From Acidobacteriota bacterium (GTDB lineage Bacteria; Acidobacteriota; UBA4820; DSQY01), in the NCBI GenBank assembly GCA_040752915.1, contig JBFMHB010000025.1, positions 1 through 40,655 on the forward strand: DNA of 40,655 nucleotides, written 5' to 3'. Both the position numbers and the translations under genes were made by a program. Below the pieces are notes generated by a model. It made no database searches, was not told the DNA's origin, and saw nothing but the letters and a program-made list of their open reading frames with translations. Positions 1 to 40,655 of this stretch are shown here, piece by piece; position 1 is the first letter of the stretch, and each line of letters begins with the position of its first letter.

Positions 1-765
1 CGGGGGGGCGGCGGGAACGGGCCGGGCCGCCGGGGGCGGGAAGGGGCGGGTGTGGAGCATGGGTGGCCGCTTCATCCCGGGGGCCGGCGCCTGAACCGGG
101 AGGGTCTGCGCGGCGGGGACGGAAGGCGGCAGGGGTTCCGGGCGGGCCTCGGGAACCGGCGCGTGCTCCGCATCGGGGCCGGCGGCCGCTGGCGCCGCGG
201 CTTCCGAGAGGGGTGCGTGGGTCTCGACCTTCCGAGGGGCGGGTGGTGGCGGCGCAACCGCGGCGGGAACGACCTCCGAGCGAACGGGTTCGGGGGCCGG
301 AGGCGCCACGGGCGGTGCGGTCTTCTCCGCCTCGGGCTCGGGAGCGGGGGGCGGAACGGGCGCGGCGGGCTTGGCCGGCGGGAGTTTGGCGCCGATGGAG
401 GACGCGGGCCGGTGCAGGATGGGCACCATGGACCGCGGCTTGGGCGGCGGAGGCGGCTCCGGGGCGGGAGCCTTGGGAGCGGGCGCCTGCTTGGCGTGCG
501 CGGGCGACGGTTTCACCGCCGAGGGCCGTGCTGCCGCGGGGCTTTGAGCCTGCGGCGGGGCCGCCTTGGAGGGGGCGGCCTTCGCGGTCTTGGCGGGCGG
601 GGACGCCGCGGGCTTCTTCTTCTGCTTCAGGAGGTCCAGGACCTCCTCGTCCACGGAGCTGAAGTTGGAGGAGGCCTCCACCCCCCTTGCCTGCAGGTCT
701 TGCAGAAGGGTGGCGGCCGGCACCCCGATCCTCTTCGCGAGTTCGTAGATCCTGACCTTCGCCAT
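1..765 (-). CDS. infB: Translation initiation factor IF-2, N-terminal part (runs off left edge)
   Basis: IF-2 is the GTPase that brings initiator fMet-tRNA to the 30S subunit. Only the first 255 codons are inside the window. The start MAKVRIYELAKRIGVP matches the IF2_N domain (about residues 1-50, ending near the VDEEVLDLLKQKKK stretch). A long Ala/Pro-rich low-complexity linker follows; the G domain lies outside. The ATG is 2 nt after the nusA stop codon, the usual nusA-infB arrangement, so the two are almost certainly cotranscribed. Identification rests on the N-terminal domain and the neighbours, since no GTPase motif is visible here. Confidence 0.93.
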   Translation of the reverse strand, partial: MAKVRIYELAKRIGVPAATLLQDLQARGVEASSNFSSVDEEVLDLLKQKKKPAASPPAKTAKAAPSKAAPPQAQSPAAARPSAVKPSPAHAKQAPAPKAPAPEPPPPPKPRSMVPILHRPASSIGAKLPPAKPAAPVPPPAPEPEAEKTAPPVAPPAPEPVRSEVVPAAVAPPPPAPRKVETHAPLSEAAAPAAAGPDAEHAPVPEARPEPLPPSVPAAQTLPVQAPAPGMKRPPMLHTRPFPPPAARPVPAAPP

Positions 766-767
766 GC

Positions 768-2063
768 TCAGACCTCCCCCTGCCCGTCCGTTGGCGCCTT
801 TTCCCCGGCAGGGGCCTCGCCGGCGTCCTCGTCCGCCTCCTCACCGGACGTCTCCCCGGCCCCGTCCTCCGGGCCAGCCCCCGCTTCAGGGCGCGCCCCG
901 TCCTCCGAATCCCCCTCCTGGGGCTCGAGCGACTCCTCCTCGGGAACGACTTCCCCGGAGGATTCATCGTACTCCTCCGAGGAGCCCATCATGGAGGACA
1001 TGGCGGCGAGGATCTCCTGCTTCTTGACCTCCTCGCTCTTCACGTCCAGCTCCCACCCGACGAGCTGGCCCGCGAGCCGGATGTTCTGGCCCCGCTTGCC
1101 GATGGTGAGGGAGATCTGGTCCTCGGGGACCACGACCTCCATCCGCCGGGCCTCCTGGTCCACGATCTGCACTCGGGTGACCATGGCCGGAGCGAGGGCC
1201 GCCTTGACGAGATCCTGCAGGTCCTCCTTGTAGGGGATGATGTCGATCTTCTCCCCCCGCAACTCCCGGGTGACCGCCTGAACGCGCATGCCGCGCATGC
1301 CGATGCAGGCGCCGATGGGGTCCACGTCCCGATCCTTGCTCACCACGGCGATCTTGGTCCGCTCGCCCGCCTCGCGGGCCACGGCGCGGATGGCGACCGT
1401 ACCGTCGTAGATCTCCGGGACCTCCGCCTCGAAGAGCCTCACCACGAACTCGCCCCTGGCGCGGCTGAGGATGATCTGGTTGCCCTTGGCGTTTTCCTTG
1501 ACTTCGACGATGAGGGCCCGGATCCGGTCGTTCTGCAGGAAGCGCTCGCCTCGGCTCTGTTCGGACGGCGGAAGGAGGGCTTCGGTGCGCCCGATGTCCA
1601 CGATGATGCTCCGCTTCTCGATGCGCTTGACGACGCCGTTGATGATCGTCCCGACGCGGTCCTTGTACTCCTTGTAGATGATCTCCCGCTCGGCCTCGCG
1701 GATCTTCTGGGTGAGAACCTGCTTGGCCTGCTGGGCGGCGATGCGCCCCATGTTGGGAGGGGTCTCCTGGGGGAACTCCAGGATGTCGCCGGGGAGCACG
1801 TCCTTCCGGTACGTCTGAGCTTCCTGGAGGGACATTTCGATGAGGGGGTTCTCCAGCTCCGAATCCTCCACCACGCGCTTCACGGTGGCGATGGTGAACT
1901 CGCCCGTGTCCCGGTCGAGGTGGCAGACGAACACCTCCTGGGAGTGGAGCACCCGCTTGGCGGCCGCGGCGTAGGCGTCCTCCAGGGCGGCGATGACCAC
2001 GTCCTTCTCGATGCCTTTTTCGCGTCCCACCGCTTCGATGGCCTGCAACAGTTCGTTGGACAT
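768..2063 (-). CDS. nusA: Transcription termination/antitermination factor NusA
   Basis: NusA binds RNA polymerase and nascent RNA and modulates pausing, termination and antitermination. The 431-residue product has the N-terminal polymerase-binding domain (start MSNELLQAIEAVGREKGIEK), an S1 domain near residues 135-200 (GTIINGVVKRIEKRSIIVDIG) and two KH modules with GxxG-type loops (GACIGMRGMRVQAV, LTIGKRGQNIRLAG) to about residue 345. Instead of the acidic AR repeats of E. coli it ends in about 70 Glu/Asp/Gly-rich residues with no recognisable fold. A GGAG precedes the ATG. It lies 23 nt after rimP and 2 nt before infB. Confidence 0.97.
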   Translation of the reverse strand: MSNELLQAIEAVGREKGIEKDVVIAALEDAYAAAAKRVLHSQEVFVCHLDRDTGEFTIATVKRVVEDSELENPLIEMSLQEAQTYRKDVLPGDILEFPQETPPNMGRIAAQQAKQVLTQKIREAEREIIYKEYKDRVGTIINGVVKRIEKRSIIVDIGRTEALLPPSEQSRGERFLQNDRIRALIVEVKENAKGNQIILSRARGEFVVRLFEAEVPEIYDGTVAIRAVAREAGERTKIAVVSKDRDVDPIGACIGMRGMRVQAVTRELRGEKIDIIPYKEDLQDLVKAALAPAMVTRVQIVDQEARRMEVVVPEDQISLTIGKRGQNIRLAGQLVGWELDVKSEEVKKQEILAAMSSMMGSSEEYDESSGEVVPEEESLEPQEGDSEDGARPEAGAGPEDGAGETSGEEADEDAGEAPAGEKAPTDGQGEV

Positions 2064-2086
2064 TTGCCGTGTCTCCAGAGAATCCT

Positions 2087-2554
2087 TTACGGGAATTCAA
2101 ACACGAGGCGGGCCGACTTGATCCTCTCCAGGGAGAGCCGCCGCACCTCCTCGCCCTTCTGCACCAGCACGTCGCCGCCCTCGGCGCCCAGGGACACGGC
2201 GTCGAAAGCCTGCCCCGCATCGTCTCCGCCCGGCCCCAGGACCACGTGGATCTTCTTCCCCCGGAAGCGCTCGAAGTCCTTCGCGGACCTGAGGGGGCGC
2301 TCCACCCCCGGCGAAGACACCTCCAGTTCGTAGGCGTGGGGCACCACGTCTTCGGCGTCGAGCTTCAGGGAGAGCGACCTCGACACCTCCACGCAGTCCT
2401 CCAGGGAGACGGTCCCCTCGGTCCGGTCCAGGGTGACCCGGAGCCACCACCGGCGGCCCGTGAGTCTGGTCTCCAGGTCGAAGAGATCCAGGCCGCGCTC
2501 GGCGGCGGCGTCTTCCGCGAGCAGTCTGACCCGATCCAGCCACGGAGCGGCCAC
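2087..2554 (-). CDS. rimP: Ribosome maturation factor RimP
   Basis: RimP assists 30S subunit maturation. The reading frame is open far upstream, but family homology begins at AAPWLDRVRLLAEDAAAERG. I therefore place the start at the GTG at 2554, preceded by an AGGGAGG Shine-Dalgarno, giving 155 residues, the usual size. The conserved core YELEVSSPGVERPL is present at about residues 80-95. It is the first gene of the rimP-nusA-infB operon. The upstream ATGs in the same frame would read through the leader stem-loop and are unlikely. Confidence 0.93.
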   Translation of the reverse strand: MAAPWLDRVRLLAEDAAAERGLDLFDLETRLTGRRWWLRVTLDRTEGTVSLEDCVEVSRSLSLKLDAEDVVPHAYELEVSSPGVERPLRSAKDFERFRGKKIHVVLGPGGDDAGQAFDAVSLGAEGGDVLVQKGEEVRRLSLERIKSARLVFEFP

Positions 2555-2570
2555 GGCGCCCTCCCTGAAA

Positions 2571-2598
2571 GAAAAACGTGGGCTACCCCAGCCCACGT
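2571..2598 (-). terminator. Leader stem-loop with U-run upstream of rimP (attenuator-like)
   Basis: On the minus strand ACGTGGGCT, loop GGGGT, AGCCCACGT form a perfect 9-bp stem (2598-2576), followed directly by TTTTT. This has the shape of an intrinsic terminator, but it sits about 20 nt before the rimP start codon in the leader of the operon. If the promoter proposed at 2605-2633 is right, the stem would begin at the first transcribed base, which favours a 5' mRNA-protecting hairpin over a terminator. NusA autoregulation is known in other bacteria; its relevance here is inference. Confidence 0.6.
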
Positions 2599-2604
2599 AA
2601 GACA

Positions 2605-2633
2605 AACATAACACAAAGATCACAGACGCGCAA
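2605..2633 (-). promoter_or_regulatory. Candidate promoter of rimP-nusA-infB
   Basis: On the minus strand TTGCGC (-35, 2633-2628) and TATGTT (-10, 2610-2605) are separated by exactly 17 nt. The matches to consensus are modest (3/6 and 4/6). The predicted start near 2598 coincides with the first base of the leader stem. Confidence 0.35.
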
Positions 2634-2695
2634 GGGCATGGTATCCTTGGGCAAAGGCCCGCTCCGACTTGGAAGGGGCCGCCCGAGGAGACACG

Positions 2696-3430
2696 ATGCC
2701 GCGCCCGCTCGTCGCCGCCAATTGGAAGATGTACAAGACCCCGGAGGAGGCCGCGGACTACTTCAGCCGCTGGGCCTCCATGGCCTTCCCTCCGGACCGC
2801 GAGGTGCTGTTTCTGCCCCCGTTCCCCCTCCTCGTCCAGGTCCGCGGCGCCCTCCCCGCCGGCCAGTCCCTCGGGGCCCAGAACCTCCACGAATTGGGCG
2901 AAGGGGCCTTTACAGGCGAGGTGTCACCGAGGCTCCTGAAGGCCGTGGGGTGCCGGTACGCCCTGGTGGGCCATTCGGAGCGTCGCCACCTCTTCGGCGA
3001 GACCGACGGGCGGCTGGGGGCCAAGTTCAGGGCCGCCCTGTCACACGGTCTTCGGCCCGTGTTCTGCGTGGGCGAGCGTCTCGAGGAACGGGAGGAGGGC
3101 CGGACCCTGGAGGTGGTCCTGGGGCAGTTGGCGGCGGGCCTGGGCGGAAGCCCGCCGGACTCCGGCTTTGACCTGGCCTACGAACCCGTCTGGGCCATCG
3201 GGACGGGGAAGGTGGCCCGACCCGAGGACGCGGCCGAAGTCCACGCCTCCATCCGGGCCTGGCTGGCCGGCCGGGGCGTTTCGCACGACGTGCGCATCCT
3301 TTACGGCGGTTCGGTGAAGCCGGACAACGCGGCGGACCTCCTGGGGACTCCCGGAGTGGGAGGACTCCTCGTGGGAGGGGCGAGCCTCGATCCGGAGTCC
3401 TTTCACGGGATCCTCACGGCGGTCTCCTGA
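2696..3430 (+). CDS. tpiA: Triosephosphate isomerase
   Basis: Interconverts dihydroxyacetone phosphate and glyceraldehyde 3-phosphate in glycolysis. All catalytic motifs are visible in the 244-residue product: AANWKMYK (Asn and Lys), VGHSERR (electrophilic His), YEPVWAIGTGK (catalytic Glu plus the mobile loop) and LYGGSVKPDN (phosphate binding). The start is the ATG at 2696, with GAGGAG just upstream; an in-frame upstream ATG at 2669 lacks homology and a good ribosome site. It is divergent from rimP across about 140 bp. The usual downstream partner secG is not here; purA follows after 102 bp with its own promoter. Confidence 0.97.
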   Translation: MPRPLVAANWKMYKTPEEAADYFSRWASMAFPPDREVLFLPPFPLLVQVRGALPAGQSLGAQNLHELGEGAFTGEVSPRLLKAVGCRYALVGHSERRHLFGETDGRLGAKFRAALSHGLRPVFCVGERLEEREEGRTLEVVLGQLAAGLGGSPPDSGFDLAYEPVWAIGTGKVARPEDAAEVHASIRAWLAGRGVSHDVRILYGGSVKPDNAADLLGTPGVGGLLVGGASLDPESFHGILTAVS

Positions 3431-3496
3431 GTGAGAGGGTGGCCGGGGACGCGCGACTCGGCGCGGGCCCTCTCGGCCCCCCGGGCCTCCCCGCGG

Positions 3497-3505
3497 TGGT
3501 ATACT
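3497..3505 (+). promoter_or_regulatory. Extended -10 promoter of the purA operon
   Basis: TGGTATACT is an extended -10 element (TGn plus TATACT, 5/6) 27 nt before the purA ATG. No -35 match is seen at the usual distance, as is common for extended -10 promoters. It would drive the overlapping gene set that ends at 13790. Confidence 0.5.
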
Positions 3506-3532
3506 CCCTAACCGTTTGCGGAGGGGTGAGTC

Positions 3533-4837
3533 ATGAAGATGCCGATGGTCATCGTGGGCGGCCAGTGGGGGGACGAGGGAAAAGGCAAGATCGTCAACCT
3601 CCTCTCCGAAGCAGCGGACCTCGTGGCCCGCTACCAGGGCGGCCACAATGCCGGCCACACGGTCACGCTGGGCAGCAGCCGCTACGCCCTCCACCTCGTG
3701 CCGTCGGGAATCCTGGCGGCGGGAAAGCTCTGCGTCATCGGCAACGGGATCGTGATCGATCCCGAAGCCCTCGTGACGGAGATCCGGTCGCTGAAGGCGG
3801 CGGGGATCGACGTGACCGGCCTGAGAATTTCGGACCGGGCCCACTTCATCCTTCCCCACCACGTTCTTCTGGACCAGCTCCGGGAGGCGCGCCGCGGGAG
3901 CGGGAAAATCGGAACGACGGGGCGCGGCATCGGCCCCTGCTACGAGAGCAAGTACAATCGGGAGGGCGTGCGCGCCATCTTCCTGAGGGACCCGGAGCGT
4001 CTCAAGATCGAATTGGCGAGGCTGTCGGAGGCCAAGAACGCGCACCTGAAAGCCCTCTTCGGCCACGAGGGGATCCCGGCGGAGCAGGTCGTGGCGCGGT
4101 TCCTGGAGCTGGCGCCCGAAATCGAGCCCCTGGTGACGGACACGGCCGCCCTCATCCAGGGGTATATCCGAGAGGGGCGGCGCGTTCTGTGCGAGGGCGC
4201 TCAGGGCACCCTTCTGGACGTGGACCACGGCACCTACCCATTCGTCACCTCCAGCAACAGCACGGCAGGCGGCGCCTGCACGGGCCTCGGCATTCCCCCC
4301 AACCAGATTCGCTCCATTCTTGGCGTCTTTAAAGCCTACTGCACCCGAGTGGGCGAGGGCCCCTTCGTAACGGAACTCAAGGACGCCACGGGAGACCTCA
4401 TCCGGGAGCGCGGCCGGGAGTACGGCACGACGACGGGTCGGCCGCGCCGCTGCGGATGGTTCGACGCGGTGGCGGCCCGGTACTCGGTGCGCCTCAACGG
4501 GCTCGACGCCGCCGCCGTCATGCTCCTGGACGTCCTGGACGCCTTCGACGAGGTGAAGGTCTGCGTGGCGTACGAGTTCGAAGGCCGAAGGATCACGGAG
4601 TTCCCCGCGGCCCCCTGGGTCCTGGAGAAGGCCCGGCCCGTCCTGGAGACGCTTCCAGGCTGGCGTTCGGCGACCTTCGGAACCACCGATTGGGATGCCC
4701 TGCCCGAAAAAGCCAAGGCCTACGTGGGCCGGCTGGAGGAGCACCTCGGGGTTTCGGTGGCCCTCCTTTCCACCGGGCCCGATCGGGCCCACACCGTCGT
4801 GCGCGATCCCTCCCTCAGGGCGCTCCTCGAACGATGA
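3533..4837 (+). CDS. purA: Adenylosuccinate synthetase
   Basis: Makes adenylosuccinate from IMP, aspartate and GTP, the first committed step to AMP. The 434-residue product carries the P-loop GGQWGDEGKGKIV at its start, the IMP-binding GTTGRGIGPCYESK, and the GTTTGRPRRCGWFD segment near residue 300. GGAGGGG precedes the ATG. Length and motifs are those of an intact enzyme. Its TGA overlaps the next gene's ATG (ATGA), making it the head of a long overlapping operon. Confidence 0.97.
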   Translation: MKMPMVIVGGQWGDEGKGKIVNLLSEAADLVARYQGGHNAGHTVTLGSSRYALHLVPSGILAAGKLCVIGNGIVIDPEALVTEIRSLKAAGIDVTGLRISDRAHFILPHHVLLDQLREARRGSGKIGTTGRGIGPCYESKYNREGVRAIFLRDPERLKIELARLSEAKNAHLKALFGHEGIPAEQVVARFLELAPEIEPLVTDTAALIQGYIREGRRVLCEGAQGTLLDVDHGTYPFVTSSNSTAGGACTGLGIPPNQIRSILGVFKAYCTRVGEGPFVTELKDATGDLIRERGREYGTTTGRPRRCGWFDAVAARYSVRLNGLDAAAVMLLDVLDAFDEVKVCVAYEFEGRRITEFPAAPWVLEKARPVLETLPGWRSATFGTTDWDALPEKAKAYVGRLEEHLGVSVALLSTGPDRAHTVVRDPSLRALLER

Positions 4838-7080
4838 AGCGGAATGCCCTCGCGGCCTCCATCCTCCTGGTCCTCCTGGCGTCGGCCTGGCTCCTGGCGT
4901 CTTCGCCGAGGGCACCGAAGGTCGTCGTGCTGGGGTTCGACGGGGCGGACCCCGCCCTCGTCCGAAAATACATGGCCGAAGGCGTCATGCCCAACTTCGC
5001 CCGGCTGGACAAGGAAGGCGGCTTCCAGGACCTGCGCGTGACCAATCCTCCCCAAACGCCCGTCTCCTGGGGCGCGTTCATCACCGGCTGGAATCCCGGC
5101 CGGAACCAGGTCTTCGATTTTCTGGCGAGGGACATCGAGACCTACAAGCCCCGCTTCGCCCTGATGCAGGAGGGCTCCAGGCGCTTCCTTCTCGGCCGGC
5201 ACACCAAGTGGGCCTTCGCCGCCATCGGACTGCTCGCGGGGCTGGCCCTGGGCTGTTGGGCGGCATGGCTCCTGCGACGACGTTCGGTCCCGGGAGCGCG
5301 TTGGGTGCCCGCGCTGGCCGGAGTGGCCCTCGCCGCCGGCGGGTGGGCCTTCTCGGTGAACTACCTTCCCCGGCGCGTCCCGGAAGCCATCAACCACCTC
5401 AAGGGGACGCCGTTCTGGGAGAGAGCCGCGTCGGAGGGGAAGCGCTGCCTCGTCTTCCGGGTGCCCGACACCTTTCCCGCCCAGCCCTACCCGGAGGGGC
5501 GCCTCCTCTCCGGGCTCGGGGTCCCGGACATCCGGGGCCGGGTCGGCACGCCCTACGTGTTCACGACGGACCCCTCCCTCACCGCCGGGGACAACGAGTT
5601 CAGCGTGGATATCGTCCCGGTTCCGCTGGACGGGCCCCAACCGGCCAGGGTCCACATCCAGGGCCCCTTCAACAAACCCTTCTACGAATACGTGGTGGAT
5701 GACGCGGGGGGATGCGCCACGGACCCGGTGGTCCGCGCAAAGCTGAGGCAGAAGGAAGAGGAGCGGCTCAAGGCCAGAGGAATCGCCCCGACCGTGGATA
5801 TCCCCCTGGACCTCACGTGGGACGAAGCGGCCGGGACCTGCACCTACGACGTGCAGGGGCAATCGGCCACCCTGAAGCGGGGCCAGTGGTCGCCCTGGGT
5901 GCGCTTCGACTTCGCCCTGAACCCGCTGGTCCACGTTCATGGCTTGGCTCGTTTCTATCTGCTCCAGGCCCCCCCCGACCTGCGGCTCTACCTCTCCCCG
6001 ATCCACGTCCATCCGGAGGACCACGGCATTCCCATCTCGTACCCGAGGGACTACGCGGAGCAGCTCATGCGGCGCTTCGGCGTGTACAAGACCATGGGAT
6101 GGGCCATTGACACGTGGACGATTTCATCGGGCCTGGCCGACGAAGGCCAGTTCCTCTCGGACGTGGAGAACACCGAGTCGGACTTCGAGCGGATGATGGT
6201 CTCTCTGCTTGAGGACGCGGACTGGGACCTCTACGTCCAGGTCTACGAGTTCACGGACCGGGTGGCCCACATCCTGTGGCGCTACATGGATGAGGGGCAC
6301 CCCCTCTACGATCCGGCCAAGGCGCCGGCATACCAGGAGGCCATGCGGAAGGCCTACATCAAGATGGACCGCATCGTGGGAAAAGCCCTGGCGGCCATGC
6401 CCGAGGACGCCGCCCTTCTGGTCCTCTCCGACCACGGCTTCGCTTCCTTCCGGCGCGCGATCAATTACAACCGATGGCTGCTCGACCACGGGTATCTCTC
6501 GCTTCAGGCCGACACGGGCGTCATGACCCTGGAGGATCTCTTCGACGACGACCGGCTCCTCTTCAAGAACGTGGACTGGTCGAAGACGAGCGCCTACGCG
6601 CTGGGCCTCGGAAACATCTACATCAACCTGAGGGGCAGGGAGCGGCAGGGGATCGTATCCCCCGGTGAGGAGTACGATGCCCTTTGCCGCAGGCTTCAGG
6701 AGGAACTCCCGAAGATCGTGGACCCCGCCACGGGGGAACGGGCCGTTCACGCCGTGTACCGGCGCGAGGAGATCTACCGCGACTTCGATCCAGACGTGGT
6801 CCCCGACCTGAGGGTGACCAACACGCCAAACTACCGCGTTTCCTGGCAGACCTCCCTGGGCGGCGCGCCCGAGTCCCTTTTCGAGACCAACGAAAAAGCC
6901 TGGAGCGGGGACCACTGCTCCCTCGACCCCTCCTTCGTCCCCGGCCTGCTCCTTTCCAACCGCCCACTTCGGCCCAACCCCGACATGCTGGACCTGGCGC
7001 CGACCATCCTGGACCTCCTCGGCGTGCCCCCGAACCAGGACCTCGAGGGGCAATCCCTGGTTCGGCCGGACCGTCCATGA
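4834..7080 (+). CDS. Membrane-anchored alkaline-phosphatase-superfamily phosphodiesterase/phosphatase
   Basis: The 748-residue protein belongs to the type I phosphodiesterase/AlkP fold. A signal anchor (about 5-25) is followed by the metal site VVLGFDGADP (about 32-41), the likely Thr nucleophile in NPPQTPVSWGAF (about 73), a second metal segment FTDRVAHILW, SDHGF (about 531) and GDHC (about 691). Unusually, two further hydrophobic helices (about 126-147 and 157-178) are inserted between the nucleophile and the rest of the catalytic domain. Substrate is unknown. It overlaps purA and the EnvC-like gene by 4 nt each. In Proteobacteria the envC-ctpA-yibQ cluster often follows gpmI, another AlkP-fold enzyme, but this protein is not a phosphoglycerate mutase by its motifs. 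Confidence 0.8.
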   Translation: MKRNALAASILLVLLASAWLLASSPRAPKVVVLGFDGADPALVRKYMAEGVMPNFARLDKEGGFQDLRVTNPPQTPVSWGAFITGWNPGRNQVFDFLARDIETYKPRFALMQEGSRRFLLGRHTKWAFAAIGLLAGLALGCWAAWLLRRRSVPGARWVPALAGVALAAGGWAFSVNYLPRRVPEAINHLKGTPFWERAASEGKRCLVFRVPDTFPAQPYPEGRLLSGLGVPDIRGRVGTPYVFTTDPSLTAGDNEFSVDIVPVPLDGPQPARVHIQGPFNKPFYEYVVDDAGGCATDPVVRAKLRQKEEERLKARGIAPTVDIPLDLTWDEAAGTCTYDVQGQSATLKRGQWSPWVRFDFALNPLVHVHGLARFYLLQAPPDLRLYLSPIHVHPEDHGIPISYPRDYAEQLMRRFGVYKTMGWAIDTWTISSGLADEGQFLSDVENTESDFERMMVSLLEDADWDLYVQVYEFTDRVAHILWRYMDEGHPLYDPAKAPAYQEAMRKAYIKMDRIVGKALAAMPEDAALLVLSDHGFASFRRAINYNRWLLDHGYLSLQADTGVMTLEDLFDDDRLLFKNVDWSKTSAYALGLGNIYINLRGRERQGIVSPGEEYDALCRRLQEELPKIVDPATGERAVHAVYRREEIYRDFDPDVVPDLRVTNTPNYRVSWQTSLGGAPESLFETNEKAWSGDHCSLDPSFVPGLLLSNRPLRPNPDMLDLAPTILDLLGVPPNQDLEGQSLVRPDRP

Positions 7081-8207
7081 GAAAAGCCCTCGCCGCGGCG
7101 GCCGTCCTCACGGCCGCCCTCTGGCCATTCGCACTCCGCACCGCCGAGGAAGTGGAGGCCCAGATCCGGCGCTTGGCCGATCAGGTCGGGGACATCGCCG
7201 GAAAGCAGCGGGGCCTTTTGGATCAGGTGGATCTGCTGAGGCGGCGAATCCGGCTCAACGAGGCGGTCCTACAGCGCCTCGCCCAGGAGAGGGCCCGGAC
7301 CGCCTCGGACCTGGAAGCCGCCCGTCGAACGCTGGAGGAGACGGAGCACCGGCAGGCCCGGGCCGAGGAGTATCTTCGGGCCCGGATCCGCCAGCAATAC
7401 GCCCTCGGACTCCTGCAGGAGTATCGACTCTATTTCACCGTAAACTCCACCCAGGACCTGAGGGCCGCGGGCCTCTATCTTCAGGCCCTCACGACGCGGG
7501 ACGCCGCCCGCTTGCGGGAGCTTCAGCGGGCGAGGCGCGTGCAGGAGGAAACCCGGTCCGAGCTGCAGGCCCTCACCCTTCGGCAAGAGGCGCAGGCGGC
7601 GGAAACGGTGAAGGAAAAGGCCGCTCTCGAAAGCCAGCAGGCGCGCCTGTCGGTGCTCCTGTCGCGACTGGACCGGGAGCGAAAGACGGCGGAGCAGGCC
7701 CTCGACGAATCCCTTCGGGCGGCGAGGGGGATGGACCGGTACATGGAGGATCTGGCCTTTCGGAAGCGGGTGGAGATCTTCACCAAGAACATGGCCGACG
7801 CCAAGGGGCGCCTGCCCGCGCCGTGCGAAGGCGCGCGCGGGCGAGGGTTCGGCGACTACGTGCACCCGCGCTTCCGGACCCGGGTGCCCCATCCGGGGCT
7901 GGATCTCGCCGCGCCCCTCGGCACGCCCGTTCGGGCCGTCTTCGACGGCGTTGTAGAATACGCTGGATGGCTCAGCGGCTACGGGTACACGGTCATCCTG
8001 AGACATCCTGGAGGCTATTTCACGGTGTACGCGCACCTGGACCAGATCACGGTGACCACGGGCCAGAGCGTTTTCGGGCGGGAGGGCCTGGGAACCGTGG
8101 GAGAAATCCCCTCCCTGGGGCGTACGGCGCTGTACTTCGAAGTGCGCGAAGGGGGACGCGCGGTGGATCCAGCGGCCTGGCTCGAAGGGGGAACGCATGA
8201 CGACTAG
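7077..8207 (+). CDS. EnvC-type murein hydrolase activator (coiled coil plus degenerate LytM domain)
   Basis: The 376-residue product has a signal peptide, a long coiled coil (about 22-235) and a C-terminal M23/LytM domain (about 250-375). The first zinc motif is intact (HPGLD, about 271) and YAHL is present, but the final HxH of active M23 enzymes is replaced by ALY in GRTALYFEVREGG. E. coli EnvC has the same replacement (SLYFEIRRQG), so a non-catalytic activator of amidases is the best reading. It overlaps both neighbours. No FtsEX or amidase gene lies in the window. Confidence 0.82.
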   Translation: MRKALAAAAVLTAALWPFALRTAEEVEAQIRRLADQVGDIAGKQRGLLDQVDLLRRRIRLNEAVLQRLAQERARTASDLEAARRTLEETEHRQARAEEYLRARIRQQYALGLLQEYRLYFTVNSTQDLRAAGLYLQALTTRDAARLRELQRARRVQEETRSELQALTLRQEAQAAETVKEKAALESQQARLSVLLSRLDRERKTAEQALDESLRAARGMDRYMEDLAFRKRVEIFTKNMADAKGRLPAPCEGARGRGFGDYVHPRFRTRVPHPGLDLAAPLGTPVRAVFDGVVEYAGWLSGYGYTVILRHPGGYFTVYAHLDQITVTTGQSVFGREGLGTVGEIPSLGRTALYFEVREGGRAVDPAAWLEGGTHDD

Positions 8208-9354
8208 GTTCTGGACGGGACGACTCCCCCTCGGTGCGGCCTCGCTCCTCCTGGCAGGCTCCCTCGCCCTGACGCACGGGGTGCAAAGCCGGCCCGACGA
8301 GACGCCTCTGGATTCCGAATCGTGGGACCTGTTCCGGCGCGTGTTCGGCATGATCCTCAAGGACTATGTGGACCCGAAGGCGCCTCGGGAGATCATCCGC
8401 GGGGCGCTCCAGGGAGCGGCGGCGGCGGCGGGCCCCGAGTCGGCCTACATCTCGCCGGAGGAGGTGGCGGCCTACCGGTCCCTTGGCGCTTCCACCGGGT
8501 CCCTTCCCCTCTACGTCACGAAGGGAGAGGATTTCGCCCGGATTCTGGCGGTGTACCCCGGAAGCCCGGAGACCCTCCGGCCGGGGACGATTCTCCGGTT
8601 CATCGGTTCGGCCTCCACCTACGACCTCACCTATCCGCAGGTCCTCTCGGCCCTCAGGGGGAAGCCGGGGGAGGCCGTCTCCGTGACGCTCATGGATCCG
8701 GAGACGTGGCAGTCCCAGACCCTCTCGGTCACCCGACAAGCGCCCCTGCCCCCCCGGGTCCTCGGCCTCCCGGGCGGAGCGGCGGCGCTGGTCCTCCCTT
8801 GCCTGGAGGCCGCCCCGTCGGACGCGGTTCTGCAGGCCCTGGCGAAGGCGACCGGGCCCGTTCTCGTGGATCTGAGACAGTGCGCCTCTTGCGACGGGGC
8901 CGCCGCCGCCCGCTGGGCCGGCGTTTTGCTCGGCCCCGGAAGGGGACCCCGCTTCAAGGGGCCCGGCGGCGGCGAGAGGCGCGAAGAGACCACCGGCCCT
9001 GGAGTGCTGGCTGGAAAGAAGATTCGGGTTCTCGTGGACGGCAGCACCGCAAGGGCGGGAGAGGCCCTCGCCGCGGCTCTCGTGGAGGCGGGGGGGCTCC
9101 TCGTGGGACAGCCGACGTACGGGACCGCCGCCCGGGTCGAGGAGTTCCCCCTGTCCGACGGCGGCCTCCTCCGCATGGCCACGGCCTACTACCTGGCGGC
9201 GGACGGCACCCTCCTCGAGGACAAACCCATGCACCCGGCCCTCGCGTTGACGCCCGCTCCGGGGGAGCCCCTCGAGCGAATCTACGCCGCGGCCCTGAAG
9301 GCCCCTCCGGCCCCGGAGCGCCCCCAGGATGGCCACCCGAAGCCGGGCACGTAA
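8197..9354 (+). CDS. S41 (CtpA/Prc-like) protein lacking the catalytic residues
   Basis: The 385-residue secreted protein has the S41 layout: signal peptide, N-terminal helices, a poorly conserved PDZ-like segment (about 100-175) and the tail-protease domain. Active members have T/S-A-S-A-S-E with the Ser nucleophile and, 25 residues on, the Lys in F/YGKGxxQ. Here the matching segments read STARAGE (Arg286 in place of Ser) and PTYGTAARVEE (Thr310 in place of Lys, Val in place of Gln). All three are gone although the surrounding fold (FPLSDGGLLRMATAYY) is kept. The position between an EnvC-like factor and a YibQ-like deacetylase matches ctpA. A scaffold role is inferred. Confidence 0.8.
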   Translation: MTTRFWTGRLPLGAASLLLAGSLALTHGVQSRPDETPLDSESWDLFRRVFGMILKDYVDPKAPREIIRGALQGAAAAAGPESAYISPEEVAAYRSLGASTGSLPLYVTKGEDFARILAVYPGSPETLRPGTILRFIGSASTYDLTYPQVLSALRGKPGEAVSVTLMDPETWQSQTLSVTRQAPLPPRVLGLPGGAAALVLPCLEAAPSDAVLQALAKATGPVLVDLRQCASCDGAAAARWAGVLLGPGRGPRFKGPGGGERREETTGPGVLAGKKIRVLVDGSTARAGEALAAALVEAGGLLVGQPTYGTAARVEEFPLSDGGLLRMATAYYLAADGTLLEDKPMHPALALTPAPGEPLERIYAAALKAPPAPERPQDGHPKPGT

Positions 9355-10267
9355 GCGGCCCCGGGGCTCCGTCCCACCCTGGGTTTTCCTCCTTCTGGGC
9401 GCACTCCTGGTCGGTGCCCTTCTCCTCCGCTCCAAAGTCCATCCCCCCCGGCCGCCGGAGGAGAGTCCGCCGCGGGACTCGTCCTACGCCGATCCTCCGA
9501 AGGGCCGATCTCCAAGGTCCGGAGAGGCGCGTCCTCTCCTCCGGAAACCGACCCCGTCCGGAACGGGAGTTCCCTCCGCTCCTCGCATCGGCAGGGTGGG
9601 CCAGGCGGTTCTGGCCGTCGTGCTCGACGACGTGGGCCAAAGCCTGGATCTCGCCGAAGCGGCCTCAGGGCGGCTCCCGGCCCCGGTGACCTTCGCCGTG
9701 ATCCCCTTTCTGCCGGCCTCCGAAAGCTCCGCGCGGCTCCTTCACGGCCGGGGCTTTCCCGTCATCCTCCACGCGCCCATGGAACCGCTCGGTCCGCGCC
9801 GCTGGCGTGCCACCCCCGGCACCCTCCTGACGGGGATGGCCGCCTCCGAAGTGGAGCGGATTCTCCTGCGGGACATCGAGGCCGTTCCCCACGCGGAGGG
9901 CGTCAACAATCACATGGGCTCCCGCGCCACCCAGGATGCGGACCTGATGAGGGTCGTCATGGGGGTTCTGAAGGAGCGGGGGCTGTACTTTCTGGACAGC
10001 AGGACCTCGCCCCTCACGGTGGCCCACGAGGCCGCCCGGGAGGCGGGAGTCCCGAGCGCCTCCAGGGCCGTCTTCCTTGACGGAGAGGACGACGTGGGTG
10101 CTATCATGGCCCAGCTGGATACGCTCGTGGCCCGGTCGAGGAAGGAGGGAGCGCTCGTGGGCATCGGTCACCTTCGCCCGAATACGGTGGAGGCCCTCGC
10201 CCGGCGCATGCCTTACTGGTCTTCCCGCTCGGTCCGGTTCGTCCCCCTGAGGGAGGTGGTTCGGTGA
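9329..10267 (+). CDS. Divergent polysaccharide deacetylase family protein (YibQ-like)
   Basis: The 312-residue protein has an N-terminal membrane anchor (about 17-35), a Pro-rich linker and a divergent polysaccharide deacetylase domain. Diagnostic motifs are intact: AVVLDDVGQS, HAPMEPLG, GVNNHMGSRAT and FLDSRTSP. The family sits beside envC and ctpA in many Gram-negative genomes and is thought to act on envelope glycans; the substrate is not established. It overlaps the S41-like gene by 26 nt and the kinase gene by 4 nt. Confidence 0.88.
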   Translation: MATRSRARKRPRGSVPPWVFLLLGALLVGALLLRSKVHPPRPPEESPPRDSSYADPPKGRSPRSGEARPLLRKPTPSGTGVPSAPRIGRVGQAVLAVVLDDVGQSLDLAEAASGRLPAPVTFAVIPFLPASESSARLLHGRGFPVILHAPMEPLGPRRWRATPGTLLTGMAASEVERILLRDIEAVPHAEGVNNHMGSRATQDADLMRVVMGVLKERGLYFLDSRTSPLTVAHEAAREAGVPSASRAVFLDGEDDVGAIMAQLDTLVARSRKEGALVGIGHLRPNTVEALARRMPYWSSRSVRFVPLREVVR

Positions 10268-11943
10268 CGGCCCAGGGAACCCCGGGGACTCTCCCCACGG
10301 CCATCGGGAAATACCGCATCGAGCGCGTCCTGGGTCGGGGGGCCATGGGGGTCGTGTACCTGGGGCGGGACCCCACCATTGACCGCCCCGTGGCCATCAA
10401 GATCGTGGTCCTTCCCGACGGACTCGACGCCCACAAGATCGCCGAATTTCGGGAGAGATTCCTCCGCGAGGCGCGGGCCGCCGGCCGGCTCAGCCACCCC
10501 GCCATCGTGACCGTGTACGAGGCGGATGACGGCTCCGCTTCGGGCGTGCCCTTCATCGCCATGGAGTACGTGGAGGGGCTTCCCTGGAACTACAAGGTGC
10601 GCCAGGGCATCAAGCAGGATCCCGACGCCATCCTGCCGCTCTTCAGGGAGATTGCCTCCGCCCTCGACTACGCCCACAAGAACGGGGTCGTCCACCGGGA
10701 CATCAAGCCCGCCAACATCGTGCAGACGCCGGACGGCCACGTGAAGCTCATGGATTTCGGCATCGCCAAGGTCCCCACCTCGGAGCTCACCCGGGAGGGC
10801 CAGTTTCTCGGAACGCCCGCCTACATGTCTCCCGAGCAGGTCATGGGCAGGCCCGTGGACGGCCGGGCCGACCTCTTCTCGCTGGGAACCGTCCTCTACG
10901 AGCTGCTGACCTGCAAGAAGCCCTTCCCGGGCGAGGACATCAGCACGGTCACCTACCGGATTGCCCGCGACGAGCCCGAGCCCCTCCTCGAGCTGAATCC
11001 GAGCCTCCCCCCGGAAGTGGTCCAGATGGTCCGCCACCTCCTCGAGAAGGACCCCCAGCGCCGGTACGCCACCGCGGGCGAATTCGTGGAGGACATCGAC
11101 GCCTACATGGCGGGCGCGGCCCTCCCCCACGCGGGGACGGCCCTCGACAACGCATCGGCCGGAGTCGCGGAGCCGACCCTGGTGGCGAACGGTCCGAAGG
11201 CCCTCCCGCCGAAAGGGGCCCCGGCGCCCGTCCGAACCCCGCCTCCGCTCGCCCCGACGCCGCGGCGGCGTCTTCCCCTCGCCGTGGCCGTGGGCGGGGC
11301 CCTGCTGGGCCTCGTTGTTCTGGGGGCCGTGGTCCTCGGTGCGGCGGCGCTCTGGTCCAAGGCCCGATCGGGCGGACCGACCGGGCAAACGGCGGAGCCG
11401 GCTCCTGTGGCAAGCCAGACCCCCGCCACGACGCCTCAGGAAGCCCCTCCCGGTCCGGCCTCCCCTCCCGCGGCTCCCGCCTCCGGCGGTACCGTGCAGG
11501 AGCCAAAGGAGACCCAGCCGGTCCAGCCGGTGAAGCCCAGGCGGCCGCCCCCCCCGAAGACGGAGCCCAAGCCCGAGAACGCGGTCCCGGTCCGGCCCGC
11601 CGAGCCGGCGACGCATCCCGCCGTCAAGCCCCCGGAGCACGCCCTGGTTGCCTACACGTTCACGAGCAAGATCCTCAAGGGCGGGTTCAAGATCAAGGTG
11701 GACGGGAAGGACGTGGTGGCGCGGGACATCCAGCGGAAATTCACACTGAAGGACGAGACCTACACGGGGACCTTCACGGTGCCTCCCGGACCGCACGAAG
11801 TGTCCTTCGAGATTCAGACGGACATTCAGAACGTCTCGGGGTCCCACGCCGAATCCCGCACCTTCGAGGCGGGCCAGCGCCTCACCCTCAACATTCGAAT
11901 GACCCGGCTCAACAAGGAGCTCAGTTTTGCGTGGGTGGAGTAA
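10264..11943 (+). CDS. Membrane Ser/Thr protein kinase with extracytoplasmic C-terminal domain
   Basis: The 559-residue product starts at a GTG inside the previous stop (GTGA). A Hanks-type kinase domain spans about residues 17-280 and looks active: GRGAMGVVY (nucleotide loop), VAIKIV (Lys), HRDIKPANI (catalytic loop), DFGIAK and APE-like SPEQ. A single membrane helix lies at about 337-365, then a long Pro/Ala linker, then about 100 residues of predicted beta structure with no PASTA repeat. That tail could sense an envelope signal. The position among envelope genes suggests division or wall control, which is inference. Confidence 0.9.
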   Translation: MTAQGTPGTLPTAIGKYRIERVLGRGAMGVVYLGRDPTIDRPVAIKIVVLPDGLDAHKIAEFRERFLREARAAGRLSHPAIVTVYEADDGSASGVPFIAMEYVEGLPWNYKVRQGIKQDPDAILPLFREIASALDYAHKNGVVHRDIKPANIVQTPDGHVKLMDFGIAKVPTSELTREGQFLGTPAYMSPEQVMGRPVDGRADLFSLGTVLYELLTCKKPFPGEDISTVTYRIARDEPEPLLELNPSLPPEVVQMVRHLLEKDPQRRYATAGEFVEDIDAYMAGAALPHAGTALDNASAGVAEPTLVANGPKALPPKGAPAPVRTPPPLAPTPRRRLPLAVAVGGALLGLVVLGAVVLGAAALWSKARSGGPTGQTAEPAPVASQTPATTPQEAPPGPASPPAAPASGGTVQEPKETQPVQPVKPRRPPPPKTEPKPENAVPVRPAEPATHPAVKPPEHALVAYTFTSKILKGGFKIKVDGKDVVARDIQRKFTLKDETYTGTFTVPPGPHEVSFEIQTDIQNVSGSHAESRTFEAGQRLTLNIRMTRLNKELSFAWVE

Positions 11944-12553
11944 GGCCCTCGCCGTCTTCCTTCCGGTGACGCTTTTCGGCTGTTCGGCGAGGCTGGCCCC
12001 CCAGGACTGGCCCGCGGCGGGGAACTCCTGGTCGGGGCGGGGGAGGTTCATCCTGAGCCGGGGGACCCGCGGCTTCACGGCCCCGTGCGCCTTCGCGCTG
12101 GATCCCTCCTCGGGGGCGCGGGTGGAGGTCCGGGATCCCTTCGGGGCCACCCGTCTGCTCCTCTTCGTGGGCCCCAGCGAGGCCACCGTGGTGGATCCGG
12201 CCACCGGCCGGTTCGGACTGTGGCGGGGCTCCTCCGACGCCTTGCCCTGGTCCCCCTCGGACCTCTGGTCGGCCATGACCGGGCGGCCCCCTGCAGGAGC
12301 CCGGGTCCTCCGCCGGGAGGGCGGTCTGGAGGCTGCGTGGAGCGGCCGGACGGGAAGGATCAAGGCCCTCCTGCGGGAGCCCGTGGAGGGGACGGGGGAA
12401 TCGGTGCTCCGGGCGCGTGGAGGAGCCGTGCTGACCTTCCGCGTGGAGGGGCTATCAGGCGCCCCCTTCGATCCGGCGGTCCTCTTGCCCCCCGGAGAGC
12501 TGTTGCAGACTCCCGCCGATCCGGCCGAACTGCTCTGGGGCCTCGCGCCGTGA
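11927..12553 (+). CDS. LolB-like outer-membrane lipoprotein (candidate)
   Basis: The 208-residue product starts MRGWSKALAVF and has a lipobox LFGC, so Cys19 should be lipidated. The remainder is beta-rich with segments such as SGRGRFILSRGTRGF and RVEVRDPFGATRLLLFVG, which resemble the LolB/LppX-type half-barrel. LolB inserts lipoproteins into the outer membrane. The call leans on synteny: lolB-ispE-tRNA-Gln-prs is the classical order, and here ispE, tRNA-Gln and prs follow. Sequence similarity alone is weak. It overlaps the kinase gene by 17 nt and ispE by 4 nt. Confidence 0.55.
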   Translation: MRGWSKALAVFLPVTLFGCSARLAPQDWPAAGNSWSGRGRFILSRGTRGFTAPCAFALDPSSGARVEVRDPFGATRLLLFVGPSEATVVDPATGRFGLWRGSSDALPWSPSDLWSAMTGRPPAGARVLRREGGLEAAWSGRTGRIKALLREPVEGTGESVLRARGGAVLTFRVEGLSGAPFDPAVLLPPGELLQTPADPAELLWGLAP

Positions 12554-13458
12554 GCCCCCTTCGGGTCCACGCCTGCGCCAAGTTCAACCTGGGCCTTGAG
12601 GTGCTGGGGAGGCGCCCGGACGGCTTCCATGAAATGCGGACGGTGATCCAGTCCCTCGCGCTGTCCGACGTCCTCGACGTCTATCCAGCCCCCTCGGGTC
12701 TCGCCCTGGAGTGCAGCGATCCGTCCCTTCCTTCCGGGGAGGAGAACCTGGTGATGAGGGCCGCCCGAATGCTTCAGGAGGCCTTCTCCTGCAGGAAAGG
12801 CGCACGCCTTCGTCTCCTCAAGCGGATACCCGTTCAGGCCGGCCTGGGCGGGGGGAGCGCCGACGCCGCCGCGACCCTGCTGGCCCTGTCGCGGCTGTGG
12901 AGGCTGCCCGGCCGTCCCGCGGACCTGATGCCACTGGCGGCGAATCTCGGGAGCGACGTGCCCTTTTTCCTCTGCGGCGGGACGGCGCTGGGCGTGGGAC
13001 GAGGGGAGGAGGTCTACGCCCTGCCGGACGCCCCCCGCCTGGAGGTCGTGATCGCCCTGTCCCCCCGCGGGATGCCCACCGCGAGGGCCTATGAACAGCT
13101 CGACGGTCGGTTGACACGGGCAAACAGGGTCCATACAATACAAGAGATCGTTCAGGGCATCGCCGAAGGGAAGGTGGGAGAGGGGCTTCTGTTCAACCGC
13201 TTTGAGGAGGTGAGCGGGCAGCCGGAAGGGGACGCCGCGGCGCTCCGCCGCGCTCTGGAGAAGGGCGGGGAGGGGAGGCTGTTGCTTGCGGGGTCGGGTT
13301 CGGCATGGCTGGGGCTCTTCTCCAGCCGGGAGCCGGCCCAGGAATCCGTAAGGAGGATGTCGCACCAGGGCAGCAGGGGAATTCTCACGCACACGCTCAC
13401 GCGGAAGGACTACTGGGAGTTGACGATTCCGAGCCAGGAAAAGGAGAGTCTGAGATGA
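12550..13458 (+). CDS. ispE: 4-diphosphocytidyl-2-C-methyl-D-erythritol kinase
   Basis: IspE phosphorylates CDP-methylerythritol in the MEP isoprenoid pathway. The 302-residue GHMP kinase shows the substrate segment ACAKFNLGLEVLGRRPDGFH, the ATP loop PVQAGLGGGSADAAA and the C-terminal AGSGSAWLGLF loop. The start is a GTG overlapping the previous stop (GTGA). The C-terminal about 25 residues are slightly longer than usual. Its stop overlaps the spoVG start (ATGA). Confidence 0.95.
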   Translation: MSPLRVHACAKFNLGLEVLGRRPDGFHEMRTVIQSLALSDVLDVYPAPSGLALECSDPSLPSGEENLVMRAARMLQEAFSCRKGARLRLLKRIPVQAGLGGGSADAAATLLALSRLWRLPGRPADLMPLAANLGSDVPFFLCGGTALGVGRGEEVYALPDAPRLEVVIALSPRGMPTARAYEQLDGRLTRANRVHTIQEIVQGIAEGKVGEGLLFNRFEEVSGQPEGDAAALRRALEKGGEGRLLLAGSGSAWLGLFSSREPAQESVRRMSHQGSRGILTHTLTRKDYWELTIPSQEKESLR

Positions 13459-13790
13459 AAATCACCGACATCCGGATCTTCCCAGTGGACGAGCCCAAAC
13501 TCAAGGCGTTCGTCTCCATCATCTTCGACCAGAGTTTCATCGTCAGCGACATCAAGATCATCGAGGGCAACAGCGGCCTGTTCCTGTCCATGCCGAGCAA
13601 GAAGCGGAAGGACGGGACCTTCAAGGACATCGCGCACCCCCTCAATAGCGAGACGCGGAAAATGATGGAGGACGCGGTGATCGCGGCCTACAAAGAATCC
13701 GCGGGAAACAAGCCCGCCATGTCCGCTCACGCGGCCGAGGAGGCCTCGTTCCCGGAGGCGGATCCGGCCATGGCCTCGGAATCGCACTGA
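13455..13790 (+). CDS. spoVG: SpoVG family regulator
   Basis: SpoVG is a small nucleic-acid-binding regulator best known from Firmicutes and Borrelia. The 111-residue product matches from the start (MKITDIRIFPVDEPKLKAF) through FLSMPSKKRKDGTFKDIAHP and NSETRKMMEDAV. The last about 25 residues are an Ala/Glu-rich tail. It is the last gene of the purA operon; a strong terminator lies 24 nt downstream. An ispE-spoVG link is also known in Bacillus, where the two genes are near neighbours. Confidence 0.95.
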   Translation: MKITDIRIFPVDEPKLKAFVSIIFDQSFIVSDIKIIEGNSGLFLSMPSKKRKDGTFKDIAHPLNSETRKMMEDAVIAAYKESAGNKPAMSAHAAEEASFPEADPAMASESH

Positions 13791-13814
13791 GAAAGCCAGC
13801 CAGGGGAAGGCGAG

Positions 13815-13842
13815 AGGGGCCCGCCGGGCCCCTTTCTTTTTT
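13815..13842 (+). terminator. Intrinsic terminator after spoVG
   Basis: AGGGGCCC, loop GCC, GGGCCCCT (13815-13833) is followed by TTTCTTTTTT-like sequence. It closes the purA-to-spoVG operon. Confidence 0.85.
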
Positions 13843-13968
13843 CCCCCCCGAGGTCCGTCGGCGATCCGCGCTCCTCCGACGCGGTCCGGCCCCGGCCGCC
13901 GGATCCAGCGCCGCCGTTCCTTCGCGTTTCGGGACGAGGTCATTGCCCGGCATGGGACCGTTCCTTCC

Positions 13969-13977
13969 TGGTACATT
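13969..13977 (+). promoter_or_regulatory. Possible extended -10 upstream of tRNA-Gln/prs
   Basis: TGGTACATT lies about 105 nt before the tRNA in a 291-bp gap that holds no convincing gene. It fits TGn plus a 4/6 -10 box. No -35 match is visible. Confidence 0.25.
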
Positions 13978-14081
13978 GGGGCGGGCTCCAAAGCGCCCCT
14001 CGCTCGCGGAGGTTTCCGCCCTCGCGTTGCCTCCGGAGAAGAATGTGGGTACCCTTGCCTTGGGGTAGGCTCCGACCGGTT

Positions 14082-14156
14082 TGGGGAGTCGCCAAGCGGT
14101 AAGGCACCGGTCTTTGGAACCGGCATGCGGTGGTTCGAATCCACCCTCCCCAGCCA
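14082..14156 (+). tRNA. tRNA-Gln (anticodon TTG)
   Basis: The acceptor arm TGGGGAG (14082-14088) pairs with CTCCCCA (14146-14152). The anticodon loop CTTTGGA sits on a CCGGT/ACCGG stem, giving anticodon TTG. The T arm contains GGTTCGAATCC. The discriminator is G14153 and CCA is encoded at 14154-14156. It precedes prs by 26 nt and is likely cotranscribed with it. Confidence 0.97.
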
Positions 14157-14182
14157 CCCTCACGTGGGAGAAGGGAAAGGCG

Positions 14183-15124
14183 ATGGACGACAAGACCGTG
14201 GTCTTCTCGGGTCGTGGCAACCCCAAACTCGCGGACCGGATCGCCGATTACCTCGGCATTCACCTCGGGAACATCAAACTCACGGACTTCTCGGACGGGG
14301 AGAACTACTGCCAGATCCTGGAGAACGTGAGGGGGCGGGACGTCTTCGTGATCCAGCCCACGTGCCAGCCCGTGAACGACAACCTGATGGAGCTCCTGCT
14401 CATCATGGACGCGCTGAAACGCGCCTCCGTCCAGCGCGTGAACGCCGTGATCCCCTACTACGGGTACGCCCGCCAGGACCGGAAGGACAAGCCGCGCGTT
14501 CCCATCACCTCGCGGATGGTGGCGGACCTCCTCGAGGCCGTGGGGATGGACCGGCTCATCTGCGTGGACGTGCACGCGGCGCAGATCCAGGGGTTCTTCA
14601 ACGTCCCCGTGGATCACCTCTTCGCGGCCCCGGTGCTGATCGCGCACATCGCCAAGATGGGCCTTCCCGACCTGACGGTGGTCTCCCCGGACGCCGGCGG
14701 GGTGGAGCGGGCCCGGGCCTACGCCAAGCGTCTGGGCACGCAGCTCGCCATCGTGGACAAGCGGCGCGAGGTGGCCAACGTGGCCGAGGTGATGAACGTC
14801 ATCGGCGACGTGAAGGGAAAGAGCTGCTTCATCGTGGACGACATCATCGACACGGCGGGCACCTTGTGCGAGACCGTGAAGGCCCTCATGGGCAAGGGGG
14901 CCCGGGCCGTGTACGCCGCCTGCACGCATCCCGTGCTGTCCGGTCCGGCGGTGGACCGGCTCAACGCCTCGGAGATCACGCGCGTGCTCGTCACCGACAC
15001 GATCCCCATCGGAGACAAGATCGTGCGCTGCCCGAAGATCGAGGTTCTTTCCGTGGCCCCCCTTCTCGGGGAGGCCATCCACCGCATCCACGACGAGTCC
15101 TCGGTTTCTTCTCTCTTCGTTTGA
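14183..15124 (+). CDS. prs: Ribose-phosphate pyrophosphokinase
   Basis: Makes PRPP from ribose 5-phosphate and ATP, feeding purine, pyrimidine, His and Trp synthesis. The 313-residue product has the catalytic flexible loop YYGYARQDRKDKPR, CVDVHAAQIQGFF and the PRPP-binding FIVDDIIDTAGTL. The start at 14183 is preceded by GAAGGGAAAGG. Length is standard. The common downstream partners rplY and pth are absent. Confidence 0.97.
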   Translation: MDDKTVVFSGRGNPKLADRIADYLGIHLGNIKLTDFSDGENYCQILENVRGRDVFVIQPTCQPVNDNLMELLLIMDALKRASVQRVNAVIPYYGYARQDRKDKPRVPITSRMVADLLEAVGMDRLICVDVHAAQIQGFFNVPVDHLFAAPVLIAHIAKMGLPDLTVVSPDAGGVERARAYAKRLGTQLAIVDKRREVANVAEVMNVIGDVKGKSCFIVDDIIDTAGTLCETVKALMGKGARAVYAACTHPVLSGPAVDRLNASEITRVLVTDTIPIGDKIVRCPKIEVLSVAPLLGEAIHRIHDESSVSSLFV

Positions 15125-15133
15125 TGCCGCCGC

Positions 15134-15150
15134 GACCCGCAGAGCGGGTC
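15134..15150 (+). terminator. Stem-loop after prs
   Basis: GACCCGC, loop AGA, GCGGGTC form a perfect 7-bp stem 9 nt after the prs stop codon. There is no T-run. It may be a weak terminator or processing site. Confidence 0.4.
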
Positions 15151-15171
15151 CCGCCTCGGGGGGGCTTCTGG

Positions 15172-15843
15172 ATGACCGGTCGTACCGCCGCCGCGGGCGC
15201 CCTCGCGGCCTTCCTTCTCGGCGCCATGGCGATGGACGTCCGCGCCCGGGAGGGGAGCCCGGCGGAGGGGGGCCCCCACGGGGTTCGGATCGGCTGCGAG
15301 GGGCATGTCTTCCCCGGGTATCCCCTTCCCGTTTCCTGGGACCCCTTGCCGGCGGACGTGGAGGAATACGAACTCCTCCTCGAGTGCGGTTCCCCGGCCT
15401 GGGGAAGGTTCCGCCTCACCGAATCCGACAGTCCTCTCCAGACCCACCGGGTCCTCTCCCTCCCGCGCGTCCCGGGGGAGGTGGCCCGGATCGTCCTGCG
15501 CGTGGGGCGAGGCGGCCGGGAGGATACCTGGGCGACGAGCCGGGTCTTCCGGGTTGTGGGCGACCGCGAATCGCCGGCGGCCCGAGCGGTGTGCTCCAGG
15601 GGCGAACTCTGGCTCCAAACGGACGGCGCAAGACCTTCCGGCGCATTGGAATCCGCCGGCGCGGGGCGGATCCTCGACCCCTCTCCCGCCCTCACGGGCG
15701 CCACCGTTCTTCCCGGTCCGGGCGGCCCGCAGGACGGGCGGGAGGACCGGCGGCGCGCGGCCCGATCCGAGCGACGGAAAGCCGCCCTGTCGGCCCGCGA
15801 CCCCGTCGGCCGAACCCCCCTCCTTCTCCCCCTCCGGATTTAG
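15172..15843 (+). CDS. Secreted protein of unknown function
   Basis: Not recognised. The 223-residue product starts with a good signal peptide (hydrophobic run ending AMAMDVRA). It has a short region resembling a fibronectin/Ig-like strand pattern (SWDPLPADVEEYELLLE, about residues 60-77; RIVLRVGRGG, about 105) and a C-terminal half that is Arg/Pro-rich and low in structure. I chose the ATG at 15172, which follows a run of Gs at ribosome-site distance. An in-frame ATG at 15124 overlapping the prs stop is possible and adds 16 residues before the signal peptide. It lies between prs and the TonB-dependent receptor. Confidence 0.6.
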   Translation: MTGRTAAAGALAAFLLGAMAMDVRAREGSPAEGGPHGVRIGCEGHVFPGYPLPVSWDPLPADVEEYELLLECGSPAWGRFRLTESDSPLQTHRVLSLPRVPGEVARIVLRVGRGGREDTWATSRVFRVVGDRESPAARAVCSRGELWLQTDGARPSGALESAGAGRILDPSPALTGATVLPGPGGPQDGREDRRRAARSERRKAALSARDPVGRTPLLLPLRI

Positions 15844-15965
15844 TATCCGGCCCGCTTCCCGCGCCAAGTCGTTTCCATCGAACCCGCGATCGGGGCGGAC
15901 GGCCTTCCGCCCGAGACCGCTGGTATGGACTGCACACCGCCGAGAACACATGGGAGGAGGCGGTC

Positions 15966-18785
15966 ATGATCCATTCCGCGCAAAGCGAGGCGGGGAAGGT
16001 CCGTTTTGTGGTCCTTCTCCTGCTTGCATTCATGGTTTTCCAGGGACTGGCGGCGCAAACCACCGTCGGTTCCTTGTCCGGATTCGCCTTTTCGCCCAAC
16101 GGGACCCCGCAGCCGGGAGTAGTCGTCGTCTTGAGCGGGCCGGCGCTCCAGGGAGAGCGCACCGCCGTCACGGACGCCGGGGGCCGGTTCCTGCTCCCGA
16201 ACTTGCCGCCCGGCACGGATTACCGTCTTTTGGCCACGGCCGAGGAGGGCGCGCGCCTCTCCCTCTCGGACATCGTGATCACCTCCGGGACGGCGAGCAC
16301 ACTGAACGTCTTTCTCGGAGCCGGGAGTACGGAGATCACCGTGGACGGATTTCGGCCGGTCACGCCCAGGCAGGCCGCCGTTCCCGCCACGCTCACGAGG
16401 GAGGAGACGGTATCCATGCCCGTTCTGGGCGAGTTTCAAGACCGCTCCTACCAGACCTTGCTCTATTTCGCGCCCACCGCCACCCACTCCCGCCTCTCCG
16501 GGAACCCGGCCGTGGGCGGGGCGACGGGCATCGAGAACGTGACCGTCATCGACGGCCTCACGCTCAACGACCCCGTGACCGGCACCTTCGGAACCCACCT
16601 CAACCACGCGTTTCTCTACGAATTGAGCACCGAGGCCTTCGGGGTGGAAGCCTCCAAGGGAACGTCCACGGGGGCCTTCATCAACCTGCTCACGCGGTCG
16701 GGAAGCAACGAGTTCCACGGCGAGGTGTTCGGCTGGACCACCGGGGCCGGCTGGACGGCGCGGGAGAATTCCAACGACTTCGAGATCACCGAGGGACGGC
16801 CGTGGCGGGCCGTGGACGCCGGATTCAGCGTTTCCGGCCCCATCGTGAAGGACCGCCTCTGGTACTACGTGGGCGCCAACCCCTATTTCAAGAACGAGGA
16901 GGACAGGGGCCAGGACGTCCTCCAGAACACCCGGGACGGCAGGGTCTTCGGGGTGGCCTACGACTACGACAAGACTTGGCGCACCACCACCTTTTTCGGA
17001 AAGCTGACCTACCGGCCGCGCGACGGCCACAGCCTGGAGTTGAGCCTCTTCGGAGACCCCTCCCGCCAGCACCTCAACGAGGGGACCGCCGTCACGCTCT
17101 TTCCTGAATCCCGGAAGAGCCGGAGGTTGCAGGGGTCCGCCAACGCGGTCCTCCGCTGGACCGCGACCCTTTCCCCGCGCCTCTTTTTGGACGCCCACGC
17201 GGGAGCGACGCACCGCCGGGACGATCTGAAACCTTGGGACTCCGGGGCCGATGGGTACGGCCGCCCTCTGTACGTGAGCCAGGACTGGGATCAGGATCTG
17301 GGTGTCTCGGCTGGCTTCGGACGGTTCACGATCGACGACCGGCGCACCCGGCAGATCGGCGCCGCCATGACCTGGACGCCCGAGGGCGGTCGGCTCGGAT
17401 CCCACGAGTGGCTCGCGGGCTTCGAGGCCGACCTGGCCACCTGGAGCCAGACCAGCGGGTACACGGGCGGGTTCTTCGTTCAACTGAGAAAGCAGATCTC
17501 CCCGGACCTCACGGACCCGGACGCCTACCAGGAGCTGTACGTCAACTACCTCCAGGACCCTTCCATCCGGGAGAGGGGTTTCTACGGGGCCCTGTTCCTT
17601 CAAGACCGCTGGAATCCCGTCGAGGACGTCACGGTGACGGCGGGTTTGCGCTGGGAAAGAAACCGTCTGGACAGCGAGAGAGGGAACGATCTCTCCTTGA
17701 CGAACCTCTCCCCCCGGGCGGCCGTCTCCTGGGACTTCACGGGCGATGACCGATCCAAACTGTCGTTTTCCTGGGGGCGCTACTACGAGCGCGTCCCCCT
17801 GTACCTGTCCAGGGTCCTCGACGCCGGCCACGCCACCTACAAGGATACGTACGTGAACGGCGTAAAGACCGCCCACGCCATCTACAGCGATGTCCCCGCC
17901 TTCGCTCTCGGGGGCGTGAAAAACCAGTCGCAGGACGAGTGGACGGTCACGCTCCAGCACCAATTCGGCTCCAACCTTGTCCTCGGGGCGCGGGCCGTGT
18001 ACCGGGACCTCAACCGCCTTCTGGAGACCGTGGGCTACGTGGATCCCTCCACGGGGGCCATCCGGCTCATGGTCATGAACCCGGGCCACCAGAGCACCCC
18101 CCTTCTCGAGACCTGGAGGAGCGTCCTGCCTGACTACGTGCGGTTTCCGAAGCCAAGGCGGCGGTACGGGGCCCTGGAACTCCTCCTGGACAAGCGCTTC
18201 GCGGACCGCTGGTTTCTCCACGCGAATTACACGTGGTCCCGCCTGAGGGGCAACACGGCCGCGGGGTACGATCGCGGGATCCCGGAGTTGGCGCCCAACG
18301 CCACCAAAGAGTGGGACATCCCCTCCGCGGCCTGGATCGCCAACCGGTACGGTTACCTCCCGACGGACCGGACCCACCAGTTCAAGGCCGTGGCGGGGTA
18401 CCGTTTCGACGGCGGGCTCCTCGTGGGGGGGACCCTGCGCTTCGACACCGGACGGCCCATGTACAAGATCTACGACTGGCCCAAGAAGGAGGTCGGGTAC
18501 GGAAAACTGCTCCAGGTTCCGCGCGGCACGGCGGGACGCCTCCCCTCGGCGCTGACCCTCAACCTCCACGCCGAATACACCTTCCAGATCAAAGGCTCCA
18601 CCCTCACGGCCTTCGTGGACGCCTTCAACGCGTTGAACGACCAGGTCGAATTCCGGGTGGAGGAGACGTACTACGACACGCGGAGCACCTATTCGGAGCC
18701 TCTCCGGCGAAACCCTGGCTGGGGCAAGACCAGGTCCCGCACGGAGCCGAGGGCGCTGGCCGCGGGCTTCCGCTGGGCGTTTTGA
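15966..18785 (+). CDS. TonB-dependent receptor with carboxypeptidase-like N-terminal domain (Oar type)
   Basis: An outer-membrane beta-barrel for energised uptake of a large or scarce substrate; the substrate is unknown. In the 939-residue product a signal peptide (about 1-35) is followed by a carboxypeptidase-regulatory-like domain (about 38-125, VGSLSGFAFSPNGTPQPGV), a plug domain (about 135-260, with GNPAVGGATGIENVTVIDGL) and a 22-strand-type barrel ending in the terminal Phe of AGFRWAF. This architecture is abundant in Acidobacteriota. GGGAGGAGG precedes the ATG. It appears to be its own transcription unit, ending near a GC-rich hairpin. Confidence 0.9.
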   Translation: MIHSAQSEAGKVRFVVLLLLAFMVFQGLAAQTTVGSLSGFAFSPNGTPQPGVVVVLSGPALQGERTAVTDAGGRFLLPNLPPGTDYRLLATAEEGARLSLSDIVITSGTASTLNVFLGAGSTEITVDGFRPVTPRQAAVPATLTREETVSMPVLGEFQDRSYQTLLYFAPTATHSRLSGNPAVGGATGIENVTVIDGLTLNDPVTGTFGTHLNHAFLYELSTEAFGVEASKGTSTGAFINLLTRSGSNEFHGEVFGWTTGAGWTARENSNDFEITEGRPWRAVDAGFSVSGPIVKDRLWYYVGANPYFKNEEDRGQDVLQNTRDGRVFGVAYDYDKTWRTTTFFGKLTYRPRDGHSLELSLFGDPSRQHLNEGTAVTLFPESRKSRRLQGSANAVLRWTATLSPRLFLDAHAGATHRRDDLKPWDSGADGYGRPLYVSQDWDQDLGVSAGFGRFTIDDRRTRQIGAAMTWTPEGGRLGSHEWLAGFEADLATWSQTSGYTGGFFVQLRKQISPDLTDPDAYQELYVNYLQDPSIRERGFYGALFLQDRWNPVEDVTVTAGLRWERNRLDSERGNDLSLTNLSPRAAVSWDFTGDDRSKLSFSWGRYYERVPLYLSRVLDAGHATYKDTYVNGVKTAHAIYSDVPAFALGGVKNQSQDEWTVTLQHQFGSNLVLGARAVYRDLNRLLETVGYVDPSTGAIRLMVMNPGHQSTPLLETWRSVLPDYVRFPKPRRRYGALELLLDKRFADRWFLHANYTWSRLRGNTAAGYDRGIPELAPNATKEWDIPSAAWIANRYGYLPTDRTHQFKAVAGYRFDGGLLVGGTLRFDTGRPMYKIYDWPKKEVGYGKLLQVPRGTAGRLPSALTLNLHAEYTFQIKGSTLTAFVDAFNALNDQVEFRVEETYYDTRSTYSEPLRRNPGWGKTRSRTEPRALAAGFRWAF

Positions 18786-18790
18786 AAAGA

Positions 18791-18830
18791 AGGTGAGTAG
18801 GTGAGTAGGTGAGTAAGTGAGTAGGTGAGT
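18791..18830 (+). repeat. Octamer tandem repeat, 5 units
   Basis: AGGTGAGT is repeated five times without gaps (the fourth unit reads AAGTGAGT), starting 5 nt after the receptor stop codon. Degenerate octamers continue to about 18846. It is extragenic, between two convergent genes. Confidence 0.9.
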
Positions 18831-18851
18831 AGGAAGGTCGGTAGGGGAAGG

Positions 18852-18870
18852 GGGGGGCTCAGGCCCCCCC
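18852..18870. terminator. GC hairpin between convergent receptor and queG
   Basis: A run of seven Gs plus C, a TCAG loop, then G plus a run of Cs gives an 8-bp stem. It lies between two converging genes and could stop transcription from either side, though neither side has a clean T-run. The queG stop codon lies inside it. Confidence 0.5.
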
Positions 18871-19860
18871 GCTTCCTTTCTGGGGAACCGTTCTCCTCCG
18901 CGCCTCGGCCGAGAAACCGGGCGACGAAGGGGGAGCCCGTTCCTCGAGGATGCGCGCGGCGTTCCGTCGCAGTCCCTCGAAGCCGGCGCGGCGGAGGGCC
19001 GAGCCGGCGGACCGGGCTTCCCACTCGGAACGGTCGAAGCCGAGGACCTCCCCCGGCGGGGGCGCCAGGAGGCCCTGGTTGGGGAGAAACTCGGGCTCCT
19101 CTGCAAGGGGCGCCTCGAGGTTGAAGGGACAGACCTCCTGACAGCGGTCGCAGCCGAAGAGGTGCCCCTTGAGGCGGGGCGCCTCCCTCGGGAAGGCCCC
19201 CCGGTGCTCGATGGTCCAGTAGGAAAGACAGCGCCTGGCGTCCAGCACGTAGGGCGCCGCGAAGGCCCCGGCTGGACAGGCGCGCATGCACCGCTCGCAC
19301 CCCCAGCAAACATCCGGCAAGGCCCCCGTGTCCTTCGTCGGCAAGTCCGTGACGATCTCCCCGAGGAAGAGGTAGGAGCCCCAATCAGGGTGGATGAGGC
19401 ATCCGTTCTTTCCCACGAAGCCCAGCCCGGCCTTGACGCCGTAGGCACGCTCCAGGAGGGGCGCCGAATCCACGCAAATGCGGGTCCGAAAGCCGCGGGA
19501 TTCGAGGAGTCGCGCCGCCGGACGGAGGCGGGAGACCATCACGCGGTGATAGTCGCGCCCCCACGCGTAGCGGGAGACCCAGGCGCCCCCCTTCCGGATG
19601 GCGTGGGCGGAGAAGGCTTTCGAGGTGTTGTAGGGGAGCGCCGCCACGAACAGGCCCCGGGCCCAGGGAAGCCACTCGGGGAGCGAGGCACGCCAGGCCG
19701 CCGTCCGGGCCATGTAGCCCATTCCTGAATACCGTCCCTCCGACACCCAGCGGTGCAGGGCCTCCCGGTCCCGGTCTGGAAGGTCCGGCGTTGCCGTCCC
19801 CGCCAGAGGCAGTCGCGATGATCTCAAAGTGGTGAGCACCTCTCGGATCAGACCTTCCAT
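18859..19860 (-). CDS. queG: Epoxyqueuosine reductase
   Basis: QueG performs the last step of queuosine synthesis, reducing epoxyqueuosine in tRNA, using cobalamin and two 4Fe-4S clusters. The 333-residue product has the family segments DSAPLLERAYGVKAGLGFVG and GKNGCLIHPDWGS, the first cluster motif CWGCERCMRACP, SYWTIEHRG and the second cluster segment GCDRCQEVCPFN. I start it at the ATG at 19860, where homology begins. There is no Shine-Dalgarno; a TATATT box ends 6 nt before the ATG, suggesting a leaderless mRNA. The frame stays open upstream to 20088 but without homology. Confidence 0.93.
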   Translation of the reverse strand: MEGLIREVLTTLRSSRLPLAGTATPDLPDRDREALHRWVSEGRYSGMGYMARTAAWRASLPEWLPWARGLFVAALPYNTSKAFSAHAIRKGGAWVSRYAWGRDYHRVMVSRLRPAARLLESRGFRTRICVDSAPLLERAYGVKAGLGFVGKNGCLIHPDWGSYLFLGEIVTDLPTKDTGALPDVCWGCERCMRACPAGAFAAPYVLDARRCLSYWTIEHRGAFPREAPRLKGHLFGCDRCQEVCPFNLEAPLAEEPEFLPNQGLLAPPPGEVLGFDRSEWEARSAGSALRRAGFEGLRRNAARILEERAPPSSPGFSAEARRRTVPQKGSGGA

Positions 19861-19866
19861 GAAGAA

Positions 19867-19872
19867 AATATA
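19867..19872 (-). promoter_or_regulatory. -10 box of queG, leaderless arrangement
   Basis: TATATT (5/6) on the minus strand, then TTCTTC, then ATG. A start of transcription 7 nt downstream would fall on the A of the ATG. Confidence 0.5.
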
Positions 19873-20145
19873 GGGCGCGTTGCGGCAGGAGGCGCGGAGG
19901 ACCGGGGCCCGCGCCATGCACTCCAAGTGCCAGCCGGTCAAGAAAAAAGGCTCCTCTCGCGAATCTGTGCGTCTCGAAGGGCGGGGCATGCCGCCCAAGC
20001 GCTGGGTGCGCCTGGCTTTGGGCGGGAGGCGCCGGTCCGAAAGGCGTCCCCTGCTGCCCTCCTCACCAAGGGCCTCTTCGGAGGGCATCGCAGGAGGGCC
20101 ATCAGGCGGTCTTCCCTGCGCCTTTCCTCCCGGCGCCTCTCCCGC

Positions 20146-20169
20146 CCGGCCGCCCTTCGGGCGGGCCGG
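20146..20169. repeat. GC-rich hairpin with TTC loop
   Basis: CCGGCC-GCCC, loop TTC, GGGC-GGGCCGG, with one bulged base. The core CCGCCCTTCGGGCGG-type sequence recurs at 37779-37793 near the second palindromic element. Confidence 0.6.
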
Positions 20170-20214
20170 CCTGCCTGGCTCGGTTCCGTTCGCCTCCCCC
20201 CCACTCTAATGAGC

Positions 20215-20343
20215 GCGCCGGCGGCGTCGGACCATCTGCTTTGTCAGGTTTCGCGGGCGGACACGCTCCACGTACCCAAGTACGAGTCGGTGTCCGCCCG
20301 TTCGCCTTTCGCGCATCTGGCTCACCGGCGCCGGGACGCCGCC
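20215..20343. repeat. Palindromic extragenic element, copy 1
   Basis: An outer stem CGGGCGGACAC (20254-20264) pairs with GTGTCCGCCCG (20290-20300), 11 of 11. An inner stem CGTAC (20271-20275), loop CCAA, GTACG (20280-20284) sits inside. Left flank GGCGTCGG...TGC...GTCAGGTTTCG and right flank TCGCCTTTC...CGGGACGC are shared with copy 2 at 37905-38035, whose outer stem has a different sequence. It lies in the 600-bp gap between queG and the peptidase gene, beyond the peptidase terminator. No gene is supported there. Confidence 0.75.
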
Positions 20344-20405
20344 ATCCGCCTTCAGCGGACGGCGATTCAGCTCAGGGGCCTGCACAGATTCTCCAGACGA
20401 GCCAG

Positions 20406-20438
20406 AAAAAAAGGGGCGCCCCGAAGGGCGCCCCTTTT
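20406..20438 (-). terminator. Strong intrinsic terminator of the peptidase gene
   Basis: On the minus strand GGGGCGCCC, loop TTCG, GGGCGCCCC is followed by seven Ts, about 25 nt after the stop codon. A T-run on the other side makes it potentially bidirectional. Confidence 0.92.
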
Positions 20439-20459
20439 CCATTCAGGCGGAGGCGCGGT

Positions 20460-23400
20460 TTACTGCGCCACCACCGTGATGTCGTCGAGGTACATGTTGT
20501 TGCCGTAGGCGCTCGTGCCGAGGAAGGCCACGCGCAGGCTCGTCTGGCCCTTGTAGGAGGTGATGTCCACCGAGTGCTGCTTCCAGCCCGTGGAGCCGTC
20601 GTAGCGGTTGATGGCGGAGCCCACGTTCACCCAGGTTGTGCCGTTGGTGGAGACCTGGGGCTGAACCTTGTCGGCGTAGGTCGAGTAGCCGGTGTCGTGG
20701 TACATCCAGAACTTCAGGGTCACGGTCGTGTAGGACGTGGCGATCGCGAAGCCCGTGGTCCGGTAGTACCGCGTGGCCGAGCCGCTGGCCGCCGTATAGG
20801 AGTTGAACTTGGCCATATAGGTGCCGCCGTGAACCGAGCAGGTGGGATAGGTTCCGGAGGTCACGCGGGACCAGGTGCCCGCCGTGCCCGAGGTGTCCAC
20901 CTGGGCCCAGCCGGTGCTGGATTCCCAGCCGTCGGAGAAGAGGGTCACCTCTCCGCCCGTGGCGGTGGCCGTGAAGTTCTTGCCGGTCTGGTTGGCGCCG
21001 CTGATGGTGACGGCGATGCTGGTGGGCGAGAAGGTGTAGCCGGACTTGCTCGGCGTCACCGTGTAGGAGCCGTTGGCGAGGCCGCTGAAGGTGTAGTTCC
21101 CGCTCGTGTCGGTGGTGGTCGTCGCGGTGGCGGCTCCCGTGAGGCTCATGGTCACGCCCGAGGCCGTGGCGCCGCTCACCGTGCCGCTGATGCTGTAGGT
21201 GGCGGAGGCGGTGGTCACCGTGGCCTTGACCGTGAAGGAACCGGCGGCGTAGCCGTAGGCGGCGATGTTCCAGGTGCCGGCGGCGGGGCTCGTGTGGGTC
21301 AGCAGTTCGCTGGTGGTGCTGCTGTTCCAGGAGCGGCCGGTGTAGCTCGACGTGGTGGGGTTGCCCAGGGTCGGGGAGCCCGTGTAGAGGTCCACGTCCG
21401 CCGTGAGGTTGTAGAGCTCCACCTTGAGTTCGGTGGCGCCGGTGGGCACCGTGATGTCGTAGTGGGCGTAGGCCTGGTAGGCCACGGAGCCGTTCACGGC
21501 CACGCCGCTGGTCAGGGGCGTGTCGCCGGCCACGGCGGTGGCGGTGAAGTTCTTGCCGGTCTGGTTGGCGCCGCTGATGGTGACGGCGATGCTGGTGGGC
21601 GAGAAGGTGTAGCCGGACTTGCTCGGCGTCACCGTGTAGGAGCCGTTGGCGAGGCCGCTGAAGGTGTAGTTCCCGCTCGTATCGGTGGTGGTCGTCGCGG
21701 TGGCGGCTCCCGTGAGGCTCATGGTCACGCCCGAGGCCGTGGCGCCGCTCACCGTGCCGCTGATGCTGTAGGTGGGAACCGCCGTGGCGGTGAAGTTCTT
21801 GCCCGTCTGGTTGGCGCCGCTGATGGTGACGGCGATGCTGGTGGGCGAGAAAGTGTAGCCGGACTTGCTCGGCGTCACCGTGTAGGAGCCGTTGGCGAGG
21901 CCGCTGAAGGTGTAGTTCCCGCTCGTGTCGGTGGTGGTCGTCGCGGTGGCGGCTCCCGTGAGGCTCATGGTCACGCCCGAAGCCGTGGCGCCCGACACCG
22001 TTCCGGAGATGCTGTAGGTCGCGCCCGCCGAAGGCGTGGCGCTCTTCACCGCGGCGAGGGCGCTGAAGCAGGAGGCGTTGGAGCCCACGGCCTGGATCGT
22101 GTAGTAGTAAGTGATGCCCGGGGCCACCGCCGTGTCCGTGTAGGAGGTCGTGGTGGGCTTGGAGATGATCGTGAAGCCGGCGGTGGAGGACATCTCGTTG
22201 CGCATCACGTAGTAGGTCGACGCGTTGGTCACGGCGCCCCAGGAGAGGGCCACCGATCCCGAGCCGGCGGTGGCCGTGAGGACCGGCTGGCTGAGGGTGG
22301 GGCAAGAGGAAGAGTTGGTGTTCACCACCGTGGAGCAGCCGATGGCGTGGCGGTTGAAGGCGGCGTAAATGGCGGCGGCGTGGGGCGTGCCGTTGGAGAG
22401 GTTGCCGTCCTCGTCGTCCACGACGCGGAAGACCGTGAAGTAGTGGGAGGTGCCGCACCCGTCCGAGGCGAAGGTGGAGGTGTTGCAGTAGAAGGCCGCG
22501 CCGGCCGTGGAGCGGGTGAGGTAGAAGAGCCGGTCCGCGATCTGCCAGGAGGTGGCCGAATCGAAGCCCGCCGCGGGCAGGTCACGCGCCGCCAGGTCCC
22601 AGATGGCCTCGCCGCCGATGTACCCTTCGCAGTGGCCTTCCTTGCCGCAGGGGCCCTTGTAGGTCGAGGAGGTGGGGCACTTCGTCTTGATGAAGTTCAG
22701 CGGGGTGTGGGGCGTCGCGGAGACGTGCTTGGCGTAGTCCACGTCGCGGATGCCCGTGCAGGTGGTGCAGGCGTCTCCGTAGCCGGAGCACTTGGAGCCG
22801 TCGGTGAAGAAGCCGGTCCCGATGCACGAATCGTGGGTCATCAGGAAGGCCACCGAGTCGCCGTAGGTCTCGCCCGTCCCTTTGTCGGGGGAGAAGCCGT
22901 TGCCGTCGTTCGTGTCCAGGCCGTGGCCGGCCTCGTGGAGGAACACCGTGGGGAGTTCGCCCGTGTTGGCGCACCCGCCGCCGGACTTGAAGAAGTTGAC
23001 CGTGGAGCCGTCCCAATAGGCGTTGCAGGTCTGGTTCAGGTTGACCTTGTCGGTAAGCTGGGCCTGTAGCCACGTGTTGGAGGGAAGCCAGCCCTGGGCC
23101 TTCACCTTCCAGTTCGTGAGGTGGTAGTAGGTCGAGCGCGCGGCGTGGGTGTTGCCCGCACCGCCCACGCCCGGCGTGGTGCAGTCGGTCCCGGTGGACT
23201 TGGACCAGGCCAGGTCGCCGGGGGCCGTGGAGGTGCTCAGGGACGAGGTTCCGCAGGAGTCGGTGACCTTGATGTATTTGCCCGTGAGGGCCGCCGTCGC
23301 CGTGCCCGTCGTGAAGGCGTAGTTGCCTCCCAGGTCCGTGTACTTCGTCGTGCCGTTGGTCACGGTGATCCACGGCAGGGGCCGGATCACCTCGGTGTCG

Positions 23401-24359
23401 AGGTAGGAGTTGGGGTAAATGCCGCCCGTGACGGAGCCGTAGGCGTTCGCGTCCTCGAAAAGGAGGATCTCGCCCGTGTGGGCATCGATCTTGGCCTGCC
23501 ACGTCCCCATGACGCCGGGGCGACGGAAGGCCAGCGTGTAGACGAGCCTCCAGGCGACGCCGTCGCCCGGCTTCCCGTTGAAGACGCCCTCGTCGGAAAC
23601 GGGGGCCGCGGGAAGGATGCTCAGGGTTCCGTCGTTGACCCACTCGTCCCCGTCTTCAAAGCCGCCCACAAAGCCGGCCAGGATCTCGCGGGCCGTTTCG
23701 AGGGACACGTAAGGGGTCGTGTCGAGGGTGATGGGCCCGAGGAACTCCCCGCCGAACTGGACCAGGTTCCCGTGGTTGACGCGAAAGACAACGTACGACT
23801 TTTCCACCGGGAGTCCGGCGTAGGTGCGGTCAAACTGCACGAACCAGAGGTAGTCGGCCGGGTGAGAAGTGGCTCCCTCGTTGAGGACCAGTTCCTGATT
23901 GGGAACGGTGAGGAGTTCGGGATACCTCTCGAGGAAGGCCCGGGCCTGGCGAACCAGCGTCTGGCGGGTGACCTTGCCGTTGGCGCCGAGGATCTCGCGG
24001 ATGTCCGATCGGCGGAGAGAGTTGCCCTGGCCGGGAATCCACGGGATTCCCTGCCCCTCGATGGAGGCGAAGGCACCGGTCCGGCGCTCCACATAGCCCG
24101 TCCAGGAGGTCCCGTTGTCCGAAAGGAATCGGTCCCATCCCTCGAACAGGGGGACAATGCCCGGCTCCGCCGCGAGGATCGGGTCCTGACGGACCGCGTC
24201 CACGGGCATCAAGAGGGGCTGGACATGGACCTGGCCGGCCGACATCTGAAGATCGTCCAGGTAGTGGTTGCCCTTCTTGAGGGCCTGGGCCGGGGTCCAC
24301 AGGGCTGTGAGCAGCCCGACCGCCAAACACACGACGACTAGGATGCGACTCCTCCGCAT
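20460..24359 (-). CDS. Large secreted zinc metallopeptidase (M36/FTP-like) with repeat-rich C-terminus
   Basis: The 1299-residue product has a signal peptide (about 1-26) and an M36-type propeptide ending KIDAHTGEILLFEDANAYG (about 300). The gluzincin domain has HEAGHGLD (about 474) and the likely third ligand Glu in GETYGDSVAF (about 497). It is followed by a fibronectin III domain (about 690-780), two near-identical about 80-residue carboxypeptidase-regulatory-like repeats (about 780-940), a pre-peptidase C-terminal domain (about 945-1050), a third repeat (about 1053-1133) and a lectin-like C-terminal domain (about 1140-1299). An extracellular protease feeding on protein is the likely role. 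GGGGAGGT precedes the ATG. It is monocistronic with a strong terminator. Confidence 0.88.
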   Translation of the reverse strand: MRRSRILVVVCLAVGLLTALWTPAQALKKGNHYLDDLQMSAGQVHVQPLLMPVDAVRQDPILAAEPGIVPLFEGWDRFLSDNGTSWTGYVERRTGAFASIEGQGIPWIPGQGNSLRRSDIREILGANGKVTRQTLVRQARAFLERYPELLTVPNQELVLNEGATSHPADYLWFVQFDRTYAGLPVEKSYVVFRVNHGNLVQFGGEFLGPITLDTTPYVSLETAREILAGFVGGFEDGDEWVNDGTLSILPAAPVSDEGVFNGKPGDGVAWRLVYTLAFRRPGVMGTWQAKIDAHTGEILLFEDANAYGSVTGGIYPNSYLDTEVIRPLPWITVTNGTTKYTDLGGNYAFTTGTATAALTGKYIKVTDSCGTSSLSTSTAPGDLAWSKSTGTDCTTPGVGGAGNTHAARSTYYHLTNWKVKAQGWLPSNTWLQAQLTDKVNLNQTCNAYWDGSTVNFFKSGGGCANTGELPTVFLHEAGHGLDTNDGNGFSPDKGTGETYGDSVAFLMTHDSCIGTGFFTDGSKCSGYGDACTTCTGIRDVDYAKHVSATPHTPLNFIKTKCPTSSTYKGPCGKEGHCEGYIGGEAIWDLAARDLPAAGFDSATSWQIADRLFYLTRSTAGAAFYCNTSTFASDGCGTSHYFTVFRVVDDEDGNLSNGTPHAAAIYAAFNRHAIGCSTVVNTNSSSCPTLSQPVLTATAGSGSVALSWGAVTNASTYYVMRNEMSSTAGFTIISKPTTTSYTDTAVAPGITYYYTIQAVGSNASCFSALAAVKSATPSAGATYSISGTVSGATASGVTMSLTGAATATTTTDTSGNYTFSGLANGSYTVTPSKSGYTFSPTSIAVTISGANQTGKNFTATAVPTYSISGTVSGATASGVTMSLTGAATATTTTDTSGNYTFSGLANGSYTVTPSKSGYTFSPTSIAVTISGANQTGKNFTATAVAGDTPLTSGVAVNGSVAYQAYAHYDITVPTGATELKVELYNLTADVDLYTGSPTLGNPTTSSYTGRSWNSSTTSELLTHTSPAAGTWNIAAYGYAAGSFTVKATVTTASATYSISGTVSGATASGVTMSLTGAATATTTTDTSGNYTFSGLANGSYTVTPSKSGYTFSPTSIAVTISGANQTGKNFTATATGGEVTLFSDGWESSTGWAQVDTSGTAGTWSRVTSGTYPTCSVHGGTYMAKFNSYTAASGSATRYYRTTGFAIATSYTTVTLKFWMYHDTGYSTYADKVQPQVSTNGTTWVNVGSAINRYDGSTGWKQHSVDITSYKGQTSLRVAFLGTSAYGNNMYLDDITVVAQ
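20961..21201 (-). repeat. Intragenic repeat copy A (C-terminal)
   Basis: About 240 bp, nearly identical to copies B and C, encoding the domain that begins TYSISGTVSGATASGVTMSL. Separated from copy B by the pre-peptidase C-terminal domain. Confidence 0.9.
21534..21774 (-). repeat. Intragenic repeat copy B (middle)
   Basis: About 240 bp, differing from copy A at only a few positions. Directly adjacent to copy C. Near-identity at synonymous sites implies recent duplication or gene conversion. Confidence 0.9.
21784..22019 (-). repeat. Intragenic repeat copy C (N-terminal)
   Basis: Same repeat as A and B. It diverges mainly at the end coding for its first residues (21985-22012), which marks a likely conversion boundary. 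Confidence 0.88.
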
Positions 24360-25006
24360 GTGCCTTACCTCCCCTTTTTGACGCCACCTCTTGTGAATCG
24401 GAATGGTAGACTCCCCAACGCCGAAGAATAAGCAATGGGTGTGCCAGAGCGGGTGGCCGTCTAACCTGTTGATAGATAAAGAGGAAGCTCGCTTGGAGAA
24501 AGTTGGATGGTGAGAACGGTGTACGCGGGGCTCCGACCGGGTCCTTGAGTCCGAACCTAACAGGCTGAAAATAAACCGATTTGGGGCTGTGTCCGCAATT
24601 CACCCCGGAAAGTGTACGGGGTACACGGGAGGCCCAGGCCCCCAGACCAGCGTTTGCCCCAGGCTGGCGTTCGCCAGGGCAGATGGGCGCTCGGTGGCGC
24701 CAGAGCAGGTCCTCACCACAGGAATTCTTTTCGGCTCCTCCTGCGAGCCGTCGGGCCTGGAAGAGCTGAGCGGGCCACCCAAGCCCATCCCGCGTCGGGG
24801 TTCGAGCAGAGACGCCGTTCCGGCTCGTGGGCCCGCAAGACCTCTCCGGGCGAACCGCCCTTTCTTTTGGCAAAGGCTCACGCGCCGGACCAGGCTCGAC
24901 CGTTTCCTCACGGAATCCGGGTTGGATCCGCGCCTTGTCAAAAGGGGCCGGGACCGGCAGAATCGGTGGCGCGGTCCGCGTTTCCCCGGTCCGCCCGGAG
25001 GTGTTC
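24360..25006. other. Divergent intergenic region without a recognised gene
   Basis: 647 bp between the divergent peptidase and DsrE-like genes. The peptidase-proximal about 240 bp are clearly less GC-rich than the surroundings and contain complementary segments CCTGTT (about 24470) and AACAGG (about 24560). GTGTAC-GGG-GTACAC forms a hairpin near 24612-24626. Several open frames cross the region, but none has a ribosome site or family homology. A structured RNA is possible but unsupported. Confidence 0.5.
24935..24963 (+). promoter_or_regulatory. Candidate promoter of the DsrE-like gene
   Basis: TTGTCA (-35, 5/6) and CAGAAT (-10, 4/6) are separated by 17 nt, ending 43 nt before the ATG. Confidence 0.45.
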
Positions 25007-25489
25007 ATGGAGGTCGCCCGACCGCCTCTTGTCCTGCTCGTCCTGTCCGGAGACCTCGAAAAGGGCCTCGCGGCCTGCAACCTCGCGCTGGCGGCGGCCT
25101 CCTCCGGGCGCCCCGTCTGGCTGTTCTTTTCCTTCTGGGGGCTTAACTTCTTGAAGCGTCCCGAAGCCCGGCCGTCCGGCCCCCTCCTCGCCCGCCTCCT
25201 GGGCCGGGTCAACCGGGATCACTCGGGGCGCCAGCGCATGGGCCGGTTCAACCTGGCCGGCTTTGGCCCGTGGGCACTGGGCCGGATCCTCGGGCGCCGA
25301 GGGGTCTCGTCCGTGGAGGAGGGGCTCCGCGCGGCCCGAGGACTGGGGGCCCGGGTCGTTGCCTGCTCCACAACCCTGGAACTCATGGGCCTGGACCGGA
25401 CGGCTCTGATCCCTGAGGTGGACGAGGTGGCCGGGGCGGCCGCGGCCCTCAACGCAGGCCTCGGCGGGCAGATCATCACGCTGGGATGA
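25007..25489 (+). CDS. DsrE-family protein
   Basis: The 160-residue product fits the DsrE/DsrF-like fold: a first strand LVLLVLSGDLEKGLAACNLA, an aromatic segment WLFFSFWGLNFL, and the conserved Cys in VVACSTTLELMGLDRTAL (about residue 122) where family members carry sulfur or a regulatory thiol. Such proteins take part in sulfur relay or persulfide handling, and many remain uncharacterised. CGGAGGTG precedes the ATG. It stands alone, with no dsr, tus or rhodanese gene nearby. Its stop is 3 nt from the stop of the convergent PHP gene. Confidence 0.78.
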   Translation: MEVARPPLVLLVLSGDLEKGLAACNLALAAASSGRPVWLFFSFWGLNFLKRPEARPSGPLLARLLGRVNRDHSGRQRMGRFNLAGFGPWALGRILGRRGVSSVEEGLRAARGLGARVVACSTTLELMGLDRTALIPEVDEVAGAAAALNAGLGGQIITLG

Positions 25490-25492
25490 CGT

Positions 25493-26284
25493 TCAGACCA
25501 CGCCGTTCCGCACGGCGAGGCCCCTCCGGGCCAGTTCCCGGACGACGGCCCCGTAGGCCGTCGCCACGTCGTCGGGGCGATGAGCGTCGGAGGAGAGGAC
25601 CACCTCCCGGCCCCCCAGGTCCCGGTAGGCGTCCAGGATGGCCCATCCAGGGTAGGGCTCGCTGAATCCCTTCCTGTAGGCCCCGGTGTTCACTTCGAGA
25701 AAGACGCCCATGTCCAGGCAGGCCGTGAGGGTCTCGCGGATGGCCCTCCCGTAGTGTTTCATCCAGAATTCTCCCGTCACGACGTGCTTCCGCCGGGAAT
25801 AGCCCTTCGGGAAATCCAGGTGGCCGAGGCAGTCGTAGAGATTGCTCTCCACGGTGCGCCGGCAGGCGCGGAAGTAGTCCGCCAGGCAGTCCTCCAGGGG
25901 GATCCCCTCGCCCTCCGCCCGGGCCACGAAGGTGCCGATCTCCTCGCGCCCCATGTAGTGCACCGAGCCGATGACCCAGTGGAAGCGCCGCTCATGGAGG
26001 AACTCGCGGATCTCGGGCAGGGCCCGATCCTGGTGGGTCACCTCGGCGCCGAACCGGATCTTCATGTCCGGCACGACGGCCACGGCCCCCTCCCAGGCCT
26101 CCCGCGCCCGGTCGTAATCGTAGGCGCCGAAGCCCGGGTCGAGGGGGTCGAATTCCACGTGGTCCGTCAGGACGAACCCGCCCACCCCCACGCGGCGCGC
26201 GGAGGCCACCAGGTCCGCCAGCCTCGACTCGCTGTCCCAGGAAAACCGGCTGTGTACGTGGTGGTCGACGAAGGCCTCGTACAT
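25493..26284 (-). CDS. PHP-domain phosphoesterase, histidinol-phosphatase (HisJ) type
   Basis: The 263-residue protein has the PHP metal motifs: FVDHHVHSRFSWDS at the start, LTDHVEF (about 40), FGAEV (about 78), GSVHYM (about 106), GHLDFPK (about 153) and SSDAHRPDD near the C-terminus. These fit the HisJ/HisK family of histidinol-phosphate phosphatases in histidine synthesis. No other his gene is present, so the substrate is not assured. The ATG at 26284 has no Shine-Dalgarno, and a TATACT box ends 7 nt upstream. Confidence 0.82.
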   Translation of the reverse strand: MYEAFVDHHVHSRFSWDSESRLADLVASARRVGVGGFVLTDHVEFDPLDPGFGAYDYDRAREAWEGAVAVVPDMKIRFGAEVTHQDRALPEIREFLHERRFHWVIGSVHYMGREEIGTFVARAEGEGIPLEDCLADYFRACRRTVESNLYDCLGHLDFPKGYSRRKHVVTGEFWMKHYGRAIRETLTACLDMGVFLEVNTGAYRKGFSEPYPGWAILDAYRDLGGREVVLSSDAHRPDDVATAYGAVVRELARRGLAVRNGVV

Positions 26285-26291
26285 GGCATCG

Positions 26292-26297
26292 AGTATA
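26292..26297 (-). promoter_or_regulatory. -10 box of the PHP gene, leaderless arrangement
   Basis: TATACT (5/6) on the minus strand, then CGATGCC, then ATG. The predicted transcript starts at or one base before the start codon. Confidence 0.5.
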
Positions 26298-26346
26298 GCG
26301 GTGAAGGCGGGCGCGGGGAAGGGAGACGCGAAGAGATTCTGAAAGG

Positions 26347-26368
26347 TGGATTTCGGATTTCGGATTGA
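26347..26368. repeat. Heptamer array (GGATTTC type)
   Basis: Three heptamers, GGATTTC, GGATTTC, GGATTGA, with degenerate units on each side. The minus strand reads as AAATCCG units, the same unit as the array at 29206-29307 in the opposite orientation. The two arrays flank the OPT gene. Confidence 0.65.
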
Positions 26369-26489
26369 GAGGACAAATCAGCAAGACGGGAAGGCCTCCG
26401 GATGAGTGAATACCCGGATCGGGCTTCCCCCAGGATATCTCCACCTGAGGCGCAGCCGCCCTCGGTCGCGCCGGCGGGCCGCTTCGAAA

Positions 26490-29141
26490 TCAGCCCATGA
26501 GGCCGAAGGCGATGAGCATGGCGACGCCGATGCCCGTGAGGCTCTCGCCGGCGATGAGCCCGGAGGCGACGGGAACGGTGTAGGCCTCCCCGAAGGCGGG
26601 GCGCCGCTTCTCCAGGATCCAGGCGATGAAGGCTCCCAGGAACATGCTTACGGAGTTGAAGGCCGGAATGACGAAGGCGATGCCCATGGCCGTCGGGGAG
26701 GGCATGAACCGCCGGGCCTTGGGGAAAGCCCTCTCCAGGAGGGTCAGGACGATGCCCAGCAGCCCCCCCCAGAACAGGCCCCAGCGGGCCGAGACCGGGA
26801 GGGCCTGGAGGCCGTTCGAGAGCAGGAGCGCCACCCCCGCCCAGGTCTGGGCGGCGGGCGCGGGCAGTTTGTCCGTGCCCAGGACGTCCGCGCTCGGAAT
26901 CAGGAGATTGTAGACGGGCGCCGACACCAGCGAGCCGACGGCCACCCCAAGGAGCATGCCCAGGAATTGCTTCCGTGGGCTCGCGCCCACCATGAAACCG
27001 CACCGCAGGGCCTGAAGCAGGTCGGCGGAGGACGTGGCGGCGCCCGCCGTCACGTTCGCGGTCATGAGGTTGGCGCTCATGTTCCCGGGGGCGATGGCTC
27101 CGTACATGAGCTGGGTGATCTTGCCCATGGCGCCCACGGGCGTGATGTCCGTTTCGCCCGTGGCCCGGCAGGCGACGATGGCCAGGAAGAAGGACATGAC
27201 GACGGCGAGGGCCCCCATCCACCAGTGGATTCCGAAGAACCACACCTGGAGAAGGACGGCCACGAGGCCGGCGGCGAGGAACCCCATCGCGAACCACGAC
27301 CCGGGGACCTCTACCGACGCGAGGGGGTCGGATGGCCCCGAGGCCGCGCCCTTCGGCCGGAACATGGCCGCGAGCCCCGAGAAGGCCCTCAGGACCGTGC
27401 GCCACTGCATGAAAAAGGCGAGGAGGCCGGCCGTGACCATCATGGCCACCCCGGGCCACATGAGCCACCGCACGATGTTCCGGAACCCCCCGTAGGGCAC
27501 GCGGTGGGCCTGTCCCGCCTCGAACCCCAGCAGGCGTCCCCCGTCCGTGTCCTGGGCCTCGATGGAGGCATCCCACGTCCGGAAAGCCGTGGCGCGGGCC
27601 ACGAGACGCCCCCGCTCCATCTCCATGGCGATCTTCCCGTGAAAGGGGTTGTCGCGGCCGCAGGGGAGTCGCTCGGCGTTCAGGTCCGCCAGCAGGGCCT
27701 CTCCGCTCTCGTAGGTGCGGTCACGGTTCCAGCCGAACGTGAGGATCTCGGTGCGAACTGGACCTCTCGGGCCTTCGGCCTGGCCCGCGGCGAAGGCGAG
27801 CCTGGCGTTTGCAGGCACGGTCAGGGGAAATCGCAGGACGCGCGCGCCCGCTCCCGGTTCGAAGGCGAGGGCCGGTCTCTCCGTCGCCGCGGCGACGCGC
27901 AGAACCGCCGGGCCGGAAAGAGGGGAGGCAAGGGCCGCCCGGAGCCGGTTGGCGGTCCGGTCCAGCGTCACGGTCACCACGCCGGAGAGCGGATTGGGCC
28001 CGCCGTCGGCCAGGAGCGGCGCCGAGAGGTCCGCCTCCAGGGCGCGCGCGTCGCCATACTCCGAGGGAGCGGTCCACGTTCGCGCCACCAGGAGGGAGGG
28101 GCGGCCCGGCTCCTCGATCTCGAAGGCCAGGGTCTGTCCGGCCTCCACCCGGAGCGGGAAGACGGCGTCCTCCGAGGCGAGGATGGAGGGTGCGCCCTCG
28201 AAGGCCGCCGCCGCCGCCAGCGTCGGCGGATCGTGGGGGATGTCCCCTTTCGCGATGTACCGAGGAGCCAGGAACCCGTACCCGACCACCGCCGCGAGCA
28301 GGAGGCTGGCCCCCGCCCGGATGCCCATGATCGCGCCCGCTCCGACCATGATGAGGCTGCCCTCGAAGGTCAGGGTGAGGCGGCCGAGGGGCATTCCGAA
28401 AAGGGACCAGGAGGGAGGGACCAGCGTTGCGGGAATGATCTGGGGCCAGCCCCGCCACTGCCAAACGCCGAACTCCTTGACCACGTGTCCGCCGACGATC
28501 TTGGGGAATCCGAGGACCCCGTCCCTCAGCCACGCGATGACGACGCCGACTCCCAGGGCGCCGAAGAGAGCCCGGGCCTTCTTCACGGCGTCCCCGCCCG
28601 CGGCGTACATGCCCTTGAGCACTTCCGAGGTGGCGTAGCCCGTGGGGAACTTGAGGTCCTCCACGTTGATCATCTGGCGTTTCATGGGGATGGCCATGAA
28701 GAGGCCCAGGAAGAGGATCGTCGCCACCCACAGCGCCAACTGCCAGGTGGGGAGCGCCTTGCCCGAAACCATGAGCAGGGCCGGGACCGCGTTGGACAGG
28801 CCCGCCGAAGCGATGAAGGCGCAGGCCGAGGCGATGGTCACGAGAAAGTTGGTCTCCAGGATGCCCATGTCCTTCTTCACGAAGAAGGGGAGGGCCGTCC
28901 GGATCGCCTTGAAGAGGGCGAAGGCCATGATGGCCGCGGTGATCGTCACGCCGAGGCTCCATCCCGCCTTGAAGCCCACGTATAGGTTGGAGAGGCACAT
29001 CACCGCGCCGATGAGCGCCCCGAGCAGGATGGACCGGACCGTGATCTCCCTCTCCTGCCCCCCCCGATAGACCTTCGCGAGCCATTCCCGCTCCCGCGTC
29101 TCCGCCGCCTCCGCCGTCGTGGACAGGGGTTTCTCGGCCAT
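26490..29141 (-). CDS. OPT-family transporter with a duplicated extramembrane insert
   Basis: The oligopeptide transporter (OPT) family moves peptides or metal chelates by proton symport. The 883-residue product has OPT membrane segments from about residue 35 (GALIGAVMCLSNLYVGFKAG) to 300 and again from about 550 to the end. Between them lies a soluble region of about 240 residues made of two similar units, starting FPLRVEAGQTLAF (about 329) and FPLTVPANARLAF (about 437), each ending LAFEPGA- or LGFEAGQ-like. Most OPT proteins lack this. The start is the ATG at 29141 behind GGGAGGGACGAG; a GTG at 29168, 7 nt after a TATGCT box, is a leaderless alternative. Confidence 0.85.
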   Translation of the reverse strand: MAEKPLSTTAEAAETREREWLAKVYRGGQEREITVRSILLGALIGAVMCLSNLYVGFKAGWSLGVTITAAIMAFALFKAIRTALPFFVKKDMGILETNFLVTIASACAFIASAGLSNAVPALLMVSGKALPTWQLALWVATILFLGLFMAIPMKRQMINVEDLKFPTGYATSEVLKGMYAAGGDAVKKARALFGALGVGVVIAWLRDGVLGFPKIVGGHVVKEFGVWQWRGWPQIIPATLVPPSWSLFGMPLGRLTLTFEGSLIMVGAGAIMGIRAGASLLLAAVVGYGFLAPRYIAKGDIPHDPPTLAAAAAFEGAPSILASEDAVFPLRVEAGQTLAFEIEEPGRPSLLVARTWTAPSEYGDARALEADLSAPLLADGGPNPLSGVVTVTLDRTANRLRAALASPLSGPAVLRVAAATERPALAFEPGAGARVLRFPLTVPANARLAFAAGQAEGPRGPVRTEILTFGWNRDRTYESGEALLADLNAERLPCGRDNPFHGKIAMEMERGRLVARATAFRTWDASIEAQDTDGGRLLGFEAGQAHRVPYGGFRNIVRWLMWPGVAMMVTAGLLAFFMQWRTVLRAFSGLAAMFRPKGAASGPSDPLASVEVPGSWFAMGFLAAGLVAVLLQVWFFGIHWWMGALAVVMSFFLAIVACRATGETDITPVGAMGKITQLMYGAIAPGNMSANLMTANVTAGAATSSADLLQALRCGFMVGASPRKQFLGMLLGVAVGSLVSAPVYNLLIPSADVLGTDKLPAPAAQTWAGVALLLSNGLQALPVSARWGLFWGGLLGIVLTLLERAFPKARRFMPSPTAMGIAFVIPAFNSVSMFLGAFIAWILEKRRPAFGEAYTVPVASGLIAGESLTGIGVAMLIAFGLMG

Positions 29142-29205
29142 CTCGTCCCTCCCGCTTCCCAGAGTCACGCGCCCTAGCATACCTCAACCCTGGGAGAAAC
29201 CGCGA

Positions 29206-29307
29206 AATCCCCAATCCCCGATTCCCCTTCTTCATCTTTCGCCTTTCGCCTTCCGCCTTCCAACTCACAAATCCGAAATCCGAAATTCGAAATTCGAAAT
29301 TCGAAAT
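29206..29307. repeat. Heptamer array, about 14 units in phase
   Basis: Period-7 units run without phase loss: AATCCCC (2), GATTCCC, CTTCTTC, ATCTTTC, GCCTTTC, GCCTTCC (2), AACTCAC, AAATCCG (2), AAATTCG (3). It fills the gap between the divergent OPT and M3 genes and ends 18 nt before the M3 promoter. Confidence 0.8.
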
Positions 29308-29324
29308 GCCCCTCTCCTCCTCCG

Positions 29325-29333
29325 TGCTACAAT
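29325..29333 (+). promoter_or_regulatory. Extended -10 promoter of the M3 peptidase gene
   Basis: TGCTACAAT is TGn plus TACAAT (5/6), 23 nt before the ATG at 29357. Confidence 0.5.
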
Positions 29334-29356
29334 TTCGCCTCACGTGGAGGCTCGCC

Positions 29357-31216
29357 ATGAAAGCGCTCTGGCTCACCCTGGCCCTCTTCGGGCTCACCGC
29401 CGCGTCCTACGCCGCACCCGCCTTCGATCCCCTGCCCGGGGGACAGCGCCAGGCGTACCGCTTCGACCTGTCCAGGATGTACCCGGACGAGGCGGCCTGG
29501 GGGGCCGATGTGGAGCGCGCGCGGGCCCTCGCCGCCTCCGTGAAGTCCCGCAAGGGAAGGCTCTTGGCCTCCCCGGGGGACCTGCTCGGCGCCATGGAGG
29601 CCCACCGGGACCTGCGGGACGTCCTCGTCAAACTCTACGCCTACGGGGAGTTCCGCGCCGCCGTCAACACGTCGGATCGCGCGGCCTACGAGGCTTTCCT
29701 CGCTCTCCAGGCGGAGGCGGGCGCGCAGACGAGTTTCCTCCAGGTGGAGCTCAAGGCCCTCACCCCCGAGGCGCTGGAGGGCATGATCGCGAAGGAGCCC
29801 CGCCTCGCGGCCTTCCGCTACCAGATCGAGGACATCCTGCGCCAGGGCCCCCACTCCCTCTCGGATTCCGAGGAGGCCCTCCTGAGCCGCCTGGACCCGG
29901 ACCTCAATTCATGGCAGCAGGTTCTCTTCCAGAAGGTCTTCGACCGGACGGCCTTCGCCGAGATCTCCGCCGACGGCAGGACCTACAACGTCCACCGCGA
30001 CTTCGAAACCCTCATCCGCCACCCGGACCGCGACGTCCGCCGGAGGGCCTACGAGTCTTACTACGCGGCTTTCGCCGAGATCCGCGACCTGGTGGGCTTC
30101 GCCCTCCTGCGCGAAATGAAGACGCTCAACGCCCAGGCGGCCTTGAGGGGCTTCCCGACCTACTACCACCAGACCCTCTTCGACCGGTACCTGACGCGCG
30201 AGCAGGCCGACAACCTCTACGCCCAGATCGAGGCCCAGGCCGGCCTCTACCAGGCCTACCAGCGCCTCCGGATGGAGCGCGTGCGGCCCCGGATCGGCGG
30301 CGCGGAGCCCGAAATCTGGGACATGGACCTGGCCTCCGGCGACGGTCCCGAGCCCCGCTTCACCGCCGACGAGGCCGTGGCCCTCATCAGCGACGCCCTC
30401 GGCGTGCTCGGCCCCGAATACCTGGCGGAACTCAAGGCCCTCCTCGATCCGAAGAACGGCCGCATGGACATCGTGGGAGGCCCCAACCGGGACCAGGGCG
30501 CCTTCTGCGAGGGGTACCACGGCTTCTTCCTGGACAACTACCAGGGGCTTCTCACCAACGTCTCCACCATCGCCCACGAGGCGGGCCACGGAATCCACGA
30601 CCAGCTCGTTTTCAACAACAAGAAGAGCGTCCTGTACGGAGAGGGCCCCGGATACATGACCGAGTCCTTCGCCATGTTCAACGAGTGGCTCCTGCGCGAC
30701 CGCCTTCTGAAATCCTCCGGCGACGAGGCTCTCAGGCGCTACGTGCGGGAGGACGCGCTCAACGAGATGATGTACCTGTGGGAGATCGCGAGAAGGGCCA
30801 AGTTCGAGATGGTGGCCTACGACCGCGTGGCCTCGGGCGAGATCACCGACGAGGCGGGCTTCGGGAAGGCGTGCGTGGACGTGGGGAAGGCCTACGACGT
30901 GTGGTTCCAGAAGTACCCCTGGCTCGAGGACCACTGGATCCGCAAGCACCACTACTGGAGCGTGCCCACCTACTACGTCAACTACGTGGTGGCCCACGTT
31001 CTCGCCCTCACGTACTACCAGCGCTACCTGGAAGACCCGGAGGGCTTCTCCGCCAAGTACACCGCAATGGTCCGCAACGGCTTCGACCGGCCAGCGGCCG
31101 CCCTTCTCAAGGACTTCCTCTCCATCGACCTGAACGACCCGAAGGTTCTCCAGGGGACCTTCGACCTCATCGGCCGGACCTTCCGGGAAACCGGAGAGCG
31201 CCCCGTCAAGCCATGA
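29357..31216 (+). CDS. Secreted M3 family oligoendopeptidase F-like peptidase
   Basis: A zinc oligopeptidase. The 619-residue product begins with a signal peptide (MKALWLTLALFGLTAASYAA), so unlike cytosolic PepF it should act in the envelope. The zinc motif HEAGHG is at residue 407 and the third ligand Glu lies in PGYMTESFAMFNEWLL about 28 residues on. The oligoendopeptidase F N-terminal domain (about 100-190) is present. The in-frame ATG at 29306 lies in the heptamer array and lacks a ribosome site; the start at 29357 follows GTGGAGG. Its TGA overlaps the ATG of the LOG gene. Confidence 0.92.
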   Translation: MKALWLTLALFGLTAASYAAPAFDPLPGGQRQAYRFDLSRMYPDEAAWGADVERARALAASVKSRKGRLLASPGDLLGAMEAHRDLRDVLVKLYAYGEFRAAVNTSDRAAYEAFLALQAEAGAQTSFLQVELKALTPEALEGMIAKEPRLAAFRYQIEDILRQGPHSLSDSEEALLSRLDPDLNSWQQVLFQKVFDRTAFAEISADGRTYNVHRDFETLIRHPDRDVRRRAYESYYAAFAEIRDLVGFALLREMKTLNAQAALRGFPTYYHQTLFDRYLTREQADNLYAQIEAQAGLYQAYQRLRMERVRPRIGGAEPEIWDMDLASGDGPEPRFTADEAVALISDALGVLGPEYLAELKALLDPKNGRMDIVGGPNRDQGAFCEGYHGFFLDNYQGLLTNVSTIAHEAGHGIHDQLVFNNKKSVLYGEGPGYMTESFAMFNEWLLRDRLLKSSGDEALRRYVREDALNEMMYLWEIARRAKFEMVAYDRVASGEITDEAGFGKACVDVGKAYDVWFQKYPWLEDHWIRKHHYWSVPTYYVNYVVAHVLALTYYQRYLEDPEGFSAKYTAMVRNGFDRPAAALLKDFLSIDLNDPKVLQGTFDLIGRTFRETGERPVKP

Positions 31217-31824
31217 TCCGGGCCGGGGAGAAAGGCGGAGTGGACTCGGTCTGCGTCTTCTGCGGCTCCAGCAAGGGAGCCAACGGCGTTTACGCCGCGG
31301 CCGCCGCGGAGCTGGGCCGGCTCCTCGCGCGGCGGGGCCTGGCCCTCGTCTACGGCGGGGGCAACGTGGGACTCATGGGAACGCTGGCGCGGGCGGCCCT
31401 GGAGGAGGGCGGCCGCGTGGTGGGCGTCATCCCCGAGCACCTCATGACCTTCGAGGTGGCGCTCCCCGAAGCCACGGAAATGCGCGTGGTCTCCTCCATG
31501 CACGAGCGCAAGGCCCTCATGGCCGACCTGTCGGACGCGTTCGTGGCCCTTCCCGGAGGCCTCGGCACCCTCGAGGAACTCTTCGAGGTGTGGACCTGGG
31601 CCCAACTGGGCCTCCACCGCAAACCCCTGGCCCTGCTCGACGCGGGGGGCTACTTCGCGCCCCTCGTCGGCTTCCTGGATCACGCCGTGGCCGAAGGCTT
31701 CCTCAAGCCCGTCCACCGGGGGATGGTGCTCGTGGAGCGTGAGCCCGCCGCGCTCCTGGACGCTCTGGTCGGATACCGGATTCCCGAGGAGGCGCTGGAC
31801 CTCCAGAGGTGGATCGAACGGTAA
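31213..31824 (+). CDS. LOG family protein (TIGR00730-type nucleotide 5'-monophosphate phosphoribohydrolase)
   Basis: LOG proteins cleave AMP-like nucleotides to base plus ribose 5-phosphate. In plants and some pathogens they activate cytokinins; in most bacteria the role is nucleotide salvage or unknown. The 203-residue product has VCVFCGSSKG at the start, LVYGGGNVGLMG (about 45-56) and the signature LPGGLGTLEELFE (about 115-127). It is coupled to the M3 peptidase by an ATGA overlap. Confidence 0.92.
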   Translation: MIRAGEKGGVDSVCVFCGSSKGANGVYAAAAAELGRLLARRGLALVYGGGNVGLMGTLARAALEEGGRVVGVIPEHLMTFEVALPEATEMRVVSSMHERKALMADLSDAFVALPGGLGTLEELFEVWTWAQLGLHRKPLALLDAGGYFAPLVGFLDHAVAEGFLKPVHRGMVLVEREPAALLDALVGYRIPEEALDLQRWIER

Positions 31825-31851
31825 GGGCGTGAAGGGAGGCGCCCGGCGGCT

Positions 31852-31872
31852 CTCCTCACGGAGCGTGAGGAG
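31852..31872. terminator. Stem-loop between convergent LOG and PilZ genes
   Basis: CTCCTCACG, loop GAG, CGTGAGGAG is a perfect 9-bp stem 28 nt after the LOG stop codon. There is no T-run on either side, so terminator function is uncertain. Confidence 0.5.
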
Positions 31873-31940
31873 GAATGACACGGCCGTCCTTTGGCGTCCC
31901 GGGCGGCGAACCGACGGGCCTGCTCCCCTGCCTCGCTTCC

Positions 31941-32294
31941 TCACTCGCCTTGGAGCAGGGCGTCGAGTTTGGGCTTGTCCGAGGGGTGAATCTCCACGAA
32001 GGCCACCCCGATTTCGTAGGTCCCGTTCTTCTGGGGGATTTCGTAGGTCACGCGGCCCGTGGCCTCGATGATGCTTTTCTTCGGGAGGATGGAGAGCCGC
32101 AAGAGGGCCCCCACGCCGTAGGCCGTGCGGCTCGGGAAGGAACAGCCGCCGAGTCCCACCTCGCGGGTCGTGGACGCCGTGGGAAACGCCGCTTTTCCCG
32201 AGGCCGTCTTGACCACCACTTCGCACCGCGTCGGGATCCGGGGAAACCGCCTCCGGTCCGTTCCCGCCGCTTCCGTGGCCTCCGTCGTCTCCAT
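31941..32294 (-). CDS. PilZ domain protein with an altered second motif
   Basis: PilZ domains usually bind cyclic di-GMP. The 117-residue product has the first motif RRRFPRIPTR (about 13-22) and a beta-barrel pattern to the end (RLSILPKKSIIEATGRVTYEI, split by loops). The second motif, normally D/NxSxxG, reads as REVGLGGC, lacking the usual Asp/Asn and Ser. c-di-GMP binding is therefore doubtful. The start at 32294 follows GGAGGAGATC; an upstream in-frame ATG at 32357 is less likely. A good promoter lies at 32376-32404. Confidence 0.8.
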   Translation of the reverse strand: METTEATEAAGTDRRRFPRIPTRCEVVVKTASGKAAFPTASTTREVGLGGCSFPSRTAYGVGALLRLSILPKKSIIEATGRVTYEIPQKNGTYEIGVAFVEIHPSDKPKLDALLQGE

Positions 32295-32375
32295 GATCTC
32301 CTCCCTGCCCTCTCCGCGCGCGCCGGCCCCAACGTTCCGGCTGGGTGACCCTTCCAAGGCGCGCGCAAGGTCATC

Positions 32376-32404
32376 ATCCTAAAGAAGTAAGGAGATTTTG
32401 GCAA
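32376..32404 (-). promoter_or_regulatory. Promoter of the PilZ gene
   Basis: On the minus strand TTGCCA (-35, 5/6) and TAGGAT (-10, 4/6) are separated by exactly 17 nt, giving a leader of about 75 nt. Confidence 0.55.
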
Positions 32405-32427
32405 GACGGCCGGGCGTGGGGGCCGAC

Positions 32428-34038
32428 TCAGGGAGAGGCCGGACGAAGCGCCGCGATCCCAAAGGTCCAGTCGAGGTACAGGACGAAGAGATCGAGGGCG
32501 TCCCGCCCCAGCACCCCCGCCGGGGCATCCGGAGCGTCCCCCAGGTCCATGGCCCGGGGGGCGGAGAGCTTCAGTTGAAGGGAGCCCGCGGTCAGCGGAA
32601 GGTCCTCGAGCACCGCGCAGGATTGGACCCCGAACTTCCCCGCCTCCACCCGGTCCCTCTCCATGCCCCTTCGGCGGGACAGACCCAAGGCGTCCAGGCG
32701 CCCCAGGTGAAGAGAGGAGAAGGGGGAGCCCACGTCCAGAAGGACGTTCAGGTTTCTGCCCTCGGGCGCGCCCAGGGCGGCGCGGAGCCCCGCTCCCGTC
32801 CAGAGCGCGGGAAGGCGTGCGGCGCCCGCGCCCAGGGCGGCCTCGGGCGGCGTCCCCGGCGGGTGGATGACGAGGGACCCGCGGGAGGGATCCACGGCCA
32901 GCCCCCACCGGCGCAAGAGCCAGAGCGGGAGGACCCCCGCGGCGGTGCCGGCGGCGTCGGGGCCCGACAGGATGAAAGCGGGGACGCGGCGGAGACTCAC
33001 CGGACCCACCTCCAGGCGGTCCACGAGGGTCCACCGTCCGCGCAAGGTCCCGTCCAGCCCCACGGCGGAGATCTCCCCCTCGCCCAGCGGTTTGAGGTCG
33101 AGGGCTTTGGCGGTCCCGGAGGACAGGAGCAAGAGCGAGGCGGACGAATCCAGGGCGAGAGCGTAGGGGCCCTTGCCCTCCAGGCGAGCGGAGACCACCA
33201 GCCGGCGCACCGCCGATTCCTGAGGAAGCCCCGCCCCCGAGAAGGCCATGACCTCCGGGGGCATGGGGTTGTACAGCCCGTGGTCGTAAGCCTGGGCCGA
33301 GGGGGCGGGTCCCTTGGGCTGGCGCGCGCCGGGCGTGGCGATGCCGTAGAGGTCCACGGGGTCCGACAGGGTCTGGAGGGGCAGTGTGGCGGGAAGGAAC
33401 CCCTTCGCGGAGGCCTCGCACAGAGGACCGCGGGCCGCCCGGAGGACGGCCGGTGGAGGGACCATCCCGCCTGCGTCGGGCGGTTTTCCCCCGCCCCCGC
33501 GTTCCATCAGGCCCAGGGACAGGGCGGGGTCGTCCAGGAGCGAGGCGGCGAGCGAGACCAGCCCGGGCGGTGGCGCCGGCAGGCGCTCGAGGGCCTCCAG
33601 GGCGAGGACCCTCGCCTCCTCATGGCGGCCCGTCCCGTCCAGGCCCGAAACGAGCCGCTCGTAGGCGGGACCCGCCCACTCCGGGTCCGCCCGCAGGGAG
33701 GACCACACCTGAAAGGCCTCCATGTACCGCCCCATCTCGAAGAGGCAGGCGGCGGAGGCGAAGGCCATGTCGGGCCGGCGGGGCCGGAGGGGGAAGGCCA
33801 CGTCGGCGGCCTCCTTGAACCGGAAGAGGCCCATGAGCGCACGCACCCGGATGTTCAAGAGAGCCGGGTCCCGGGGGGAGAGGGCCAGCCCGGAATCGGC
33901 GCAGGCCAGGGCCTCCCGCCAGCGACCTTGGCCGGCGAGGGCATCGCAGGGCGGCGCGGAGGAGGGCGCCTGAGCGGCCGAAGGGGAGGCGGCCGCGAGG
34001 GCGGCGGCCATCCAGAGCGTGCGGACGAAGGCGGGCAT
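32428..34038 (-). CDS. Secreted protein with TPR-like N-terminus and two retropepsin-like domains
   Basis: The 536-residue product has a signal peptide ending SPSAAQA, a TPR-like helical region (about 30-170) and two aspartyl-protease-like domains. In the first the catalytic D-T/S-G equivalent is LALDSSASL (about 295), followed by GVLPLWLLRRWGLAVD. In the second it is LLDVGSPFSSL (about 433), followed by GVLGRDALDLFVLYLDW. Retropepsin-like families with G-x-L-G-x-D-x-L-x-x-F occur in many bacteria. Here the first site lacks the motif Gly and the second has Val for Thr/Ser. A single-chain two-lobed enzyme or a binding protein are both possible. GAGGAGG precedes the ATG; endonuclease V lies 27 nt upstream. 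Confidence 0.7.
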   Translation of the reverse strand: MPAFVRTLWMAAALAAASPSAAQAPSSAPPCDALAGQGRWREALACADSGLALSPRDPALLNIRVRALMGLFRFKEAADVAFPLRPRRPDMAFASAACLFEMGRYMEAFQVWSSLRADPEWAGPAYERLVSGLDGTGRHEEARVLALEALERLPAPPPGLVSLAASLLDDPALSLGLMERGGGGKPPDAGGMVPPPAVLRAARGPLCEASAKGFLPATLPLQTLSDPVDLYGIATPGARQPKGPAPSAQAYDHGLYNPMPPEVMAFSGAGLPQESAVRRLVVSARLEGKGPYALALDSSASLLLLSSGTAKALDLKPLGEGEISAVGLDGTLRGRWTLVDRLEVGPVSLRRVPAFILSGPDAAGTAAGVLPLWLLRRWGLAVDPSRGSLVIHPPGTPPEAALGAGAARLPALWTGAGLRAALGAPEGRNLNVLLDVGSPFSSLHLGRLDALGLSRRRGMERDRVEAGKFGVQSCAVLEDLPLTAGSLQLKLSAPRAMDLGDAPDAPAGVLGRDALDLFVLYLDWTFGIAALRPASP

Positions 34039-34065
34039 GGTCGGCCTCCTCGGAGGAGGCGGGGG

Positions 34066-34767
34066 TTATCGGGAGGGCCGTCCCTCCCGGCGGGCGGCCC
34101 CGCGCCGCGCGCCGTTCACGAGATCGTGGGCCCTCCGGATGGGTTCCGGTACTCGCCACCGCGGCGAACACCGCAGGACGAGGTCCAAACACGTGGGGAG
34201 GTCGCTGAGGTGGCCCGGCGACACGTAGACGGGCTTCACCCCGGCCCGCGTGCGCAGGACGGCGCCCACGGTTTCTCCGTCCAGGAGGAGGGGAGTAAAG
34301 GCCCCGCGTTCGGGCCCGGGCTCCCTGTGCTCTCCGCAGAGGCGGCTCTTGGCGCACCCCACCGTGGGCACGCCGAGGGCCACGCCCAGGTGGGCCGCCG
34401 ACCCGAAGCGCCGGGGATGGGCCGTGCCTTGCGCGTCCACGAGGACCGCGTCGGGGCGAACGCGAAGGAGCGCAAAGGCTTCCGCCAGGACGGGCACCTC
34501 CCGGAAAGCGAGCAGGCCGGGGACGTAGGGGAAATCCACCTCCATCCGCACGACCGCCGAGTCCGCCACGGCGAATCCCTCCTCGATGTCGCAAACGGCG
34601 TAGCCGCCCCAGAAAGTCCGCCCCCGGAGGCCGCAGGAGACGTCCGCGCCGGCCACGTAGCGAATCTTCCCGGGCAAGGGCGCCTCGCGGCGCAGGGCGC
34701 GCAGGCGCGCCTGCTCCATGAGGGCCTGCCGGAACCGGGGATCCGATGGCGCCGCAAGGTCGTTCAC
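34066..34767 (-). CDS. nfi: Endonuclease V
   Basis: Cuts DNA near deoxyinosine and other deaminated bases. The 233-residue product has AGADVSCG (metal Asp), FPYVPGLLAFREVP (the conserved PYIPG-type segment), VLVDAQGTAHPRRFGSAAHLGV and VGCAKSRLCG. An ATG at 34851 is in frame, but homology begins at NDLAAPSDPRFR, so I use the GTG at 34767. There is no Shine-Dalgarno, and a TATACT box ends 6 nt upstream. It is followed in tandem by the retropepsin-like gene. Confidence 0.92.
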   Translation of the reverse strand: MNDLAAPSDPRFRQALMEQARLRALRREAPLPGKIRYVAGADVSCGLRGRTFWGGYAVCDIEEGFAVADSAVVRMEVDFPYVPGLLAFREVPVLAEAFALLRVRPDAVLVDAQGTAHPRRFGSAAHLGVALGVPTVGCAKSRLCGEHREPGPERGAFTPLLLDGETVGAVLRTRAGVKPVYVSPGHLSDLPTCLDLVLRCSPRWRVPEPIRRAHDLVNGARRGAARREGRPSR

Positions 34768-34773
34768 GAAGGA

Positions 34774-34779
34774 AGTATA
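34774..34779 (-). promoter_or_regulatory. -10 box of nfi, leaderless arrangement
   Basis: TATACT (5/6) on the minus strand, then TCCTTC, then the GTG start codon. Confidence 0.5.
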
Positions 34780-34888
34780 CGCGGAGCGTCCCCGAGGGGT
34801 TCCGGGAGGCCGGGGATCTCTTTCACCCCGCCCGGCCTCGAATAGGGGCAAGGCCCCCGGTGTTTAGAGGGCGAGTGGGAGGTGTGGA

Positions 34889-35077
34889 ATGACCGTCAAC
34901 ATCCATCCGATCGAGCGAGCGGTCCGGGGCGTGGTGGGCGTCGTCCTTCTCGGCCTGATCTTCGTCGGCCCCAAGACCCTCTGGGGCCTCGTGGGCGCCG
35001 TGCCCCTCTTCACCGCCCTCTCGGGCTGGTGCCCCCCTTACTCCCTCCTCGGCATCAGCACCTGCCGCGAAAAGTAA
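34889..35077 (+). CDS. Small DUF2892 (YgaP-like) membrane protein
   Basis: The 62-residue product has the DUF2892 pattern: an N-terminal amphipathic part (MTVNIHPIERAVRG), two short membrane helices (VVGVVLLGLIFVG and WGLVGAVPLFTALSG) and the C-terminal CPPYSLLGISTC with two Cys. In some proteins this module is fused to a rhodanese; here it is free-standing. Function is unknown. GGGAGGTG precedes the ATG. A 150-bp gap separates it from the NYN gene. Confidence 0.85.
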   Translation: MTVNIHPIERAVRGVVGVVLLGLIFVGPKTLWGLVGAVPLFTALSGWCPPYSLLGISTCREK

Positions 35078-35227
35078 AGGCCCCGCCGCCCCGAAATACC
35101 CTCTCGGGGATGAGACTTGGCCGTCTCCCGGCTCCGACGCCTCCCTCGGCCCGGCCCAGGGAGGTCCCGCCCCGTTTGCCTTCCGGGTCGGGAAGGGGTT
35201 ATCTTTAGGAATCGAAGGAGATACGAC

Positions 35228-36052
35228 GTGCAAACCGCCTATTCCGACGCACCGCCCCGGATCGCGCTTTTCATCGATTTCGACAACGGGCAGCTCGACA
35301 TCAACCGGATCCTTTACGCCCTCCGCGAGAAGGGCATCATCATCCTGAAGAAGGCCTACGGCGATTGGGCCAAGTTCACCCAGTTCCGCAAGGTCCTGGC
35401 GGAGAACGGCGTGGACCTCGTGGAGCGGCCCACCATCCACGCCGGCGGAGACAAGAACGGCGCCGATATCCAGCTCGCCGTGGACGCCCTCGACGCCTGC
35501 CTCACCAACGCGCACATCGACGTCTTCGCCATCGTCTCCGGAGACAGCGACTTTCTCCCCCTCATCTCGCGCCTGCAGGCCTACAACAAGAAGGTCGTCA
35601 TCATCGGAATGCGGAAAACCACCTCCTCGGTGGTCATGCGCAACTGCAACGAGTACCTCGCCTACGACAACATCCCGGCCCCCGGCGAGGTCTCCGAGGA
35701 CCACCCGGCCCGCACCACCGGCGCCGACCCCAAGGACCTCCCCGGTGCCTTCGCCCTCCTCACCCGGGCCATCGCCCTCCTGGAGGACGAGGACCGCGCC
35801 GTGGACTCCTCCCTCCTCAAGCAGAGGATGATCCAGCTCTCCCCGACCTTCGACGAGAAGACCTTCGGCTTCGGACAGTTCAAGGCCTTCCTCGCCGAAG
35901 CCCAGAAAAATCAGATCATCCACATCGGCAAGAAGGTGGACGGCATCTACCCCATCAGCCTCGGCCGCAAGGGCCGCGACCTGGAGGAGGCCGAGGAGGC
36001 CGAGCCCATCCCCGAGCCCAAGATCGCCAAGCGCAAGCGCCGCCGCCGCTAA
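35228..36052 (+). CDS. NYN-domain (LabA/DUF88-like) protein with a LOTUS/OST-HTH domain
   Basis: The 274-residue product starts at a GTG behind AAGGAGAT. A NYN (PIN-fold) ribonuclease-like domain covers about 8-155, with the acidic residues in ALFIDFDNGQLDI, KNGADIQLAVDAL and VSGDSDFLPLI. A winged-helix OST-HTH/LOTUS domain (about 175-255, DSSLLKQRMIQLSPTFDE and GFGQFKAFLAEA) follows, then a Lys/Arg-rich tail likely to bind nucleic acid. RNA cleavage or RNA binding is the probable role; the target is unknown. Confidence 0.9.
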   Translation: MQTAYSDAPPRIALFIDFDNGQLDINRILYALREKGIIILKKAYGDWAKFTQFRKVLAENGVDLVERPTIHAGGDKNGADIQLAVDALDACLTNAHIDVFAIVSGDSDFLPLISRLQAYNKKVVIIGMRKTTSSVVMRNCNEYLAYDNIPAPGEVSEDHPARTTGADPKDLPGAFALLTRAIALLEDEDRAVDSSLLKQRMIQLSPTFDEKTFGFGQFKAFLAEAQKNQIIHIGKKVDGIYPISLGRKGRDLEEAEEAEPIPEPKIAKRKRRRR

Positions 36053-36112
36053 GCCCGATCCGCTCCGGGCGCCGTGCGGTCCCTCCGCGCCCGTTGCTCC
36101 TTCGGCCGGGCT

Positions 36113-36160
36113 GGTTCTTTCTCTTTCATTTCGAAATTCCAAATTCCAAATTCGAATTTT
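36113..36160. repeat. Heptamer array (AAATTCC type)
   Basis: In-phase units GGTTCTT, TCTCTTT, CATTTCG, AAATTCC (2), AAATTCG. It fills the gap between the convergent NYN and deacetylase genes, ending 6 nt before the deacetylase stop codon. Confidence 0.7.
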
Positions 36161-36165
36161 CTCTT

Positions 36166-37554
36166 CTAGGGTCCCGCCCGGTCCACGGTGGCGAAGCCGT
36201 ACCCTCGGGCCTTGAGGGAGCGGATCATCTCGGGCAGGACCGAGTCGGCCCGTTCGGCGGACCCGCGCTCGGTGCCGAGGTGCATCAGGAGAATCCCCCC
36301 CGAAACGCCGTCGGGACCCCGCCCCGCCTGTCTCAAGACCCCCTCCAGGATCTGCCGCGGGCTCCGGTAGAGGGGGTCCTCGGGCGAGGCCACCCAGTCG
36401 AGCGTGTCGAGCCGGGGCGTCCAGTATACGTGGCGGTATCCCGCGGCGGCCCCCCACCCCAAGATTTCCCGGTTGAACTCGCCGAAGGGCGCCCGCCAGT
36501 AGGGGGCGAAGCTCTTGCCCGTGATGAGGCGGTAGAGGTCCTCGGCACGGGCCAGCTGGTTCTTCAGGAAGGCCTCCGTGACACCCGAGAGGGTCCCCTG
36601 CCTGCCGTTGAAGGAGAAGGAGGTCAAGTGCGGGTGGCTGTAGGTGTGGTTTCCGACGAGGTGCCCCTCCCGGTCCATGCGAAGGACCAGTTCGGGATAC
36701 CGGCGCATGTACTCGCCCGTCAGGAAGAAGGTGGCCTGGAGGCCCTCGGCCTTCAGGGTGTCGAGGATGGCCTCGGTGGAATTGGCGTTGGAGCCGCCGT
36801 CGAAGGTCAGGTAGACCTCCCTGCGGTCCGCCGGTCCCCGGGATAGGTTCAGACCGTTGAGGGGGATCTCGCGGACCACGGCGGTCTCCACGGGTGCCGC
36901 CGCGGGCCGGGCGCCCAGCTCCACGAGGACCGCCGGGCTGAAGGAGGAGTTCCCGCGGTTGTCGAAGTAGCGGGCCTGGAGGAGGCACCTCCGGTCCGTG
37001 AGGGGGACTCCCTCAAAGCGCCAGCGCCCGTCGGGGGCCAGCTGGACGTCCACCTTGCGGCCGTTCACGTAGAGGCCCACCATGGCCTCCTGCGGGGCCG
37101 TTCCCTCCACGGGGATGAGGCTCTCCTGGAGAACGAGGCCGGGGGCCGGGGCGGTGATGGCCACGGCGCCCGGGGAGTCCCAGTTCGGGCCCTCCTGGTC
37201 GAGGCCGCGCTCCTTGAGGCCCTTGAAGACGGGGAGGGGCGGCTCGGGCGCTTCCACGAAGCGGTCCCAGCGGCTCGAGAACCAGATGAGGGCCGCGCCC
37301 GCGGCAAGAAGCGCAGCCAGTCCCAGGAGGCGGAACCACCGTCCCGCCAACGCCGTGCGGTTCAGGCGATCGAGCCGGCTGAGAAGGGTGCGACGCCGCT
37401 CCGCCTTGGCGCACGCCTCCGAGCAGAAAATGTGGCCCTCCAGCCGGAGCTGGCAGTCGGGGCAGATGGGCTGGCGGCAATGATAACAGCGGCGGCGGGC
37501 CGGGCGCGTGGGGTGACGGTGGCAGTGCGGGGTCTCCCGGGGCTCCTTCGCCAT
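36166..37554 (-). CDS. Membrane polysaccharide deacetylase with N-terminal zinc-finger domain
   Basis: The 462-residue product opens with a B-box-like Cys/His cluster (about 10-50: CHRHPTRPARRRCYHCRQPI, then CPDCQ and FCSEAC). A membrane helix (about 75-95), a beta-rich domain (about 125-225) and a NodB deacetylase domain (about 240-460) follow. NodB motifs are YLTFDGGSNANS (second Asp of TFDD replaced by Gly, as in some deacetylases), GNHTYSHPHL, WRAPFGEFN and ILLMHLGT. The zinc finger should be cytoplasmic and the deacetylase outside. The ATG has no Shine-Dalgarno, and an extended -10 box ends 6 nt upstream. Confidence 0.88.
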   Translation of the reverse strand: MAKEPRETPHCHRHPTRPARRRCYHCRQPICPDCQLRLEGHIFCSEACAKAERRRTLLSRLDRLNRTALAGRWFRLLGLAALLAAGAALIWFSSRWDRFVEAPEPPLPVFKGLKERGLDQEGPNWDSPGAVAITAPAPGLVLQESLIPVEGTAPQEAMVGLYVNGRKVDVQLAPDGRWRFEGVPLTDRRCLLQARYFDNRGNSSFSPAVLVELGARPAAAPVETAVVREIPLNGLNLSRGPADRREVYLTFDGGSNANSTEAILDTLKAEGLQATFFLTGEYMRRYPELVLRMDREGHLVGNHTYSHPHLTSFSFNGRQGTLSGVTEAFLKNQLARAEDLYRLITGKSFAPYWRAPFGEFNREILGWGAAAGYRHVYWTPRLDTLDWVASPEDPLYRSPRQILEGVLRQAGRGPDGVSGGILLMHLGTERGSAERADSVLPEMIRSLKARGYGFATVDRAGP

Positions 37555-37560
37555 GGGCCG

Positions 37561-37569
37561 AGCATACCA
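37561..37569 (-). promoter_or_regulatory. Extended -10 box of the deacetylase gene, leaderless arrangement
   Basis: On the minus strand TGG-TATGCT, then CGGCCC, then ATG. The spacing is the same as at queG and nfi. Confidence 0.45.
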
Positions 37570-37639
37570 GGGTCCCCCTGAGCCGCGGAAGCCCGCCTAG
37601 GTGAGAGGCGTCGCCCGACGCCGAGGTCCTGCTCCTTCT

Positions 37640-37674
37640 CATTCCCACATCCCAATTCCCCATTTCCAAATGCC
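37640..37674. repeat. Degenerate heptamer array
   Basis: In-phase units CATTCCC, ACATCCC, AATTCCC, CATTTCC, AAATGCC. It lies at the left end of the 846-bp non-coding region 37555-38400. Confidence 0.55.
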
Positions 37675-37697
37675 CCTGCCTCCGCCCCATCCGGCCC

Positions 37698-38196
37698 GGC
37701 GCCTTCGGCGCCTCCTCCCGAGGTCGGGTTCGCGAGTCGAAAGACATATCTTTCTCCTCGCGTCCCTCTCCCTCGGTCCGCCCTTCGGGCGGGCAGCCAC
37801 CACGTTGACGATCAGCCCTACCTTCGAAGAGGCCCTACGGGGGAGCGGCGCGGGTCTTGGTTCCAAGGAGCCCCGGCGGGACGCCCTTCGAAGGCGCCCC
37901 GGATGCGCCACCGACGGCGACGGCCCCATTGCGGCGTCAGGCTTCGGCGCCCGCGTCCTCAACGTACATCCAGTACGCCTCCGGCGCGGGCGCCTCGCCT
38001 TCCTGGCCCTAGGCCCATCGACGTCGGGACGCGCCTCCCTCCCTCCGGTCGGTCGGCCAATGGCGGCCACAAACCTCCACACCCCGCCGCTCGCGGTGTA
38101 GGGGAGGGCCTCCGCGCCCTCCCCCTTTCGAAGGCCCCCACTGTGGCGGCCCGTGCTCGCGAGCACCGGCCCCTCGGCCGATGCAAGCATCGGCCG
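37698..38196. repeat. Palindrome-packed non-coding block
   Basis: Many perfect inverted repeats lie close together: GGCGCC-TTC-GGCGCC (37698-37712), CCGCCC-TTC-GGGCGG (37779-37793), CTTGG-TT-CCAAG (37856-37867), GGGGAGGGC/GCCCTCCCC (38101-38124), GTGCTCGCGAGCAC (38153-38166) and CGGCCGATGC-AA-GCATCGGCCG (38075-38096 plus 100, that is 38175-38196). No reading frame here has a ribosome site or homology. It contains the second palindromic element. Confidence 0.8.
37905..38035. repeat. Palindromic extragenic element, copy 2
   Basis: Outer stem GGCGCCCGCG (37946-37955) pairs with CGCGGGCGCC (37985-37994), 10 of 10. Inner stem CGTAC (37963-37967), loop ATCCA, GTACG (37973-37977). Left flank GGCGACGG...TGC...GTCAGGCTTCG and right flank TCGCCTTCC...CGGGACGC match copy 1, while the outer stem sequence is different. 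Confidence 0.75.
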
Positions 38197-38363
38197 CTAA
38201 GCAGGCAACCCCGCGGTCCTTGCCCCTTCCGCTGGCCCCGAGACGTGGCCTTACCCTGGCGCCACCGCTGCCTTGACTCCCTTTTCTTTCAGGCGGTACG
38301 CTCAACCTGTCTTTGGGAACCTAAACCACCGGGAGCGAAGTAATCTGTTCGGGTACAATGTGG

Positions 38364-38386
38364 CAATACAAGACCTGACCCCGTTC
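38364..38386. other. CAAGACCTGACCCC motif downstream of the Sel1 gene
   Basis: The segment contains CAAGACCTGACCCCG (minus strand CGGGGTCAGGTCTTG). From memory this motif recurs in many genomes near IS200/REP-type transposases; I could not check this. It lies 15 nt beyond the Sel1 gene stop, at the edge of the lower-GC segment. Confidence 0.35.
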
Positions 38387-38400
38387 CTCCCTATTGATCT

Positions 38401-39957
38401 TCATCGCTCCTTCCAAGTCCGGGCAGCAAGTTCGCCTGCCGCAACCTGCTCTGCGGTCATTTGAGGAAGCAGGTCGTTAAGAAGGACCGTAGCTTCCTGG
38501 TCATGGCGCTGCTCTGCGAGCCTGAACCACATATAGGCTTCTGGCAGGTTTGCAGGGCCTCCCCAACCGTTTAGGACCATCTTCCCCAAGAGGCGCATAG
38601 CGCGGGGATCTTCCCTGACGGATGCGTATTCGAAGCACTGGGCAGCCATTGCCCAGTCCTTGGCCACCCCCTTGCCCTCCATGTACAAATACCCCAAGCT
38701 CACCGCCCCTGAGGGATGTCCTGTGCGGGCTGAAATCTGGTACAAAGCGACGGCTCTATTTATGTCGGGTTCAACACCTTGGCCCGTTTCATAAGCATCC
38801 CCGAGATCATTCACCGCTCCCATTTCCTGCGCTTCAGCAGCCAGGCGCAACCAGTAAAGTGCTTCTGCTGGATTCCGGTCTACCCCGAATCCTGTATACA
38901 AGGCGTTTCCCACGTTTGCCATGGCAAGGGGGAACCCTGTCAGAGCCGCTTGACAGTTCAGGCGGTAACTTTCCCGGAGGTCTATGGGTCCACCCTGTCC
39001 CCTCGCATACAGCCCTGCAAGTTCCACAGCAGCATTAGGGTTGCCCAGGTCCGCGGCCTTTCCGTACCAGAAACGGGCTTGGGCGAAATCCTGCGACGTA
39101 CCCAAACCCTGCCTATACATGTATGCGAGCAATTCGAAAGAGAGTCGGTGGCCACCTTCTGCTGCGCCTTTGAGAAACTTGAACGCAAGCGACATGTCTT
39201 TTTCGGTGCCAGAACCGTAGTAGTAGCAAAGGGCAAGGTTGTACTGGCCTCTCGGGTATCCCTGGTCAGCCGCCTTCTGAAAACAAGCAAGGGCTTTGCG
39301 GGGATCTGCTTTCACCCCGAATCCGACTTGATAAAAGACTCCGAGCGTGGCCTGTGCTGAGGGTCTTCCGGCGTCAGCCGCCTTCTTCATCCAGTGGGCG
39401 GCTTCGCTCGGATTCTTCGCTGTACCTATTCCTTCTTTGAAGCACCACGCGACCGTCTCTTGTGCTTCCGGCACTCCCGTTCGTGCTGCCTTCAAACCCC
39501 ATTGAAAGGCCAGTGTCCTGTCCTGGCGCACACCCTTCCCCTGCCAATAAAGGCTGGCAAGGTTGGATTGCGCCCACTTGTTCCCGTGGCTGGCAGACCT
39601 GTGAATCCAGAGTGCGGCTTTTGCGTGGTCCTGCTCGACTCCGAATCCCTCTGCGTAAATCAATCCCAAAGCGAGTTCTGCGCCGGGGTGTCCTTTTGCG
39701 GCGGCTTCCTCGAACCACTGCCGCGCTCGCTCGGGATCCGAACACATCCCCCTTCCTGAAATGCTGTCTAGGCCCCGTTGATACATCTCTTCAGCGGTCT
39801 TCTCACTGGAGGTTGAGTGTTCAGAGATCGTGCCCTGAGACGTTCTACCGCCGATCGAAAGCGAGGCAGGCCTTTGTCGGCCCGAACAGCCCTCCAAGAG
39901 CAGAAACGAAAAGGCAACGAGGACACAATGCCTCAGAAACCTCCGCATCTTCGGCAT
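38401..39957 (-). CDS. Sel1-repeat lipoprotein
   Basis: The 518-residue product has a signal peptide with lipobox LLEGC (Cys about 24) and about twelve Sel1-like repeats of about 36 residues (for example ALGLIYAEGFGVEQDHAKAA, and NLALCYYYGSGTEKD) covering about 55-500. Such solenoids mediate protein-protein contacts, often in envelope or host-interaction settings. The partner is unknown. Base and codon use are clearly less GC-rich than all other genes in the window, which suggests acquisition. Either ATG at 39957 or 39948 could be the start; a GAGAGGGGG run is upstream. It lies alone, divergent from the ABC permease gene. Confidence 0.9.
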   Translation of the reverse strand: MPKMRRFLRHCVLVAFSFLLLEGCSGRQRPASLSIGGRTSQGTISEHSTSSEKTAEEMYQRGLDSISGRGMCSDPERARQWFEEAAAKGHPGAELALGLIYAEGFGVEQDHAKAALWIHRSASHGNKWAQSNLASLYWQGKGVRQDRTLAFQWGLKAARTGVPEAQETVAWCFKEGIGTAKNPSEAAHWMKKAADAGRPSAQATLGVFYQVGFGVKADPRKALACFQKAADQGYPRGQYNLALCYYYGSGTEKDMSLAFKFLKGAAEGGHRLSFELLAYMYRQGLGTSQDFAQARFWYGKAADLGNPNAAVELAGLYARGQGGPIDLRESYRLNCQAALTGFPLAMANVGNALYTGFGVDRNPAEALYWLRLAAEAQEMGAVNDLGDAYETGQGVEPDINRAVALYQISARTGHPSGAVSLGYLYMEGKGVAKDWAMAAQCFEYASVREDPRAMRLLGKMVLNGWGGPANLPEAYMWFRLAEQRHDQEATVLLNDLLPQMTAEQVAAGELAARTWKER

Positions 39958-40259
39958 ACCCCCTCTCAGTAAAGCGGGACCACCTCATTCTGTTGCCACG
40001 TTTGCCATTGACTGCCTTCTCTGTACGCGATGGCTCGGCCGCTTGAAAGCAAGTCGAGCGTATGTCTCCAAAGAGTACAGAGTCAAGGTGGCTGTGGCGA
40101 CCTTCGGCGCGGCCGGTGCTCGCGCCGGTCGATGCCTCCCCAGGGACGGAACCAGGGAAGGAGCAAATCAGGGAAACAGGGCGAGGGGAGGTCGGGCCGG
40201 TTCCACGCCCCCGTCGTTCCTCCTCGGGCTTCGCGATAGACTTGAGGGGCGGAGGGCCG
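39958..40259. other. Divergent gap between Sel1 and permease genes
   Basis: 302 bp with no supported gene. The segment 40091-40136 (CTGTGGCG...CGGTGCTCGCGCCGGTCGATGC, with interruptions) resembles 38141-38184 on the other side of the Sel1 gene, in the same orientation. The left about 80 bp share the lower GC of the Sel1 gene. Confidence 0.4.
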
Positions 40260-40655
40260 ATGCGGGGGTACGTGGCGGGGCGCTTGCTCTTGTTCCTCCC
40301 GGCGATGCTGGGGGTGGTGACGCTCGTGTTCTTTCTGGGGCGGGCGCTTCCGGGGGACCCGGTGGACCTGATGCTGGGCGAGGGGGCGCCGGCGGAGCGC
40401 CGGGAGGAGCTTCGGCGTGCGCTTCACTTGGACGATCCCCTTCCCATGCAGTACGGCCGATACCTCTGGGACCTTTCGCGGGGCCGCCTGGGCGTCTCGC
40501 TCCGGACGCGGCGGCCGGTGGCTGAGGAGCTGGCCGCGGCCTTGCCGCAAACGGCGCGGCTGGCGGGAGCGGCGCTCGGCCTGGCGGTACTCCTGGCCCT
40601 TCCGGCGGCGCTGGCCTCCGCGCGGGGCGGGGCGGCGCGGCGCTGGGTTCGGGCG
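40260..40655 (+). CDS. ABC transporter permease, DppB/OppB type (N-terminal part)
   Basis: The first 132 codons of a peptide/nickel-type ABC permease; the rest lies outside. The start MRGYVAGRLLLFLPAMLGVV, the first membrane helix and the LPGDPVDLMLGEGAP loop are typical, as is LDDPLPMQYGRYLWDL followed by RGRLGVSL. A second helix begins near residue 105. GGAGGG precedes the ATG. By family the remaining operon should encode a second permease, ATPases and a binding protein. Confidence 0.92.
   Translation, partial: MRGYVAGRLLLFLPAMLGVVTLVFFLGRALPGDPVDLMLGEGAPAERREELRRALHLDDPLPMQYGRYLWDLSRGRLGVSLRTRRPVAEELAAALPQTARLAGAALGLAVLLALPAALASARGGAARRWVRA

Follow-up and report, generated by a model that had tools for sequence, protein, structure and literature searches.

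A gene on a 40,655-nucleotide contig of an Acidobacteriota bacterium, analysed here over its whole length (the window), codes for a transporter of the OPT type whose membrane part is interrupted by about 250 non-OPT residues. The question raised by this locus is what the added stretch is, where it lies and what it may contribute to transport. An earlier note, made from the sequence alone, had described two similar units between the membrane halves that could bind a substrate or a partner on one face of the membrane. As an architecture, the insert is well supported as an authentic, conserved and lineage-specific elaboration of an OPT transporter. The only solved OPT/YSL structure found in this analysis is that of a plant protein, in which the TM6-TM7 loop is the reported specificity determinant; a bacterial lineage in which this very loop appears to have grown into two folded domains would offer a natural experiment on how the loop controls selection or gating.

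Identity and Boundaries of the Transporter

The transporter gene occupies positions 26490–29180 of the minus strand as an open reading frame of 896 aa. The second ATG of this frame (Met14, at 29141) coincides with the start codon position in most relatives, which makes a start at 29141 likelier than one at 29180 and agrees with the boundary that the earlier note had drawn. The only Pfam family recognized in the protein is OPT (PF03169), matched with 315.1 bits against a cut-off of 25.8 (E = 1.4e-93). TIGR00728 is matched with 229.2 bits, above its cut-off of 128.35, and the OPT equivalog TIGR00733 reaches 149.1 bits, below its cut-off of 182.5. Taking a profile score over the curated cut-off in both membrane parts as the mark of the family, the window protein belongs to OPT, and by its sequence the 896-residue protein is a predicted OPT (oligopeptide/Yellow-Stripe-like) inner-membrane importer. 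A profile search of the PDB with the family profile has returned barley YS1 (HvYS1) as the only match (E = 1.8e-27), and the top Foldseek match of the full-length model, whose membrane part is of low confidence, is the same protein (7wsr, E = 2.4e-4).

On the DNA, the match to the Pfam OPT profile falls into two pieces, the first running from 29048 to 28251 and the second resuming at 27476. The N-terminal membrane part (residues 46–311, 28248–29045, minus strand) covers profile positions 1–254 and has been delimited by these together with hydropathy and the HvYS1 alignment; it extends to the end of the TM6 equivalent, GYGFLAPRYIAK. The C-terminal membrane part (residues 565–892, 26505–27488, minus strand) begins with GGFRNIVRWLMWPGVAMM and covers profile positions 284–622. 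Residues ∼313–562 are therefore flanked on both sides by OPT matches.

The Insert and Its Two Units

All parts of the insert are encoded on the minus strand. It starts with GDIPHDPP and two beta strands ahead of the first unit (residues 312–340, 28161–28247), the strands being taken from the model and GDI being conserved. Unit 1 follows at residues 341–448 (27837–28160; profile match E = 2.6e-30, pLDDT about 90 or more) and unit 2 at residues 451–561 (27498–27830; profile match E = 3.7e-43), the latter being, by alignment, the unit retained in the single-unit relative L029. The two begin with FPLRVEAGQTLAF at residue 341 and FPLTVPANARLAF at residue 451, and the middle motifs pointed out in the earlier note have been located at residues 395 (PNPLSG) and 510 (DNPFHG). 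Its claim that the units resemble each other is borne out by their best local alignment, which scores 86 (BLOSUM62) as compared to 29.0 ± 5.6 for shuffled sequences, with 0 of 1000 shuffles reaching 86. The units are the product of one tandem duplication.

Predicted Fold

The insert alone, modelled by AlphaFold from an alignment of ten sequences, has given a mean pLDDT of 92.7 and a pTM of 0.79. The model opens with two strands, after which the order in each unit is four strands, one helix and three more strands; unit 2 carries an additional short helix and strand. By this model the insert is soluble and rich in beta structure, folds into two domains and is set apart from the membrane domain; sequence and the order of secondary structure elements are common to both units. 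Neither of the two outcomes that the earlier note had named as refuting its reading has thus been obtained. In a full-length model (11-sequence alignment), the insert has retained a pLDDT of about 80–90, and the membrane part has mostly remained below 50, probably due to the small number of only 11 aligned sequences. This model thus bears on the fold of the insert itself rather than on its position relative to the membrane.

No family for the insert has been found in Pfam, NCBIfam or PHROG searches, and a profile search of solved structures with the single unit has returned nothing credible. The same search with the whole insert has matched many nanobodies (best E = 8.2e-5, next 0.0096), and Foldseek of the insert has retrieved tandem beta-sandwich proteins, mainly Fabs, as weak matches (TM 0.2–0.3, rmsd 12–17). 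We are inclined to read this likeness to immunoglobulin V domains as a coincidence of pattern in a much-sampled fold or a generic resemblance between tandem beta-domains. A Flagellin_IN (PF07196) or FliD-like identity is not supported either, as hhalign gives a probability of 0.1% against the Flagellin_IN domains of the phylum and no unit has a Pfam Flagellin_IN match. We treat the predicted fold as beta-sandwich-like.

Distribution and History

A profile of the unit has matched 11 of 396 Acidobacteriota genomes, which belong to two families of one order, and each time the match lies in this OPT gene; in a twelfth genome of the order (G012), all that is present of the gene is its C-terminal part, including the end of unit 2. 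A scan of 84,980 species by peptide pattern, which reaches close relatives only, has yielded loci solely from metagenome-assembled genomes labelled Acidobacteria/Acidobacteriota, Aminicenantes or Thermoanaerobaculaceae. Within the phylum as searched here, the insert is inherited in one order of Acidobacteriota. Among the weak extra candidates from a looser search with the unit alone (40 relatives), the four inspected have been rejected as chance matches: one ORF resembles an oxidoreductase, another a hydrolase, the third codes for a sensor kinase and the last is probably spurious. Among phages, tblastn has produced three matches at E of about 7–8, also taken as chance; tblastn against plasmids gave no match, and a scan of viral contigs with the insert found no relative.

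Relatives of the transporter that lack the insert occur in the phylum as well. They share 33–51% identity over the C-terminal part, and the seven that were aligned have 4–11 residues at the site. In a tree of the units, the copies of unit 1 are united in a clade separate from unit 2 (support 0.955 in FastTree, 89 in UFBoot), from which it follows that a single duplication predates the radiation of the insert-bearing genes of the order. L029, whose only unit is of the unit-2 type, is placed together with the two-unit L026 (support 1.0), so that the simplest reading is a loss of unit 1 in L029; on account of the same grouping, an ancestry from a single-unit state has been judged unlikely.

Site in the Membrane Protein

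The family profile aligns to HvYS1 as far as residue 312, where KGDW of HvYS1 corresponds to the KGDIPH that precedes the insert; the alignment is taken up again at residue 393. Based on this alignment and on the helix count, the insert is assigned to the TM6-TM7 linker, which in HvYS1 lies in the N-half and is invisible in the structure (PMC9691689). The scaffold of HvYS1 is built from an M-shaped N-half and a W-shaped C-half (PMC9691689). The site given in the earlier note, between the membrane halves, is thus correct in that OPT matches stand on both sides, and has to be moved, by homology to HvYS1, into the N-terminal half. The specificity of HvYS1 is reported to be set by the extracellular TM6-TM7 loop (review PMC10341464, citing Harada 2007), and as the homologous loop is extracellular, the insert would be periplasmic; the one face of the membrane of which the earlier note had spoken would then be the extracytoplasmic one. 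Counts of charges by the positive-inside rule agree weakly with this orientation. The insert probably sits outside the inner membrane, on the periplasmic side, over the mouth of the central cavity.

Gene Neighbourhood

Directly downstream of the transporter gene, a PHP-domain phosphoesterase (HisJ-like, resembling histidinol phosphatase) is encoded at 25493–26284 on the minus strand. A PHP gene follows the insert-bearing OPT gene in every locus with enough flank, at a distance of about 8–11 bases in one of the two families (f2), and has not been found beside the insert-free relatives that were fetched. On the other side, the gene of an oligoendopeptidase of the M3 family that apparently carries a signal peptide (29306–31216) diverges from the OPT gene across a short shared upstream region. 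As this neighbour has not been found at the loci of relatives, a functional tie between the OPT gene and the M3 peptidase has been dropped. That the conserved neighbour is the PHP phosphoesterase rather than the secreted-type peptidase counts against the explanation of the insert that is preferred below. Further along the window, a 1299-residue protein (20460–24359, minus strand) appears by eye to be secreted and metallopeptidase-like, with a carboxypeptidase-regulatory-like repeat present in three nearly identical copies and a MAM-like stretch at its C-terminus.

Divergence and Selection

Selection has been analysed in two close pairs of metagenome-assembled genomes, L021/L022 and L025/L027. 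In these pairs, dN/dS amounts to 0.14–0.33 in the units and 0.02–0.09 in the membrane parts, and purifying selection keeps the reading frame of the insert open. The units nevertheless change far more rapidly than the membrane part does (42–48% vs. 81–82% identity between the window protein and L021), which is why a strict catalytic or binding role of the units is not evident. Such fast divergence, together with the loss of one unit in L029, would suit a neutral passenger tolerated in a permissive loop; with an open frame at this dN/dS and retention of the insert across two families of the order, we regard this explanation as very improbable.

Synonymous divergence peaks in the insert in both pairs, at dS of about 0.4–0.67 in the most divergent 50-codon windows, as compared to about 0.1–0.2 for the bulk of the membrane part and 0.15–0.19 for the downstream PHP gene. 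Over the compared genes (L021:3534–6155 vs. L022 and L025:5016–7664 vs. L027), the value for the insert is about 2–5 times that for the remainder of the gene. Recombination that brings in divergent insert alleles would explain the peak, although this is unproven and a difference in codon constraint might do so too, GC3 differing between the gene parts (0.82–0.89 vs. 0.87–0.96). One may extend the dS peak, which has appeared in two independent pairs, to an exposed, exchangeable module of which strains trade alleles by recombination under outside pressure, such as that of phages or bacteriocins that use the transporter or of a changing peptide supply. We consider this unlikely, since dN/dS stays below 1 in pairs that are only two in number, both of metagenome-assembled genomes, and since the domain probably faces the periplasm and not the cell surface, which makes contact with phages less likely.

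Proposed Function

The reading that we prefer, at a probability of roughly 0.55, is that of an OPT importer with a covalent periplasmic accessory. The periplasmic TM6-TM7 linker would have grown from 4–11 residues to about 250, and its two domains would capture or select the substrate, gate the cavity or dock a partner near the cavity mouth. Judging from the function of relatives, the core beneath would carry peptides or metal chelates, and its transport would be proton-coupled and elevator-like, as it is in HvYS1 (PMC9691689). It is conceivable, and clearly less probable than such an accessory, that the insert has a role in structure or assembly, serving as a dimer contact, a spacer or an anchor to peptidoglycan or envelope proteins, with no part in the choice of substrate. 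Tandem beta-sandwich-like domains commonly act as spacers, and an insert that tolerates rapid change and, in L029, the loss of a whole unit would be compatible with this role. On the other hand, the W-D, N-P and LGF/G positions are conserved in unit 2 in the alignment of relatives, and in the HvYS1 dimer it is scaffold helices and the C-terminal strand that make the contacts, the linker taking no part in them (PMC9691689). To go beyond the accessory and regard the paired units as a new periplasmic domain family, so far seen only in an OPT specificity loop, whose members are built-in substrate-capture domains with alleles swapped between strains by recombination, appears improbable to us.

Comparison with Known Systems

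The order of beta-alpha-beta elements in the units is similar, by eye, to that of two groups of known domains, for which homology is not established. Head domains of FliD (9m67, 5h5v) have been retrieved by Foldseek with the full model (probability 0.72–0.85, E 0.013–0.042), and phage tail-sheath and baseplate models with the insert (probability 0.99–1.00, E down to 1.5e-4, TM ≤ 0.33). The closest insert-free OPT proteins (e.g., L013, L083, L085, L086) have 46–51% identity over the C-terminal part and share with the window protein the landmarks that flank the site, differing from it in having 4–11 residues where it has about 250. Together with the one-unit relative L029, such proteins offer natural comparisons. 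HvYS1 (PDB 7wsr/7wst/7wsu) belongs to the same OPT/YSL membrane family, and its TM6-TM7 linker corresponds to the insert site. Its unaligned stretch of about 80 residues (312–393) includes TM7, and the structure resolves no folded soluble domain in it, whereas two folded domains are predicted at this place in the window protein.
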